A stretch of DNA of 64,000 nt from Bacillota bacterium (GTDB lineage Bacteria; Bacillota; Sulfobacillia; JAJZYS01; JAJYTV01). The stretch lies in contig JAJYSZ010000003.1 of NCBI GenBank assembly GCA_021793315.1, forward strand, positions 1 through 64,000, read 5' to 3'. A program made the position numbers and the translations under genes. Under the pieces are notes generated by a model. That model worked only from the letters and a program-made list of their open reading frames with translations, was not told the DNA's origin and searched no databases. This document shows positions 1 to 64,000 of this stretch, piece after piece. Numbering within the stretch: position 1 is the stretch's first letter; each line of letters starts with the position of its first letter.

Positions 1-409
1 GCTCCTCCTGGCTCATATCCATCACTCTCTCGCCTAGCATGCCGGCATGCCTCTGAGGCCATCACCGACTGCCTGGGCCTTCGCCGTCAGGCCCGATCCG
101 TCCCTCCTCCACCGCTCAAAACAGCGAGGAGCCAGAAATCAATGCGAATCTCGCTGACAGGCAGCCAAGGAGGCCCTGCGCGACAACCCGATGGGACAGG
201 GTGCCCAGCGCACGCCGATGGGGGTGATTCCCAGCGGCCCTGGCTGCGTCTGTCGAGCGCGACCGTGCAGCCTGCTCGGTGTCGGAAAACGACCTCGGGT
301 CTGAGGTTCTTGGCGCGAGCACCAGGGTGGGCCGGGATGTCGTACGCTCTGCCCTCCAGGGAGCCGGGGGCATCCTCCGCCGCCTGGCCCGACTTAGCAG
401 GCGGCGCAA

Positions 410-1144
410 TCAGGACGCGGGCACGCTCGGCACGACGTTCGGCTGCGCGGCATGCGGCGGCAGCTTGAGGGCCGAACTGCCGCGTACGAAGCAGGTGACG
501 CCTCGTGTGATCGCCTGGGCGATCTGGCGCTGGTAATCAGGCTGCAGCAGGCGGCTACGCTCGGCGGGGTTCGAGATGAAGCCCACCTCGATCAGAGCGG
601 CCGGGATCTTCAGATGGCGCATGAGATAGAGATCCCTGGTCATATCCAGCTGACGGCGGCTGCCGCTGAGAGCGGTCATTTCGGCGTGTAGGCACGAGCC
701 AAGCAGCTGGCGCTCGGCATCGGGGTTCTCGCCGATGAACACCTGCGCGCCGTGCACCGAAGCATCCGAATACTTGTTGGCGTGGATACTGAGGAAGATG
801 CCCGCATCGTGGCGGGTGGCCAGCTCAACCCTCGCCGCAAGGTTCTGGCGCTGCAGGTTATCTGGCTTCTGGCCGCGCGGTACCAGGTTGTGATCGGCCT
901 GCCGGCTCTCCAGGACATTGGCGCCCGCCTTGCGCAAGGCGGCTGCCGTCTCCCGGCTGATGTCCAGCACCAGATCCTTCTCGTCGAGCCCCGCGGCGCT
1001 GGCGCCGTTGTCGCGCCCGCCATGGCCCGCGTCGACGACGATCACCTGTCCGTGAAGATCGGCCTTAGGCCGGGCGGCCTGGGCCAGCGAACCGTTGCCG
1101 AGAACCGCAAGGCATGCCAGCATGCCAAAAAGATGATGTCGCAT
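410..1144 (-). CDS. N-acetylmuramoyl-L-alanine amidase (Amidase_3), secreted
   Basis: ORF with signal peptide; VIVVDAGHGGRDNGA, FLSIHANK and PAALIEVGFISNPAE motifs of zinc amidases. Confidence 0.92.
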   Translation of the reverse strand: MRHHLFGMLACLAVLGNGSLAQAARPKADLHGQVIVVDAGHGGRDNGASAAGLDEKDLVLDISRETAAALRKAGANVLESRQADHNLVPRGQKPDNLQRQNLAARVELATRHDAGIFLSIHANKYSDASVHGAQVFIGENPDAERQLLGSCLHAEMTALSGSRRQLDMTRDLYLMRHLKIPAALIEVGFISNPAERSRLLQPDYQRQIAQAITRGVTCFVRGSSALKLPPHAAQPNVVPSVPAS

Positions 1145-1194
1145 GGGTCTAGTCTGCGCGCGGCAGGGCAGTCCTACGCAGCCAGCAAACAGTT

Positions 1195-1222
1195 GACGGG
1201 CCCGGCGTGCGCCGAGCCCGTC
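1195..1222 (-). terminator. hairpin terminator downstream of RRM gene
   Basis: GACGGGC..CGGCG/CGCCG..GCCCGTC stem just 3' of the minus-strand gene ending at 1237. Confidence 0.6.
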
Positions 1223-1236
1223 AGGCGAATTACAGC

Positions 1237-1512
1237 TTAGTAACGGCGAGGAGACGGCGCCCGGTTTTCACGGGGCTTCGCCTCGTTGACCGTAAGCTCG
1301 CGGCCTTCCCAGTCTGCGCCGTTCAGGGCGTCGATGACTTCCTGGGCCTTGTCGGCCGGGACCTCGACGAACCCGAAGCCGCGCGAACGGCCCGTCTCAC
1401 GGTCGGTTGCGATGCGCGCCGCGATTACCTCGGCGTACTGCGAAACCGCCCGGGTCAGGTCCTCGCTGGTAACAGACCACGGCAGGTTGCCGAAATACAG
1501 AGTCTTGACCAA
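1237..1512 (-). CDS. RRM-domain RNA-binding protein
   Basis: KTLYFGNLPWSVTSEDL (RNP2) and GRSRGFGFVEV (RNP1). Confidence 0.93.
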   Translation of the reverse strand: MVKTLYFGNLPWSVTSEDLTRAVSQYAEVIAARIATDRETGRSRGFGFVEVPADKAQEVIDALNGADWEGRELTVNEAKPRENRAPSPRRY

Positions 1513-1660
1513 GTCTTATCCTGCACTCCCTTCATTCTGTTCGTTCGCTTGGAAGTGCCAGGAGACATTGGCCAAAAACTCGAGCCACTGGACCCAGACA
1601 AGCTGCCCAAAGCGACACCAACAATATAGCGCCGGCGGCCTGCGTTTGCAAGTTCGCGCC

Positions 1661-1789
1661 CTAGTCGGCCTCGCCCTCGGAGGCAGCAGCCGACGGCTCG
1701 GCCCGGCCGCAGCACTCGCCGTAGTTGAGCCCCGAACCGCAGGGGCACGGCTCGTTCGGCTCAGGGGTGGCGCGCCGTTCCTCATCCAT
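1661..1789 (-). CDS. small SEC-C motif protein
   Basis: 42 aa from internal ATG; PNEPCPCGSGLNYGECCG zinc-binding SEC-C motif; AGGAGG upstream. Confidence 0.8.
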   Translation of the reverse strand: MDEERRATPEPNEPCPCGSGLNYGECCGRAEPSAAASEGEAD

Positions 1790-1973
1790 GTGGGCACCTC
1801 CTTGCGCCAGTCCGTCACAGCTAGCTATGCCGCCGAGATCCTGGAAATACGCTCTTCGCGACAGCTCGGGGCCCTTTGGCGCAGTCCGTTCGGGCATTGT
1901 GGCCGTGGCGCCGCCGTGCCCAAATGGCATTAGATGCCGGCCCAGGACTCTGGCCGGCGTGGAGGTGGAGCCG

Positions 1974-2207
1974 ATGCCGGTGGTCACGACGGCACTTCTG
2001 GACACGAGAGGGCTGCTCTGTCCGGGACCGCTCATGGAAGCCATCCGCGCCATGCGACATGTCGATGCGGGCCAGACGCTCGTCATCCTGAGCGATGATC
2101 CCGGTGCACGCACGGACATCGCTCTCTGGGCGGAGAAGTCCGGCAACGAGTTGGTTTCCATTGTCGAACAGGTCGGCTGGAACGAGATCACGCTGCGGCG
2201 GAACTGA
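1974..2207 (+). CDS. TusA/SirA-family sulfur carrier protein
   Basis: LLDTRGLLCPGPLMEAIRAM (CPGP motif); GGAGGTGG SD upstream of ATG 1974. Confidence 0.88.
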   Translation: MPVVTTALLDTRGLLCPGPLMEAIRAMRHVDAGQTLVILSDDPGARTDIALWAEKSGNELVSIVEQVGWNEITLRRN

Positions 2208-2231
2208 GCCTTTGGCAGGGCCGTGCACGGC

Positions 2232-5200
2232 TTAGCGCCGTGTGCGGCCCTCGTCGCTTGCTGGCGTCAGGCGGATGGCGATCGGCTGATAGGGCTGGTA
2301 GCGCAGTCGCAGGCTGCGGCCGTCTGCGGACCTGGCGAGCATCTCGTCATCCTCCTTGGGCTGCTCGCTGACGAGATCGCAGGGTGCGGCGGAGTCGAGC
2401 CGCCAGGGGAAGGCCAGTTCGCACGCTCCCCGATCCCCGAAGAGTTCGCCGAGGTAGGCGATGACGTCGCCGGAACCGTCCTCGGCAGGTTTCAGTCCGA
2501 GCAGCCGGAGGTTGTCCGGCAGTCCGGCGCAGGGCCCTGTCGGCATGGTCGGAACCGCTTCGCGCAGGTCGGCGGAAATGCCGGCGGCGTGCACGTGCGC
2601 TTTCGCCATGACCCCTGCGTCGCGCCAGTCGCCGCGATGCGGCAGCAGTTCGAGGCAGACGGGAGCCGGCTCCTCGTCTGCATGTGGGTCGGGATAGAGC
2701 GGGGAGGTGGCGATGGTCAGGTAAAGCGTGCCGCCTACGACTGCATGGCCGTAGCGCGCATCGTTGAGGAGCGCGAGACCGAGGTGCGGCTCCCCAAGGT
2801 CCGCGAAGCGATGCGCGGGCCACTCCCAGTGCGCTTCATCCGCAGGGCCGGAGCCCACGACCGGGTGGAGGTCGCAGCCCCACATGCCCTCGGCCGCAAC
2901 CGACTGGGCTTTGAGGTTCGTCGGCAGGGCATAGCGCAGCACGACGTGGCGCGCCGGCTGCCGTGCCGTGACCGAGACGGTCAGGCGACCGCTCTGCCGT
3001 TCCAGCGCGATCAGCTCGTGCACGTCCATGCCCTCGGGACCCTTGTGGCGCAGCAGGACCGCATCCCGCAGGGGGCCGAACTCCAGCTGGACGGGCTCGA
3101 GGTGCTGGAGATCAAGCGGCACGCGCAGCTCCGGCGGCACGAGCTCCCAGGCGTCAAACTGGTCGGGGTGCTGGCGGTAGACCTCCAGGCCGGCGATGCC
3201 TGCCAGCAGCTCCTCACCCGCATAGCGCAGGCTTTCGATGCCGCACCGGCCTATCTTGACCTTGAGCTCGCCACCCTTGAGCCAGACTTCGTCGCAGGGC
3301 CGTGGCGGCACGGCCGCCACCGGCTCGACGCGCGTCACGGGCAGGGCGGCGATGCCGAGGGCCGGCAGGGCCGGCGCGGGCACGAGGTAGCCCTCGCCGG
3401 TTCGCTGGATGGCTGCGGGGTGGCCATCCCCGTCCAGCGGGGCGAACGGCCGCGACACCTCGACGAGTCGGTCGCTGGAAGCAAAGCCCGCGCGGCTGGC
3501 AAGCACGAGGCATGCCTGCGGTGGTCCCTCGGGGCAGAGGGCGTCGACCGCGGCGGCATCCTCGTGGCGCGTGCGGGCCAAAAGCGGCTCGACCTCCGCC
3601 CGCAGATCCTCGTACACAGCGCCGATCGACGAACCGGGCAGGATGTCGTGGAACTGAAGCCGCATCAGCGCGCGCCAGTCCGCCGACGGTCTGCCGCGTC
3701 CGCCCGAGGCCCAAGTGCTGCGCGTCTCGGCTGCGGTGAGCAGCGACTCCGCCTGGCGCAGCAGGTACTTCGCCCAGCTTTGCGTCGTGTAGGTGCCCCT
3801 GTGGTACTCGAGATAGAGCGGCCCGCGCAGTGCAGGCGTCCCGCTGTCGGGCAGGACGGACGCCAGTGGCTCCCAGCGAAGGCGCGGCATCAGCGGAAGT
3901 TCGCCATAGCGCCGCAGGCGTTCGATCATCTCGGGGGTCGGCCCGCCGCCGCCGTCGCCGTGGCCAAACGCATAGAGGAAGGCGCCGCGTCCTCCGTCCA
4001 GGGCATGACGCTCCGCAGTCTGGCGCAGGTCGCCGAGCGTCGCAGGGGCGTTGTAGCCGCCTTCCGTCGCGGAGAAGAGGTGTCCCTGCACCGAGGCTCC
4101 GTCCGGTCCGACCCAGGTGAAGTCCGTGTAGGGGAAGCGCGTCGTGTCATTCCAGCGCAGCTTGGTCGTGCAGAAATGGCGCACGCCGGCGGCAGCTAGG
4201 AGCGTGGGCAGGCCTGCCGCAAAGCCGAAGCTGTCGGGCAGAAACGCGGTCCTGGGGCGTACGCCGAACTGGCTCTCGTAATACCGCAGGCCGTAGAGGA
4301 GGTGGCGCAGGACCGCCGCGGCGTCCGGCAGCTGGCCGTCGATCTCGACCCATGTGGCGCCGAGTGCTTCGATGCGCCCTTCGCCGACCAAGCCCTGAAG
4401 GCGGCGGAACAGGGCGGGATCGTCCTCCTTGAGCCATTGCCACAGCTCGGGCTGGGATATGCCCAGGCGCCAGTCCGGGTGGCTCTCCAGGAGCTCGGCC
4501 TGGCTTGCATAGGTGCGCCGCGCCTTCTTGCGGGCGGTCTCCATGCGCCAGAGCCAGGCGAGATCTATGTGGGCGTGCCCGAGCGGCACCGCCTCCCCGA
4601 CGCCGTCCGGCAGGTCTGCCTTGAGGGTGGCGAAGAGCCGGCGCAGCGCGGCGGCCGTCTCGCTAACCGCGGCCTCCACCTCGTCGCGGGGTGGACCCTG
4701 CAGGAAAGGCAGTCCGCCGCCCCCGGCCCGCAATGCCCGCCTGAGACCTTCCTCCTCCGCCGATGCGCCGTGGCGGCGAAGCCAGTCCTGCAGCACCGCG
4801 CGGTCGGGCGCGAGGGCACGTAGCGGACGCAGGGCAGCCAAGAGACCTTCCGTGGCCAGCTTGGCCGCGACAATGGGCGTGCGCCCGTCCAGGGCCCACT
4901 CCGCGAGCACCTCAAGGTCGAGGGCGGCAGCAGCGGCTGTGCGGTCGATGCGCTGCCAGGCCAGGCGGACGCGGGGCGATGGCACCTCGACGCCCATGAG
5001 TCCCGTCCGGAGGACTTCGAGCGTCAGAAGATGTCGGCCGGGCGGCAGGTGAAGGTCCGCGTGGCGGTGAAACGCGTTGCTCGCCGCACGGCTGATCCCG
5101 TCGACCTGCAACAGGCCCTCGCCGTCGACGTCCAGGCGCAGGCGCGCATCGGGCCAGGGCACCTCGGTCTCGATCTGGACCCGAAGCTCGTCCGCGTTCG

Positions 5201-5357
5201 GATCGGGCCAAAGGCCGCGCGGACCGAGCGGCTGCGGCGAGGAAGCCTTGCCGTCCTTCAGGCAGACGACACGAGGGACGGCGATCGGACGCTCTGCGAG
5301 AATGCTGAAGCGGTCGAGGGCGGTCTGCCAGAAGCGGAACTCGGTCTTGAAGTCCAT
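2232..5357 (-). CDS. alpha-mannosidase, glycoside hydrolase family 38
   Basis: GHAHIDLAWLWRMETARKKARRT, LPDSFGFAAGLPTLL; GGGAGG SD before ATG 5357. Confidence 0.92.
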   Translation of the reverse strand: MDFKTEFRFWQTALDRFSILAERPIAVPRVVCLKDGKASSPQPLGPRGLWPDPNADELRVQIETEVPWPDARLRLDVDGEGLLQVDGISRAASNAFHRHADLHLPPGRHLLTLEVLRTGLMGVEVPSPRVRLAWQRIDRTAAAAALDLEVLAEWALDGRTPIVAAKLATEGLLAALRPLRALAPDRAVLQDWLRRHGASAEEEGLRRALRAGGGGLPFLQGPPRDEVEAAVSETAAALRRLFATLKADLPDGVGEAVPLGHAHIDLAWLWRMETARKKARRTYASQAELLESHPDWRLGISQPELWQWLKEDDPALFRRLQGLVGEGRIEALGATWVEIDGQLPDAAAVLRHLLYGLRYYESQFGVRPRTAFLPDSFGFAAGLPTLLAAAGVRHFCTTKLRWNDTTRFPYTDFTWVGPDGASVQGHLFSATEGGYNAPATLGDLRQTAERHALDGGRGAFLYAFGHGDGGGGPTPEMIERLRRYGELPLMPRLRWEPLASVLPDSGTPALRGPLYLEYHRGTYTTQSWAKYLLRQAESLLTAAETRSTWASGGRGRPSADWRALMRLQFHDILPGSSIGAVYEDLRAEVEPLLARTRHEDAAAVDALCPEGPPQACLVLASRAGFASSDRLVEVSRPFAPLDGDGHPAAIQRTGEGYLVPAPALPALGIAALPVTRVEPVAAVPPRPCDEVWLKGGELKVKIGRCGIESLRYAGEELLAGIAGLEVYRQHPDQFDAWELVPPELRVPLDLQHLEPVQLEFGPLRDAVLLRHKGPEGMDVHELIALERQSGRLTVSVTARQPARHVVLRYALPTNLKAQSVAAEGMWGCDLHPVVGSGPADEAHWEWPAHRFADLGEPHLGLALLNDARYGHAVVGGTLYLTIATSPLYPDPHADEEPAPVCLELLPHRGDWRDAGVMAKAHVHAAGISADLREAVPTMPTGPCAGLPDNLRLLGLKPAEDGSGDVIAYLGELFGDRGACELAFPWRLDSAAPCDLVSEQPKEDDEMLARSADGRSLRLRYQPYQPIAIRLTPASDEGRTRR

Positions 5358-5418
5358 CTCAAGCCTCCCGGTCGAGGTGTGGAAAGAGGGGTTCGGCTGT
5401 GCGGACAAGCCTCGCGTC

Positions 5419-6645
5419 TTGAGTCAGGCGGCTGCGGTGCTGCCTAAGGAACGGCTTGATTTCCGGCGCACCTTCCTGCTGGGATTCGGCATGTTCTCGA
5501 TCTCGATCGCAAGTGCACTGTACAACGCCTACGTGCCGCTATTCCTGCGGCACTATCTCACCAGCGTCGGCCTCATCGGTGCGATCGTGGCCTTCCGCTC
5601 CCTTTCCGGACTCATCCTGAACCTCTACTTCGCTGCCCGCTCCGACCGCACCTGGACCCGCCAAGGCCGACGCATGCCCTACATCGTCATCGGCATGCCG
5701 ATCGCCGGTGTGCTCTTTCTGATGTTTCCCTGGCAGTTCGGCGCCGTCTTCCTTGTCGTGATCGACATCGTCTACGCTTTTTCGTCCAATATTTTCTACG
5801 CCCCGACCATAGCCCTGATGCCGGACATCACGCCGGCATCGCTGCGCAGCCAGGCCAACGGCGTCATCAACCTGCTGGCGGGCATCGGGGCCCTGCTCGC
5901 GTTCTTCGGCGGGCCGATCCTCTACGGCGTCTCCCGCGACCTGCCCTTTCTCGTGGTAGGTCTCCTGTTTTTCGTCATCCCGGCGCTGATGCGCTGGGGC
6001 ATCCGCGAGCCCGCGGACATTCCCCGCTCGGAGTCGGTCGGGCTCGTCCACCTCTGGCGGGCGGCTGTGGAGGTGTGGCAGAACGCGGACCGCACAGGCG
6101 TCTATCTCCTGCTCGCCATTTTCTTCTGGACAGCGGGCGAGAGTTCTGTCGACACCTTTTTCGTCACCTACGGTGTCTATCATCTGCACATGACATCGGG
6201 CACCGCCGTGATCACCATCGGCATCTTCGCCGTCGCCTACCTGCTGGGCGCGTACCCGAGCGGGGTCCTCTCCGGCAAGATCGGACGCAAGCTCACGTTG
6301 CAGATCGGCGCTCTTGTGCTCGGGATAGCGTTCCTCGCCATCCCCCTCCTGCCGAGCCTTCTCATGCTGCGCGCCGTGGCCTTCGTCGGTGGACTCGGCT
6401 GGGCACTGGTCAACATCAACGGTTACCCCTGGGTGACAGACCTCACCAAGACCAAGATGGGAGCCTACACCGGTCTCTACATCCTCGCGACGGGACTTGC
6501 CACCGTCGCGGCGCAGCCTCTCATCGGGCTCGCGATGGACCATCTCGGCTACCAGATGCTCTTCTACATCGCCGGCCCGGCCTGCCTGATCGCCCTCGGG
6601 CTGCTGTTCGGGACAGGCAGGCCTCAGGTGCGCGCCGCGAAGTAG
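5419..6645 (+). CDS. MFS transporter
   Basis: 12-TM type protein, FLLGFGMFSISIASALYNAYVPLFL; divergent from alpha-mannosidase; start codon uncertain (TTG 5419 or GTG 5377). Confidence 0.85.
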   Translation: MSQAAAVLPKERLDFRRTFLLGFGMFSISIASALYNAYVPLFLRHYLTSVGLIGAIVAFRSLSGLILNLYFAARSDRTWTRQGRRMPYIVIGMPIAGVLFLMFPWQFGAVFLVVIDIVYAFSSNIFYAPTIALMPDITPASLRSQANGVINLLAGIGALLAFFGGPILYGVSRDLPFLVVGLLFFVIPALMRWGIREPADIPRSESVGLVHLWRAAVEVWQNADRTGVYLLLAIFFWTAGESSVDTFFVTYGVYHLHMTSGTAVITIGIFAVAYLLGAYPSGVLSGKIGRKLTLQIGALVLGIAFLAIPLLPSLLMLRAVAFVGGLGWALVNINGYPWVTDLTKTKMGAYTGLYILATGLATVAAQPLIGLAMDHLGYQMLFYIAGPACLIALGLLFGTGRPQVRAAK

Positions 6646-7898
6646 ATGGGGTTCGAAAAGGCAGCCGGAAGTTCGTAGCGTACCTCTTCGAACCAGCGCC
6701 AGAGTTCGGCCCGCCAGAAGGAACGGCCGTCGCGCAGGAAATTCAGGTGGAGCTCGCCGCTTTCGAGCACCGATTCCTGCTCGAGGCCGCGCTCGCTGAA
6801 AAGCCGCAGGCGATCCCCAGCGCGGGCGGTCGACCTGATCTCGAGCTGCTCGGGACTGCCTGCGGGCACGACGTCTCCCTGCATCGACGACCCGCAGCGG
6901 AGGTCAAGCAGCGGCCCCTCAGGCGCCACGCTCAGGGCGACGTGCCCTTGGCGCAGGGCGGCCAGCACGCCGTCTGCCGTGGGGCTGTCCGTGCGCACCC
7001 AGTTCGTCGGCATGCCGTAGCGGACGAACGGATGCGGGACATGGCGATCGCTGCCGCCGATCGCGGGCAGACGACGCCCGCCTGCAAGCTGCTGCTGCCA
7101 CCAGGCGAGCGCCGCTTGGTTGCACGGCCGCCAAGGGCCGTTCCAGAGCTCGACGGCGTCCATCGGCAGGTCAAGCCCCCAGCCCCAGGCACAACCCTTG
7201 CAGCTGTCGTCGAAGGGATGGCTGACGGAGACGAATGCGCCATGCGCTCGCGCCTCCTCGATGCCTCTCAGGGCTTCTTCCGCGCTTTGCACGCGGAAGT
7301 CGCGCAACGGACGGTCGCTGCCGAGCAGGTTGCAGTGCCCCTCCAGAGTCGTCCATTCCATGCCCTGGATCGCGAACACGTCCGGGCGCACCGGGAAGGC
7401 CTGGGCGGCCGTCGCGGTGTTGTGGTCCGTGAGGGCGACGAAGTCGAGGCCGAGATCGGCGATGGCATCGGCCACCTGCCAGGGGGCATCAGCGCCGTCG
7501 CTGTGGGTGGTGTGAACGTGCAGTTCGCCGCGCAGCCAGCGGGGTGCCGCGGGGAGGTAGCGCACGCGGACAGTGACGTCGCACGCGGGCGACGTCACCT
7601 GGTAGGCACCGAGGAGAACCGCCCAGCGACCGGCCTGAAGCGCACCGGGGCGATAGCCGGGCGTCGCACGGGCGAGCCCGATGACCGCCTCGCGCCTGGC
7701 TCCGCCGCTCCAGCCGCGCACGCCTTGGGGATCGGCCACGCCGAAGTCGATCACCGTAGCCTTGGGCCCCTCGACCTCAATGCAGATCTGCAGTTCTGCC
7801 GCGTCGGCGGGACAGTCGAACGGCAGTTCGAGATAGCCGCCCTCAGCGGAACTGTCGACGTGATAACGCTGTTCGAAAAGATGGCGCCAATCCTGCAC
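6624..7898 (-). CDS. CehA/McbA-type PHP-domain metallohydrolase
   Basis: RGELHVHTTHSDG, DFVALTDHNT, GMEWTT, GSDRH motifs. Confidence 0.88.
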   Translation of the reverse strand: MQDWRHLFEQRYHVDSSAEGGYLELPFDCPADAAELQICIEVEGPKATVIDFGVADPQGVRGWSGGARREAVIGLARATPGYRPGALQAGRWAVLLGAYQVTSPACDVTVRVRYLPAAPRWLRGELHVHTTHSDGADAPWQVADAIADLGLDFVALTDHNTATAAQAFPVRPDVFAIQGMEWTTLEGHCNLLGSDRPLRDFRVQSAEEALRGIEEARAHGAFVSVSHPFDDSCKGCAWGWGLDLPMDAVELWNGPWRPCNQAALAWWQQQLAGGRRLPAIGGSDRHVPHPFVRYGMPTNWVRTDSPTADGVLAALRQGHVALSVAPEGPLLDLRCGSSMQGDVVPAGSPEQLEIRSTARAGDRLRLFSERGLEQESVLESGELHLNFLRDGRSFWRAELWRWFEEVRYELPAAFSNPIYFAART

Positions 7899-8065
7899 TG
7901 GAAAGCCCCCTTGCCGTCCCGCCCTAGCTTCAAGGCGGTTCCCCGCCAGTCCTGCGCCAAGGGTGGGGCGACTCTGGCCAGGGAATCGCGGGCGTCAGCG
8001 AGAAGTGGTCAGGAGCGAAGCCGGCGACAAAGCGATGTCAGAGGACAGGAGCGTGAACCAAGCCA

Positions 8066-9811
8066 TTGGAGGCAACCGAGCGCAAGGCGTTGATGGCGGT
8101 GGCGCGGGGAGCGCGCGCGGCAGATCTCATCCTGCGCGGCGGGATGGTCTGCAATGTCTATTCGCGTGAGATCTACGCCGCGGACCTGGTGATCGCAGAC
8201 GGCCGCATCGCGTTCGTGGGCGACGCGGAGGGGTTCTCGGCGGCCGAGGACATTGACGTCGCAGGCGCGTACCTCGCACCCGGGCTGGTCGAGCCGCACG
8301 GACACCCCTGGATCCTCTACAACCCGCGCAGCTACGCACAGGCGCTGCTTGGGCGAGGCGTCACCGCGGCGGCCTGCGACGACCTGCCGCTGCGGGTAGC
8401 CTTCGGGCCGCGTCTGCAGCCGGCCCTGCAGGCTGTCAGCCATCTGCCTGTGCACTACTACTGGCTGATGCGCGTCGGCTTCTATGGGCCCGACGCCGAT
8501 CCGGAGGGACCGGGAGAACGCATCCTGCCGCAGGAGGAGATCGCGTCGAGCCTTGCGACGCCCGGCATGCTGGGCATCGCCGAACTCAACCGCTGGCGGA
8601 ACGTCCTGCCCGGGCCGGATGACGTGCTTGAGGCATTCAGTCTCGCCCGCAGCCGGGGACAGATCGTCCAAGGACACACGTCCGGAGCGCGCCCAAGGGA
8701 CCTGAACCTGCTCTCGTTGGCCGGCATTGATTCCTGCCACGAGGCGATCACCGTCGACGAGGCGCGCACGCGTTTGCGCCTCGGCCTCTACACGATGCTC
8801 CGTCACAGTTCGCTGCGCGCCGATCTGCCGGCCTTGCAGGGCCTGCTGCTGGAGAATATCGATCTCAGTCGCGTCATGCTGACGACCGACGGCAGTTCCC
8901 CGGCGCACATCGCGCGCGAAGGACACCTGGACGGCATGTTGCGCCAGCTCGTGGCGGCAGGCCTCGACCCGCTCCTTGCGCTACAGCTTGCAACCATCTA
9001 CCCAGCGACCTACCTCGGACTACAAGGCGAGATAGGCGGCCTGGCCCCCGGCCGGCTGGCGGACGTCGTCGTCTACCGGGACCTCGAGAGGTTCGCGCCC
9101 GAACTGGTGTTTGCCGCGGGACGCCTCGTCGCGCGGGCGGGCGAGCTGACGCTCGAACTGCCGCCGATCACGTGGCCCGAGGTGGCATCGACGCATCCCT
9201 ATCGACCCGGCCGCGTGCCAGCGGCCGATCTGGTGCTGCCCTATGCGGGGCCGACGCAGGCCATCTCCTTCTTCGACAGCGTCCTGACGCGCAGGGAGAC
9301 CCTCGATCTCCCTGAACGCAACGGCACCTACGATCTTTCCTCGCGCCCCGACCTTCTGCACGCCGCGCTGGTCGCACGCGACGGCCGCTTCATCAGCCGG
9401 GGCGTCGTGGCGGGACTGATGCGCGACCTCGAGGGGTTCGCGACGTCCTATCTCCTGAACGGACACCTGCTGGTGCTCGGCCGCAATCCAGAGAGCATGG
9501 CGGAGGCTCTGGGCGCGATTTGCGAGCGCGATGGGGGCTTCCTGCATTTCGCCGGCGGCCAGGTGGAGTGGTACCTGCCACTGCCGCTCTTCGGGATCAT
9601 GCGCGGCGGTTCGTTCCAGGATGCCGTGGACGGCTCGCAGGAGCTTGAGCGCTTCACCCGGGCCCATGGTTACCGCTTTGCCGACCCGGCCTACAGTTTG
9701 CATTTCCTGGTCGGCGACTTCCTGCCCGGGCCACGTCTCACCGCGCGCGGCGAAGTCGACGCGAAGACGGGCGATGTGATCCTGCCTGCCCTGCGCCGAG
9801 CCGAGGTTTGA
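8066..9811 (+). CDS. adenine deaminase-like amidohydrolase (YerA-like subgroup)
   Basis: ADLILRGGMVCNVYSREIYAADLVIADGRIAFVGDAEG...APGLVEPHGHPWILYNP; C-terminal region as in Ade family. Confidence 0.8.
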   Translation: MEATERKALMAVARGARAADLILRGGMVCNVYSREIYAADLVIADGRIAFVGDAEGFSAAEDIDVAGAYLAPGLVEPHGHPWILYNPRSYAQALLGRGVTAAACDDLPLRVAFGPRLQPALQAVSHLPVHYYWLMRVGFYGPDADPEGPGERILPQEEIASSLATPGMLGIAELNRWRNVLPGPDDVLEAFSLARSRGQIVQGHTSGARPRDLNLLSLAGIDSCHEAITVDEARTRLRLGLYTMLRHSSLRADLPALQGLLLENIDLSRVMLTTDGSSPAHIAREGHLDGMLRQLVAAGLDPLLALQLATIYPATYLGLQGEIGGLAPGRLADVVVYRDLERFAPELVFAAGRLVARAGELTLELPPITWPEVASTHPYRPGRVPAADLVLPYAGPTQAISFFDSVLTRRETLDLPERNGTYDLSSRPDLLHAALVARDGRFISRGVVAGLMRDLEGFATSYLLNGHLLVLGRNPESMAEALGAICERDGGFLHFAGGQVEWYLPLPLFGIMRGGSFQDAVDGSQELERFTRAHGYRFADPAYSLHFLVGDFLPGPRLTARGEVDAKTGDVILPALRRAEV

Positions 9812-9898
9812 CAAGGTCATAGGACCCTGTCAGGTCAGACCCGCCTTTGCTACGATCGAGGCGGAATCGGGCATTCCTCGCGTGAGGAGGCGTGAACC

Positions 9899-10309
9899 AT
9901 GCGCATCCTGCTTGCGACCGACGCCTCGGATGGCGCCCTCGCGGCAGCCCGCTTCGTTGCCGCGAACTTCGCCACGGATGTGGAGATTACGCTGATTACG
10001 GTGCTGCGTAACCCGACAGAGTACTTTCCGGACGCCGCCATCGCCTACAACGAGCCCGTCTGGCGCGATGAGTCGGCGAAGTATGCCCATGAGGTCTTCG
10101 CGACCACACGGCGGGCGCTGGGCGGCCGCGAAGTGGCCAACGAGATCTTTCGCGAAGGCGTGCCGCACGCCGTCCTGACCGAGATCGCCAAGAATTATGA
10201 CCTGGTGGTCGTGGGCAAGCGCCGCAAGCCCAGCCTTGCCAAGCTCGTGCTTGGCTCGGTGAGCCAGCAGCTCGCCCATTACCTGACGGTGCCGCTGCTT
10301 ATCGTCTGA
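9899..10309 (+). CDS. universal stress protein UspA family
   Basis: MRILLATDASDGALAAARF...VVVGKRRKPSLAKLVLGSVSQQLAHYLTVPLLIV. Confidence 0.93.
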   Translation: MRILLATDASDGALAAARFVAANFATDVEITLITVLRNPTEYFPDAAIAYNEPVWRDESAKYAHEVFATTRRALGGREVANEIFREGVPHAVLTEIAKNYDLVVVGKRRKPSLAKLVLGSVSQQLAHYLTVPLLIV

Positions 10310-10327
10310 ATGGTTGCACGGCTGCCT

Positions 10328-10351
10328 GACCGGGCGGAATTCCGCCCGGTC
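10328..10351. terminator. bidirectional terminator between convergent genes
   Basis: perfect 24-nt palindrome GACCGGGCGGAATTCCGCCCGGTC followed by TTCTT. Confidence 0.8.
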
Positions 10352-10354
10352 TTC

Positions 10355-11626
10355 TTACATCTCGACGCCCTTCGCGGCTTGCGCCGCCTGCGGCACCCTG
10401 GGCAGCCAGCCGAGCGCGAGCGGCCAGGCGAGGAATGCGAGCACGCCCGCGGCGAGAAGCATCGGCTGCAGCCCGAGCAGCTCCGTCCCCGCCGTCCCGA
10501 GCAGCGGCCCGACGAACCAGGCCAGCTGCTGGGGCAGCAGGCCCAGGTTCATGAGCGAGGCGCGCCGGTCTGGCGGGGCGATGCGCGCCAACGTCGTCAT
10601 CAGGGTGGCGCTGACGCCGCCCTGGCCGAAACCCTGCACGAGGCGCCAGACGGCGAGAGCCGAGAGACTCGCCATGGCACCTTGGCCCATCAGGCCGAGA
10701 CCGTTCACGAACAGGCTCGCGAGGAGGGCCCGCCGCACGCCCACGCGGTCGCCGAGCCAGCCGAGCAGTGGCGTGCCGACAGCCATCGCGACGCCACCCA
10801 GCGTCAGCAGGAGGCCGATGATGTAGGCGCTGGAGCCTTCAAGGACACGTGGTGCGGGCAGGGCCTGAAGCGCGTGGATCCAGAGGGGGAGGAACGGCTG
10901 GACGGCGCTGAGTCCCAGCGAGAACAGCAGGTAGATGAGAAAGAGGTTGCGCACCGGAGCGATCTGCAGCACGTCCCGCAGAGCCCCGAGGGCGAGGCTT
11001 CCCGTCGACGACTGGCTGCGCTCGCGCGGCGGCTCGTGCAGGAATAGCATCAGCAGGATCGCACTCAAAGCGGTCAGACCCGCGTCCACCAGGAAAAGGT
11101 TGCGCAGGCCCAGGTCCGAGGCGATGATTCCGCCAAGGAGAGGGCCTGCGGCGATCGCGACCGAAGGGCCGGAACTCACCACCGCGATGGCGAGACCGAC
11201 CCTCTGCGGCGGCGACACCTCGGATTGCAGGGCGAGCATCACCCCGGTGTTGCCGAGCACGAAGCCGGAGAGGAAGCGCGCCAGGGCGAGCGCGTAGGGC
11301 GATCCGGCCCGGCTCGCGATCACGAACATCAGCGCCTCGATCACGGCACTGCGCACGATGATCGGCTTGCGCCCGACTCTCTCGGCAAGCGGCCCCCAGA
11401 ACGGCAGCAGAGGCAGCCCGAGGATGAACCCGATCATGCCGAGAAAGCCCGTCCAGGCCGGAATCTGAGCCGGGGGAACGTGCAGCTGGCGCAGGTAGAG
11501 CGGCGTGAAGGCCTGAAAATGACCGAACGCGAGCGACTCCGCCAGACCTGTGAAGACGAACAGGGCCATCATGAGACGCCAGTCCGTAGGGCGTGGTGCG
11601 CGCTTGTCGATCGAAGTGCTGGTCAA
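10355..11626 (-). CDS. MFS transporter
   Basis: MFS protein with PLAERVGRKPIIV; TTG start preceded by CAGGAGGCAACCCAA. Confidence 0.88.
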   Translation of the reverse strand: MTSTSIDKRAPRPTDWRLMMALFVFTGLAESLAFGHFQAFTPLYLRQLHVPPAQIPAWTGFLGMIGFILGLPLLPFWGPLAERVGRKPIIVRSAVIEALMFVIASRAGSPYALALARFLSGFVLGNTGVMLALQSEVSPPQRVGLAIAVVSSGPSVAIAAGPLLGGIIASDLGLRNLFLVDAGLTALSAILLMLFLHEPPRERSQSSTGSLALGALRDVLQIAPVRNLFLIYLLFSLGLSAVQPFLPLWIHALQALPAPRVLEGSSAYIIGLLLTLGGVAMAVGTPLLGWLGDRVGVRRALLASLFVNGLGLMGQGAMASLSALAVWRLVQGFGQGGVSATLMTTLARIAPPDRRASLMNLGLLPQQLAWFVGPLLGTAGTELLGLQPMLLAAGVLAFLAWPLALGWLPRVPQAAQAAKGVEM

Positions 11627-11822
11627 TTGGGTTGCCTCCTGGGGAACGCAAGGCCATTCGCGCACGGCCGGCGCGAATCCTGGCGACAGGCTGGTCCGGC
11701 GACCGTACGCAATCCTTGGGCGGCTATCGCGATTCCGCATGACATCGTTGCGATATCGCACATTGAAGAATGTACAATAGTGCTTGGTGCGAAGTACGCA
11801 CGCCTTCTTTCAGGAGGGATCC

Positions 11823-14135
11823 ATGATGACGACGATCGAGTCGACCCCCGAGCTCGTTCGCGGCGTGTACCAGCGCACGGCGCAGAACCTCGCCGTGGTG
11901 CGACGCCGCCTGGGCGGCAAGCCGCTCAGCCTCGCAGAAAAAGTGCTTCTGGGGCACCTTGAGGATCCATCGCGCCAGGAGCTTGAACCTGGCAAGAGTT
12001 ATCTCGCCCTGCGCCCGGATCGCATCGCGATGCAGGACGCAACGGCGCAGATGGCGCTTCTGCAATTCGCCCACGCTGGCCGCGCGCAGGCTGCCGTGCC
12101 GACCACGGTGCACTGCGACCATCTCATCACCGCCAGGGTGGGCGCTGAGCCCGACACCGAGGCGGCCGTCATTTCGAACCGCGAGGTCTACGAGTTCCTG
12201 CGCTCCGCGGCGCAGCGCTACGGACTCGGCTTCTGGGAGCCGGGCTCCGGGATCATCCACCAGGTCGTTTTGGAGAACTACGCCTTCCCCGGCGGCCTCA
12301 TGATCGGCACCGACTCGCACACGCCCAATGCCGGGGGCCTTGGCATGCTCGCCAGCGGCGTGGGCGGCGCGGACGCCGTCGACGTGATGGCCGGCCTGCC
12401 TTGGGAAGTGCTGTACCCGCGTCGCGTGGGGGTGCGCCTGAAGGGCCGCATGAACGGCTGGACGGCGCCAAAGGACGTCATCCTGGCGGTGCTCGACAAG
12501 CTGACCGTCAAGGGCGGCACGAACAAGATCGTCGAGTACTTCGGCGAGGGCGCCGCCACGATCAGCTGCACCGGCAAGGCGACGATCACCAACATGGGCG
12601 CGGAACTCGGGGCGACCACCTCGGTTTTCCCGTTCGACGACCGCATGGCCGCCTATCTGCGCGCGACCGGCCGAGAGGAACTCGCGCAGCTCGCCGAGCA
12701 GAACAGGGATCTTCTGCAGGCCGATCCGGAGGTGCTCGACGAGCCGACGCGCTACTTCGACGAGCTCGTGGAGATCGATCTTTCGGCCCTGCAGCCGAAC
12801 GTCACCGGCCCGCACACGCCGGACCTGGTGCGCCCGACTGGCGCCCTCAAGCAGGAGGCCGAATCCGGCGCCTTCCCGCACCTGTTGTCGGCCGCGCTGA
12901 TCGGCAGCTGCACCAACTCATCCTACGAGGACCTGACCCGCGCCGCCGATGTGGCGCGCCAGGCGATCGCGCACGGCATGAAGATGCCGGTCCCGTTCCT
13001 CGTGACGCCAGGTTCTGAGCAGGTGCGTCGCACGGTGGAACGCGACGGTCTGCTGGACGTGTTCGCGGCGATCGGCGGCAAGGTTCTCGCCAACGCCTGC
13101 GGACCGTGCATTGGTCAGTGGCAGCGCGACGAGGTGGAGAACGCCGAAGGCAGCCAGGGCAAGGTCGCGGGCAGCGAGAAGCCCAAGAACTCCATCATCA
13201 CTTCGTACAACCGCAACTTCCCGGCGCGCAACGACGGCAACCCGAACACCTTCTCCTTCATCGCCAGCCCGGAGGTGGTCGTGGCCTACGGCCTCGCCGG
13301 CCGGTTGGACTTCAACCCCTTGGCGGACAGCCTCGAAGGGGCGAACGGCGAGAAGTTCCGCCTCGAGCCGCCCGCCGCGGCGCCAGACGTGCCGAAGGAA
13401 GGTTTCGTGCGTTCGCGCAAGGGCTTCGTCGAGCCTGCCGCAACGGCTGACGCGGTGTCCCTGGCCGTCGATCCGGCCTCGGACCGCCTGCAGCTGCTGG
13501 AGCCGTTTGCGCCGTGGGACGGCAAGGACTACCTCGACCTGCCGCTGCTGTTCAAGGCCAAGGGCAAGTGCACCACCGACCACATCTCGCCCGCCGGCCC
13601 GTGGCTGCGGTTCCGCGGCCACCTCGACCACATCAGCGACAACATGTTCCTCGGGGCGCTGAACGCGTTCACGGGGAAGAACGGGTCGGGCATCTCGCAG
13701 CTGACCGGCAAGGAGGAGCCGCTCAGCAGCATTGCCCGGGACTACAAGAAGCACGGCCTGAGGTGGGCCGTGGTAGCCGACGAGAATTACGGCGAAGGGT
13801 CGTCGCGCGAGCACGCGGCGATGTCGCCGCGCTACCTTGGTGCTGCCGCGGTGATCGCGCGCAGCTTCGCCCGCATCCACGAGTCCAACCTGAAGAAGCA
13901 GGGCATCCTGCCGTTCACTTTCGTACACGCCGAGGATTACGACCTGGTCCGCCAAGGCGACCGGGTAAGCGTCCTCGGGCTGCAGGATCTGGCGCCCGGC
14001 CGCTCGGCGAGAGCCGTCTTCACCCACGAGGACGGTAGCCGCGACGAAGTGGAGATTCGCCACAGCCTGAGCCAGGAGCAGATCGAGTGGTTCCACGCGG
14101 GCTCCGCCCTCAACCTGATCGCACAGTCCGCCTGA
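11823..14135 (+). CDS. acn: aconitate hydratase
   Basis: GTDSHTPNAGGLGMLASGVGG, GSCTNSSYEDL, ENYGEGSSREHAA; AGGAGGGATCC SD. Confidence 0.95.
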   Translation: MMTTIESTPELVRGVYQRTAQNLAVVRRRLGGKPLSLAEKVLLGHLEDPSRQELEPGKSYLALRPDRIAMQDATAQMALLQFAHAGRAQAAVPTTVHCDHLITARVGAEPDTEAAVISNREVYEFLRSAAQRYGLGFWEPGSGIIHQVVLENYAFPGGLMIGTDSHTPNAGGLGMLASGVGGADAVDVMAGLPWEVLYPRRVGVRLKGRMNGWTAPKDVILAVLDKLTVKGGTNKIVEYFGEGAATISCTGKATITNMGAELGATTSVFPFDDRMAAYLRATGREELAQLAEQNRDLLQADPEVLDEPTRYFDELVEIDLSALQPNVTGPHTPDLVRPTGALKQEAESGAFPHLLSAALIGSCTNSSYEDLTRAADVARQAIAHGMKMPVPFLVTPGSEQVRRTVERDGLLDVFAAIGGKVLANACGPCIGQWQRDEVENAEGSQGKVAGSEKPKNSIITSYNRNFPARNDGNPNTFSFIASPEVVVAYGLAGRLDFNPLADSLEGANGEKFRLEPPAAAPDVPKEGFVRSRKGFVEPAATADAVSLAVDPASDRLQLLEPFAPWDGKDYLDLPLLFKAKGKCTTDHISPAGPWLRFRGHLDHISDNMFLGALNAFTGKNGSGISQLTGKEEPLSSIARDYKKHGLRWAVVADENYGEGSSREHAAMSPRYLGAAAVIARSFARIHESNLKKQGILPFTFVHAEDYDLVRQGDRVSVLGLQDLAPGRSARAVFTHEDGSRDEVEIRHSLSQEQIEWFHAGSALNLIAQSA

Positions 14136-14144
14136 ACCAGGATC

Positions 14145-14179
14145 AGCGAGTCCGCCGCGCATCGCGCGGCGGACTCGCT
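14145..14179 (+). terminator. terminator of acn
   Basis: 16-bp perfect stem AGCGAGTCCGCCGCGC-ATC-GCGCGGCGGACTCGCT. Confidence 0.8.
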
Positions 14180-14256
14180 GTGCTCCCGGCCGTCGCGTGC
14201 GTGCGGTATGATACCGTCATGCACACTTCGACAGGTTTCGCGCAGGGCTGGTTGTC

Positions 14257-14991
14257 ATGACGGACGCCACCGCGCCTGAGGTCGCCTTGCGGCCAAGCGG
14301 CTGGCGCCTTTTCTTCATGCTGTTCTGCTCTTACTTTGGGGCGCAGGTTGTGGCGGCCCTTGCCCTGATGCTGCTGGCGGGCTTCCCGACGTCGCTCGCC
14401 GGCATCCGCGCCGTCGCTGGCATCGCCCAGTCCGGAACCCAACTTGCCATCACCTCCAGCCTGGGCGAGATCTCGATCTTCGCCATCGCCTGGCTCTTCA
14501 TGCATCGGCGAATGACCGTGCGCGCGGCCGGGCTCGACCGCCCGCGCATCCGCTATCTCGGGGACGGCGTGGTGCTGTTCCTGTTCGTTCTGCTCGCATC
14601 GATCGTGTTCGGACTCCTGCTGCACACTGGCGACGTGCGCAGTCAGCTCACCGTGGCACAGGATCTGCACGGCTGGTGGGAGGGGCCGCTGATCGCGATA
14701 TCGGCGGGCTTTGCGGAAGAAGTCACCTTCCGCGGTTACCTGCTGACGGGTCTTCGGCGCATGTGGCCAAACGCCACGTGGCTAGCTGTGCTGCTGTCCA
14801 GCGTGGGCTTCGCCTTGGCGCACGTCGCGTGGGGCCTGCAGCCTCTGCAGTTCGTGTTCTATGTCGCCCTCGGCGTGTTGCTTGCGATTGGCGTATTAAG
14901 AACACATAGCGTCTGGCCGGCGATCGTGGCACATGCCGGCTGGGACGCTCTGGCGTTTTTGCTCTTGGTGGCGAAGACGAAGGGAATCTAG
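14257..14991 (+). CDS. CPBP-family intramembrane metalloprotease
   Basis: EEVTFRGYLLTGL and SVGFALAHVAWG motifs in multi-TM protein. Confidence 0.85.
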   Translation: MTDATAPEVALRPSGWRLFFMLFCSYFGAQVVAALALMLLAGFPTSLAGIRAVAGIAQSGTQLAITSSLGEISIFAIAWLFMHRRMTVRAAGLDRPRIRYLGDGVVLFLFVLLASIVFGLLLHTGDVRSQLTVAQDLHGWWEGPLIAISAGFAEEVTFRGYLLTGLRRMWPNATWLAVLLSSVGFALAHVAWGLQPLQFVFYVALGVLLAIGVLRTHSVWPAIVAHAGWDALAFLLLVAKTKGI

Positions 14992-15368
14992 GTCAGGCGG
15001 ACGGCACCTTCCGCCCCGGCGCCCTGACATACGGGGTGCGAGGGTTCCCGGCCAGGGCGAAGGTGTGCCGTCGCCCAGCGGTCGATGGCCGAAATCACGT
15101 CCTGCAGTTCGTGCCCAGCCGGTGTCAGGTGGTAGAGGGTGCGCGGCGGCATGACGGACTGGACTTCCTTGTGCACGACGCCGATGTCGCAGAGCCGGTC
15201 GAGGCGCTGGGCCAAGGTGGCTGGATTGCAACCTCCGACGGAACGCGACAGGTCATTGAAGCCACGCGGTCCCTCGAGCAGGCTGCGCACGATGTGCAAG
15301 ACCCACTTCTCCTGAAGGACCTGAATGGCTTCGTGTACAGGACAAAATTCGTGTTCCACCGAGATCAT
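14988..15368 (-). CDS. HxlR-family transcriptional regulator
   Basis: CPVHEAIQVLQEKWVLHIVRSLLEGPRGFNDLSRSVGGCNPATLAQRLDRL; LTPAGHEL. Confidence 0.9.
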   Translation of the reverse strand: MISVEHEFCPVHEAIQVLQEKWVLHIVRSLLEGPRGFNDLSRSVGGCNPATLAQRLDRLCDIGVVHKEVQSVMPPRTLYHLTPAGHELQDVISAIDRWATAHLRPGREPSHPVCQGAGAEGAVRLT

Positions 15369-15385
15369 CTCCAGTTCCACTATAC

Positions 15386-15415
15386 TTGACAATTCGAAGC
15401 GCTTCAAGATACGAT
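15386..15415 (+). promoter_or_regulatory. sigma70-type promoter of YceI gene with embedded palindrome
   Basis: TTGACA-N18-TACGAT; spacer holds GAAGCGCTTC (15396-15405), flanked by TATACTTGA/TCAAGATA. Confidence 0.65.
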
Positions 15416-15452
15416 GTGCGCGAGGAAGGATCCAGCAAGAGGAGGAGCCAAC

Positions 15453-15974
15453 ATGGAGTGGCAGCTTGACGCGTCCCATACCAGTGCAAGTTTTTCGGTG
15501 CGTCACATGATGATCGCAACGGTGCGCGGGCACTTCGACCAGGCGAGCGGGTCCGCGGACGTCGAGGACGGCAAGATCCGGTCCGCCAAGGTGGACATCG
15601 CGACGGGATCGGTTGCCACCAGGGACGCCGGGCGCGACCAGCACCTCAAGTCTGCGGATTTCTTCGACATCGAGAACCACCCGCACCTGCATTTTGAGAC
15701 CAGCAATGTGGAGCATGTCGACGGCGATAAGTACCGCATTGAGGGTAATCTTACGATCCGCGGCGTCACGCGCCCGATCACCCTGGAGGCTGAGATCACG
15801 CCGGTAGTCAAGGACCCCTGGGGCAACGACCGCCTCGGCGTCTCCGCGACCGGCCAGCTGAACCGCAAGGAGTTCAACCTCAACTGGAACGTGGCCCTCG
15901 AGGCCGGCGGCGTTCTCGTGGGTGAGCAGGTAAAGATCGAAGTGGACGCCGAGTTCACGCACGCACCCAACTGA
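15453..15974 (+). CDS. YceI-family protein
   Basis: WQLDASHTSASFSVRHMMIATVRGHF, FETSNVE, GNLTIRGVTRPI; GAGGAGGAGCC SD. Confidence 0.93.
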   Translation: MEWQLDASHTSASFSVRHMMIATVRGHFDQASGSADVEDGKIRSAKVDIATGSVATRDAGRDQHLKSADFFDIENHPHLHFETSNVEHVDGDKYRIEGNLTIRGVTRPITLEAEITPVVKDPWGNDRLGVSATGQLNRKEFNLNWNVALEAGGVLVGEQVKIEVDAEFTHAPN

Positions 15975-15992
15975 AACTAAGCGGAGAAGGTG

Positions 15993-16010
15993 CCCTGGAC
16001 TAGTCCAGGG
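15993..16010 (+). terminator. terminator of YceI gene
   Basis: CCCTGGACTAGTCCAGGG followed by CCTTTCC. Confidence 0.65.
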
Positions 16011-16462
16011 CCTTTCCCTGTGCGCCCGGCATGGGTAAATGACCCGCGTGGGGTGTGGGGCGCAGGGAAGGAGATGCGCACCAAGCTGCGGGCACCCCGC
16101 GCCCTTGGCCCTACTGAACGGCTGGCGAGGGAGTTTGCGTCTTGCGCCGAAGAGCCCTCGGGCAGGAGGACGCGGGCGCCATGTCCTCCTGCCCGATTGG
16201 GCAAACGGCCAGAGGCGGTGTCCTGCGCTTTTTCATGCGCCACCGTTAATGCCTTGGGCCCATGCGCCGGCAGCACCTTTGCTCTTGCCGGGACCGATGC
16301 GGATGACGCTGCCGTTCGCGAGCGAAAGTAGAAGATGCGCGCGTACGAAAGGTTGCCGCCTCGTGTGACTCCCAGACGCCATCCCGAGAGCCGCCCGCCA
16401 GCGGGGTCCTTGGGACGGACGTGGCGAGCGTGCGCTGCGGCGGGGGGGGCGATGATGGGATC

Positions 16463-17491
16463 ATGTCCCTGCGCATATGGAACCCGGCCGTCTTCCAGGG
16501 GCATCTGCCCCCGCACGGCCGCTACTTCGAAGGCTGGTACTTCAAGCTCGTCTCCAGCGACCGGAGCACGGCGCTCGCTGTGATTCCCGGCGTGGCATGG
16601 GACGAAAGGGGCCCCACGGACGGCCATGGCTTCGTGCAGGTGATCGACGGGCGCACCACCCAATCGGCGTTCGTCAGCTATCCGCTCGCGGAATGCAGCT
16701 TCTCCCGTAGACGGTTCGACGTGCGCGTAGGACCAAACCGGTTCAGCCTGAGCGGTCTCCACCTCGATATCGACGACCGACAGCTGCGCCTGCAAGGGCG
16801 CCTGGAGTTCTCGGAGCCCGTTCCCTATCCCGTGCGGCTTCTCTCGCCGGGCGTGATGGGTCCGTACACCTTCGTACCTTTCATGGAGTGCTATCACGGC
16901 CTGGTGTCGATGCACCACGCCTTGAAAGGCGCGGCAGACGTAGCCTGGGGCGATTCCGGCGACCCAGGACGGCGGGTGGCCATGGATGGAGGTTCCGGAT
17001 ATATCGAGAAGGACTGGGGGCGATCCTTCCCCTCCTCCTGGGTCTGGTTGCAGTCCAACCACTTCGACGGTCAGAAAGCAGGCTTCATGCTGTCGGTGGC
17101 GCGCATCCCATGGATCCGCAGGCACTTTACCGGCTTCATGGCGGTTGTCTGGGTGGACGGCCGATTTCACACCTTTGCTACCTACACCGGGGCACGCTTG
17201 ACTGCCATCGCGCAGACGGCGGAACATCTCGAGGTCGAGATCGAGGGCAACGCCCATCGCCTGCGCGTGCGAGCGCACCGGGCTAGGCACGGCACTCTGC
17301 GCGCTCCGGTCGAGGGCCGAATGGAGCGGCGCATCGCCGAGAGCATGGACGCAATTGTGGAGGTCTCCCTACGGACGCGCCGAGGGACGCCGCTCTTCGA
17401 AGGAGTGGGCCGGATGGGCGGCCTCGAGGTTGCGGGCGACGTGGGGGAGCTTTGCGCGGGAGCCGGTCTGCCGGACCCGGGCCTCCCGTGA
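16463..17491 (+). CDS. tocopherol cyclase-like family protein
   Basis: RYFEGWYFKLVS...GYIEKDWGRSFPSSWVWLQSNHF typical of tocopherol cyclase-like proteins. Confidence 0.8.
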   Translation: MSLRIWNPAVFQGHLPPHGRYFEGWYFKLVSSDRSTALAVIPGVAWDERGPTDGHGFVQVIDGRTTQSAFVSYPLAECSFSRRRFDVRVGPNRFSLSGLHLDIDDRQLRLQGRLEFSEPVPYPVRLLSPGVMGPYTFVPFMECYHGLVSMHHALKGAADVAWGDSGDPGRRVAMDGGSGYIEKDWGRSFPSSWVWLQSNHFDGQKAGFMLSVARIPWIRRHFTGFMAVVWVDGRFHTFATYTGARLTAIAQTAEHLEVEIEGNAHRLRVRAHRARHGTLRAPVEGRMERRIAESMDAIVEVSLRTRRGTPLFEGVGRMGGLEVAGDVGELCAGAGLPDPGLP

Positions 17492-17660
17492 GGTCGGAAG
17501 AGGGCGTGCGCCTCAGGCAGGCAGGGTCCTGCCCGCGGGTCGCCGTACGAGCAGGCGGGCGAGCGAGTCGAAGCCTGCGATCGCAAGGTTGCCGAGGAGG
17601 CGGAGCGCGCAAAATTCCGCCAACATCCGCCCGAGAGTTAGACCGCCACGCCGGGAACGA

Positions 17661-20078
17661 TCAGCGGGTGACGATGCTGAGCAGACGGTCGGGCACGTGC
17701 ACGAAGCGCAGGGAGGCGCCATCGGGCAGAAACCGCCGGACGGCATCGCTGTGCAAGGCGGCTTCGCGCACGGCGGCCTCGTCGAGGCCAGCGGGCAGTT
17801 GCAAACGCTCCCGCAGCTTGCCGTCCACCTGGACGACCAACGTGACCGTCTTGGCTACCAGAACGTCGGCGTCGTAAGTCGGCCAGGCCGCCTGGTGCAC
17901 CGAGTAGGACTGTCCGAGTGCCTGCCAGAGTTCTTCGGTCAGGTGGGGAGCGAAAGGCGCCAGCAGCAGGACGAGGGTTTGCAGGTCCTCCCGCGCCACG
18001 CTGCTCGCGCGCTGGAGACCGTTCAGGTATTCCATCAGAGCCGCCAGCGCGGTGTTGTACTTGAGCCCTTCGACGTCCTCGGTGACTCGCCGGATCGTCT
18101 GGTGACGGAGCCGCACGACATCCGGCGACGCTGCGGAGGCGCTCTGGCCTGCGTTCTTGCGCACCAGGTGGTAGACCCGGTTGAGGAAGCGGTAGATTCC
18201 CTCGATGCCCTGGTCCGAGAAGTCGCCGCCTTCCTCGTAGGGGCCCATGAACATCAGGTAGGAGCGCAACGTATCGGCGCCGTAGCGGTCGAAGAACTCG
18301 TCAGGGTTCACGACGTTGCCCCTGGACTTCGACATCTTGGTGCCGCCGCGCACGATCACGCCGTGGGCGCGGAAGCGCTCGAACGGCTCCTCGAAGTCGA
18401 GGTAGCCGAGGTCGTGCAGCGCCATGCAGACAAAGCGCGTGTACAGGAGATGCAGAACCGCATGCTCCTTGCCGCCGATGTAGCTGTCCACCGGCAGCCA
18501 CTTGCGCGTCAGATCCGGATCGAACGCATGCTCCTCGTCGTGGCTCGACGGATAGCGCAGGAAGTACCACGCGGAGTCGAGGAAGTTGTCCGACACGTCG
18601 GTCTCGCGTCGTGCCGGTCCGTGGCAGCTTGGGCAGGTCGTCTCCACGAAGGAGGGGATGGCCGCCAGGGGACTCTCTCCCGTGCCCTTGGGCACGAAGT
18701 CCTGAACGTCCGGCAGCAGGACGGGGAGCTCCTCCTCTGGTACCCCGACGGTGCCGCACCGGTCGCAGTATACGACCGGAATCGGCGGGCCCCAGTAGCG
18801 CTGACGCGAGATCAGCCAGTTGCGCAGGTGGTAGGTGCGGTGGCGCTGCCCGATGCCGCGCTCCTCTGCGAGGCGGATTGCCGCCTCCTTCGCCTCGGCC
18901 GTCGGGAGGCCGTCGAAGGGGCCTGAAGCGATCGCCGTGCCGGTATCCTCGTATGCCGCGGTGAGCGTGCTCCGGTCCCCGTCTGGTCCCGCCACGACGC
19001 GGACGATCGGCAGCCCGTACTTGGTGGCGAAGTCGAAGTCGCGCGCGTCGTGCCCGGGTACGGCCATGATGGCGCCGGTGCCGTAGCCGTAGAGCACGTA
19101 GTCGGCGATGTAGATCGGGATCTGCTTGCCGTTGAAGGGATTGACGGCGTAGCCGCCGGTGAAGACGCCGGTCTTGTCCTGTCCGCCGACGCGGTCTTCC
19201 TGGCTGCGCTCGGCAGCCTGGCGCACGTAGGCCTCAACCTCGGCCTCCGTCTCAGGCGTCTTCAGATCCCCTACGAGCGGGTGCTCGGGCGCCAGCACAA
19301 GGAAGGTGGCGCCGAAGGCAGTGTCAGGCCGCGTGGTGAAGACGGAGATCGCCTTCGCCTGGTCCTTGACGAGCGCAAAGCGGAGCTCCGCCCCGTCGCT
19401 GCGCCCGATCCAGTTGCGCTGCGCCGTCTTGATCACGTCCGACCAGTCCAGGTGGTCGAGGTTGTCCAAAAGCCGGTCGGCGTAGCGCGTGATGTCGAAG
19501 AACCACTGCTCGAGCTCGCGCTGCCCGACCTCGCTGTCGCAGCGCTCGCAGCGGCCGCTGATCACCTGTTCGTTCGCCAGCACCGTCTTGCAGGACGGAC
19601 ACCAGTTGACAGGGGCCTTGCGCCGCTGCGCCAGGCCCGCCTTGAAGAACTGGAGGAAGATCCACTGCGTCCAGCGGTAGTAGTCCGGGTCCGTGGTCTC
19701 GACCGCGTGCGACCAGGCGAAGCGTCCGCCCAGTCGGGTGAGCTGCTCGCGGAAGTGACGGACGTTGCCGGCAATCAGGGTCTTCGGGTGAATGCCCCGC
19801 TTGATGGCGAAGTTCTCGGAGTGGATGCCGAAGGCGTCGAAGCCCATCGGCTCGAAGACGTCCTTGCCGCGCATGGCCTGGTAGCGGCCATGGATATCCG
19901 CACCGGTGAAGGCGTACACGTTGCCGACGTGCAGGCCCTCGGCGGATGGGTAGGGGAACATCATCAGGTTGTAGTACGGCTGCTTGGCGTGCGCCAGGTC
20001 CACCTCATAGATGCCCGTCTCCTGCCAGCGCTGCTGCCACTTGCGTTCGATGGCTGTCGGGTCGTAGGTCGTATTCAT
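17661..20078 (-). CDS. leuS: leucyl-tRNA synthetase
   Basis: PYPSAEGLHVGN (HIGH region), KMSKSRGN (KMSKS), LeuRS editing domain; GGCAGGAGGCCGGTCATG start. Confidence 0.97.
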   Translation of the reverse strand: MNTTYDPTAIERKWQQRWQETGIYEVDLAHAKQPYYNLMMFPYPSAEGLHVGNVYAFTGADIHGRYQAMRGKDVFEPMGFDAFGIHSENFAIKRGIHPKTLIAGNVRHFREQLTRLGGRFAWSHAVETTDPDYYRWTQWIFLQFFKAGLAQRRKAPVNWCPSCKTVLANEQVISGRCERCDSEVGQRELEQWFFDITRYADRLLDNLDHLDWSDVIKTAQRNWIGRSDGAELRFALVKDQAKAISVFTTRPDTAFGATFLVLAPEHPLVGDLKTPETEAEVEAYVRQAAERSQEDRVGGQDKTGVFTGGYAVNPFNGKQIPIYIADYVLYGYGTGAIMAVPGHDARDFDFATKYGLPIVRVVAGPDGDRSTLTAAYEDTGTAIASGPFDGLPTAEAKEAAIRLAEERGIGQRHRTYHLRNWLISRQRYWGPPIPVVYCDRCGTVGVPEEELPVLLPDVQDFVPKGTGESPLAAIPSFVETTCPSCHGPARRETDVSDNFLDSAWYFLRYPSSHDEEHAFDPDLTRKWLPVDSYIGGKEHAVLHLLYTRFVCMALHDLGYLDFEEPFERFRAHGVIVRGGTKMSKSRGNVVNPDEFFDRYGADTLRSYLMFMGPYEEGGDFSDQGIEGIYRFLNRVYHLVRKNAGQSASAASPDVVRLRHQTIRRVTEDVEGLKYNTALAALMEYLNGLQRASSVAREDLQTLVLLLAPFAPHLTEELWQALGQSYSVHQAAWPTYDADVLVAKTVTLVVQVDGKLRERLQLPAGLDEAAVREAALHSDAVRRFLPDGASLRFVHVPDRLLSIVTR

Positions 20079-20270
20079 GACCGGCCTCCTGCCAGGAAAT
20101 CGACGCCTTTCGCCTCCGAGCGAGGCGAAAGGCGCCCATTGCGCTTTCCCACCGGTTCGCGGCGCTTGCCCATAGTCCCTTCCCGGGTGGCAGGCCAGCG
20201 ATGTGAAGATCCCTGCCGGGAGAGTGCCCTCCTCGGCAGGGGCCTTCAAGTGCGGCGCGCTCGGGCGTTG
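20079..20270 (-). promoter_or_regulatory. structured 5' leader of leuS (T-box-like/attenuator candidate)
   Basis: GGTGGGAAAGCGC resembles the T-box core GGUGGnAnnGCG; followed by 13-bp stem CGCCTTTCGCCTC/GAGGCGAAAGGCG just before the SD; upstream stem CCCTGCCG/CGGCAGGG. Confidence 0.45.
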
Positions 20271-20275
20271 CCGCC

Positions 20276-20304
20276 ATTCTATGCTTGCCTGAAGACGGGG
20301 TCAA
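20276..20304 (-). promoter_or_regulatory. leuS promoter
   Basis: TTGACC-N17-TAGAAT on minus strand, overlapping the 3' edge of the acyl-CoA dehydrogenase gene. Confidence 0.65.
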
Positions 20305-20308
20305 GGAG

Positions 20309-21469
20309 CTATCCGAGCGCGTTGAGGCCGGTGATGTCGCGCCCGACGATCAGGGTGTGGATCTCGTAGGTTCCCTCGTAGGTATCGACCGACTCGAGGT
20401 TCGCCATGTGGCGCATGGCCCTGTACTCGCTGGTGATGCCGTTGCCGCCCAGGAGTTCGCGCGCCATGCGCGCGGTCTGCAACGCGGCGCGGACGTTGTC
20501 GCGCTTGGCCAGCGAGACCTGCGTGAAGGTGTAGCGGTCGTCCTGCTTCAGCTGGCCCAGGCGCAGGGCCATCAGCTGGCTGCGGGTGGTCAGCGATAGC
20601 ATGTCGACGAGCGACTGCTGCATGAGCTGCGTCTGCGCGATCGGCCGGTGGAAGGCGATGCGGTTCTGCGCGTAGTCAAGCGCCTCATTGAAGCAGTCCA
20701 TGGCGGCGCCGACGGCGCCGAAGGCGATACCGTAACGGGCCTGCGTCAGGCACGAGAGCGGCGCGGCGAGGCTCTTGGCCTCGGGTAGCCGCAGTTCCTC
20801 CGGCAGTTCGACGTCCTCCAGGACGATGTCGCCGGTGGAGGAGTAGCGCATCGAGATCTTGGTCTCGATCGCGGGAGCCGAGAGGCCCTTCGTTCCCTTG
20901 GGCGCGATGAAGCCGCGCACCTTGTTCTCCTCGTCCATGGCCCAGATGACCAGAACGTCCGCGATCGGCGACGAGGTGATCCAGCGCTTCTCGCCGTTCA
21001 GGATCCAATGGTCGCCGACACGCCGGCAATTCGTGCGCATGGTCCCGGGATCCGAGCCGGCGTCGGGCTCCGTGAGGCCGAAGCATCCGATCAGCTCGCC
21101 CTTCGCCATGCGCGGCAGGTAGGTCTTGCGCTGCTCCTCCGTGCCGTAGCGGTAGATCGCGTGCATCGCGAGGCCGCTTTGCACCGACGCGAAAGAGCGC
21201 AGACCGGAGTCGCCGCGCTCGAGTTCCTGCATGATCATGCCGTAGGCCACCTGCGAGATGCCTGCACCGCCATACTCTTCGGGCAAGGTCGGGCCGAACA
21301 GGCCGAGCTCTCCCATCTTGCGCACGAGATGAATCGGGAAGCGACCCTGCAGCCAGTCCGCGCCGACGGTCGGCATGACCTCGGCGGCGACGAAGTCGTG
21401 CACCATCTGACGAACCGCGCGTTCCTCTTCGGAGAGCAGGCTTTCGACGTCGAAGTAATCCGGTCCCAT
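20309..21469 (-). CDS. acyl-CoA dehydrogenase (glutaryl-CoA dehydrogenase-like)
   Basis: LTEPDAGSDPGTMRT, ELLGGNGITSEY, TYEGTYEIHTLI motifs. Confidence 0.9.
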   Translation of the reverse strand: MGPDYFDVESLLSEEERAVRQMVHDFVAAEVMPTVGADWLQGRFPIHLVRKMGELGLFGPTLPEEYGGAGISQVAYGMIMQELERGDSGLRSFASVQSGLAMHAIYRYGTEEQRKTYLPRMAKGELIGCFGLTEPDAGSDPGTMRTNCRRVGDHWILNGEKRWITSSPIADVLVIWAMDEENKVRGFIAPKGTKGLSAPAIETKISMRYSSTGDIVLEDVELPEELRLPEAKSLAAPLSCLTQARYGIAFGAVGAAMDCFNEALDYAQNRIAFHRPIAQTQLMQQSLVDMLSLTTRSQLMALRLGQLKQDDRYTFTQVSLAKRDNVRAALQTARMARELLGGNGITSEYRAMRHMANLESVDTYEGTYEIHTLIVGRDITGLNALG

Positions 21470-21615
21470 CGCCGTGAGGGCCACCCAAGACCACATCCAT
21501 TCCGAGAAAGATCTAGCCGCATCGTACCACTTGGAGATATGGAGCGTCCAGGGCAGGGCCGCCACGCCTTGCCTTTGCTCCATATGTATCGCAGAATGAA
21601 ACGGAAGGTGATGGC

Positions 21616-22362
21616 TTGGACGGGCCCTTGCGCACGGTGGAGCGTACGATGAAGCTGCTGGCGGAGATCGGTCCGAGCAGTCAGCCGCTCACCTTGGCGG
21701 AGCTGAGCAGAAGGCTCGGACTCGGCAAGGCGACCGTCCGGCGCTTCCTTTTGAGCCTTGAGGAACTTGGCTATATCGAACGCGATGCACGTGGCAGCTA
21801 CCTCGCGTCAGCGGCCTTGGGCAAGCTGGCCGCGCGCCCCGCGACGCGGGTCGGCCCTGCGGTCGTCGAGGCGCTGCGCGACCTCGCGGCGGAAACGCAT
21901 ACGGCGATCAGTCTCGGCGTGCTGAACGGCCGCGATGTCCTCTACCTCTGGCGCGAGCCGCCCGGATCGGCGGCGGGCGTCGCCCTGGGAGAAGGCGCTC
22001 GCCTGCCGGCCCACGCGACCGCCATCGGCAAGGTGCTGCTCTCGCAGCTCACCCATACCGCTGTCGAGGAGATCTACACAGCGCAGCCGCCCGGGGCGTT
22101 CACGCCGCGGACCATCGCAAGCCTGCCCCTGCTGCTGGGCGCGCTGCAGGAAATCCGCCGCCAGGGCTGGGCCCTCTCGGACGGCGAACTCGAGGAAGGA
22201 CTGACGGCGGCCGCGGTTCCCGTCTACGATCGGGGAGGCAACCTGCGCTGGGCCCTGAACGCGTCCTCCTCGGGACATCGCATGGCTCCCGCGGCCTTTG
22301 CGACCGACGTGGTACCGGCCTTGCTGAGAGCCGCGGGCACGATCGGCGGCCTCGAAGCCTAG
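21616..22362 (+). CDS. IclR-family transcriptional regulator
   Basis: TLAELSRRLGLGKATVRRFLLSLEELGYIERD; effector domain ATAIGKVLLSQL; divergent from acyl-CoA dehydrogenase. Confidence 0.93.
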   Translation: MDGPLRTVERTMKLLAEIGPSSQPLTLAELSRRLGLGKATVRRFLLSLEELGYIERDARGSYLASAALGKLAARPATRVGPAVVEALRDLAAETHTAISLGVLNGRDVLYLWREPPGSAAGVALGEGARLPAHATAIGKVLLSQLTHTAVEEIYTAQPPGAFTPRTIASLPLLLGALQEIRRQGWALSDGELEEGLTAAAVPVYDRGGNLRWALNASSSGHRMAPAAFATDVVPALLRAAGTIGGLEA

Positions 22363-22385
22363 ATCTGCCGCGACCCGGCGACAAG

Positions 22386-22419
22386 AAGGGTCGCTCCCGC
22401 AATGGCGGGGGCGACCCTT
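22386..22419. terminator. terminator between convergent genes
   Basis: AAGGGTCGC(TCCCGC AATG GCGGGG)GCGACCCTT. Confidence 0.7.
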
Positions 22420-22434
22420 GGGTCTATGCCGGGA

Positions 22435-23706
22435 TTACGAGTTGGCAGCGGTCTTGGGGTGCAGATCGCGGCGCACCGGGCGGGGCTTGGCGCCGATGTG
22501 CCAGATGCGCCCGCGCGTCGGAACGAAGCGGCCTTCGTGCGCCAGGATCTTGCGGCGGATGGCCGCCGTGTGCATGCCCATCAGCAGGGAGAGATCGGGC
22601 AGCGACAGCAGCGCCCCCTGTTCCCACGCCTCGTTCGCGTAGCGCTCGATGCGGCCGAACTTGAGTTCGAACACGCGCCGGCGCGAGACGCCGCGGTAGC
22701 CGGCGGCCGCATCCTGCTGCGTGAAGTAGCTTATGTGCACGGGCAGGACGCGTGCGGACTCCAGCCGGGCGCCGGCGCCCTGATCGGCCGCCAGCGCGAA
22801 GAAGACCATCTCGTCTTCCTGCAGGGTGCGCAGGCCGAGTTCTTCCACCGTCTCGCCGAGCCACTGCAGGTAGCGCTGGCCCTCGAAGGCTGTAAAGGCG
22901 CTCGTCTCCACAGGGCTCTTGCCGATCGGCTGCAGCCACTCGTCGATCAGCGTCGCCGCCTGATGGTGCAGGCGCGGGTGAAGCGCCGCCCAGCGCGCGA
23001 CGGCCGCCAGGTGCTCGTGCTCGACATCCGAGTAGCCGGGGATGCGGCTCTGGCCGTCCGACATGAGCTGGCCCAGCCTGCGCATCATGCGGCGGAACGA
23101 GCCTTCGCTGATACCGAGCACGCTGCGCTCAAGCGATACGTCGCCGAACTCCAGGTACCGGCGGACGAGCCAGGCGTCCAGAGCCTGGCGCTGTTCGCCG
23201 GGCTTCGGGCCGCCGACGTGCGGCAGCCAGATGCCGAGCTCGCGGACGGGCTCGAGGCGGTGCTCCAGGGCGGTCGGGGTGAGGTTGGCCCAGGCGGCGA
23301 GCTCTGTCAGGGATGCGTAGCCGCCCTGGCGGTAAATTTCGTAGATCCAGCGGATCAGGCGTCGGCGCTGCAGCACCGCAAGTCCGTACACTTGCCAGAT
23401 TTCCGCGTCCTCGTCGACATCCACCGCCGTGATGGTGGCGGTGCGGCGGCGCGTTGGGGCATAGCGGCGGGATGCCGTTTCAGGCACCGAGAGGCGCACC
23501 GATCCCGGCAGGGTGAGCCCCTGCACCTGGCTCATCCAGGCGAGACTCTCGTCGGCGATCTCCTCCGCCGCGAAAGCACTCTGGTCAAACTCTTTGCGCA
23601 GCGTCCGCACGAGCAGGGCCCTGGCACTCTTCGGCCGGACCCACGACGTCGTGTGCTGCAACGAATTCTGGTACCTGACGAGCTCCCCCACTGTGGCCAC
23701 CTCCAT
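22435..23706 (-). CDS. uncharacterised HTH-containing protein, possibly DUF1670 family
   Basis: 423-aa ORF with good codon structure; RTLRKEFDQSAFAAEEIADESLAWM; HTH-like segments; family name from memory. Confidence 0.6.
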   Translation of the reverse strand: MEVATVGELVRYQNSLQHTTSWVRPKSARALLVRTLRKEFDQSAFAAEEIADESLAWMSQVQGLTLPGSVRLSVPETASRRYAPTRRRTATITAVDVDEDAEIWQVYGLAVLQRRRLIRWIYEIYRQGGYASLTELAAWANLTPTALEHRLEPVRELGIWLPHVGGPKPGEQRQALDAWLVRRYLEFGDVSLERSVLGISEGSFRRMMRRLGQLMSDGQSRIPGYSDVEHEHLAAVARWAALHPRLHHQAATLIDEWLQPIGKSPVETSAFTAFEGQRYLQWLGETVEELGLRTLQEDEMVFFALAADQGAGARLESARVLPVHISYFTQQDAAAGYRGVSRRRVFELKFGRIERYANEAWEQGALLSLPDLSLLMGMHTAAIRRKILAHEGRFVPTRGRIWHIGAKPRPVRRDLHPKTAANS

Positions 23707-23755
23707 GGATTTCGGGACAGTGTGGAGGGGGCGGCTCGGCCGCCCCCTCTCGTTA

Positions 23756-25141
23756 CTAGTGCGAGTGCTGCACCCTGGCCGTGCTGGCGGCCTGAGTCTG
23801 TCCGCGGCCCACCACCGACCAGATGGCGAGCAGGGCGCCGATCACGACGACCACGAAGCCGATCGTGGTGATGACGAACGAGACGCCATGACTGGCCTGG
23901 GAGACGAAGATGTAGAGCATGCCGCCTATGAAAGAGACGAACGCTCCGGCGAGCAGCGTCCAGGTGGCACTGCGCTTGAGGCCCTCGTCGATGGCGAGCC
24001 ACTTGAGGGCCAGCAGTACGGTGAGGATCGCTGGCAGCAGGAAGAAGGCGAAGTCCTGGTGGAACCAGGTGAATACGGAGTCGGCGGCCGAGCCGGGCGC
24101 ACCCGTGGCACCGGCGCCAAAGATGTTCTCGTGGAACTCGATGTAGTAGCCGAAGCCGACCACCGTGACGAAGAGGATGGCTGTGACGAGCGCCGCGCCC
24201 CAGCGGTGCAGGGCATTCGGCAGGGCTTCCGCACCGAGGCCGATCAGAGCGAGCAGGCCGCCGCCCATCACGAAGACGCCTGTCACGAGGTCGTCGCCCG
24301 CGAGTCCGTTGACACCTCCTGGGCCGCTTGCGAAGAGCATGGGCGGCTGGGCGACCGAGAAGCCGCCTACGACGTAGACGAGCGTCATGACGATCGTGCC
24401 GATGGAGACGAGCCAGAGTCCGACCTTCATCAGCTTGCTGCCTACGCGGTCAACGCCGTAGGCAGCGCAGGTCGTGGCGATCGCCAGTGCGATGACCGCG
24501 GTCACCATCTCGTGCGAGTGCGATCCGATCAGGTTGGCCATCCAGTCCTGCCACTTCATGCCCGCAAGCGTGGCGTAGCCGCCGATGATGCCCTTCGGCC
24601 AGTCGCCGAACTCGAGCATCCAGCCTGCGATGTGTCCCATGATCGCCGCCAGAAGTGCGCTTATTGCGGCAAAGGCGGCCGTCCAGGCCCAGACGCGACG
24701 GGTGTCGGCGGCCCGGAAGAACAGCGCGATGCTCAGGGAAACGAGGATCTCGTCCAGGAAGAAGAAGGAGACGATCTGGATCCAGAGCGGGAACGTGTCG
24801 GTGACCGCGTGGTCGAAGATGCCGCCGATGCCGCTGAGCAATGTAGCGCCCAGCGTACCCCAGAGAATGAGATTGTGCAGGGTCTTGTTCTTGTGGGATG
24901 CGCCGAAGACGTCCATCGCGACCAGGGAAAGGAAGCCCACCATGCCGATCAGTAGGCCGTGCAGGTACATGACGTGCGCGTAGTCGATGTTCGCGCCGGC
25001 TGACGGTTCCGACTGGAATGGGGTGTTGACGAAAGCGCTGCCCAGCGCCAAGAGAAGAAGCCAGACCAGCATGCCGACGACGACACGCTTTTCCGGCGAC
25101 CAGAGCATATCGCCCAGGTTACTCTTGTCGTCCTTGGACAT
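23756..25141 (-). CDS. predicted 12-TM membrane protein, remotely heme-copper oxidase subunit I-like (paralogue 1)
   Basis: hydrophobic 461-aa ORF; shared motifs with 36923-38299: LWSPEKRVVV, MYLHGLLIGMVG, MGHIAGWxLEFGDxPK, HSHEMVxAVIAL, WFHQDFAxFLxPAIxT. Confidence 0.75.
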   Translation of the reverse strand: MSKDDKSNLGDMLWSPEKRVVVGMLVWLLLLALGSAFVNTPFQSEPSAGANIDYAHVMYLHGLLIGMVGFLSLVAMDVFGASHKNKTLHNLILWGTLGATLLSGIGGIFDHAVTDTFPLWIQIVSFFFLDEILVSLSIALFFRAADTRRVWAWTAAFAAISALLAAIMGHIAGWMLEFGDWPKGIIGGYATLAGMKWQDWMANLIGSHSHEMVTAVIALAIATTCAAYGVDRVGSKLMKVGLWLVSIGTIVMTLVYVVGGFSVAQPPMLFASGPGGVNGLAGDDLVTGVFVMGGGLLALIGLGAEALPNALHRWGAALVTAILFVTVVGFGYYIEFHENIFGAGATGAPGSAADSVFTWFHQDFAFFLLPAILTVLLALKWLAIDEGLKRSATWTLLAGAFVSFIGGMLYIFVSQASHGVSFVITTIGFVVVVIGALLAIWSVVGRGQTQAASTARVQHSH

Positions 25142-25299
25142 TGTGGATGCCTCCTCGACCAGAGAATCCGCTCGAGACTCGGCGCCAACCGACGGGATGG
25201 CCGATCTTGGCGCCTCACCTACCGTGACCGCCTTGGGAGCGGTTCAAGGGTGCGGCCCGGGCCGCGTCCTCCGAATGCAGGATAGCAGTGCCGCGATTC

Positions 25300-25315
25300 T
25301 GTGAAACTGTGCACA
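25300..25315 (-). promoter_or_regulatory. CRP-like operator upstream of paralogue 1
   Basis: TGTGA-AACTGT-GCACA. Confidence 0.55.
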
Positions 25316-25662
25316 AGGTCCAACGTCCAACTATCCAAGCGGTCATTCGCATATCGGATTAGACATCATCTTCGCTAAGCGCCTGCGCACGGTTTGGCAG
25401 GACGGCCCTTACGCTCAACGGCGGATGAACGGGCCGAGTCTGCCGTTTGGCCCAGTCCCATAGGCCGTATGAGGCGCGGCATCAGGCCGGGTTTTGCCGT
25501 TTATCGGGCATGGATCCCGTGCATGAAGGTCGGTCGCTGCTATGCGAGCCTGTAGGGATCCCCAGCACTATACCACATGCGTCCTATGCTGCTAGGGTCC
25601 GTGGGACCCAGGATCGGCATGTCCGAACGAGAAGTTATCGGGTTGCTTGGGGGGATGAGCCT

Positions 25663-25878
25663 TTGCAAGATCGCCACTGCTGCGCCACTTGCCAGCACAT
25701 CGCCGCGGAGCGGAGCGCTGGCGCGGTCGTCTTCCGTTGCCGCCGCCTCGGCTGGGAGACGCGACCTGGCTGGCGTTTTCGCTGCTGGCAGGAGCGACCT
25801 GCCGGGACACCGATGTCCAAGGTCGAGCATCCTTCCGCGTCTGGCGGCCCACCAACCGAGGATAGGGAAGGTCGGTAA
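25663..25878 (+). CDS. small Cys-rich putative metal-binding protein
   Basis: 71 aa from TTG after GGGGGGATG: LQDRHCCATCQHIAAERSAGAVVFRCRRLGWETRPGWRFRCWQE. Confidence 0.55.
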   Translation: MQDRHCCATCQHIAAERSAGAVVFRCRRLGWETRPGWRFRCWQERPAGTPMSKVEHPSASGGPPTEDREGR

Positions 25879-25883
25879 ACGAA

Positions 25884-25919
25884 GGCAACCCCCGGCAGGC
25901 GTGCCGGGGGTTGCCTTTT
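25884..25919. terminator. bidirectional terminator
   Basis: 14-bp stem GGCAACCCCCGGCA-GGCG-TGCCGGGGGTTGCC then TTTT. Confidence 0.85.
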
Positions 25920-25926
25920 GGAACTT

Positions 25927-27276
25927 CTAGGCCGCGACGCGTCGGCTGCCCGAGAAGGCCAGATACAGCCCGCCCGCCACGATCAGACCAAGGATCCACG
26001 AGATGTCCGCGCCGCCCAACGCTTTAGCGACCGGTCCCTCATAGAGCGTGGAGTTGATGAACGGGATCTCCACCAGGACTGCCAGCACAAACGTGCCGAG
26101 TGCCAGCCAGTTGCTGCCGCCATAGCCCTGGGGCCGGTAGAAGGCCTCGGGGTCGTAGTGGCCGTGGCGCACCAGATAGAAGTCGGTCAGGTTGATGGCC
26201 GTCCACGGCACGACGAGATAGGTGAGGAAGGTGATGAAGTTCGTCAGGTCGGTATTGAAGTTGCCCGCGGCGATGATGCCCAGGACGATGCCGACGACGG
26301 CGAACGCGATGATGAGCCCGATGCGCGCGCCTGACGGCGTGCGCTCGCGCGTGCCGAAGGTGCCTCCGATGGTGTCGATCGTCAGCATGCCGCCGTAGTT
26401 GTTCAGCACATTGGCGGCGATGATCCCCAGCAGGATGATGATCATCATCAGCCAGCCGAGGCCGCCGCTGAGCTGCTGGATGACGCCTACCGAGGAGAGC
26501 TTTTCATTGACCTCCGTCAGGACCGCTCCCAGGATCATCATCCAGACCGAGGCCACCACCGTGCCCCAGAAGGTGGTGTTGAACGTGGTGCCCACGCCGA
26601 TGTCCTTGGGAAGGTAGCGGGAGTAGTCGGAGACGTAAGGGGCGTAGGTGATCTGCCAAGTGACCGCAATGGTCACACCGAGCAGGAAGGTGCCCCAGTT
26701 GAAGCCCGACATCGCCCAGGCCGACGCCGGAACGTGCCCACCCAGGCCGACCGCGAAGGTGAACACGAGGAAGGCGACCAGGAAGATGAGCGAGAGGTAG
26801 CGCTGGTAGGCGTGAATCAGGTCGTAGCCGAAGATTGCCATCGCGGCCGTGATGGCGCCGAGCACGATCGTGCCCACGGCGACCGGCAACCCCGTCAGGC
26901 TCTGCAGCGCTTCGCCGCCGAGGGCCCCGCTCAGGGCGAAGAAGCCGAGGTACATCACAACGACGAGGACAAGCGGCAGAATAGCGCCGTAGAATCCGAA
27001 CTGTGCCCGGGACTGGATCATCTGCGGCACGCCGATGATGGGTCCCTGAGCGCTGTGGTAGGCCATGAAGACGGCGCCGACAAGGTTGCCTAGAATGATG
27101 GCGATGATCGACCAGATCAGAGGCAGGCCTATGAAGACGTAGGCCGCCCCCACCGCGATGGTGGTCAGCTGCATGTTTGCCGAGAACCAGAGCGTGAAGA
27201 GGTCGCGTGCCTTGCCGTGGCGCTCCCCCTGGGGTATCGGTTCCACCGCGTGCGTCTCAGCCTGCCAGACGGACAA
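25927..27276 (-). CDS. NCS1-family permease (purine/cytosine permease-like)
   Basis: multi-TM; LFTLWFSANMQLTTIAVGA, YAPYVSDYSRYLPK. Confidence 0.88.
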   Translation of the reverse strand: MSVWQAETHAVEPIPQGERHGKARDLFTLWFSANMQLTTIAVGAAYVFIGLPLIWSIIAIILGNLVGAVFMAYHSAQGPIIGVPQMIQSRAQFGFYGAILPLVLVVVMYLGFFALSGALGGEALQSLTGLPVAVGTIVLGAITAAMAIFGYDLIHAYQRYLSLIFLVAFLVFTFAVGLGGHVPASAWAMSGFNWGTFLLGVTIAVTWQITYAPYVSDYSRYLPKDIGVGTTFNTTFWGTVVASVWMMILGAVLTEVNEKLSSVGVIQQLSGGLGWLMMIIILLGIIAANVLNNYGGMLTIDTIGGTFGTRERTPSGARIGLIIAFAVVGIVLGIIAAGNFNTDLTNFITFLTYLVVPWTAINLTDFYLVRHGHYDPEAFYRPQGYGGSNWLALGTFVLAVLVEIPFINSTLYEGPVAKALGGADISWILGLIVAGGLYLAFSGSRRVAA

Positions 27277-27393
27277 TGCGCATGCCTCCCTTGGATGACG
27301 GTGGATCCCCCGCCCAAACCTCCCTTCGGGTGCCGCGCTTTCACATACGAACGTGGTGGTCTTTCGGCGCCGTCAACCCTCATACCTGCGCAC

Positions 27394-27422
27394 TTGGGAT
27401 GGCCCGGGCACTGCGCTATACT
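27394..27422 (+). promoter_or_regulatory. promoter of DUF2892 gene
   Basis: TTGGGA-N17-TATACT. Confidence 0.55.
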
Positions 27423-27474
27423 ACGATCGTCGGCAGCATCGGCGGCCGCTTTCGGCCACCAAGGAGGCGTCCGG

Positions 27475-27678
27475 GTGAACGTCAACATCGGCGGAACAGA
27501 GCGCGCGATCCGCACGACGTTCGGAGTCATCTTTGCCATCCTCGCGATCGTTCGGCTCGGGGGTACCGTCGGGGTCATCATTTTTGGCATCCTGGCGTTG
27601 ATCGCACTGGTCACCGGCATCTCCGGCACGTGCCCGCTCTACGCGGCATTCCACATCGACGCAGCCCACAAGGACTGA
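27475..27678 (+). CDS. DUF2892 (YgaP-like TM) protein
   Basis: VNVNIGGTERAIRTTFGV...GISGTCPLYAAF; AAGGAGG SD before GTG. Confidence 0.85.
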   Translation: MNVNIGGTERAIRTTFGVIFAILAIVRLGGTVGVIIFGILALIALVTGISGTCPLYAAFHIDAAHKD

Positions 27679-27715
27679 CCCCGCGTGGCGTCCCCACGTT
27701 CAGGGGGCGCGACAA

Positions 27716-27752
27716 AAAAGAGCGGGCCCCCCGGCGGGGGGCCCGCTCTTTT
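27716..27752. terminator. bidirectional terminator
   Basis: 17-bp stem AAAAGAGCGGGCCCCCC-GGC-GGGGGGCCCGCTCTTTT. Confidence 0.9.
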
Positions 27753-27761
27753 GGCTTCTCC

Positions 27762-28394
27762 TCAGGCGCCGACGACAGCCTGGATCGCCTTCACGAGGTG
27801 ATCCTCGGGCACCGCGCCCTCCAGGTAGTGCCGTCCCTCGTTGATCACGGTCTTGGGGACCCCGCGCACGTTGTGCTTGCGGGTCAGGTCCCAGAATTCG
27901 TTGGCGTCGACCATCTCGGCCACGACATGCGGCGAGTACATTGCCATCTGGTGTGCCAGGCGTACAGCCCGGGGGCAGTATGGTCAGGTGGGGGTGGTGA
28001 ACACCTGCAGGTGGACATCCTCGGTCAGCGACTCGAGGTATCTCTTGGTCGCGTCGGAGAGTTCGATCTGGCCCTGCGACAGATCGATGATGTCCTGAAT
28101 CAGTACACCGAACTCGTGTCCCGCCGGGGCGCCGGTGAAGCGCGCGCGGGAGAGGCCCTCCGGTCCTTCGAGCAGGATCGACGGCAGCGACTCCTCCTCT
28201 AGACCGTACCGGCCGGCGTCAGCGACTTCAGCGCGCTGGTAGCTGAGCTTGGGGCTCAAGCCATCGAGTTCCGAGAGCAGCTGGTCGAGTTCCGACTTGC
28301 CTCCCTCGTCCACCAAGATCATCTTGATGGGGTCGCCGATCTGGGAGAACATCTCCTCGACCTGCTGCTTGACGTTTGCTGGCAGGATGGCCAA
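27762..28394 (-). CDS. candidate selenocysteine-containing protein disulfide oxidoreductase (glutaredoxin/thioredoxin-fold), UGA readthrough at 27986-27984
   Basis: two same-frame ORFs (27984-28433 and 27762-27947) joined by a single UGA; conceptual product ...HLQVFTTPT-U-PYCPRAVRLAHQMAMYSPHVVAEMVDANEFWDLTRKHNVRGVPKTVINE...; probable TTG start after GGAAGG. Confidence 0.8.
27956..27983 (-). promoter_or_regulatory. candidate bacterial SECIS element
   Basis: immediately 3' of UGA: CCATACTGCCC-CCGGGC-UGUAC-GCCUGG; 6-bp stem (one G-U), GU in apical loop starting 18 nt after UGA. Confidence 0.6.
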
Positions 28395-28483
28395 TGGCTG
28401 CACCTTCCTTTCGCTGCGGCCATGGCGTGACATGCTCCGCAGGGTTTCCGCAGGCCACGCCGCGTCCGGCGTTGGCGCTACAC

Positions 28484-28503
28484 GTATACCAGTATAGGTA
28501 TCC
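28484..28503 (-). promoter_or_regulatory. CsoR-family-like operator over the -10 of the PDO gene
   Basis: ATACC-AGTATA-GGTAT inverted repeat; minus-strand TTGCGC-N17-TATACT promoter overlaps it. Confidence 0.5.
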
Positions 28504-28565
28504 GGCAGTATCCGCGCAACCCCAGTTTGCCCAACTGCCGCCCGCTTCTTCGGCGAACTTGCGGC

Positions 28566-29510
28566 TCAGTCAGGCACCGGACGACCTGCGGCCGGCCCGC
28601 CTTTGACGCGCCAGAAGAGGAACGGCTTGGCCGCATCCGAGGTCCCAAGCTGCCCGTCTTCCGTCACCCAGAGGGCTGCCAGCTGCCCGCAGGCTTGCGC
28701 GATGCCCGTGGACCCGCGGAGGAAGAGCGTCTTGCTCCAGATTTCGGTCCAGGCAGGGTCGCGGCCGATGACCGTGACGGCGAGCAGCCCCTGCCCACCC
28801 GGACGTCCGGTGCGCGGATCGATTAGGTGATGGACGGTCTGGCCGTCGTGCTGCCAGCGGTGCCTCGCGATCGAGGAGGTACAGACTGCACCGCCCTCAG
28901 GCAGCTGCAGTGCCGCGATCAGGTCCTCCGGATTGCGTGGATCCTCGATTCCGACCTGCCAGCCGCGGCCTTGCGGGCCGTCGCCCGAGGCCAGGAGGTC
29001 GCCGCCGGCGTTGAGCAGGAAGTTCCCTGTCACATGTTGCGCAATGCGGGCTCCCCAGCGCACGCCGAGCCCTTTGCCGATGCCGCCGAGGTCGAGCGCA
29101 GCGAGTGTGCGCACCTCCAACTGCCGTGGCCGGCGAACGAGCCAGCCAGGGCTGGGATCCGACACAGGGGAACTGCCGCGCGGTGCCCCCACATAGCCGT
29201 ACTCCTCAAGGCGATCCAGGATGCGCGGGTCGAAGAGACCGGCCGTGCGTCGGTAGGCGCGCAGGGAGGTCGCAAGGGCTGTGTAGAGCCTTGGTGACAC
29301 CGTCGTCCACAGGCCGGCGCGCCCGTTCAGTCGCGCGAGTTCGGCCGTCGGGCGAAAACGCGACATCGCCTGTTCGCTGGTCTCGAAGTCCGCCGCAGCC
29401 GCCCTTGCGACGGCAAGAGCCATCGCTTCGCCCACCGCGGGCAGATGCAGGCTGACCGGCGAGTGCATGGCGTTCCACTGAAAGGAGCCGTCCGATCCTT
29501 TGGTGACCAA
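28566..29510 (-). CDS. ApbE-family FAD:protein FMN transferase
   Basis: DLGGIGKGLGVRW, LLNAGGDLLASG, HHLIDPRTGRPG motifs. Confidence 0.92.
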   Translation of the reverse strand: MVTKGSDGSFQWNAMHSPVSLHLPAVGEAMALAVARAAAADFETSEQAMSRFRPTAELARLNGRAGLWTTVSPRLYTALATSLRAYRRTAGLFDPRILDRLEEYGYVGAPRGSSPVSDPSPGWLVRRPRQLEVRTLAALDLGGIGKGLGVRWGARIAQHVTGNFLLNAGGDLLASGDGPQGRGWQVGIEDPRNPEDLIAALQLPEGGAVCTSSIARHRWQHDGQTVHHLIDPRTGRPGGQGLLAVTVIGRDPAWTEIWSKTLFLRGSTGIAQACGQLAALWVTEDGQLGTSDAAKPFLFWRVKGGPAAGRPVPD

Positions 29511-29685
29511 CGGTTCGTCGCCTCGTGCGGATCAAGGATGGGGGAGCGTCGCGCAGGTAACCGGCTTCAGCATCCTGCCGCGTGCGGTCGCGTACAAGGG
29601 CACGATGGGGCGTTACACGCGGGCTTGGGTTCCAAAATCGATCGGACCTCTGGACGTGAGATCGCACCGCGAGGCGGGAGCAAAG

Positions 29686-29725
29686 GAGAAGCGGGAAGGG
29701 CGCCAGGGCCCTACCCGCTTCCTTT
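29686..29725 (-). terminator. terminator of secreted Ig-like protein gene 1
   Basis: GAAGCGGG/CCCGCTTC stem with inner GC stem, downstream of 29743. Confidence 0.6.
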
Positions 29726-29742
29726 TGGTCTGGTGACACCGG

Positions 29743-31182
29743 CTACTTCGTCACTCGGAGGACGATGTGGAAGGCTGGCAGCGTGTCGCCCGGGTGGTCC
29801 TGCGCGTAGGTGAGCTGGGGCATGCCATACCAGTTCGGCAGGATCGAGCTTCCTTGGTACGGCGACGGGTAGATGTCGATGAAGTGGTAGCCCGGGGTGC
29901 CGATGGCGGGGATGTGGATGTGGACGTCGCCGTGGCTGTTGAAGCCGCAGGCGTAGCCCATATAGGCGTTGTCGTAGTCGACGGCGTAGATGTTGTCGTA
30001 CTGCGTCCAGCCGACGCCGGTCAGGTGGACGATGACCATGCTGCCCACCTTGGCGGGGTTCGGCGAGACGTCGATGAGCTGCGGCATGATCCGGAAGTAG
30101 GCCGACCCCACCTTCTGGCTGCCCTGCATGAGGTCGATTTCGTGCGGCGGGCCGCCAAGGTCGTCCGGGACCGTGCCCTTCCAGGTGAAGCTGCCGCTGC
30201 CGTCCGTGGTGATGGTGGCCAGCTGGGTCTGCGCCGTCTGGTACATCGAATTTGTCACGCGATTGCCCGACATGGTGTTCCAGACCACGCGCAACTGGGT
30301 GTTGGCCGGGAGCCCCTGGCCCTGCAGGGTGAACGTGCTGCCCACCACGCCGGATGTCGGCGTCACCGTCAGGTTGGTGCCGGTGGGCACGTCGGTCGCC
30401 GGTTCAGGGTCGACGACGGTCGCAGGCGTTCCCTTGGTGACCTGCACGGTCCAGTAGTAGCGCGGCAGATAGGCGTAGGGGCCTTCCTGCTCGTTCAAGT
30501 ACGGTCCTTCCACGGCGCCAGCGCGCAGGGAGATCTGGTGGGTCCCCACACCCTCCGCCCGGACCGAGAAGGTCGCCGTGCCTTCGGTGGTGACGCCGGA
30601 GATGAAGCCCATGTAGTGGTTGTCGTAGAGCACGCCGTACTCGGCGCCTTCGGCTCCGTAGGCCAGCCCCTTGACGGTGACGTGGAAGAGATCGCCCTGC
30701 GGTACGGCGGTACTCGAGATGGTGGCGCCGATCGACTCGATCACGGACCCGACCGCGACGGCCATTCCACCTGCATCGGTCAGCTCGAAGTTGTGCATAC
30801 CTCCGAAGCCGTTCGGCACGGGGAACGAGCCTGAAGCGGTGCCGGTTGCCGACGTCTCCACCGTGCCGATCTGTTCGCTGCCGTAGGAGTACACGACCGG
30901 CTTCTCCGTGCTGGTCCCGAGGTCCGCGCCGTCGATGACCCAGTGGCCGGAGACGGTCTGCCAGTCGAGCTCGAGCGTCGTGCTGGCCGGCAGGCCGGTG
31001 GCGGTCCACTGAATCTGATCGCCGGGGTAGACGTAGGGGGTGAGGACGGTCAGTTGGCCCTGCGGTACGGACGTGGCTGCGTCATCCGCGAACGCCGGCA
31101 GGCTGAATCCGGCAAGGGCGACCGCGCCAAGGAGCGTTGCTGCCAGAGCGGGGAGGAGGCTGCCGTGCAGTGTCCTGGACAT
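29743..31182 (-). CDS. secreted repeat protein with Ig-like/IPT-like domains, copy 1 (family Y)
   Basis: signal peptide; VTPTSGVVGSTFTLQGQGLP; IYAVDYDNAYMGYACGFNSHGDVHIHIPAIGTPGYHFIDIYPSPY; paralogous to 33347-34798. Confidence 0.8.
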   Translation of the reverse strand: MSRTLHGSLLPALAATLLGAVALAGFSLPAFADDAATSVPQGQLTVLTPYVYPGDQIQWTATGLPASTTLELDWQTVSGHWVIDGADLGTSTEKPVVYSYGSEQIGTVETSATGTASGSFPVPNGFGGMHNFELTDAGGMAVAVGSVIESIGATISSTAVPQGDLFHVTVKGLAYGAEGAEYGVLYDNHYMGFISGVTTEGTATFSVRAEGVGTHQISLRAGAVEGPYLNEQEGPYAYLPRYYWTVQVTKGTPATVVDPEPATDVPTGTNLTVTPTSGVVGSTFTLQGQGLPANTQLRVVWNTMSGNRVTNSMYQTAQTQLATITTDGSGSFTWKGTVPDDLGGPPHEIDLMQGSQKVGSAYFRIMPQLIDVSPNPAKVGSMVIVHLTGVGWTQYDNIYAVDYDNAYMGYACGFNSHGDVHIHIPAIGTPGYHFIDIYPSPYQGSSILPNWYGMPQLTYAQDHPGDTLPAFHIVLRVTK

Positions 31183-31185
31183 GGC

Positions 31186-31998
31186 TTACTGCAGTTGGAA
31201 CGCGAGCGAGGTGCCGGTGCCGGTGTTCGGCGGCGCCACCTTGTCTTGGGCGTTGACCTGGACGACGTAGAGACCAGCCTTGAGCCCTGACATCGACACG
31301 TTGCCCAGCCAGGCCTTCTTGGCCGCGTTGTAGCGCAGCGGGACGCTCCGGGCGACGATCTGCTGGCCCTTGGCGTTGATGTTGCCCTCGAGGCCGATGT
31401 TAGCCGTGACCTTGCCGGCGGTCATCGGCGACAGGGTGGTCTTGCCCTTCGCGACCAGGGCAAGGTTGACGCCCGCGGTGATCGGCAAGGACTTCACGGT
31501 CTTGCCGACGACGGTGGCGGACTTCGCGGCGTTGCCCACCTTGACGTTCACCGCGTAGCTGGCGGGGACGATCATCAGTTCGGACGGTGCGACCATGAAC
31601 TGCGGCTGGAAGCCGCCGCTGAGGCTGCCGTCCGTCGCGGTGACCGACCACTGGATCGTGCCGGTCGGTGTGTTGAGACCCTCGTGCCAGGCCGCCGTGA
31701 AGAAGCCGTCGTCCGTGTTGTAGATGGCGGGGTACGTCTTGCCGCCCTTCACGTAGACGGTCACTTTGGCGCTCTTGTCCTGTTTCCCGTCCTTGAGCAC
31801 GTTGATGCGCCAGACGACGACGTCGACCCCGCGGTGGAACACATTTGTCTGCAGGCAGCCGACGTTTGTGACGGTGTCGGCGTAGACCATGAGACCGTCA
31901 TTGGTCGATGCGGCAAATGCGGGGGAAGCCGTCGCGGCCAGCATGGTCGCTGCACCAGCCAAGCCTACCAAAGCGGCAAGGTTCCTGCGAAGTGACAT
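31186..31998 (-). CDS. secreted protein, copy 1 (family X)
   Basis: signal peptide; GCLQTNVFHRGVDVVVWRINVLKDGKQDK; paralogous to 34800-35609; 3 nt upstream of family Y start. Confidence 0.8.
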   Translation of the reverse strand: MSLRRNLAALVGLAGAATMLAATASPAFAASTNDGLMVYADTVTNVGCLQTNVFHRGVDVVVWRINVLKDGKQDKSAKVTVYVKGGKTYPAIYNTDDGFFTAAWHEGLNTPTGTIQWSVTATDGSLSGGFQPQFMVAPSELMIVPASYAVNVKVGNAAKSATVVGKTVKSLPITAGVNLALVAKGKTTLSPMTAGKVTANIGLEGNINAKGQQIVARSVPLRYNAAKKAWLGNVSMSGLKAGLYVVQVNAQDKVAPPNTGTGTSLAFQLQ

Positions 31999-32234
31999 CT
32001 CTCGAACCCTCCTTGCACTGTCAGGACGGCGGTGCTGTGCACAGGTTCCGGCGGGTACACCTTGCCTTTGGGGGCCTGCGCAGGGGCGGGCGGGTATTCG
32101 GCGCCGGGCGGGGGAGCGCGCCACGCTGCCGAAACACGGAAGAATCCGCAGCCACCTCCGGGGCTCGAAGTTGAGGCGCCGCTACACCCTTGGATCACCG
32201 CACCATCCCATGAACATCTCACCGCTGCGCGGGT

Positions 32235-32250
32235 TGTGAAACAATGCACA
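32235..32250 (-). promoter_or_regulatory. CRP-like operator upstream of X1-Y1
   Basis: TGTGA-AACAAT-GCACA. Confidence 0.6.
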
Positions 32251-32575
32251 TGTGGACGCACTAGAGCGTTTCAAGAGGCCGGGAAAGGTCGGCGCATGGA
32301 AACAGGTGGCATGCCCCATGCAGACGCACCGCCGGCAGGGCGACCCTGCCGCCAAGAGACCGCGACAGGGGTCGTCCGGCCGCCGCCGACGAACGGCGTG
32401 GCCATCAGGCCTTGGGAACTGCGAGCAGGGGACAGCTCTCGTGGCCCGTCGCCTGCCAGGTGGGGGACTTCTCCCGCCTCGCAGATGTGCCGCTGCAGCA
32501 GGCAAGCGCACCTCCCGAGGAGATGCGCTTGCGTCTTCGCTTGTCGCCAGGGCCACCTGAATGCGGATCAGCCAA

Positions 32576-33241
32576 CTAGCCTGACGCACCGCTGCTGGCG
32601 TGCACGGCGGGCTTGACCGAACCGCGCACGAGCATGTAGCCGCGACGCAGGTGGAAGCCCTTCGGCAGGGCACAGATCTGGGCTGCGGTGTAGCCGGCAT
32701 TGGCTGGCTCGACCCCGACCAGCTTGCACCCGTTGAGCCATGGGGCCTTCAGCTGTTCGCCAGCGACCTTGCCGCCGGCGGACAGTAGCCGCGTCTCCTT
32801 GACCTTGGCGGCGCCGACCACGCGGTATTTGCCCGCCGGCGCAATGGCGAAGGTCAAGGTGATGAGGATCTCGTCCAGGAAGAACAACGAGAGGATCCGC
32901 AGCCAGAGAAGGAACGTGTCGCCGATGCTGTGATCGAAGATGCCGCTGAAGAGCCCGGCACCCAGCGTGCCCCAGAGCACCAGGTTGTGAGCCGTGCGGC
33001 TCTTGTGGCCGGCCCCGAAGACGTCCATCGCAATAAGTCCCACCATACCGATCAGGAGACCGTGCAGGTACATCGCGTGGGCGTAATCGGGCGCCATGCC
33101 CTGGTGCTGGTCGAAGAACGGCGTCGCCACGAAGGCGCTGCCGAGCGCCAGCAGCGTCAGCCAGACGAGCATGGCCACGATGACGCGCTGTTCGGGCGAT
33201 CAGAGCGTTTTTCCGGGACTCTTCTCGCCGTGATCCCACAT
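32576..33241 (-). pseudogene. chimeric remnant: N-terminal half of 12-TM protein fused to C-terminus of small secreted protein; in-frame UGA at 33202-33200
   Basis: N-part matches MLxWLxLLALGSAFVxTPFxDQ...FFLDEILI of 36923-38299; C-part GCKLVGVEPANAGYTAAQICALPKGFHLRRGYMLVRGSVKP matches 36427-36831; TGA replaces the Trp of LWSPEKR. Confidence 0.8.
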
Positions 33242-33276
33242 GGACGCTCCGCCTTAGACGGGGGGGTGCCCCGGAT

Positions 33277-33321
33277 GGGGAGAAGCGGAAGTCCAGCCTT
33301 GGCCGTACTCCCGCTTCTCCC
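33277..33321 (-). terminator. terminator of secreted Ig-like protein gene 2
   Basis: GGGAGAAGCGG...CCGCTTCTCCC. Confidence 0.6.
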
Positions 33322-33346
33322 GGAGTGCCTGCGAATGCGGGGCCGC

Positions 33347-34798
33347 CTACCTGACCACCTTGATGACGAGGTGGAACGCGGGCAGGGTGTCCCCAGGATG
33401 GTCCTTCGCGTACGTCAGCTGGGGCATGCCCCACCAGTTGGGAAACACGCTGGTGCCCATGTACGGCGAGGGATAGATGTCGATGAAGTGGTAGCCGGGA
33501 GCTCCCACGGCGGGAATCTGGATGTGGACGTCGCCATGGCTGTTGAAGCCGCATGCGTAGCCCATGAACGCGTTGTCGTAGTCCACGGCGTAGATGTTGT
33601 CGTAATCGGTCCAGCCGACGCCGGTCAGGTGTACGGTCATCAGGCTGCCCTGCCTGGCCGGGTTCGGCGATACGCTGAGGAACTGCGGCATGATGCGATA
33701 CTGCGCCGACCCGAGGACGCTTTGGTTCTGGTCCACGAGGTCGATCTCATGCGGCGGGCCGCCGAGGTCATTCGGCACCGTGCCCTTCCAGGTGAAGGCG
33801 CCGCTCGCGTCGGTCGTGACGGTGGCGAGCGCGATCTGGGCCGACTGGTACATCGACGACGTGACGCGGTTGCCGGACTGGGTGTTCCACACGACCTGCA
33901 GGGTCTCGTCGGCCGGAAGACCGCGACCCTGCAGCGTGATCGCGCTGCCGACGACGCCGGATGTCGGCGTCACGGTCAGGTTTGTTCCTGCCGGCAGCGT
34001 GACCTTGGGCTCGGGGTCCACGATGGTCTTCGGCGTCGCGGCGGTCACGCGGACGTTCCAGTAGTAGCGCGGGTTGAGCGGGTATGGGCTCTCCTCCTGG
34101 TTGAGGTATGGCCCCCAGACGCCTGCGCCCCGCAGGGAGATCTGATGGTTGCCGACGCCCTCGGCGCGCACCTCGAAGTTCGCGGTGCCGTTGGTGCTCA
34201 CCGCAGAAATGAACCCCATGTACTTGTCGTCGTAGAGGACGCCGTAGTCGGACGTGTAGGGGGTGTAGGCAAGCCCGAGCACCTGGATGTGGAAGAAGCC
34301 GCCCTGCGGCTCCGTTGTTTGGGCGATGGTAGCCGACGGCCACTCGGCGACGCTGCCGACCGCCTCTGCCGTTCCATCTGCGTCCGCCAGCTGGAAGTTG
34401 TGCGTACCGCCGAAACCGGCGGGCACCGGGAACGATCCCGATGCCGTGCCGGCCGCGGACGTCTGCACGGTTTCGATCTGCGTGCTGCTGAAGGTGTAGC
34501 TCGCCGGCTTCTCGGTACTCGTACCGAGATTGTCGCCATCGACTACCCAGTGACCGCTGACGGACTGCCAGTCCAGGTCGAGCGTTGCGTTCGGGGTCAG
34601 GCCCGTCGCAGTCCACCTGATCGCGTCGCCGGGGTAGACGTTCGGCGTGAGCACGGTGATCTGTCCGTTGGCGGAAGGGGTGCTCGTGGCGGAGCCGCCG
34701 TCTGCGAGAGCGGGCGAGCTGAAGCCGGCTACCGTAACGCCAGCGAGGGCGATGAGGGCCAGGGACCGCAGGCAAGTCCGAACAAACGCTCGTGACAT
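33347..34798 (-). CDS. secreted repeat protein with Ig-like/IPT-like domains, copy 2 (family Y)
   Basis: same architecture as 29743-31182 along full length. Confidence 0.8.
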   Translation of the reverse strand: MSRAFVRTCLRSLALIALAGVTVAGFSSPALADGGSATSTPSANGQITVLTPNVYPGDAIRWTATGLTPNATLDLDWQSVSGHWVVDGDNLGTSTEKPASYTFSSTQIETVQTSAAGTASGSFPVPAGFGGTHNFQLADADGTAEAVGSVAEWPSATIAQTTEPQGGFFHIQVLGLAYTPYTSDYGVLYDDKYMGFISAVSTNGTANFEVRAEGVGNHQISLRGAGVWGPYLNQEESPYPLNPRYYWNVRVTAATPKTIVDPEPKVTLPAGTNLTVTPTSGVVGSAITLQGRGLPADETLQVVWNTQSGNRVTSSMYQSAQIALATVTTDASGAFTWKGTVPNDLGGPPHEIDLVDQNQSVLGSAQYRIMPQFLSVSPNPARQGSLMTVHLTGVGWTDYDNIYAVDYDNAFMGYACGFNSHGDVHIQIPAVGAPGYHFIDIYPSPYMGTSVFPNWWGMPQLTYAKDHPGDTLPAFHLVIKVVR

Positions 34799-34799
34799 G

Positions 34800-35609
34800 T
34801 TACTGTACCGTGAAGGCGAGCGACGTGCCGGTGCCGGTGTTGGCCGGCGCGACGTGGTCCGCTGCGTTGACGTCGACGATGTAGAGGCCGGCCTTGAGGC
34901 CAGCGGTCGGGATGCTGCCGACCCAGGTCTTGCTGGATGCGTTGTAGCGCAGGGCGACCGTCTTGTTCACGATCTGCTGGCCCTTGGCGTTCACGTTGCC
35001 TTCGAGGCCGATGGCGGCCTTGACGGTGCCGGAGGTCATCGGCTTGAGCGAGATCTTGCCTTGGGACGAGGTGACGAGGTCAACTCCGGCCGTCACCGGG
35101 ATGGCCTTGACGGCCTTGCCGAAGAGCGTGACCGGCTTGGCGCCGCTGCCGACCTTGGTGTTCACGGTGTAGGTGGCCGGGACGATCATGAGTTCGGACG
35201 GTGCGACCATGAACTGCGGCTGGTACGAGCCTGTCGCGGAGCCGTCCGTCGCGGTGACGGAGTACTGGATCGTACCGGGGGCCTGGTTGATGGGGACGGG
35301 CCAGAACGCGGTGTAGAAGCCGTCCTTGGAGTTGAAGGGCGCCTTGAAGGTCTGTCCGCCCTTGACCTGTACGGTTACGGTGGCCGTCTTGTCCTGCTGG
35401 CCGTTCTGGAGCACGTTGATGCGCCAGACGATGCCGTCGATGCCGCGGTGGAACACGTTGGTCTGGACGCAGCCCTGGTCCGTGACGGTGTCGGCGTAGA
35501 CGGTGAGTCCGCCCGTCGAGGCGGCGAAGGCCGGGGTGGCGGTGGCGCCGACCATGGTAACGGCGGCGGCGAGTCCGGCAATCACACCGAGGCTCCTGCG
35601 AAAGTGCAT
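34800..35609 (-). CDS. secreted protein, copy 2 (family X)
   Basis: signal peptide; GCVQTNVFHRGIDGIVWRINVLQNGQQDK; paralogous to 31186-31998. Confidence 0.8.
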   Translation of the reverse strand: MHFRRSLGVIAGLAAAVTMVGATATPAFAASTGGLTVYADTVTDQGCVQTNVFHRGIDGIVWRINVLQNGQQDKTATVTVQVKGGQTFKAPFNSKDGFYTAFWPVPINQAPGTIQYSVTATDGSATGSYQPQFMVAPSELMIVPATYTVNTKVGSGAKPVTLFGKAVKAIPVTAGVDLVTSSQGKISLKPMTSGTVKAAIGLEGNVNAKGQQIVNKTVALRYNASSKTWVGSIPTAGLKAGLYIVDVNAADHVAPANTGTGTSLAFTVQ

Positions 35610-35943
35610 CTCGTTTCCTCCTTGGTTCGAGCGAGCTTGGGTTGGGCCGGATGTACGTGGCTCTGCCTCACGATTGAGGTGGTCTGCGGCGATCCTTCAG
35701 GCTCTGATGCCGGATCGCAGGACCATCCGCAGAAGGCGTTTCACGCGGACCGATCCATCTAGGCTGCGGGCGCCCTGCGGCGAAACGGGGGAAGCGCATT
35801 GCGCCGCCTGACACGGGCCGCGAACCTTCATCTCTCCCTCCCTCCTCCTTGCCAGGGAAGATGGTCCGGGTCGGCCTGGTGTGCGATATCAGATCGCCTC
35901 ATGCCGAGGCATCCGTCCCACAACATCACACGACACGGCACTA

Positions 35944-35959
35944 TGTGAAACAATGCACT
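35944..35959 (-). promoter_or_regulatory. CRP-like operator upstream of X2-Y2
   Basis: TGTGA-AACAAT-GCACT. Confidence 0.6.
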
Positions 35960-36360
35960 TGTGGACCCTGCTTGTGATCACAGTCCTCTTTCTCGAATGG
36001 CCTAGCCCAAGAAGCCGATGGAAACGCGAGCCATACGCCGGTTGGATGGAGGACATGCATAGGGCCCTCTTGCGCGGCAGGCCTGCGGGTGCCCAGTTGA
36101 GCGGGCGGCCCTGACCCATCGGCAATGGCCTTGCCGCTTGGTCAGCCAATGTGCCTATCTGCGGGTAGCCACGGCGCGGGAAAGGCCTCGCGATGCGCCT
36201 TGGCACCTTCTTCCGCTGTGGTAGGAAGAAGGGGGCAGGTCCCAGGGCACTGCAGCTTGGGCTCCCTTTGCTCCCTGAAGCGCCATGGCTGATGCGTACG
36301 GCAGAAGCGGGAACGAGCCGGGGGCCCATTCGGTCCCAGGGGCCGCCGACGGCGGAAAGA

Positions 36361-36394
36361 AGTCGCACCCCTTGCCCGTGCAGGGGGTGCGACT
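36361..36394 (-). terminator. terminator downstream of small secreted protein gene
   Basis: AGTCGCACCCC...GGGGTGCGACT; on minus strand followed by TTCTTTCC. Confidence 0.7.
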
Positions 36395-36426
36395 GGAAGT
36401 CCTGGGCACTTAGAGACGAGCGGGGA

Positions 36427-36831
36427 TCAACCCGACGCGCCGGAGGTGCTGTGCACCGTCGGCTTCACGGAACCGCGCACGAGCATGTAGCCGCGCCGGA
36501 GGTGGTAACCCTTGGGCAGGGCGCACATCTGCGCAGCCGTGTAGCCGGCGTTGGCCGGCCCGATCTCGACGAGCTTGCAGCCCTTCGGCAGCCAGCGGGC
36601 GGTGACCCGTGCCGCGGCTGCGCGCTTGGCGCCGGCGAAGAGGTGGGCCGTCGCGCGGCTCGAGGCAAGGCGATGGCGCGCGGGCGCGGCTTGCCGCATC
36701 GGGGTGCTGGCTGGTTGGACGCTGTGCACAGCTGGGGTGGAGGCCGCGGCAAGGCCTGGCGCCAGCGCGGCCAGCGGCAGTGAGGCGGTGGCCGACGCTG
36801 CGATGAGTGTTAGGGCACGCGAACGTTTCAT
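36427..36831 (-). CDS. small secreted protein with conserved C-terminal Cys pair (family G)
   Basis: signal peptide; GCKLVEIGPANAGYTAAQMCALPKGYHLRRGYMLVRGSVKP; GAGGA SD. Confidence 0.75.
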   Translation of the reverse strand: MKRSRALTLIAASATASLPLAALAPGLAAASTPAVHSVQPASTPMRQAAPARHRLASSRATAHLFAGAKRAAAARVTARWLPKGCKLVEIGPANAGYTAAQMCALPKGYHLRRGYMLVRGSVKPTVHSTSGASG

Positions 36832-36922
36832 GGCCCGTTCCTCCTTGGTATGGCGAGTGCTCAGGGCGCCTCTGGCATGGCGATCTGTCTGACGGCCATC
36901 CGGGCGGTTGACGTGACTCTTG

Positions 36923-38299
36923 TCAGTCCGTCCCGGACAGCACGGCCTTGTCGGGCGTTTGGGCGCCGACGCCGGGGCGTATGATGGCGCGCAGGGCCAG
37001 TACGACGCCGAGGACGATGCCGGCCAAGCCGATCGTCGTGATGACGAAGGAGACACCGTAGAGCGCAGGGGAGACGAACACGTAGAGCATTCCGCCGACG
37101 AAGCCGAGGCAGCTTCCGGCGAGCAGCGTACCGACGGATGCGCGGCGCTGGCGGGCGTCATGCGTAAAGTGCATGACCGCCAGGATGAGCGTCATGATGG
37201 CTGGGATGAGGAAGAGGGCGAAGTCCTGGTGGAACCACCCGTACACCGCGTCGTTGACTCCGCGGGGCGCCGAGGCGAGACCGTGGTTGTAGAGCGTTTC
37301 GTGCATGTAGATGTAGTAGCCCGTTATCGGAACCGTCACGAGCAGCAGGGTGCTAAGCAGCGCCGAACCCCAGCGCGTCACCGGGTCCGGCAGCCTTTCG
37401 ACGCCAAGGCCGACGAGCGCGATCAGCCCGCCGAGCATGACGCCCAGGCCCGTGACGAAGTCGTCGCCGCCGATGCCGTTCAGGCCGTGGGCGAAGAGCA
37501 CGGGCGGCTGGGCCCAGGAGAATCCCGCGACGACATAGACGAGCGTCATGGCGATCGTGCCGATCGCCGCCCACCAGAGCCCGAACCGCATCAGCTTGTT
37601 GCCGCGGGTCTGCAGGCTGAAGTAGGCGCAGAACGTCGCGACGAGCAGGGCGATCACGGCCACGACCATCTCGTGGGCGTGTGCCGATATCAGGTGGGTG
37701 AGCAGGCTTTGCCACGACTCCGCGGCCAGCGATGCGTATCCGCCGACGATGGCCTTCGGGTAGTCGCCGAACTCGAGGATCCAACCGGCGATATGCCCCA
37801 TCACCGCGGAGATGAAGCCGCTGAACGCCGCCAGGGCTGCGAGCCACGTTGCGACGAAGCGCGTTTCCACGGCGCGGAAGAAGAGCGCCAGGGTCAGGCT
37901 GATGAGGATCTCATCCAGGAAGAAGAACGAGATGATCTGCATCCAGAGAAAGAGCGTGTCCTCGATGTTGCGGTCGAAGATGCCTCCGACGCCACTGAAG
38001 AGCGCGGCGCCGAGTGTGCCCCAGAGCACGAGGTTGTGCATGGTGCGGTTCTTGTGGCCAGCACCGAAGATATCCATCGCAATCAGCGACAGCAGACCCA
38101 CCATGCCGATCAGCAGTCCGTGCAGATACATGGTGCGCGCGTAGTCGGGCGGTGCCCCCGCACGCTGGTCGACGAAGGGCGTGGAGACGAAGGCGCTGCC
38201 GAGCGCGAGCAGCGCCAGCCATATCAGCATGGCTACGACGACGCGCTTCTCGGGAGACCAGAGGGTCTCGGAAAGGCTTCGCTGGCTTCCGGTCGACAT
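36923..38299 (-). CDS. predicted 12-TM membrane protein, remotely heme-copper oxidase subunit I-like (paralogue 2)
   Basis: 458-aa paralogue of 23756-25141; GAGGAGGAGATTCC SD before ATG 38299; conserved His in TM2/5/6/9/10. Confidence 0.78.
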   Translation of the reverse strand: MSTGSQRSLSETLWSPEKRVVVAMLIWLALLALGSAFVSTPFVDQRAGAPPDYARTMYLHGLLIGMVGLLSLIAMDIFGAGHKNRTMHNLVLWGTLGAALFSGVGGIFDRNIEDTLFLWMQIISFFFLDEILISLTLALFFRAVETRFVATWLAALAAFSGFISAVMGHIAGWILEFGDYPKAIVGGYASLAAESWQSLLTHLISAHAHEMVVAVIALLVATFCAYFSLQTRGNKLMRFGLWWAAIGTIAMTLVYVVAGFSWAQPPVLFAHGLNGIGGDDFVTGLGVMLGGLIALVGLGVERLPDPVTRWGSALLSTLLLVTVPITGYYIYMHETLYNHGLASAPRGVNDAVYGWFHQDFALFLIPAIMTLILAVMHFTHDARQRRASVGTLLAGSCLGFVGGMLYVFVSPALYGVSFVITTIGLAGIVLGVVLALRAIIRPGVGAQTPDKAVLSGTD

Positions 38300-38592
38300 G
38301 GAATCTCCTCCTCGAGCGGCGGCGAGGCGGCCGCCTCCACCCCGCACGCACCTGCCCACTCCTGGAATCGACGACTGCGTCCTGCGCCTGCAGCGGGTCT
38401 CTCGCCTTACCCGCTGACACATCCAAGACGGCCGCGGCGGTAGCCGTTCCGGGGCAAGAACGCGGCTGAGAGCCCGCGCCTGCGAGGTGCCCGAGTCCTT
38501 GTCAGCAGTCCGCGACAGCGTGGTTGGACTCTTCGCAGGAGGCGCCTCGTCCCGATGACGCTCAGCCGAATACAGTGTGGGCCAGGGCACTT

Positions 38593-38608
38593 TGTGAACC
38601 AATGCACG
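38593..38608 (-). promoter_or_regulatory. CRP-like operator upstream of paralogue 2
   Basis: TGTGA-ACCAAT-GCACG. Confidence 0.55.
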
Positions 38609-39002
38609 AAAGGACGCTGCCTCCGGCCTCATTGCAGCCAGGAAAAAGGTCTATGCCCAACGGCAACGAGCGAAACCGAGAGCGTCGGCGCAAGCACATG
38701 TTGGCGACACGGGCGTAGCCGTTCACCTTCCTGGAGGTCCGAAAATCGCAAGGCAGCGGGCGAGCGCCCCTAGGCCAAACGGGGCATGCATGCGCAAGCC
38801 GCCACCTGCGAATGCGCGGGAATCGCATCAGGATGCCGGAAAGGGAGTTTGCCCCTATGTGCGTCTTGAGAGAACGCCCGCGTCGGCACCCGGGACACGC
38901 GGGACCCAGCCTCAGGGAGGAGTTGCGACCAGCGGGCTTATCCATGCGGCACGCGGTCGCAGGGCAGTCCAGACGGCGGTGAGCGGAGAGTCGGGGGAAG
39001 AC

Positions 39003-39040
39003 AAAGCCGCTGCACCGGAGGGCTCCGGTGCAGCGGCTTT
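39003..39040. terminator. strong terminator
   Basis: 17-bp stem AAAGCCGCTGCACCGGA-GGGC-TCCGGTGCAGCGGCTTT. Confidence 0.85.
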
Positions 39041-39056
39041 AACATGGGCGTGGCTG

Positions 39057-39641
39057 CTAGCGGTTGCCGCCGTACTCCCCGACGACCTTGCCCTGGGCGA
39101 GCACGAAGTGGGCCACGCCCAGGTGTGCGGCGTTGGCCTGCGGCGGCAGCGTGACCACCGCGAGATCCTGATAGGACGAGCCGGGCAGCTTCAGGCCGAG
39201 CTTGCGCAGGCGAGACCCGGCAATGCGCCCGAGATGCGCTCCGACGACCTGCAGCTTGACGCGGCCAAGCGGACTTTTGCCAACGATCGCAAGGGCCGAC
39301 GCCTGGACGTGCAACTGACTTGCGTGCGCCGCCGCAGCCGCCAGGTCGGGGTAGATCTGCAGCGTCTTGGCGCCACTCGGACCGCCGAGTACCCACACGG
39401 GCACCTTGGTGCCCGTGCGCTGGACGGTGAAGAGATAGGCAGGCGCACCGACGCTGCCCTCTTCGGGGAAGTCGGAAAGGACGCCGGCCGTGGAGATCGG
39501 ATAGCTCAGTACTTTGGTGGCTCCCGGAATGGCGCTTAGGGCGCTGTTTTCGGCGGCGCTCGGCCCATTTGGGCTGCTGCCGCAGCCTGCGATGAGGAAG
39601 GCGGCGGCGAGGCCGAGGGCCAGCGTGCGGGACTGACGCAA
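39057..39641 (-). CDS. putative lipoprotein
   Basis: TTG start after AAGGAGGACCCTCT; lipobox LAAAFLIAGC. Confidence 0.75.
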   Translation of the reverse strand: MRQSRTLALGLAAAFLIAGCGSSPNGPSAAENSALSAIPGATKVLSYPISTAGVLSDFPEEGSVGAPAYLFTVQRTGTKVPVWVLGGPSGAKTLQIYPDLAAAAAHASQLHVQASALAIVGKSPLGRVKLQVVGAHLGRIAGSRLRKLGLKLPGSSYQDLAVVTLPPQANAAHLGVAHFVLAQGKVVGEYGGNR

Positions 39642-39732
39642 AGAGGGTCCTCCTTGTGCGGATGCTCGCCTTTCTCTTCGCGCTGGCCAGGGACGATCCC
39701 TCCGAGCGCGAGCCGCCAAAGGCTTCCTGCCG

Positions 39733-40989
39733 TCAGGCCACCTTGCGCACCTGGCGCACCAGGATCGAGCCGAGCAGGAAGAGCACGAACGTCACGGCAA
39801 AGAGCGAGCGGTAGCCGAGGCTGTAGCCCCAGTGGGGAATCACGACCGCCGCCATCGTCAGCCCGATCGTCGACGCGAGTACCTGCGGCAGTGTCGTGGA
39901 GGTACCCCAGATCCCCATATCCTTGGCGGTGTTCTTGGTAGGCAGCGTGTCCACGACCAGCGCATAGTCGGTCGAGGTGTAGGTGCCGTAACCCAGGCCG
40001 AACAGGGCGGCCGCGACATAGATGCCGGCCATGGCATGCATGAAGACGAAGAGGAGCGACGAGAGCCCCATCAGGATGCCCGCGTACGTGACGAGGATCT
40101 TGCGCTTGCCGAGGCGATCGGAAAGGTAGCCGGCGCTCAGCACCGAGAGCAAGGCAGTCACCGTGAGTACGATAAGAATGAGGAAGACCGTTCCGGCCGG
40201 ATTCTTGATGCCCATCACGAACTCCAGGTAGTAGGCGAGGTAGAACTCGAGCACGTAAAGGCCCATCATGACGAGAAAGCGTGTCACGTAGACCCACCAG
40301 AAGTCGCGGTACTCCGGTCCGCGAATGAGAAAGCTGCGCAGGAACGATGAAAGATTGAAGCGTTTCACCGCAGGCGGAACCGGTTCGCGCACGAAGAGCA
40401 ATGTGACGAGAAGGCCGAGCAGCATGATGACCGCTGTGGCATACCAGTACCCCATGCCGGCGAGGGATGTGGCGAGAAGGGCACCCACGATGACGGCGAG
40501 CTGGTTCCAGCTGCCCATGAAGCCGGAGGCCGTGCCCCGCTGCGCGTGTGGTACGAGATCGGGAATCAGGCCCGTATAGGCAGAGCCTGCGACGTTGTTG
40601 AAGAGTTGGACGCCGATGAAGCCGACCAGGAACATCGCAAAGTTCGTGGCAAAGCCCATGAGAAGAAAGAACACGATATTGCCGATTACCCCGACCGCCA
40701 TCTGCGCTCTGCGCCGACCTGACCGGAACTGCCAGCGATCCGAGATGGCGCCGAAGATGGGCGCCGCCAGGACCGCGACGATCGTCCCCACGAGGTTTAC
40801 GATCGACAGATGCCCGGTGGACTCGGATGTGCCCACCAGCTCCATGACCTTTGCCGGCATGATAATAAGTAGGAGTCCGGTCCAGAGGGTGTTGTTGGAG
40901 AACCAATAGAAGGTCAGGGACAGAAGATTGCCGATACCGAGTCTTGGACGTCCGGGCCAGCCGAGGTAGGGGCTGTCCTCCGCGATCAA
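39733..40989 (-). CDS. MFS transporter
   Basis: multi-TM; AISDRWQFRSGRRRAQM; TTG start overlapping the preceding stop (TTGA), GGGGAGG SD. Confidence 0.87.
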   Translation of the reverse strand: MIAEDSPYLGWPGRPRLGIGNLLSLTFYWFSNNTLWTGLLLIIMPAKVMELVGTSESTGHLSIVNLVGTIVAVLAAPIFGAISDRWQFRSGRRRAQMAVGVIGNIVFFLLMGFATNFAMFLVGFIGVQLFNNVAGSAYTGLIPDLVPHAQRGTASGFMGSWNQLAVIVGALLATSLAGMGYWYATAVIMLLGLLVTLLFVREPVPPAVKRFNLSSFLRSFLIRGPEYRDFWWVYVTRFLVMMGLYVLEFYLAYYLEFVMGIKNPAGTVFLILIVLTVTALLSVLSAGYLSDRLGKRKILVTYAGILMGLSSLLFVFMHAMAGIYVAAALFGLGYGTYTSTDYALVVDTLPTKNTAKDMGIWGTSTTLPQVLASTIGLTMAAVVIPHWGYSLGYRSLFAVTFVLFLLGSILVRQVRKVA

Positions 40990-42530
40990 GCGTATTCCTC
41001 CCCATGCGCCATGGGCGATTGATTGGCGCAAGACGCCCCAATACCTTCCCGTGCCCATGCGGAAGGAGAGTGGCCGAGTTCGCTGGCCAGGCCGGACACG
41101 GCATCCAAGACGGCGCCGGGCACATCGCTTGACGCGAGTTCCTGCTCGCCGCGCAGACCGATCGCCCAGGCGACTTGCTCCAGCGCTTCGCGGCGGGCGG
41201 TCGGGGACGGCGGCAGGGCGGCATTGAGGTGCGACCAGGCCTTGGGCGCCTCTTGCCGGTGGACGTGGCAGAGCGCCTCCAGCAGGTGGAGATGTGCAGG
41301 CAGCTCCGGTAGCTCGAGCCTGGCGTCGGAAAAGGCGTGGAGGGCATCTTGCCAACGACGTAGGCGAAAGAGAGCCGCCGCCACCTCCAGCGGCCCTGGG
41401 GGAGGGCTCTGCCAGAGTTCCCCGGCCGGGCGGCCGGCGGCGAGGTGCAGCTCGACGAGCGCCTGGACGTGCGCGAGATCGTCCGGCTCGAGACGCACCG
41501 CCTGTGCCAGCGCCGCGAGGGCTTCGTCGTGGCGCCCGAGTTCGCCAAGCAGCCGGCCAAGCGTGCGCCAGGCCTGCGCACCGCCTAGCCTGGGGTCCGC
41601 GCCGTCGTAGGGAGGCGTCTGGGCGGGACCGAGGGCGATCGCTCGCCGCAGGTGGCGCTCTCCCTCGCGGGGTCGCCCTGCGCGAAGGAGGAGCACGCCG
41701 GCCAGATAGTGGAGATCGGTGAAGCGGGGGAAATGCCGCAAAGCCTCGAGCACGAGATGGCGCGCATCGTCTTCGCGCCCTGCCTGCCAGAGCGCCGAAA
41801 CCTCGAGCTTGAACAGCCTGCTCTGCCACGGCTCCACCGCCACGGTGAGGCTGCGGGCCCGCTGCAATTCGGCGGCCGCCGCGTCAAAGTCGCCCTGCGC
41901 GAGGTGCTCCACTCCCAGGGCGTAAGCGGAGAACGCGTCCTCCGGCCGTTCCGCGACCTCTTCCTGCGCCAGCCGCAGGTTGCGCGCCTTCTTGTCGCGA
42001 TCGTCCACGAACTGCGGCAGGTAGCCGCGATGGATGATGGCCACCGGCGCAGCGGAGATGGGACCGTGGGGGCGCGCGGCCAGCAGGCTGCCGATCACCT
42101 GCTCATGCAGCCTGCGCTCGTAGTGGATGCCAGGCAGGCGCCGGAAGAGGCGCACCGCGCTGTGGCGCTCTTCGCGGCCGCCTGCCAGGAGGTTGCGGAT
42201 CGGTACTTGGGCGGCGACCGCCGACGTCCGGCGAAGCCAGCTCCGCAGCGTTGCGGGGTCGCCGTCGAGACGCTCGTCGGCGTCCAGCACCAGCACCCAC
42301 TTGCCATGCGCCGCGGACAGCGAAGCGTTGCGCGCCTGGGCGAAGTCCCCTTGCCAGGGCGACTCGACGACCACCGCACCGAACGACCGCGCCACCTCCT
42401 GGCTGTGGTCGCTGGAACCGGTGTCCGCGACGACGATCTCGTCGACCGCGGCCTGCGCGGAGCGGAGACATTCCGCAAGCTCCGCCTCTTCGTCGCGCAC
42501 GATCATGCAGAGAGTAAGCAGCAAAGGCAA
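40986..42530 (-). CDS. family 2 glycosyltransferase with TPR-like C-terminal region
   Basis: LCMIVRDEEAELAECLRSAQAAVDEIVVADTGSSD...VLVLDADERLD; alanine/leucine-rich TPR-like repeats. Confidence 0.88.
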   Translation of the reverse strand: MPLLLTLCMIVRDEEAELAECLRSAQAAVDEIVVADTGSSDHSQEVARSFGAVVVESPWQGDFAQARNASLSAAHGKWVLVLDADERLDGDPATLRSWLRRTSAVAAQVPIRNLLAGGREERHSAVRLFRRLPGIHYERRLHEQVIGSLLAARPHGPISAAPVAIIHRGYLPQFVDDRDKKARNLRLAQEEVAERPEDAFSAYALGVEHLAQGDFDAAAAELQRARSLTVAVEPWQSRLFKLEVSALWQAGREDDARHLVLEALRHFPRFTDLHYLAGVLLLRAGRPREGERHLRRAIALGPAQTPPYDGADPRLGGAQAWRTLGRLLGELGRHDEALAALAQAVRLEPDDLAHVQALVELHLAAGRPAGELWQSPPPGPLEVAAALFRLRRWQDALHAFSDARLELPELPAHLHLLEALCHVHRQEAPKAWSHLNAALPPSPTARREALEQVAWAIGLRGEQELASSDVPGAVLDAVSGLASELGHSPSAWAREGIGASCANQSPMAHGEEYA

Positions 42531-42531
42531 C

Positions 42532-42562
42532 GCCCCCGGCGCAGGCTATGCGCGCCGGGGGC
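42532..42562 (-). terminator. terminator downstream of CAP-domain gene
   Basis: GCCCCCGGCGC-N9-GCGCCGGGGGC. Confidence 0.6.
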
Positions 42563-42576
42563 CGCTTGCCGCAACT

Positions 42577-43431
42577 CTAGAAGCTCGGTCCCGCGAAGAG
42601 CTCTTCCACCAGCACGCCGCCCGTCACGGGCAGGACTGCGATGCCGGTCTGGGTGAAGGCCGAGTCGAGCAGGTTGGCCTTGTGGCCAGGATCGGACATC
42701 AGGTCGATCATGGCCCGCTGGATGGTCCCGGCTTCTGCGATGTTTTCCGCACCCATGGACTGGGCGCTGAAGCCGGCCGCGGTCTCCTGGTTGATCGGCC
42801 AGCCAAGGCGCGGCGAGTAGTGGGCCACGTAGCCGTAGGTGATCATGTCCTGTGCCTTGGCCAAGGCCAGCTGATCAAGGGTGGGGCTGTCGGCCAGCGC
42901 GCCGACTCCCGCCTGCTGGCGTGCCTGGTTGACGAGCGACAGGAATTGCGCCGAGAGCGAGGCGCTGCTGTCGGGCGCGGTGCTGGGCGCACCCGCGTTG
43001 GACGAGGTTGCGCCGGTCGAGCCGGAGGCGCCCGATCCGGAGGTGGCCGCGCCGGATGCACCCGAGGAACCGGAGCTTGTCCCACCGGTCGACACGCCGC
43101 TCGGCGTCGGGGCCGGGGCCACCGGCTGGGAGACCCACTGGCCGAGCCCGGGCACGAAGTAGGACGTCGAGCCGACCGAGAAGGCGGAACCTGAAGCTGA
43201 GGTCGTCGCCGGCTGCGACGGGCTGGTGGACGGCGTCGACGGCTGGGCCGGTGTCGTGCTCGGCTGCGGGAAGGTGAGCGACGTCGGTACGGTGACAAGC
43301 GGGCTGCCAAGAACCGCGCCGAAGTAGGTGGTGCTTCCCTGGCTCGTGTAGGTCGGGGCGGCAAAGGCGGGCACGGCCGGCAGGAGAAGCCCGGCGGCGG
43401 CGGCCAGCGGCAGGATGCGCAGCTTCTGCAA
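42577..43431 (-). CDS. secreted CAP/SCP-domain protein
   Basis: signal peptide, Ser/Thr/Pro linker, FLSLVNQARQQAGVGAL, MGAENIA, MSDPGHKANLLDSAF. Confidence 0.88.
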   Translation of the reverse strand: MQKLRILPLAAAAGLLLPAVPAFAAPTYTSQGSTTYFGAVLGSPLVTVPTSLTFPQPSTTPAQPSTPSTSPSQPATTSASGSAFSVGSTSYFVPGLGQWVSQPVAPAPTPSGVSTGGTSSGSSGASGAATSGSGASGSTGATSSNAGAPSTAPDSSASLSAQFLSLVNQARQQAGVGALADSPTLDQLALAKAQDMITYGYVAHYSPRLGWPINQETAAGFSAQSMGAENIAEAGTIQRAMIDLMSDPGHKANLLDSAFTQTGIAVLPVTGGVLVEELFAGPSF

Positions 43432-43454
43432 GGAGACACCTCCTACGCCAGACT

Positions 43455-44360
43455 CTAGTCGCCGCTGGGATTTCGGACAAACGCGCCATCCCGCTGGGAC
43501 GACTTCTCTTGTGCGATGGGCTCGTGGTTCCCTTGGCGATGTCGGCCAACCGCCAACTTTCCGGCAGGTGGGATATGCTCCTTCTCAAGCCATGGCTCAA
43601 TGTCCCACGACGCGTAGCTGCCGTGGCGCAGCGTAGGCACCCCGTCCTGCTCCGCCAGCGCGACGTGCCGCCACGAGCCGTCCCGATAGAGCAGCCAGGC
43701 ACCTGTCCCGACGCGTACGCACGGCCCCGCGTCGGTCTGCCGCAGGCGCGTCAAGGCTTCCGTCGGCAGAAGGAGCGGGGGCAGGGGCTGCCAGACCGTC
43801 CAGGGCGCCTGACGGTGCCAGAAGAGAAGCAGGCGGTCGGCAACGCCTCCCTGGTGGCGCACGGCCGCCAGCGGAGGGTCGCCCGCGAGCAGGAGAAGCT
43901 CGCGGGCTCTTGCCTCCGTCAGCCTCTGCACGGAGACCCTGTCGTCTTGCCAGGAGAGGGCGTGCACGCCGTCCGGGAGGTCGAGAAGACTGAGGATCGG
44001 TCCCCCCTGCGGGGAGCCGAGCGCGGCCATTATGGCTGGCACGGCCGGCAGGGCCAGACTGGTGCAGACACGATCCGACACCAGGCGAAGGATGCCACCG
44101 AAGTGGACCGCGACCAGAAGCCAGGGGTCTGCGGCAAGGGCGGCCAGGCCCGTCATCGGGGCTGTCGGCCCAGAGCCGGCAAGCGTTCCCTGGGCATCGA
44201 GCCAGAGGACGGGTCCTCCGGCCGCGCGAGGCGCGAGGACCGGCTGGACGGCGCCGGGCGGTGCAGTTGCGCAAGTTGCGCCAATGCGATACGCCAGCGT
44301 TTCGCCTCGCTGCCCGACCCAGGCGTCCCCCTGCGGCCAAATCAGCTGCGTCGCCTTCAT
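43455..44360 (-). CDS. hypothetical protein
   Basis: 301-aa ORF between well-spaced neighbours; no recognised motif. Confidence 0.5.
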   Translation of the reverse strand: MKATQLIWPQGDAWVGQRGETLAYRIGATCATAPPGAVQPVLAPRAAGGPVLWLDAQGTLAGSGPTAPMTGLAALAADPWLLVAVHFGGILRLVSDRVCTSLALPAVPAIMAALGSPQGGPILSLLDLPDGVHALSWQDDRVSVQRLTEARARELLLLAGDPPLAAVRHQGGVADRLLLFWHRQAPWTVWQPLPPLLLPTEALTRLRQTDAGPCVRVGTGAWLLYRDGSWRHVALAEQDGVPTLRHGSYASWDIEPWLEKEHIPPAGKLAVGRHRQGNHEPIAQEKSSQRDGAFVRNPSGD

Positions 44361-44407
44361 GGACGGGTAACCTTACGAAACGCCTCGACATAGGAAGGAT
44401 CGAGACC

Positions 44408-44995
44408 ATGAAGGGGAGGGATCTCGCCTTGGCAGTAACACCGGGTCCTTGCCCGACAACCGGCTGTCCTGCACCCACGGAGATCGACTGCATCCTGGTC
44501 GACAAGGTGTTCGACTACTGCTACCAGGCCGACACGACCGGCACCGTCTGTGCGCCCTACACGTGCACGGGCACCGTCACGGGAATCAGCTGCGCGGTGA
44601 CCGACGCGTCCTGCAGTTTCCAAAGCAGCACCTCCGCCGTCACCACCGACTACGTCAACGCGACGTTCCTGATCACCGCCACCGTCGAGTTCACCATCAC
44701 GACCTCGGTCACGACCTGCACCACCACGGCGAGTGTGACCATGCTCAAGACGGTCACGCTTTGCGGCCCGACCGGTACCGCGCAAAGCTGCTCGGTGTTG
44801 AGTGCCTCGTGCGCGCCGCCCGCCCTCGTCAACGGCACGATCTGCACGACGGTGACAATCTGCAGCACCTTCATCTCGACCGCCAGCGTCCAACTGCTGG
44901 TGCCCACCTACGGCTACTGCACGCCAGCGCCGTGCGTCACGCTGCCGCTCCCGCCGTGCCCGCCCAGCCCGCTCTTCCCGCCACAGTGCACGTGA
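44408..44995 (+). CDS. Cys/Thr-rich protein, possible spore-surface protein
   Basis: AGGAAGG SD; EIDCILVDKVFDYCYQADTTGTVCAPYTC; repeated Cys/Thr beta-like segments. Confidence 0.65.
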   Translation: MKGRDLALAVTPGPCPTTGCPAPTEIDCILVDKVFDYCYQADTTGTVCAPYTCTGTVTGISCAVTDASCSFQSSTSAVTTDYVNATFLITATVEFTITTSVTTCTTTASVTMLKTVTLCGPTGTAQSCSVLSASCAPPALVNGTICTTVTICSTFISTASVQLLVPTYGYCTPAPCVTLPLPPCPPSPLFPPQCT

Positions 44996-45001
44996 ACGCC
45001 G

Positions 45002-45040
45002 GGAGCCCGAACCACACAGGTTCGGGCTCCCTCCTTCTTC
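45002..45040 (+). terminator. terminator
   Basis: GGAGCCCGAACC-ACACA-GGTTCGGGCTCC then CTCCTTCTT. Confidence 0.8.
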
Positions 45041-45070
45041 GGACCTGCGCACGGCAGGTCAGTGGTGGCG

Positions 45071-45886
45071 TCAGGGATACTGATGCACGCTGCCGGTGGC
45101 GGTCACCCCTTGCGAGGGCCACTGGTGCATGCTGCCGGTGGCGGTCACCCCCTGCAAGGGCCACTGGTGGAGGCTGTGCGCGGCAGGGGCCGAGGCGCCG
45201 ACAGGGCGAGGAGGCATGGCTGCCCCGGGCACCAGGTTCGCTGCGGACGGGAAGGTGCTGGTCGGCGAGAGGATGCGGTGGGCGCCGCCGGCGAAAAGCG
45301 CGGCATTGGCCGCTCTCGAGGCGATGGCGAGTGCGCTTTGCGCTGGCCCATACGCGACGAATGGAACCTGGCTGCGGGAGACGTTGGGCGCAACGGTGAT
45401 CTGGGGAGCGAACGGGGCGCCCATGGCCACGGAATCGGCCTCCGCGACGGGCGGGCGCCGTTCGGCTGTGGAGATGAGCTGCGGAGTCGGGAGCTCCTGC
45501 ACCGCGGGCACGACGGTCGGGCCCGGCACATCCTCAGGGGCGGGCGGGACAAGCGGGGGAGTGGACGGCGTCCCGAGCACGGCAGGGCCGGCCGCTGGGG
45601 CAGGCGGAGGCTCCAGCTCCGCGGGCATGAGGTGTGCGGCGGACTGGGTCTCCCGTCCTGTGGGGGCGACGGCCGGAGTCTTCATGTCCCCTTGCGCGAG
45701 CACTTGCGGCGGCGCCGAGATCACGGGGACAGGGGGCGCAACCTGCCGCGCTGCAGGGGCGATCTGAAGCGGGGGCTCCGACGGCGCAGCCCCAACCTGC
45801 GGAGCGGGCGGGGTCTCGTGTGCCGCGGCCCTGCCCTCGAGCCAGCGGCCCAGTGCGTACGCTTTGCTGGCAAGCCACTGCGACAC
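45071..45886 (-). CDS. Pro/Ala-rich protein with C-terminal HQWP(L/S)QGVTATGS repeats
   Basis: 271-aa ORF; SD-like AGGAGG upstream (cctcctt at ~45896). Confidence 0.55.
   Translation of the reverse strand: MSQWLASKAYALGRWLEGRAAAHETPPAPQVGAAPSEPPLQIAPAARQVAPPVPVISAPPQVLAQGDMKTPAVAPTGRETQSAAHLMPAELEPPPAPAAGPAVLGTPSTPPLVPPAPEDVPGPTVVPAVQELPTPQLISTAERRPPVAEADSVAMGAPFAPQITVAPNVSRSQVPFVAYGPAQSALAIASRAANAALFAGGAHRILSPTSTFPSAANLVPGAAMPPRPVGASAPAAHSLHQWPLQGVTATGSMHQWPSQGVTATGSVHQYP
45081..45164. repeat. two tandem 42-bp units (14 aa)
   Basis: TG(A/G)TGCA(C/T)GCTGCCGGTGGCGGTCACCCC(T/C)TGC(G/A)AGGGCCAC twice. Confidence 0.85.
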
Positions 45887-45970
45887 GACAGCGACCTCCT
45901 TGCCCGGCGCATAGCACCGGGCCCAGATGCGCCAGCATACGCCTTTGCGCGTCGCAGTGTGACGGTTTGC

Positions 45971-46849
45971 CTAGGCCAGGCCAGACCGCCGCAGGATGGA
46001 CACATCCCCGCGGCGCTCACCGTGGCGCAGGTAGAGGCGCACGGCGGCGGGATCGCCGTGCGACGGGGCCGTCGTGTGCATTTCGGCGGTGCGTACGCCG
46101 CGGTTCCAAAGCACCTGCAGGGCTCGCAGCAGCAGATAGTTGCCGATGCCCTGGCCCCGCATGGCCGGGCGGACAAGCACACCGAACGTGGAGAAGTCTC
46201 CGGGGACCACTTCGCCGCTGCCTGTGCTGACGAAGCCGATCAGCTCGCCGTTCTGGCGGGCGCCGATGAAGCGCTCGTCCCGAGGCGACTCGAACAGTCG
46301 TGCGAAATTGCGACGTGCCGCGATGTCGCCGCCCCAGTGGTCGAACAGCCAATCCCAGGAGCCGCGGTATGCGGCCACCGCGAGCCGCGCGTATTCCTCG
46401 GGGTTTGGGATTTCCTCGGCGAACGAAATGCCGCTGGGCGGATCCCCGGGCGGCGGCGCGGGCAGGCGCCAATGGATGTGGACGACGCGCCGCTGCACCG
46501 TAAAGCCGCGCTCCGCCAGCACCGCGGCCATCGGCGAACCGGTCGGGGCGGCGGCCTGGATCGTTTCCGCACCCTGACCGATCGCGTGCTGGCTCAGCTC
46601 GTCGACGAGGGCGAGCAGAGGGCCGGCAGCGCCCGCAAGGTCGGTGAGCAGGGCAAGTCCGGAATGGGGGGCAATGCAGAGGCGGGCGGTCGCGACGACC
46701 TCATCGCCATGCTCCGCAAGCCACGTTTCGTGACTTGGGTAGACAAACAGATCGGCCTCATTGAGACCGCGCTGCGCATGCGGGTCCCAGCCGAGAGCGG
46801 CGAGCGCCTCGGCGTCGGAAGGAGTCGAGGAACGCAAAATATAGGACAC
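45971..46849 (-). CDS. GNAT-family N-acetyltransferase
   Basis: FGVLVRPAMRGQGIGNYLLLRALQVL; GTG start after GGGGGAG. Confidence 0.82.
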   Translation of the reverse strand: MSYILRSSTPSDAEALAALGWDPHAQRGLNEADLFVYPSHETWLAEHGDEVVATARLCIAPHSGLALLTDLAGAAGPLLALVDELSQHAIGQGAETIQAAAPTGSPMAAVLAERGFTVQRRVVHIHWRLPAPPPGDPPSGISFAEEIPNPEEYARLAVAAYRGSWDWLFDHWGGDIAARRNFARLFESPRDERFIGARQNGELIGFVSTGSGEVVPGDFSTFGVLVRPAMRGQGIGNYLLLRALQVLWNRGVRTAEMHTTAPSHGDPAAVRLYLRHGERRGDVSILRRSGLA

Positions 46850-46970
46850 GGGGCTCCCCCTCGCGCCGACGGATAGTTCGGCAATTCGCCATGCCGCCCG
46901 CATCTCCCTGGCGGCGCAGGAAACAGGGCTCCGCCCCGCGAAGCCGGGAGCCGCGAAGGAGATGGCGTGA

Positions 46971-47693
46971 TTGTCGGTGATGTCCTTGAGGCCCGACATC
47001 CTGTCCGCACGGCGTGTTCTAGCCGTCCAGCCGCATCCCGACGACAACGAAATCGGCGCCGGTGCCCTGATCGCGCGGCTGTCAGACCTGGGACGCCTCG
47101 TGCGCTACATCACCGTCACGGACGGCAGCATGGGAACCATGGACCCTGGGCGGATGCCGTCGGAGCTGGCACGTCTGCGCAAGGCTGAGGCCGATTCCGC
47201 CGCGCGGCTGCTCGGGGTCACGGAGAATCGCCACCTCGGCCATCGAGACCTGCTCGACAGCCCCATGCCTGACCTGCGCGCCGAGCTGATGGCGGAGATC
47301 GGGGAATTCCGACCGGACTTCATCCTGACCTGCGACCCATGGCTTCCCTACGAGTCCCACCCAGATCACCGCGCAGTCGGCCTGGCCGTGGCCGAAGCAG
47401 TCAGCTTTCTCCAGTTTCCGCACGTTCCGGGTGCGCCGCAAGACGCTCCGGCGCAGCCGATGGTGGCCTTCTACGCCAGCGGCCAGCCGAACGTGCAGAT
47501 CCCCGCCGGGGCGTACTGGCAGCGCAAGTGGGACGCGGTCGGCCTACATCGGACGCAATTTCCGCCCCAGGCGCTGATGCAGCTCAGGGCCTTCGCCGAG
47601 AGCCTGTCGCAAGGCGAGGAAGGCTTCTTCGAGGCCTTCAAGGTGCTGCACCCCTTCTTCCTGCACTTCAACCCGGCGGCGGTCCTGGCATGA
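46971..47693 (+). CDS. PIG-L/LmbE-family deacetylase
   Basis: LAVQPHPDDNEIGAGAL, HPDHRAVGLAV. Confidence 0.92.
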   Translation: MSVMSLRPDILSARRVLAVQPHPDDNEIGAGALIARLSDLGRLVRYITVTDGSMGTMDPGRMPSELARLRKAEADSAARLLGVTENRHLGHRDLLDSPMPDLRAELMAEIGEFRPDFILTCDPWLPYESHPDHRAVGLAVAEAVSFLQFPHVPGAPQDAPAQPMVAFYASGQPNVQIPAGAYWQRKWDAVGLHRTQFPPQALMQLRAFAESLSQGEEGFFEAFKVLHPFFLHFNPAAVLA

Positions 47694-48979
47694 AGATCGC
47701 GGTGCTGGGCGGCGGCAGCTCGTACACGCCGGAACTGCTGGAGGGACTGCTCCAGCGGCAGATGTCCATCGAAGAGGTCTGGCTCGTCGATGTGCCGGAA
47801 GGCCGCGAGAAGGTAGGGATCATCGCGGGCCTTGCCGAGCGCATGGCGGCCGCGATCGGGCGCCGGGTCCGCTTTCCCGTCACGGAGGACAGGAAGGCGG
47901 CTATCGCGGACGCGAGCTTCGTGCTCAGCCAGATGCGGGTCGGCGGACTCAGGATGCGCGGGGCGGACGAGCGGATACCGCTCAGACACGGCCTGCTCGG
48001 CCAGGAGACCACCGGCGCAGGCGGCTTTGCGAATGCCATGCGGACCATTCCCATCGCGCTGCAAGTGGCGGAGGAAGTGGAGAGGCTGGCACCAAAGGCG
48101 TGGCTGCTCAACTTCACGAACCCTGCGGGTCTTGTCACGCAGGCGATCTCCAGCGCCGGATACGAGCGGACGGTCGGGCTCTGCAACGTGGCCCGCACCA
48201 CTGAGCGGCGCATCGCGCAGTTCGGCGGGCTGCCCCAAGAGTCGGTCGAACTCGAGGTCGCGGGTCTCAACCACCTGACAGGCAGCTGGATTCGCGTCGG
48301 CGGCCAGGACGCGACGGCGTTGGCGCTGGCGAGCGGAGCCCTCGAGGAGGAGCTTCGCCAGGTCGCTCCCGAGGCGGTGGTGCCGCAGGGCTTCTTCGCG
48401 GGACTCGGTTTCTTCCCGAACCCGTATCTCAACTATTTCTTCTTCCCCCGCGCCACCCTGAGGCACGCCGAGCAGGCCGCCGCCTCGGCAGAGGGGACGC
48501 GCGCCGATCGGGTGCAAGCGATCGAGCAGCAGCTGTTCGCGCGTTACCGGGACCCGCAGCTTGCAGGCAAGCCGCCTGAGCTTGAAAAGCGCGGCGGCGC
48601 CTACTACTCCGAGGTGGCCGTGGATGTCATGACGGCGCTGCAGGCCGACAAGCCGCGAAACCTCGTCCTCAATCTGCGCAGTCGCGGCGCCCTCCCAGGT
48701 TTTGCGGACGACGACGTCGTCGAGCGCAACGCCGAGGTGAGTCGCGCGGGCATCCGCCCGGTTCCTCGCAAGGAGCCCCTGCCGCCGCTGCTGCGGGGGG
48801 TGGCGCTGGCCGTCAAGGAATACGAGCGCCTGACGGTGGCAGCGGTGATGCAGGGGTCGCGCAGAAAGGCGCTCGAGGCACTGATGTGCCACCCGCTGGT
48901 GGGCGGCGCCGATCTGGCTGACAGGCTGCTTGACGACCTGGCGGCGGCCAACCGCGCCTACTGGCCCGAACTGAAGTGA
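47690..48979 (+). CDS. glycoside hydrolase family 4 (6-phospho-glycosidase-like)
   Basis: MKIAVLGGGSSYTPELLEGL; NFTNPAGLVTQAI; GLCNV; ATGA overlap with upstream gene. Confidence 0.92.
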   Translation: MKIAVLGGGSSYTPELLEGLLQRQMSIEEVWLVDVPEGREKVGIIAGLAERMAAAIGRRVRFPVTEDRKAAIADASFVLSQMRVGGLRMRGADERIPLRHGLLGQETTGAGGFANAMRTIPIALQVAEEVERLAPKAWLLNFTNPAGLVTQAISSAGYERTVGLCNVARTTERRIAQFGGLPQESVELEVAGLNHLTGSWIRVGGQDATALALASGALEEELRQVAPEAVVPQGFFAGLGFFPNPYLNYFFFPRATLRHAEQAAASAEGTRADRVQAIEQQLFARYRDPQLAGKPPELEKRGGAYYSEVAVDVMTALQADKPRNLVLNLRSRGALPGFADDDVVERNAEVSRAGIRPVPRKEPLPPLLRGVALAVKEYERLTVAAVMQGSRRKALEALMCHPLVGGADLADRLLDDLAAANRAYWPELK

Positions 48980-49920
48980 ACGTCCTGGTCGGTGTCGACG
49001 GCGGCGGCACCCACACGCGCGCCCTGGCCGTCACGGGGGAGGGGCGTCTCGTCGGCGAGGGCCGGTCCGGCCCATGCAACCACCAGACCGTAGGCATCGA
49101 CGGGGCCGTGGCGGCCGTGATGCAGGCTGTGCGCCAGGCGACGGCCGGAAGTCGCCCCGACGCGGTCGGGGCATGCCTTGCTGGCGTGGACCTGCCGGAG
49201 CATGCCGAAATGCTGCACGACCGGCTGGCCGAGGCCCTCTCCTGCCACGTGCATGTCGACAACGACATCGTCGCACCGCTCTGGGCGGCGCCGGGGGATT
49301 CGATCGGCGTCGTCGCCAGCGGCACGGGCGCTGCCATCGCCCTGCGCAAGCGGGGGGAAACAGGGCGCCTCCTCGCCCTCAACGACTACACGGGACCGCA
49401 GGGTGGCGCGGGCGACATCGCCACCCTGGCCCTGCGCGAGGCCATTCTTTCGGCCCAGGGCGCTGCGCCGCCCACGCGACTCCTGGAGCGCATCCTGGCG
49501 ATCTTCGGGCTGCCGGATCATGTTGCCTTGGCCAGGGCGACGGAAGGGCCGGCGCTTGCGCCCTGGCAGGTGGCGCTACTGGTGGCGCCGCTCTGCGCCC
49601 AGCTGGCGGAGGAGGGCGACCAGGTCGCGCGCTCCGTCGTGCAGCGCGTGGGCGGCGCACTCGGCCAGACGGCCGGCCGCTACTTCGCGTCGCAGGGCCT
49701 CGCGTCTGGTTCCCCGGTGGCGCTGTACGGGTCTCTGCTGCGCGGTGGGCCCAGCAGGTATCGAGAGGCGTTCATGCGCGCGCTGCGCCGGCACTTCGCG
49801 GCTGGCGCAGCGCCGCAAGGCAGCCTTGACGCCGTGCAGGGCGCGGCGCTCTACGCGGCGGAGCGGGAAGGCGCGCAGCCCGAACGCCTGCGCCTCGCGT
49901 TCCAGGGGGCCAGGGCCTAA
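48976..49920 (+). CDS. BadF/BadG-type ATPase, N-acetylglucosamine kinase-like
   Basis: NVLVGVDGGGTHTRALAV; VASGTGAAIAL; GTGA overlap with upstream gene. Confidence 0.88.
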   Translation: MNVLVGVDGGGTHTRALAVTGEGRLVGEGRSGPCNHQTVGIDGAVAAVMQAVRQATAGSRPDAVGACLAGVDLPEHAEMLHDRLAEALSCHVHVDNDIVAPLWAAPGDSIGVVASGTGAAIALRKRGETGRLLALNDYTGPQGGAGDIATLALREAILSAQGAAPPTRLLERILAIFGLPDHVALARATEGPALAPWQVALLVAPLCAQLAEEGDQVARSVVQRVGGALGQTAGRYFASQGLASGSPVALYGSLLRGGPSRYREAFMRALRRHFAAGAAPQGSLDAVQGAALYAAEREGAQPERLRLAFQGARA

Positions 49921-50528
49921 CGGTCGCTCTGCCGCCGCAAGGCGTAGATCGCAAGCTGCGTGCGGTCCTGGAGATCCAACTTCTGCAACAGGCTTGAGAC
50001 GTGTGCCTTCACGGTGCGCACCGTGATCGTCAGGCGGTCCGCGATCTCCGCGTTGCTTAGTCCCTGCGCCACGAGGTGCAGCACCTCCTGCTCGCGCAGG
50101 CTGAGGTCCGAGACCTTGGGCTGGCGCAAGGCTTCCACCGCTACGGCATCCAGGACCTGCTGGCCTTGCGCGACGGCGAGCACAGCCTGCAGCACGCCTT
50201 CCGCCGACGCGGTCTTCAGCAGGTAGCCGTCCGCGCCGGCCGCGAGGGCCGGCTGGACGAGGTCGCCCTCCGTATAGCTTGTCAGCAGCAGCACCCGCGT
50301 GTGCGGCGCCGCCGCCTTGATGGCCGCGGCCGCGGCCACGCCGTTCATCTTCGGCATGATCATGTCGAGCAGCACGACATCCGGCTGCAGGCGGTGGCAG
50401 ATCGGCACTGCCTCCTCGCCGCTGGCTGCCTCGCCCACGACCTGAAGTCTCGGGTCCGTGGCGATCAGCGCAGCGAGGCCCTGGCGGACTACCGCGTGGT
50501 CGTCGACGAGCACGATGCGGACGCTCAA
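49917..50528 (-). CDS. NarL/LuxR-type response regulator (LiaR-like)
   Basis: VRIVLVDDHAVVRQGL; LSLREQEVLHLVAQGLSNAEIADRLTITVRTVKAHV. Confidence 0.95.
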   Translation of the reverse strand: MSVRIVLVDDHAVVRQGLAALIATDPRLQVVGEAASGEEAVPICHRLQPDVVLLDMIMPKMNGVAAAAAIKAAAPHTRVLLLTSYTEGDLVQPALAAGADGYLLKTASAEGVLQAVLAVAQGQQVLDAVAVEALRQPKVSDLSLREQEVLHLVAQGLSNAEIADRLTITVRTVKAHVSSLLQKLDLQDRTQLAIYALRRQSDR

Positions 50529-51562
50529 ACTTCTTCCTCCTCCTCGGGCATAGTGAGTCCACTCAGCCTGAGCTGCACGGTGCAGCCTGCGCCGGGCCGG
50601 CTCTGGATCACAAGCTGACCGCCGATCTCGGCGGCGCGCTCGCGCATGCTGGCGAGGCCGATGTGGGCAACGACGCTGGCGGGATCGAAGCCGCAGCCGT
50701 TGTCCCCGATGCTGAGGGCGAGATCGTCGCCGCTGCGGCGGAGCGTGAGCGAGATTCGCGTCGGCTGCCCGTGGCGGATCGCGTTCGATACGGCTTCCTG
50801 GGCGATGCGAAAGAGCCTGTCCTCGATGCCCGCAGGCAGGGGGCCCTGGCCCTGCACCTGCAGGTCCGTCTCGATGCCCTGGCGTTCGCCCACTTCGTCC
50901 AACAGACTCTCAAGGGCCGCGGTGAGGCTGCGGCTGCCGAGCTCCACGGGCCTTAGGGCGCGGATGAGGCCGCGCATGCTGGCCTGGGCGCGCCTTGCGA
51001 CTTCCTCCGCGCGACTCAGCTGCTCGCGCGCCCCGCCGTCCGACGCGGGCAGGATGTGGCGGATGGCCCCGAGCATCATGGCCAGGGCGAAGAGTTCCTG
51101 GCTCACGGTGTCGTGCAGTTCGCGCGCCAGGCGCTGGCGTTCCTCGAGCACAGCCACCTGCTCGGCCTGCTGGGCCAGATCCTGACGCTCGGCGGCCAGA
51201 CGCCGCACGGCGGCCACCTGATCCGCAAGCGATACCGCCATGGCGTCAAGCTGGCGCATGAGGTAGCGCAGCTCGCCCGCTCCTTGGCCGGGCAGCCTGG
51301 CGTCGAGTTGGCCGTGAGCGAGCAGCGCGGCATAGAGGGACAGTTCGCGCAGGTCCCGCTTCAACGGTCTGGCCAGAAGAAAGCCGGCGGCCCCGCCGAC
51401 GACGGCTCCCAAGGCGGCGCCGCCAAGCAGGACGCCAAGCGGGTGCTGGGCAAGGCCCAGCGCCGCGAGGGCCGCGGCGGCGCCGATGATGAGGCCGAAG
51501 CCACCAATCTGCCAGTCGATGCCGAGGGTGCCGCCTTCCGGACGCTGTGGCTGGCTTGCCAT
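50525..51562 (-). CDS. HisKA_3-type sensor histidine kinase (LiaS-like)
   Basis: ERQRLARELHDTVSQELFAL; NAIRHGQPTRI; DNGCGFDP. Confidence 0.93.
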   Translation of the reverse strand: MASQPQRPEGGTLGIDWQIGGFGLIIGAAAALAALGLAQHPLGVLLGGAALGAVVGGAAGFLLARPLKRDLRELSLYAALLAHGQLDARLPGQGAGELRYLMRQLDAMAVSLADQVAAVRRLAAERQDLAQQAEQVAVLEERQRLARELHDTVSQELFALAMMLGAIRHILPASDGGAREQLSRAEEVARRAQASMRGLIRALRPVELGSRSLTAALESLLDEVGERQGIETDLQVQGQGPLPAGIEDRLFRIAQEAVSNAIRHGQPTRISLTLRRSGDDLALSIGDNGCGFDPASVVAHIGLASMRERAAEIGGQLVIQSRPGAGCTVQLRLSGLTMPEEEEEV

Positions 51563-52356
51563 CAGAACTGCTGCACGGTGATGTCACCGATCAGGAGATG
51601 CGCCATGATGCGCACCTTGCGCGGCGCGGCGTCGTAGCCCGGTGTCTCGTAGGTCAGGCGACGTCCGATGCCGTCGGCTGTTTGCCGGAAGATCCGGATG
51701 TCGCCGACCGTGACTTCCGCCACAACCGAAACGGCGAGGTCCGTAGGCACCAGCACGGTGATGTCGCCGATCAGGGCATTCAGTTCGAACGGGGTCTCGC
51801 CGTCCTCGAGGTGCACCTGCGAGAGGTCGAGACGCAGGTCGCCGATCAGGTGGCCCTCGTGATGCAGGCGTCGGCCGTGGTTGGCGCCGACCGTCGCGTC
51901 GACGTCGACGTCGACGTCGCCGATACCGTACCGCCAGCCTTGGCGCCAGTCACGGCGCCAGTCACGCCGCCAGCCACGCCGCCAGTCGCTTCGCCAGTTG
52001 GGTCCGCGCAGCACTTCGAATGCGAACGCGATGACGACGATTGCCCAGAAGATCGTCCCGGCATCGAAATGGCCGATATGCAGGGCACTCAGCTGGATGA
52101 GCGCCGCCAGCAGCAGGACCAGAAGGTAGACGAGGGTGCCTCCGGCGCCTCGCGCCAGCCGGTAGATGAGGCCGACCAGGGACCATGCGATGATGGGCAG
52201 CGGCCAGTAGAGCTGGACGATCTGGCCAACCTCCGTGGCGCTGAGGCCAAGCCCGCGCACGGCCAGGATGACGCCCCAGGCGAGCAGCAGGTAGCCGATC
52301 AGGGCGCGGAAGCTGAACTCATGCCAGCCGTCGTGCCGCACATGCCTGTCGTCCAT
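51562..52356 (-). CDS. LiaF-like membrane protein
   Basis: N-terminal TMs, W/R/D repeat linker, C-terminal LIGDITVLVPTDLAVSVVAEVTVGDI as in LiaF C-domain. Confidence 0.85.
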   Translation of the reverse strand: MDDRHVRHDGWHEFSFRALIGYLLLAWGVILAVRGLGLSATEVGQIVQLYWPLPIIAWSLVGLIYRLARGAGGTLVYLLVLLLAALIQLSALHIGHFDAGTIFWAIVVIAFAFEVLRGPNWRSDWRRGWRRDWRRDWRQGWRYGIGDVDVDVDATVGANHGRRLHHEGHLIGDLRLDLSQVHLEDGETPFELNALIGDITVLVPTDLAVSVVAEVTVGDIRIFRQTADGIGRRLTYETPGYDAAPRKVRIMAHLLIGDITVQQF

Positions 52357-52361
52357 GCCGC

Positions 52362-52763
52362 TCACGACCAGCCGCCCCCACGCCTGACGAGGTGGCGCAG
52401 GAAGCTCAGCCCCAGACCCACGAGCAGTACGGCGGCGAACAGCGTGCCGACCTCCACGTGCGCAATGTGCAGGGTGTCGACCTCGACCAGAGCCGAGAGG
52501 GCGGCGACGATGAGGTAGAACATCGTTCCCGCCGTGCCGCGCAGGAGATGCCAGAGAAAGCCGAGCAAGCCCCAGGCAAGGAACGGCACGGCCCAGTACA
52601 GTTGAAACGCCGTAGCGATCGGGCCATGCTGGATGCCAAGGCCAGAGACGGCGAGCGACAGACCCCAGACCAGGAGCAGCGCACCACCAAGCAGACGGCC
52701 GCCCTGGTCCACGGGCCAAAGATCGCTCACATAGCTCTGTCGACGGATGCGCACCATGACCAC
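52362..52763 (-). CDS. small TM protein, LiaI/LiaF-TM-like
   Basis: GALLLVWGLSLAVSGLGI...YWAVPFLAWGLLGFL; similar to N-term of downstream LiaF-like. Confidence 0.75.
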   Translation of the reverse strand: MVMVRIRRQSYVSDLWPVDQGGRLLGGALLLVWGLSLAVSGLGIQHGPIATAFQLYWAVPFLAWGLLGFLWHLLRGTAGTMFYLIVAALSALVEVDTLHIAHVEVGTLFAAVLLVGLGLSFLRHLVRRGGGWS

Positions 52764-52873
52764 TCCCCAGTTCCGAACCGCGACCTGTCACCAGCTTAGG
52801 CGGCTTTGGGCGCCGGCACAGCGCACTGTGGGACAGCAAGGTGATTGTACCCGGGTCCAATCCGTCAGACCGC

Positions 52874-53680
52874 TCAGACCACGTTGAAGCGCGCCGTCAT
52901 CATGCCGAAGTAGCTGGGACGGGCGTAGGCGAAGTCCTGCACCCGGTGCGGGCCGCCCATCATGCCCTGCAGGATGGCGAGCTGCCAAGGCGCGTCTGGC
53001 TTGGCGGCGTCAAGAAAGTCACGGGAGAGCTCCGCGAGCGGCGTGAGGTCCCCTGCCAGCGCAGCGTCCTGCACGAGCGCATCGTAGGTTGCCGCCGCGG
53101 GATCGAAGCCGTAAGGACCCTCCTTCTGATGCGCGTGCGCAAGATCCGCGCTCGCGATGAACGCCACGCGCCGATCCGGGCAGCATCGGGCGATCTCTTC
53201 CCCGAGGCGCACCAGGGGCCGCAGTCCGAGGTCGCGCGGCGGGCCGACGAGGCAGACCTTCGGCCCGACCTTGGCGCCCAGGAGGTAGTAGAGGGGAACG
53301 AGCGAGCCGAAGTCGAGGGGCAGCGTCGAGAGCGGTCCCTCGGCGGTTTGAAAGCTGACCCGTGCCGCTGGCAGGCCGGCAGCGGCGGAAGCCTCGGCCA
53401 GCGTCCGGTTGAAGGCGCGGTCGAGTTCGACCCGCCGGCTGTAGACGGCGTCGCCGGCTTCCACCGAGCCTTCCGCGTAGGCTGTGTCCGCGATGGCCAA
53501 GAGGCCTCCGATGCGCAGATTGTGCGGGCTCGCGATGAGTACGAGGTCGGGCTCGCTGGCGCGCAGGGCGGCACCGATGGCCGCCATGCTGCGGCGCAGG
53601 ACCAGAAGACCAGCGCCTGCCGCCGTGAACGGCAGAAGCTCGTCCCCATGGGGCATGATGGCTTTGAAGACGATCGGCAT
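52874..53680 (-). CDS. class III extradiol dioxygenase subunit B-like (LigB superfamily) protein
   Basis: AIMPHGDELLPF, LIASPHNLRI, FIASADLAHAHQ. Confidence 0.8.
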   Translation of the reverse strand: MPIVFKAIMPHGDELLPFTAAGAGLLVLRRSMAAIGAALRASEPDLVLIASPHNLRIGGLLAIADTAYAEGSVEAGDAVYSRRVELDRAFNRTLAEASAAAGLPAARVSFQTAEGPLSTLPLDFGSLVPLYYLLGAKVGPKVCLVGPPRDLGLRPLVRLGEEIARCCPDRRVAFIASADLAHAHQKEGPYGFDPAAATYDALVQDAALAGDLTPLAELSRDFLDAAKPDAPWQLAILQGMMGGPHRVQDFAYARPSYFGMMTARFNVV

Positions 53681-53754
53681 GACCTTCACCCCCTCGGGCG
53701 ATTCCACCTGTGCCGCTGCATCCCTGCTCGGCATTGCACGCCGGGTGCGGTCAA

Positions 53755-53777
53755 GGTAGCATACACGGTAGAGTATG
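53755..53777 (+). promoter_or_regulatory. ATAC-N8-GTAT inverted repeat in promoter of DUF302-CsoR operon
   Basis: GCATAC-ACGGTAGA-GTATGAT; candidate TTGCAC-N17-TAGCAT promoter. Confidence 0.45.
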
Positions 53778-53804
53778 ATAGCCCGAAACGAAGGAGGATG
53801 CGCC

Positions 53805-54206
53805 TTGTCGTTTGCGTACCGCGTGCAAAGCGCCAAAAGTGTGGACGAGGCGCTGGCCGCCGTGCAGGCGGCGCTCGCCGCACATCGATTCAAGGCCCTC
53901 TGGCAGACCGATATGGGTGCGATCCTGACGGAGAAGGGATTCCCGGGCCACGGGGCGCTGCATGTGCTCGAGATCTGCAATCCGGCCCGCGCAGACGAAC
54001 TGCTGCGGATCGATGCGGACAATGCCTATTTTTTGCCCTGCCGCCTGCTCGTGCGCCAAACGGCGTCCGGCAGCGAAGTCGGTATTCTCAGGCCGGAAAA
54101 ACTCATCGGTCTTGCGGAGGATGGCCCAAGCGCTGATCGCCAGGCCAAGCTCGCGAGCGAGGTGGAGGTAGAGCTTCGTGCCATCGTCGACGATGCCGCC
54201 CACTGA
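53805..54206 (+). CDS. DUF302-family protein
   Basis: TTG start after AAGGAGG; YRVQSAKSVDEALAAVQAALAAHRFKALWQTDM...HVLEICNPARADELLRID. Confidence 0.82.
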   Translation: MSFAYRVQSAKSVDEALAAVQAALAAHRFKALWQTDMGAILTEKGFPGHGALHVLEICNPARADELLRIDADNAYFLPCRLLVRQTASGSEVGILRPEKLIGLAEDGPSADRQAKLASEVEVELRAIVDDAAH

Positions 54207-54471
54207 CGGTCCGCATCTGGATTCGGAGCAGCGCCAGGCCTTGATTGCCCGCATGCGCCGCATCGAGGGGCAGGCCCGCGCGGTGGAGCGCATGATCACC
54301 GAGGACGACACCTGCGAACGCGTACTGCATCAGATCGCTGCGATGCGCGGGGCGCTGAGCCGGGTAGGGGCCGAGCTCGTGGCCTGCCAGGTGGCGCAGG
54401 AGATCACGGGCATGCCCAAGGCGGATGCGCGCCGCACGCTCTCGTACTGGATGAGCCGAATCGGACTCTAA
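54193..54471 (+). CDS. CsoR/FrmR-family (DUF156) transcriptional regulator
   Basis: RMRRIEGQARAVERMITEDDTCERVLHQIAAMRGAL; overlaps end of DUF302 gene. Confidence 0.9.
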   Translation: MPPTDGPHLDSEQRQALIARMRRIEGQARAVERMITEDDTCERVLHQIAAMRGALSRVGAELVACQVAQEITGMPKADARRTLSYWMSRIGL

Positions 54472-54481
54472 ATCCCGTGCA

Positions 54482-54527
54482 CCGCGACAGGGGAGGGCCG
54501 CCATGTGGCGGCCCTCCCCTGTCGCGG
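54482..54527. terminator. bidirectional terminator with about 22-bp stem
   Basis: CCGCGACAGGGGAGGGCCGCCA-TG-TGGCGGCCCTCCCCTGTCGCGG. Confidence 0.85.
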
Positions 54528-54530
54528 TCT

Positions 54531-55382
54531 CTATTCCTGGCTCTCGGCCCACCGCGATGCCCTATGCGCCCCGGGGAGGTTGAGATACGCGATGGTTGTG
54601 ATGATCAGAAAGGCCAGGTAGACGCCGACCTGCAGCACTGTCGGCGCCTGCGCGTAACCAAACAGGCTGTGCAGGATGTCGCCCAAGGGGCTCTCCTCGC
54701 TCAGCAGGGCCTGGCTGTGCCAGACGATGGTCGTCAGGACGTTGAGCCAGCCGATGGATTGGAACGACTCGATGGCGTCCGCGAGCAGGCCAGCCCCGAA
54801 GAGGAGAAGCAGCACGCCGAGCACATTGAAGAACAGGCCGAGCGGCGCTCTGCGGCCCAGACTGTACACCCACGCGCTGACGCCCAAACCCGCGAGCAGC
54901 CCGACGAAGGCGCCGAACAGCATGGGCAGGCCCTGCTGGTTTAGTGCGATCGCGAGCGTGAAGAAGGCAGTTTCGAGTCCTTCGCGGCCGACCGTGATGG
55001 CCGCGAGCAGGATCATGGCGCCGAGCGAGCCGCGCGACAGCGCGATGTCCACCTTGCGTTCGAGTTCCCCGCGGATCTGGCTGCTCTGACCTTTCATCCA
55101 GAAACTCATGTAGGTGAGCATGGCGGTAGCGATGACGTAGGTACCGCCCTCGAGAATCGCCTGGACGCGCGATCCGTCGTACTGGTGGATCAGATGATAG
55201 CTGACCATGGCGACCGCCAGGTCGAGCGCGACGGCGATGCCGACGCCAAGCCAGACGCTCGCCGTACGGTCCCTGCGGCCGATGCGGTGCAGGTATGCCA
55301 GGATGATGCCCACCACCAGGCTGGCCTCCAGCGTCTCGCGGAAAAGATGACGAATGTCGGAAGCAACCTCCGCCCCCCGCAT
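54531..55382 (-). CDS. FTR1-family iron permease
   Basis: FRETLEASLVVGIILAYL; AITVGREGLETAFF (REGLE). Confidence 0.92.
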   Translation of the reverse strand: MRGAEVASDIRHLFRETLEASLVVGIILAYLHRIGRRDRTASVWLGVGIAVALDLAVAMVSYHLIHQYDGSRVQAILEGGTYVIATAMLTYMSFWMKGQSSQIRGELERKVDIALSRGSLGAMILLAAITVGREGLETAFFTLAIALNQQGLPMLFGAFVGLLAGLGVSAWVYSLGRRAPLGLFFNVLGVLLLLFGAGLLADAIESFQSIGWLNVLTTIVWHSQALLSEESPLGDILHSLFGYAQAPTVLQVGVYLAFLIITTIAYLNLPGAHRASRWAESQE

Positions 55383-55386
55383 GGGA

Positions 55387-55400
55387 CACTAATATAAGTG
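55387..55400 (-). promoter_or_regulatory. candidate operator upstream of FTR1 permease
   Basis: near-palindrome CACTAATATAAGTG (12 of 14 positions symmetric). Confidence 0.35.
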
Positions 55401-55480
55401 AAACACTCAACATTTGTACCCGAGCGTCGGCGAGGCGTCAAGGTCAGCTAAGCAGGGAGCGGGGAGGTATTCGTCTAAAC

Positions 55481-56566
55481 ATGACGACCATGTCATGTTG
55501 CAAGGAGGGGCTGGCCACGGAGATCACCAAAGAGATGCGCAAGACGGAACGGATCGAGACCTGCCTACGCTCGGCGGGCAGCGAGGACAAGGACATCCTG
55601 CTGCTCGTGCACGGCAACGCCTCGTCGTCGGTGTTCTTCGACGAGCTGATCATCGACATGGCCGGCGACTTCCGCGTCATCGCGCCCGACCTTCGCGGCT
55701 ATGGCGAGACGGAGCCCAAGCCGATCGATGCCCGGCGGGGCATGCGGGACTTCGCGGACGACCTCGCAGCCCTGGTGGACCACATGGGCCTCAGCGACTC
55801 CAGGCTCCACCTCTTGGGCTGGTCCATGGGTGCGGGCGTCGCCATGCAGTTCGCTCTCGACCACGCGGACCGGGTGGCTTCGCTGGTCCTGGAGAGCCCC
55901 TTGCCGCCGTTCGGCTTCGGTGGCACCAAGGACGCTGTTGGCACCTCGTGCTGGCCGGACCGCGCCGGCAGCGGCGGCGGTGCGGCGAACCCGGAGTATG
56001 TGCGGCGCCTGGCGGAAAAGGACCGCAGTGACGAGAGTCCCTTCTCACCGCGCAACGTGATGAATTCGTTCTACTTCAAGCCGCCGTTCCGCATGCGGCC
56101 CGAGCGGGAAGAGGAGCTCGTCTCCTCGGTTCTGGCCATGCGCATAGGCGAGGGCTTCTACCCAGGCGGGCTTGCGGCTTCGCCGAACTGGCCCGGCGTA
56201 GCCCCTGGGGAGGATGGCATCAACAACGCCATGGCTCCCGGCTACTGCGATCTCTCCGGCTTCGCCGACATCCCGTCGCGCCCGCCGGTGCTCTGGGTGC
56301 GCGGTGCGGACGACCAGATCGTCTCGGATTTCTCCATGCTGGATTTCGGCACCCTCGGACAGCTGGGAGCGGTGCCGGGCTGGCCGGGAGCGGACGTCTT
56401 CCCGCCGCAGCCGATGGTAAGTCAGATGCGACATCTGCTTGAGCGCTACGCAGCTGCCGGAGGGCGCTATCAGGAGGTGGTCGTCGAGAATAGCGGCCAC
56501 TCCCCGCACCTGGAACAGGCGGCCACCTTCACGCAAGCCTTGCGGGCGTTCCTCGCCGACGTCTGA
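55481..56566 (+). CDS. alpha/beta hydrolase
   Basis: LLLVHGNASSSVFF, APDLRGYGETEP, LLGWSMGAGVAMQF; start codon uncertain. Confidence 0.88.
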   Translation: MTTMSCCKEGLATEITKEMRKTERIETCLRSAGSEDKDILLLVHGNASSSVFFDELIIDMAGDFRVIAPDLRGYGETEPKPIDARRGMRDFADDLAALVDHMGLSDSRLHLLGWSMGAGVAMQFALDHADRVASLVLESPLPPFGFGGTKDAVGTSCWPDRAGSGGGAANPEYVRRLAEKDRSDESPFSPRNVMNSFYFKPPFRMRPEREEELVSSVLAMRIGEGFYPGGLAASPNWPGVAPGEDGINNAMAPGYCDLSGFADIPSRPPVLWVRGADDQIVSDFSMLDFGTLGQLGAVPGWPGADVFPPQPMVSQMRHLLERYAAAGGRYQEVVVENSGHSPHLEQAATFTQALRAFLADV

Positions 56567-56580
56567 GCGGATCACTATGA

Positions 56581-56608
56581 AGGCGCCCGGCCGGCCGGCC
56601 GGGCGCCT
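56581..56608. terminator. bidirectional terminator
   Basis: 28-nt palindrome AGGCGCCCGGCCGGCCGGCCGGGCGCCT. Confidence 0.75.
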
Positions 56609-56621
56609 GAAAAGTTCGGGA

Positions 56622-57194
56622 CTAAGGTGCGACCTGCTGCACCGCGGCGGCGGAGACGACGCCGGCGCGCACCAAGCTTCCGCGCACCACGACCGCAGAG
56701 CCGACCGGATAGGCGGCAGACTTCGTGCCGCTTGGCAGGTCCACCCGCACGACCTCACCGCCGACCCGCACCTGCAGCGACTGGCTGGCGTGGCCCACCA
56801 CGAAGCCGGTCCATGTCGACAGCTGCGACCAGTTTGGGCCGCCGTCGACCCGGATGCCCAGGTTGAAAGGCATCACCGCGCTGGCGCCGGTCGTGCGGGG
56901 CGGCTGCAGGTCGCGGCTGAACGACGGGTAAGCAAGGAAGGCAGCGAGCACGGCAGCCGCGGCTGCGGGCACCTGCAGGGGCAGGCGCGTGCGCGGGATA
57001 CCGGCGTGGGCGCCTGCGGGCAGCGGCATCGCGAAGTAGGACTTGAGGTCCAGCGTGAGCCGCTGTTCGCCTTCAAGGCGTCCACGACAGTAGGTGCACT
57101 CGGAGAGATGCCGGTCGAGGCGCAGCGCCTCGTCGCGTTCCATCTCGCCGTCGACGTAGCGTCCGATGTCCTTGCCTGAAATGTGTGCGACCAT
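56622..57194 (-). CDS. anti-sigma factor with zinc-finger (ZAS) domain
   Basis: IGRYVDGEMERDEALRLDRHLSECTYCRGRLE (H-x3-C-x2-C), one TM; ATGA overlap with sigma gene. Confidence 0.85.
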   Translation of the reverse strand: MVAHISGKDIGRYVDGEMERDEALRLDRHLSECTYCRGRLEGEQRLTLDLKSYFAMPLPAGAHAGIPRTRLPLQVPAAAAAVLAAFLAYPSFSRDLQPPRTTGASAVMPFNLGIRVDGGPNWSQLSTWTGFVVGHASQSLQVRVGGEVVRVDLPSGTKSAAYPVGSAVVVRGSLVRAGVVSAAAVQQVAP

Positions 57195-57763
57195 CACCGT
57201 TGCCTGCCCTTCGGTTGGTCCATGGTCCTGCGCAGCCGCTCCTTCGCACGGTAGAGCCAAGTAGCTACGGTTCCTTCCGTCGTCTGGAGCATGCCCGCGA
57301 TCTCATGGTAGGAGAGGTCCTGCTCGTAGCGCAGTGCAAGGATCCTGCGGTCATGCAGGCTCAGCGCAGCGAGCGCCTGCGCGATTTCCAGCTGGCGCTC
57401 CGCGCGCAGCAGCCGCTCATCGGGCAGAGCCTCGGGATCCGGGCGATCATGCAGCGCGTCGTCGAAGGGCAGCTGAGGCAGCTTGTGCCTGCGCCAGCCA
57501 TCTCGCAGATGGTTGACGGCGATCTGCCGGAGCCAGCCGAAGAACCGCTCGCCGTCCCTCAGGTGGCCGACCGCTTCGAACGCCTTGACCCAAGTGACCT
57601 GGGCCAACTCCTCGGCGGCGTCCGGGTCTGCGGTGAGTGCGGCACACATGCGCCGTACCCGGACCTCATAACGCATGACGAGTATGGCGAACGCACGTGC
57701 ATCCTGCTCTTGGGCACGGCGCACGAGCTCACGGTCATTCAAGCTGGCGAGGTCCTCTTTGAC
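57194..57763 (-). CDS. ECF-family RNA polymerase sigma factor
   Basis: sigma-2 and sigma-4 regions: AAEELAQVTWVKAFEAV, DLSYHEIAGMLQTTEGTVATWLYRAKERLR. Confidence 0.93.
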   Translation of the reverse strand, partial: VKEDLASLNDRELVRRAQEQDARAFAILVMRYEVRVRRMCAALTADPDAAEELAQVTWVKAFEAVGHLRDGERFFGWLRQIAVNHLRDGWRRHKLPQLPFDDALHDRPDPEALPDERLLRAERQLEIAQALAALSLHDRRILALRYEQDLSYHEIAGMLQTTEGTVATWLYRAKERLRRTMDQPKGRQR

Positions 57764-57803
57764 CGACACCCGCCTGTCCCTCCAGAAAGCCCGCTGCAAC
57801 TAC

Positions 57804-57832
57804 TTAGACGCAAAACGTGCCAAGATGTTTCA
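57804..57832 (-). promoter_or_regulatory. ECF-type autoregulatory promoter
   Basis: TGAAAC-N16-CGTCTAA on minus strand upstream of sigma gene. Confidence 0.65.
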
Positions 57833-58039
57833 ACGGGTCTGCAGTTGCACGGCCAGATGCCGCGACTTAGCCGTTCATTCCTCCTTGCGCGAGTCAATCC
57901 CTGCCCCTTTCGGCCGAGACACGGCGGCGGAAGAACCTACCACGGTCGACGCAGGGAAGCGCTGGGGTGCATGGCGAGGGCGGCAGCCTGGGCCCGCCCT
58001 TGCCCTCGCCCGTGGCTGCCGCCCTCTTTCGCCGCCCGA

Positions 58040-58255
58040 TTATTCCTGGTTCTCGGACCCGTCCTCGGCAAGCGCCTCCTCGCCGCGCTGCACGAGGCGC
58101 CGCACCATCTGTCCGCCCACCTTGCCAAGCTGGCGGGCGGTAAGATCGCCATTGTCGCCGTTTTCCTCAAGGGGCACGTCGACGTCGTCGGCGACGTCCA
58201 TCTTGAGGTCGTCGAGCGCTTCCTCCGGCGTCTTCTTCCCATCGCGATCCGTCAT
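58040..58255 (-). CDS. alpha/beta-type small acid-soluble spore protein
   Basis: EEALDDLKMDVADDVDVPLEENGDNGDLTARQLGKVGGQMVRRLVQ. Confidence 0.82.
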   Translation of the reverse strand: MTDRDGKKTPEEALDDLKMDVADDVDVPLEENGDNGDLTARQLGKVGGQMVRRLVQRGEEALAEDGSENQE

Positions 58256-58383
58256 CCTGCGCCACCTCCCCAGGCGGAAGTGTCCCCGCTTGGAGGACAC
58301 GCGATGAATCGTGGAGCGAGGAACGGACCCGCAACCGGAGATGCCTCGCCAGAGACGAGCCGACAGCGTATAATGCCGTTGTC

Positions 58384-58459
58384 GGCCCCATGGTCTAGAG
58401 GCCTAGGACACCACTCTTTCAAGGTGGGAACACGGGTTCGAATCCCGTTGGGGCCACCA
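58384..58459 (+). tRNA. tRNA-Glu (anticodon UUC), CCA encoded
   Basis: GGCCCCA/TGGGGCC acceptor, CTTTCAA anticodon loop, GGTTCGAATCC T-arm, ACCA end. Confidence 0.95.
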
Positions 58460-58515
58460 GGCGTAAGGCGCGAGGCAACTGCGCAAGCAGCCCTCGCGCT
58501 CTTTTTGTTCATGGC

Positions 58516-58554
58516 TTGACAGCCCAATAGGCCCAGGCAATAGTTAAGCGACTA
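58516..58554 (+). promoter_or_regulatory. MarR gene promoter with overlapping inverted repeat
   Basis: TTGACA-N17-AATAGT; TAGT-TAAGCG-ACTA over the -10. Confidence 0.5.
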
Positions 58555-58575
58555 AACATCTAAGAGGTGGAGTCC

Positions 58576-59046
58576 GTGGCCGGGCCGGATGTGGATGAAC
58601 TGATCACGCTGCTCTTCCAGACGCTGGCCGGCTTCCGCCGGCATCAGCGCAAGGAAGCAGAAGCAGGACTCGGTCCGAGCCATCAGATGCTGCTCTGGCG
58701 CCTCAAGCCGCGGGGCCGGTTCGAGACGCCATGGCCCCAGGGTCCTTCGCGCGTCTCTGACCTTGCGCAGGCCTTGCAACTGACTCCGGCAGCGATCACC
58801 CAGCTCGTCGCCGACTTGGAGCGGCGGGGCTATGTCCGTCGGGACCGCGACGAGCGGGACCACAGGGCCGTGGTGGTCAGCCTGACGCCCCAAGGCGAAG
58901 AAGTGCTCGCGGAGCACAGGCAGCGCAGGCGGGTAGAGATGCAGCGGCTCGTGGAGGCTCTCGAGCCGCAGGACCGCGAAGCGCTGCTGCGCATTCTGCA
59001 TCGGCTCAGGGCGATTGCCCGTGAAGGTGGGGATCCGGACCACTGA
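58576..59046 (+). CDS. MarR-family transcriptional regulator
   Basis: RVSDLAQALQLTPAAITQLVADLERRGYVRRDRDERDHRAVVVSLTPQGEEVL. Confidence 0.92.
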   Translation: MAGPDVDELITLLFQTLAGFRRHQRKEAEAGLGPSHQMLLWRLKPRGRFETPWPQGPSRVSDLAQALQLTPAAITQLVADLERRGYVRRDRDERDHRAVVVSLTPQGEEVLAEHRQRRRVEMQRLVEALEPQDREALLRILHRLRAIAREGGDPDH

Positions 59047-59158
59047 GGCATCAGACAAGGCATCTTAGGAAAACTTGGCCAAGAACTTACCTTGGCAAAA
59101 GAAATGGCGACCAGAATCAAAGAGCCGTGCACACCGCAGCGCTAGAGGGGGAACCGGG

Positions 59159-61213
59159 ATGCGTCGTGTCGTGACCATCGTTGTGGTGGTCGTGGTTGTC
59201 TTGGCAGTTGCCTTTGTCGGCGTTCGTGCCTTAAGAGCAGGGCACAAGACCACCCAGCAGAATTATGCCGTTGCCACCGCCTATAACGGGCCGCTAATGG
59301 TCAATGTGACCGGCAGCGGCACGGTGCAGGCGGCGACTTCCGTCAACGTGAACGCCCAGGAGCCGGGCACCGTGACTTCGGTGCCTGTGCAGGTCGGCAG
59401 CCAGGTGCGTGCCGGGGAGATCCTGGCCACCGTGGCCGACACGCAGAGCACGCTCGCCTCGAATCTCCTGTCCTCCGAGGCTCAGTTGGCCTCGGACCAG
59501 GCCAGCCTCAGCCAGCTCGTCTCGCCGACGCCCGCCTCGGCGACGCAGATCCAGGCGGACAAGGATCGCATCAAGGTCGACCAGCAGAAGATCGCCAATG
59601 ACCAGCAGAAGATCACGAACGACGAGCAGAAGATCACCAGCGACCAGCAGAAGGTCGCGACCGACCAGCAAAACCTCCAGTATCTCACGGTCACCGCGCC
59701 GGTGGCGGGCGTGATCTCGACCGTCAGCGCCACACCGGGGCAGAATGTCGGCCAGGGCGCGACGGTCGTCCAGATCGTGCAGCCGAATTCGATCGAGGTG
59801 CAGACCAGCATACCCGAAATCGATCTGCCGAACATCTACATCGGTGAGGGCGTGCAGGTCTGGACGCAGGACCAGGGCACGCTGAACGCCGCGGTCTCGG
59901 CGATCGGCGTCACGTCGAGCGGCTCGAACCGGCAGGGAGCCCTCTTCCCCGTGACTTTGACCATCGAGAACCCGCCCTCGGGCATGCGGGCCGGCATGAA
60001 CGCCACGGCCAACTTCACGCAGATCTACCTGACGGAAGCCGGGACGGTCGCGTTCGCAGACACCCAGGCCGTCACGACCCAGGTGGCGGGCAGCGTCACG
60101 AGCGTCGCGGTGCAGACCGGGCAGAACGTGCAGCAGGGCGCGACCTTGCTGACGCTCTCGAATCCGTCGCTGCAGACACAGCTCACCACGGACGAGGCCC
60201 TGGTGAGTTCGGATGAGGCCCAGGTGAATTCGGACAAGACGCAGGTGAGTTCGGACCAGGCGCAGTTCACGTCGGATCAGGCCACGCTCCAGCAGCTCGA
60301 GAGCCCGACGCCGCCGTCGGCCGGCCAGGTGTCATCGCTCAAGGCGAAGATCGCCGTGGACCAGCTGAACGTGCAGAAGGCCAAGAACGCCTTGGGCGAT
60401 CTCAACATCACGAGCCCGATCGCCGGCATCGTCACGGCTGTTAACGTGCAGCCCGGCGACACGGTGACCCAGGGCGGCGGCGTCACGAGCGGCAACGGCT
60501 CCTCGACGACGACATCCGCGTCCACAGCGCCGTTTGCGGTGGAAGCGCCCAGTTCCCTGCAGATCGTGGTGCCGATCAGCCAGGTGTCGATCGCCCAGGT
60601 AAAGGTGGGGCAGAAAGTCGTCGTGACGTCGGACGCCTTGCCCGGGCAGATCTTCGCCGGGACGGTGGCCCTGATCTCCCCGGCAGGGACGAACTCTTCG
60701 GGCGTCGCGAACTTCAACGTCATCATCGACGTCGCCAAGCCGGGCGGGATGCTGGCCGGCATGTCGGCGAGCGTCACGATCGACGTCGCCTTCGTCCGCC
60801 AGACGCTCCTCGTGCCCGTGGAGTCCGTGACCGGCACGGGCCCCTCGGCCACTGTGGAACTCGTCAGGAACGGCAAGATCACGGTGCAGCGGGTGAACGC
60901 CGGCCTTTCCAACGATGTTGCGATCCAGATCCTCTCCGGACTCAAGGCGGGTGACAAGGTGGTCACAGCCTCCGTCTCCAGCTCGACGTCCGGCACCGGC
61001 TTCGGCGGCGGCGGCGGCGGCGGCTTGCGGGTGGGTGGACTCGGCGGCGGCGGCGGCGGCGGTGGCAGCTTCCGCAGCGGCAGCCACAGCGGTGGGTCCG
61101 GTGGCAGCGGTGGCGGCTCGGGCGGTGGCGGCTTCGGCGGTGGTGGCTTCGGCGGAGGCTCGGGCGGCGGCTCGGGCGGCGGCAGCTCTACTGGCGGCAG
61201 CGGAGGCCAGTGA
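59159..61213 (+). CDS. HlyD/MacA-like periplasmic adaptor with Gly/Ser-rich C-terminus
   Basis: N-terminal TM, biotinyl-lipoyl-like halves, coiled-coil QQKIxNDQQKI repeats, long GGSGGG tail. Confidence 0.87.
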   Translation: MRRVVTIVVVVVVVLAVAFVGVRALRAGHKTTQQNYAVATAYNGPLMVNVTGSGTVQAATSVNVNAQEPGTVTSVPVQVGSQVRAGEILATVADTQSTLASNLLSSEAQLASDQASLSQLVSPTPASATQIQADKDRIKVDQQKIANDQQKITNDEQKITSDQQKVATDQQNLQYLTVTAPVAGVISTVSATPGQNVGQGATVVQIVQPNSIEVQTSIPEIDLPNIYIGEGVQVWTQDQGTLNAAVSAIGVTSSGSNRQGALFPVTLTIENPPSGMRAGMNATANFTQIYLTEAGTVAFADTQAVTTQVAGSVTSVAVQTGQNVQQGATLLTLSNPSLQTQLTTDEALVSSDEAQVNSDKTQVSSDQAQFTSDQATLQQLESPTPPSAGQVSSLKAKIAVDQLNVQKAKNALGDLNITSPIAGIVTAVNVQPGDTVTQGGGVTSGNGSSTTTSASTAPFAVEAPSSLQIVVPISQVSIAQVKVGQKVVVTSDALPGQIFAGTVALISPAGTNSSGVANFNVIIDVAKPGGMLAGMSASVTIDVAFVRQTLLVPVESVTGTGPSATVELVRNGKITVQRVNAGLSNDVAIQILSGLKAGDKVVTASVSSSTSGTGFGGGGGGGLRVGGLGGGGGGGGSFRSGSHSGGSGGSGGGSGGGGFGGGGFGGGSGGGSGGGSSTGGSGGQ

Positions 61214-61214
61214 T

Positions 61215-61940
61215 ATGCCCGATGTCATCCGCGTCGAGGACCTGAAGCGCACCTACCGCATGGGCGATGTGCAAGTGCACGCCTTGCGCGGCCTGCACTT
61301 CGCGATCCCGGAGGGGCTGATGGTAGCCATCATGGGCCCTTCGGGTTCGGGCAAGTCGACGCTTCTCAATCTCCTGGGCTGCCTCGATCGACCCAGCGCC
61401 GGTTCCTACTTCCTGGGCGGCGAAGAGGTGGGACGCAAGTCGGATGACGCCCTCGCCGACGTGCGCAACCGTCGCATCGGCTTCGTGTTTCAGAACTACA
61501 ACCTGCTGCCGCAGCTCACCGCGTTCGAGAATGTCGAGCTGCCCCTCGTCTACCGGGGGTTGACCGGGGCGCAGCGGCGCAAGCGCGCCGAGGACGCCCT
61601 GGCGGCAGTAGGGCTTTCGGATCGCCGGCATCACAGGCCCACGGAGCTCTCGGGTGGGCAGCAGCAGCGCGTGGGCGTAGCCCGCGCCCTGGCTGGGGAA
61701 CCGGACGTGATCCTGGCCGACGAACCGACGGGGAACCTTGACTCCACCTCGGGCGAAGATGTGATGCGCCTCTTCCTCGAACTGCACAAGACCGGTCGGA
61801 CGATCGTGATCGTCACGCATGACGAGGACGTCGCCCTGCACACTGAACGTATCATCCGCCTGCGCGACGGCCTCGTCGTCTCGGATGACCTGGTGCCCGC
61901 CTCGCGCAGGCACACCGTGGGGGAGGTGCAGGGGCTTTGA
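61215..61940 (+). CDS. MacB/LolD-type ABC transporter ATP-binding protein
   Basis: GPSGSGKSTLLNLLG, LSGGQQQRVGVARAL, VILADEPTGNLD. Confidence 0.95.
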   Translation: MPDVIRVEDLKRTYRMGDVQVHALRGLHFAIPEGLMVAIMGPSGSGKSTLLNLLGCLDRPSAGSYFLGGEEVGRKSDDALADVRNRRIGFVFQNYNLLPQLTAFENVELPLVYRGLTGAQRRKRAEDALAAVGLSDRRHHRPTELSGGQQQRVGVARALAGEPDVILADEPTGNLDSTSGEDVMRLFLELHKTGRTIVIVTHDEDVALHTERIIRLRDGLVVSDDLVPASRRHTVGEVQGL

Positions 61941-63109
61941 TGATCTACGAGAGCATGCGGATGGCGTGGCGCAGTCTGATGATGGGCAAACTGCGCGCGT
62001 TTCTGACCATGCTCGGCATCATCATCGGCGTCGGCGCCGTGATCGCGCTGATCTCGATCGGGCAGGCAGCGACGGGATCGGTCACGTCGCAGATCCAGTC
62101 GCTCGGTTCGAACCTGATCACAGTCACGCCGATGCGCTCGAGCGGTGCCGTTCTCTACTACCCGCAGGATGTGACCTGGCTCAAGCAGGTCGTACCGCAG
62201 ATCAGCGCCGACGCACCGCTGATGACCGGCCAGGTCACTTCAGCTTTCGGCTCTCAGACCTACTCCACGTCGCTGATGGGCACGACCCCGCAATCTCTCA
62301 AGATCCAGGGCCGCACCCTGGCATCAGGCCGTTACATCATCGCGTCGGACGTCACCTATCGGCGTGACGTCGCCGTGATCGGCCAGACGGTGGAGCAGCA
62401 GCTGTTCGGCGTGCGCTCGGGCATGGGGCAGACCATCTACGTCAACGGCACGCCACTGACGGTGATCGGCGTCCTCAAAACGGCCGGCGGCGCGTTCGGG
62501 GCGAACCAGGACGACGTGATCCTGACGCCGATCACCACGGCCGAAGAGGTCCTCGGCACCAACCAGATCACTTCTCTCATCGCGGAAGCGAGATCTTCGA
62601 GCGTGGCGCCACTCGCGGTGGCCCAGATCGAGGCCGTCATGAACACGCGCTTTGACAACCAGAACGCGGCCATGGTCGTCTCCCAGGACCAGATCCTCTC
62701 CACCCTCTCCACGATCACCGGCACTCTCACGATGATGCTTGGCGGCATCGCGGGCATCTCGCTGCTCGTGGGCGGCATCGGCATCATGAACATCATGCTG
62801 GTGACCGTCGCGGAGCGTACGCGCGAGATCGGCCTGCGCAAGGCGATCGGCGCTCGCCGCGGTGCCATCCTGACGCAGTTCCTGGTGGAGTCCGGCATCC
62901 TCAGCCTGTTCGGTGGAGCAATCGGCGCCCTCCTGGGCAGTCTCGGGGCGAAGATCATGGCCACCGCCCTCGGCTGGAGCGGAGGGGTCGCGAGCAGCTC
63001 GATCATCCTGGCGCTCGGCTTCTCGCTGGTGGTCGGCATCGTGTTCGGGATGTGGCCCGCCATGCGCGCCAGCCGCCTCGACCCGATCGAGGCCCTGCGG
63101 CAGGGCTGA
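61940..63109 (+). CDS. MacB-type ABC transporter permease
   Basis: RAFLTMLGIIIGVGAVIALISIG...ERTREIGLRKAIGARR (FtsX-like domain). Confidence 0.93.
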   Translation: MIYESMRMAWRSLMMGKLRAFLTMLGIIIGVGAVIALISIGQAATGSVTSQIQSLGSNLITVTPMRSSGAVLYYPQDVTWLKQVVPQISADAPLMTGQVTSAFGSQTYSTSLMGTTPQSLKIQGRTLASGRYIIASDVTYRRDVAVIGQTVEQQLFGVRSGMGQTIYVNGTPLTVIGVLKTAGGAFGANQDDVILTPITTAEEVLGTNQITSLIAEARSSSVAPLAVAQIEAVMNTRFDNQNAAMVVSQDQILSTLSTITGTLTMMLGGIAGISLLVGGIGIMNIMLVTVAERTREIGLRKAIGARRGAILTQFLVESGILSLFGGAIGALLGSLGAKIMATALGWSGGVASSSIILALGFSLVVGIVFGMWPAMRASRLDPIEALRQG

Positions 63110-63169
63110 GGCCAGCCCGGCCGGCAAGGTGCTATACTGCCTTGCGCAGGCAGGCTTGGAGGTGCAGTC

Positions 63170-63628
63170 ATGTCTCTTCGGGCGATGGTCGAGGCGATGC
63201 TGCAGGAGGATGGCTGGCAGTACGCGCCCGTTGAAGGCCAGTCCACCCTGGCGATGGGGTTTCGCGGCCAGCACGGCAGCTGGATGTGCTATGCCCACTG
63301 CGATGACGAGCGCGGCGCCCTGGTGATCTACTCGGTGACGGCGAAGGCCGTGCCCGAGCAAGCCAGGCAGATCATGGCGGACTTCCTGACGCGCGCCAAC
63401 TATGGCCTTGTCCTCGGCAACTTCGAGATGGACTTCAGCGATGGGGAGACGCGGTTCAAGACCAGCGTCGAACTTGGGCAGACAGAGGCGAATACCGCTC
63501 TTCTGCGCAGGCTCCTGCACGTCAATGTCGCTACGCTCGACCGCTATCTGCCAGGCATCGAAGACGTCGCGGAGGGCCGGCTCAGCCCCGCGGAGGCTAT
63601 GGAACTCTGCGAGGTGCCCGGCAGCTGA
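63170..63628 (+). CDS. YbjN-domain-like protein
   Basis: about 152 aa, VEAMLQEDGWQYAPVEGQSTLAMGFRGQHGSW...FLTRANYGLVLGNFEMDFSDGETRFKTSVEL; extended -10 TGCTATACT upstream. Confidence 0.7.
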   Translation: MSLRAMVEAMLQEDGWQYAPVEGQSTLAMGFRGQHGSWMCYAHCDDERGALVIYSVTAKAVPEQARQIMADFLTRANYGLVLGNFEMDFSDGETRFKTSVELGQTEANTALLRRLLHVNVATLDRYLPGIEDVAEGRLSPAEAMELCEVPGS

Positions 63629-63654
63629 GATCGACTGATAAGGAAGACGAATCG

Positions 63655-63701
63655 GCACCGCGGCCGCCCCGCAGGTTTGGGGGCAAGGCCGCGGTGCTTT
63701 G
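63655..63701 (+). terminator. terminator
   Basis: GCACCGCGGCC(...)GGCCGCGGTGC followed by TTTGTT. Confidence 0.75.
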
Positions 63702-64000
63702 TTCCGCTGGGTGAGCGTCACAAGCGGGAGCAAGTTCGCGAGGGGCACGTATCGTGTCGCACGGCGCTCGCCCGGGTTCGCCACGGTAGAACAGCCCGGC
63801 CAGCCTATACTGTGCGCGACGCACGACCACCACAGCGGTAGGCGCTGCGGCCTGGGGGCGGTCTATTGGCTGATCGGCCGGGACGCGGAAATGCGCCTTC
63901 GGACCGAAGACGTTGGCTCCGGGTTTCCCTTGTCGGTTTTCTCGGACTCATCCTCGGGCAAGCCTCGATCGGTCACCCCGCCTGGCCTCTCGGACTCGCG

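Follow-up and report, generated by a model that had tools for sequence, protein, structure and literature searches.

A candidate flavin-coupled electron-transfer locus with a membrane protein of predicted heme-copper-oxidase fold in a Bacillota bacterium

Organization of the locus

The window, a 64,000-nucleotide stretch of contig JAJYSZ010000003.1 from a bacterium of the class Sulfobacillia, carries on its minus strand a set of open reading frames in the order M, G, X, Y. M (36923-38299) encodes a membrane protein of 12 transmembrane (TM) helices with a predicted heme-copper-oxidase fold and with histidines in TM2, TM5 (H169), TM6 (H207 and H209) and TM10 (H357); the first ATG of its frame, at 38632, is an over-extension, and the start at 38299 agrees with its relatives. 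G (36427-36831) encodes a small secreted protein, a candidate FMN carrier, with the C-terminal tag SGAS-G (codons of the SGAS flavinylation motif, 36433-36444). The secreted X2 (34800-35609) and Y2 (33347-34798), the latter with one or more putative Ig-like domains, form an X-Y pair, which is followed by a duplicate pair, X1 (31186-31998) and Y1 (29743-31182). The protein identity is 65% for X1/X2 and 69% for Y1/Y2, and the two blocks match at the DNA level with 74% identity over 2.2 kb. Beyond Y1 lie a gene for a leaderless ApbE (FAD:protein FMN transferase; 28566-29510) and a second intact paralogue of M (23756-25141), belonging to a clade that is not associated with G. All of the reading frames for M, G, X2, Y2, X1, Y1 and the paralogue that had been listed in the first-pass annotation were confirmed. 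Away from the locus, the genome encodes one more M paralogue, G000:C103, and an additional X-Y pair, G000:C170. The ApbE and the flavin tag, which are the strongest clue at the locus, were absent from that annotation.

The region between the two X-Y pairs was found to hold an M-G pseudogene (32576-33315), in which the first ~470 nt of M (33315-32847) run into a 3' remnant of G that comprises its final 163 nt (32738-32576). Approximately 1.3 kb have been lost relative to the intact copy in locus L096, and the M remnant contains an in-frame TGA (33200-33202). The supposed chimera of an oxidase-like protein and G is thus not functional, and 32576-33178 is part of the decayed copy. The module that had been described as present twice in tandem is therefore intact only once; the locus consists of one intact M-G-X-Y module and a decayed M/G with an intact X1-Y1. 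The second M-G copy is intact in a sister species. One genome (G346) has two intact M genes, two G genes and two X-Y pairs, and another (G347) has the order M-G-X-Y-X-Y, arrangements that show the duplication to be older than the species.

Predicted fold and conserved histidines of M

Searches of M against Pfam and NCBIfam profiles gave no family match, and sequence searches against solved structures gave nothing relevant. Weak Pfam matches (DUF2070, DUF6425, DUF726 and others) fell below the cut-off and were dismissed. A COX1 profile search of the genome recovered the canonical oxidases and did not recover M. The string HAHEM in M is reminiscent of NnrS (PF05940), a heme-copper membrane protein; this family was rejected, since M and its relatives gave no profile match to it at E values up to 1-5.

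The AlphaFold (AF2) model of M (pLDDT 80, pTM 0.85) was compared with known structures using Foldseek. The top matches were the E. coli bo3 oxidase, mitochondrial and bacterial aa3 oxidases, and the NO reductases qNOR and cNOR, at probability 1.00, with TM-scores of 0.53-0.63 for the top six and E values that just miss 1e-3; transporters came at a probability of 0.38 or less. Profile-profile comparison of M with COX1 gave a score of 34 (P 0.002), against 17-18 for a reversed control, with an hhalign probability of only 4-13%. Comparisons with individual oxidase subtypes were weak and disagreed in register. The strongest profile signal aligns TM5-6 of M (GHIAGW..SHSHEM) with TM9-10 of the oxidases (GGI.GV..VAHFHYV). 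When the oxidase template was doubled, two shifted registers scored similarly, and shifts by four helices were preferred over the unshifted alignment, which suggests, although we do not claim it, a circular permutation of M relative to the oxidases. With the alignment shifted, Gly and Ile residues of M stand opposite the HH columns of the oxidases, and the register is itself ambiguous by pseudo-threefold symmetry.

Of the histidines listed in the first-pass annotation, those of TM2, TM6 (HxH) and TM10 are conserved throughout the M family, with the exception of one degenerate paralogue. The TM5 histidine (GHIAGW) is absent from a divergent clade, and in TM9 the flanking Glu residues, rather than the His, are conserved. 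TM7 has no conserved His, so M lacks the His-His pair of CuB ligands, and no HPEV-type motif is present. M has conserved histidines at pseudo-symmetry-related places (TM2, TM6, TM10) without the CuB pair. The low-spin heme of the oxidases is bound by a His on TM2 and an HxH on TM10; M has a conserved His on each of these helices, with its HxH on TM6. In comparison with the heme-copper oxidoreductases (COX1, PF00115; bo3, aa3, cbb3, NOR), M would share the 12-TM fold, the pseudo-symmetric His positions and a profile signal, whereas it lacks a COX1 profile match, the TM7 HH and a subunit II, and its HxH lies on TM6 instead of TM10. Judged from the model, M has a heme-copper-oxidase fold and falls outside subunit I (PF00115), with neither a COX1 profile match nor the TM7 pair. 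The initial impression of a protein reminiscent of, and not matching, subunit I was therefore borne out, in that M belongs to no sequence family and its confident structural matches are heme-copper oxidases and NO reductases. A search of the literature available to us found no paper that describes ligand changes in an oxidase family or connects oxidases with flavins.

ApbE and the C-terminal tag of G

The target motif of ApbE is D-x-x-[S/T]-G-A-[S/T] (PMC8238504, PMC12052999). The C-terminal SGAS-G of G fits the [S/T]GA[S/T] part of this motif, with a His where the Asp is usual; in another system, replacing this Asp by Ala was of little consequence (PMC12052999). The tag is kept in another family (L071, L091) at ~48% identity. 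G matched no Pfam family above the cut-off and none of the described substrate domain classes (FMN_bind, DUF2271, DUF3570, Flavodoxin_4, FMN_red), and its genome encodes zero FMN_bind proteins. The ApbE of the locus has no signal peptide or hydrophobic leader, whereas G appears to have a signal peptide; flavinylation would therefore occur before export, or by an unknown route. An ApbE without a leader has a precedent in K. pneumoniae (PMC12052999).

Across the class, 13 of the 20 loci with this clade of ApbE encode, close by, a small protein that carries a TGAS-type tag at its C-terminus (4.5% expected per locus; p about 2e-13, with kinship ignored), compared with 1 of 22 loci with other ApbE proteins. 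Such tagged neighbours recur in six families, linking ApbE of this kind class-wide to small proteins with a G-type tag. At one locus of this clade, in a related genome, the membrane partner is PF01794, a known flavinylation-associated cytochrome. The locus ApbE, the tag of G in two families, the lack of FMN_bind proteins and the 13 tagged loci together argue for flavin coupling. M itself matched, by profile, no described transmembrane component of flavinylation systems (Nqr/Rnf, NapH, MsrQ, PepSY, DsbD, DUF4405).

Homologues of M and the X-Y pair

Homologues of M were gathered by a search of the class; a sample of the phylum returned only the genome studied here. Most have no G, X or Y nearby and many stand alone. 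ApbE and tagged proteins are likewise missing from the surroundings of most homologues, among them two that are encoded in the genome studied here. The arrangement M-G-ApbE-M'-Y was found again in one other family (G395/G396), and the G-associated M copies of the two families group together in a single clade (support 100/99). All four divergent M homologues are adjoined by a CtaB resembling heme O synthase, and one M homologue follows COX1-COX3-COX4, in keeping with heme in M. In two of the three archaeal loci read, the M homologue has a copper P1B ATPase and a cupredoxin of rusticyanin-like type in its vicinity. These rusticyanin/sulfocyanin-like proteins would be extracytoplasmic electron carriers beside M, as G is proposed to be, with a blue-copper-type carrier there and a flavin-tagged one here, and they point to electron transfer.

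X-Y usually occurs without M across the genomes searched, and M, G, X and Y, first taken as a single unit, do not co-occur as one; X-Y is a separate pair, not fixed to M-G. Elsewhere it adjoins genes for cytochrome b/Rieske or NrfC/NrfD proteins, which also favors an electron-transfer reading. The AF2 model of Y was all-beta and of low confidence (pLDDT 56, pTM 0.40) and was not used for a fold search. A neocarzinostatin/enediyne chromoprotein assignment for Y was rejected (25 bits against a cut-off of 86), and this sub-threshold match hints at an Ig-like fold. Of the redox complex with beta-rich partners that was originally envisaged, the redox character is backed by the ApbE and the flavinylation tag, and the beta-rich partners weakly, by this match and the Y model.

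Proposed mechanism and alternatives

We lean towards reading the locus as a flavin-coupled extracytoplasmic electron-transfer module, in which a membrane heme protein exchanges electrons with a flavin-tagged secreted carrier. M would bind hemes near the outer face, ApbE would flavinylate G with FMN at the Ser of its SGAS, and M and G would connect the quinone pool of the membrane electronically with the cell outside. A comparable role beside other flavinylated proteins has been ascribed to the 6-TM MsrQ-like heme protein (PF01794). X and Y may be Ig-like proteins that bind the carrier or accept it. Several observations weigh against this mechanism: the ApbE is leaderless, adjoins Y1 and lies 7 kb from the intact G; the motif Asp is a His; most M homologues lack ApbE or a tag; c-type cytochromes and another ApbE are also encoded in the genome; and the structural E values and hhalign probabilities fall short. 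A more specific version is put forward more tentatively. In it, M is a branch of the oxidase fold whose ligands are displaced by a four-helix repeat, with His on TM2 and TM10, the HxH on TM6 and the CuB pair absent. M would then conduct electrons through the membrane for a secreted carrier with a natural flavin tag at its C-terminus, a flavin-coupled use of the fold other than as an oxidase.

M might instead be a catalytic terminal reductase of the heme-copper fold whose metal site has changed, acting on NO, O2 or a different acceptor, and flavinylated G would donate the electrons in place of cytochrome c. The oxidase fold of the model, the five conserved histidines of the main M clade (a number sufficient to bind hemes plus a second metal), the copper ATPase and cupredoxin near archaeal homologues, and the f5 genomes that have M-G-ApbE-M'-Y and no detectable PF00034 cytochrome c are consistent with such a role. 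We nevertheless regard it as unlikely, given the missing TM7 pair and HPEV-type motif, the divergent clade without the TM5 His, the canonical oxidases already in the same genome, and a locus in which no subunit II was seen.

It is less likely again that the SGAS of G is not flavinylated, that ApbE serves another protein, and that M-G-X-Y is an unrelated envelope module. The leaderless ApbE beside Y1 rather than G and the second ApbE would fit this explanation, but conservation of the tag across families at ~48% identity, the tagged proteins beside this ApbE clade in six families and a genome without an FMN_bind protein speak against it. Hardly more can be said for M as a factor that serves the respiratory oxidases by handling heme or copper, in assembly, delivery or sensing, and is not itself an electron carrier, a reading to which we give a similarly low, if anything slightly lower, probability: CtaB, a COX operon and copper ATPases are among the neighbours of M, and many M genes stand alone, whereas electron transfer is favored by the G-ApbE association in a well-supported clade and by the neighbouring cupredoxins, and the Foldseek matches were catalytic oxidases and NO reductases, with no assembly factors. 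An ordinary secondary transporter without a conserved His cluster, one of the outcomes that the first-pass annotation had set against its own proposal, shares the 12 TM helices of M and is very improbable, as oxidases rank first at probability 1.00, no transporter family was found by profile, and the His cluster is conserved.

Relation to known flavinylation systems

The proposed electron-transfer module follows the plan of the MsrQ-like system (PF01794, ApbE and an FMN_bind protein; PMC8238504), with a membrane heme protein, an extracytosolic flavinylated protein and ApbE, and in a related genome an ApbE of the clade found here is itself accompanied by a PF01794 protein. The two differ in the membrane part (6 TM helices there, a 12-TM protein of predicted oxidase fold here) and in the substrate, an FMN_bind protein there and, here, a C-terminal tag without FMN_bind and with a leaderless ApbE. 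The DUF4405 flavinylation-associated cytochromes (PMC11334425) were, like M, inferred from co-localization with apbE; they form a different family, and M has no DUF4405 match. In the Flavin-tag method (PMC12052999), a short terminal motif is enough for flavinylation, as is proposed for G, although that tag is engineered and the one proposed here is natural.

The transmembrane partners described in two published flavinylation surveys are Nqr/Rnf-type, NapH, MsrQ, PepSY, DsbD and DUF4405 proteins. If the present reading is true, an oxidase-fold partner would be an added class, and the oxidase fold could serve electron transfer without a CuB site. The pairing of a leaderless ApbE with a C-terminal TGAS tag would supply substrates for some orphan apbE genes, and would represent a class of ApbE substrate that surveys limited to secreted ApbE would overlook. 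The locus appears to offer a new route for electrons between the membrane and the cell outside.

Gene Order and a Decayed Copy of the Module

All open reading frames named in the first-pass annotation were found on the minus strand of the window, including the 12-TM membrane protein M (36923-38299), the small secreted protein G (36427-36831), and the secreted pairs X2 (34800-35609)-Y2 (33347-34798) and X1 (31186-31998)-Y1 (29743-31182). X1 and X2 are 65% identical, Y1 and Y2 69%, and the two blocks align at the DNA level with 74% identity over 2.2 kb. The module had been described as a tandem duplication; one full M-G-X-Y is present, and the second copy consists of an extra X-Y pair only, the middle M-G being a remnant. 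Comparison with the homologous locus L096 placed M DNA at 33315-32847, followed by G DNA at 32738-32576 (67% identical to G), with approximately 1.3 kb missing and a TGA at 33200-33202, indicating that the supposed HCO/G chimera is a pseudogene in which the two remnants are joined. The age of the duplication was read from the gene orders in two relatives: genome G346 (L007/L096) retains M-G-X-Y-M-G-X-Y, in which neither M copy is damaged (identities to the M of the window, 91% and 75%), and G347 (L005/L094) has lost the middle M-G.

A third X-Y pair, followed by an NCS1-type permease homologue, is located elsewhere in the genome (L090 1842-6098, contig C170), and a homologue of this permease also occurs in the window at 25927-27276.

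Fold, Ligands, and Distribution of M

M has no family in Pfam or NCBIfam, and sequence searches returned no solved relative. An AlphaFold2 model built from 17 sequences (pLDDT 80.3, pTM 0.85) contains 12 long helices. Its best Foldseek match in the PDB was the bo3 oxidase 7cub (TM 0.63); the aa3 oxidases of yeast, plants, and mammals came next, together with qNOR, cNOR, and bacterial oxidases, and most of these matches had probabilities of 0.95-1.00. Transporters did not exceed 0.38, and a designed helical repeat scored 0.57. The modest E-values (best 1.3e-3) and rmsd of 6-7 Å show that the relation to the oxidases is remote. Alignment of the M family with 28 oxidases from the same class by hhalign gave a score of 34 (P 0.002), compared with 17-18 (P 0.4-0.5) for the reversed template. 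The best registers were shifted by four helices, so that TM5-6 of M aligned with oxidase TM9-10 and TM2 of M with oxidase TM6; for the divergent clade, TM10 aligned with oxidase TM2. The oxidase fold consists of three four-helix repeats, and the sequential structural match and the shifted profile match are thus compatible; the shift may reflect a permuted ligand set or pseudo-symmetry alone.

Conservation scored across 26 sequences upheld the histidines proposed on TM2, TM6 (twice, S-H-x-H), and TM10, with the exception of one degenerate paralogue. The TM5 histidine (GHIAGW) is retained in the main clade and the archaea and absent from the divergent clade, and the one proposed on TM9 is not conserved, an E..E pair being conserved there instead. 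No conserved histidine was found on TM7 in these sequences, so M lacks an O2-reducing CuB site of known kind. In the degenerate paralogue (L071 160-1614, G396) the histidines of TM2 and TM5 and the first of those on TM6 are missing; this paralogue forms a long branch in the M tree and remains in its module as a second M-type gene, M′.

M is present in 24-25 of the 154 genomes of the class, and among 300 genomes drawn from the phylum it was found only in its own. Homologues occur in two Actinomycetes assemblies (38-42% identity) and two archaeal assemblies (29%), with one further genome among 250 drawn from that archaeal phylum. In the tree, the archaeal sequences group with a divergent bacterial clade, apart from an actinomycete pair and from the main clade. 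The G-associated M of the bacterial families f1 and f5 form a single clade (support 100/99), outside which the stand-alone paralogues (23756-25141, minus strand, and contig C103) fall, suggesting a single origin of the M-G link, followed by inheritance or transfer.

A CtaB-like heme O synthase adjoins M in all four divergent homologues (L081-L084), matching TIGR01473 at E 2e-54 to 6e-61, slightly below the family cut-off. In G342, M follows COX1-COX3-COX4, and in the two archaeal assemblies a copper P1B ATPase lies a few genes from M at most, as does a cupredoxin resembling rusticyanin or sulfocyanin; neither was found in the stretch read around a third archaeal homologue (G573), and the neighbours of many bacterial copies were uninformative.

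ApbE and a Proposed Flavin Tag

The gene at 28566-29510 (minus strand) encodes a leaderless ApbE (FAD:protein FMN transferase), one of two ApbE in the genome, in which no FMN_bind proteins were found. G ends in H-S-T-S-G-A-S-G in f1 and H-A-K-T-G-A-S-G in f5, and the gene order in G396 is M-G-ApbE-M′, with Y in addition in G395. The flavinylation motif is D-x-x-[S/T]-G-A-[S/T], in which FMN is attached to the final Ser/Thr; changing D to A has a minor effect, terminal tags function well, and a leaderless ApbE is known from Klebsiella (PMC12052999). DUF2271 and DUF3570 were found as substrates through [S/T]GA[S/T] and then proven, and some apbE genes are still orphan in that survey, which excluded genes without a signal peptide (PMC8238504).

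Searching the class with the window's ApbE set apart a clade of 20 loci at E < 1e-65. A tagged neighbour, defined as a closed ORF within ~1.5 kb ending in [S/T]GA[S/T] plus ≤6 residues, was present at 13 of them (families f1, f2, f5, f139, f152, and f156). The background of 7/2944 ORFs, true G counted in, corresponds to 4.5% per locus (binomial p 2e-13), and other ApbE loci gave 1/22, in an implausible frame (Fisher 3e-5); genome relatedness inflates both p values. The seven untagged loci include a contig end, a damaged copy, and three of the own genus, where the module either is cut or holds its tagged G a few kb farther off. Tagged proteins other than the M-associated G are unrelated to it, consisting of a hydrophobic N-terminal stretch, a charged or coiled-coil-like middle, a proline-rich tail, and TGAS. 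Most adjoin a membrane protein resembling a 6-TM cytochrome, confirmed as Ferric_reduct (PF01794) at one locus; in the window, M replaces this cytochrome.

Class-wide, cassettes that combine a 6-TM Ferric_reduct-like protein with a small, C-terminally TGAS-tagged protein and a leaderless ApbE (L155-L171 and L145-L151; two tagged proteins in L155/L156) probably constitute a separate natural flavin-tag system.

Elsewhere in the window, a thioredoxin-fold protein disulfide oxidoreductase (27765-28433, minus strand) carries an in-frame TGA (27984-27986) where the CPYC motif would have its first Cys (TPT-TGA-PYC). The TGA is also found in the G347 and G348 homologues, and the protein is therefore likely a selenoprotein. 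A putative FTR1-type iron permease lies at 54534-55382 (minus strand).

The X-Y Pair and the Proposed Electron Transfer

Profiles located X directly 5′ of Y at at least 10 loci in five families. The pair lies beside cytochrome b and Rieske genes in L198, NrfC-NrfD in L199, and a small family-less membrane protein in L193 and L201. Co-occurrence over the 154 genomes links Y to M (p 3e-5) and to the ApbE clade (p 5e-6), both p values being uncorrected for kinship, and no X was found in the stretch read at the f5 M-G-ApbE-M′-Y loci. Together, these findings indicate that X-Y is an extracytoplasmic partner pair of membrane redox complexes that was recruited to the M-G-ApbE module. The small membrane protein (L193 6621-7238, L201 7460-8038) has a conserved D[YF]THVMAGALWTG and no Pfam family.

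In the proposed mechanism, hemes bound by M would sit in the membrane's outer half, M would exchange electrons with FMN-bearing G, and X-Y would organise either this carrier or the acceptor; electrons could pass either out, from quinol to an outside acceptor, or in, from an outside donor to M. The main weakness of this proposal is that ApbE is leaderless while G is secreted. The module misses at least one defining feature of each known kind, the oxidases and the MsrQ, PepSY, and DUF4405 flavin systems (PMC11334425), and is thus best described as a novel form of flavinylation-based electron transfer whose membrane part has the oxidase fold.
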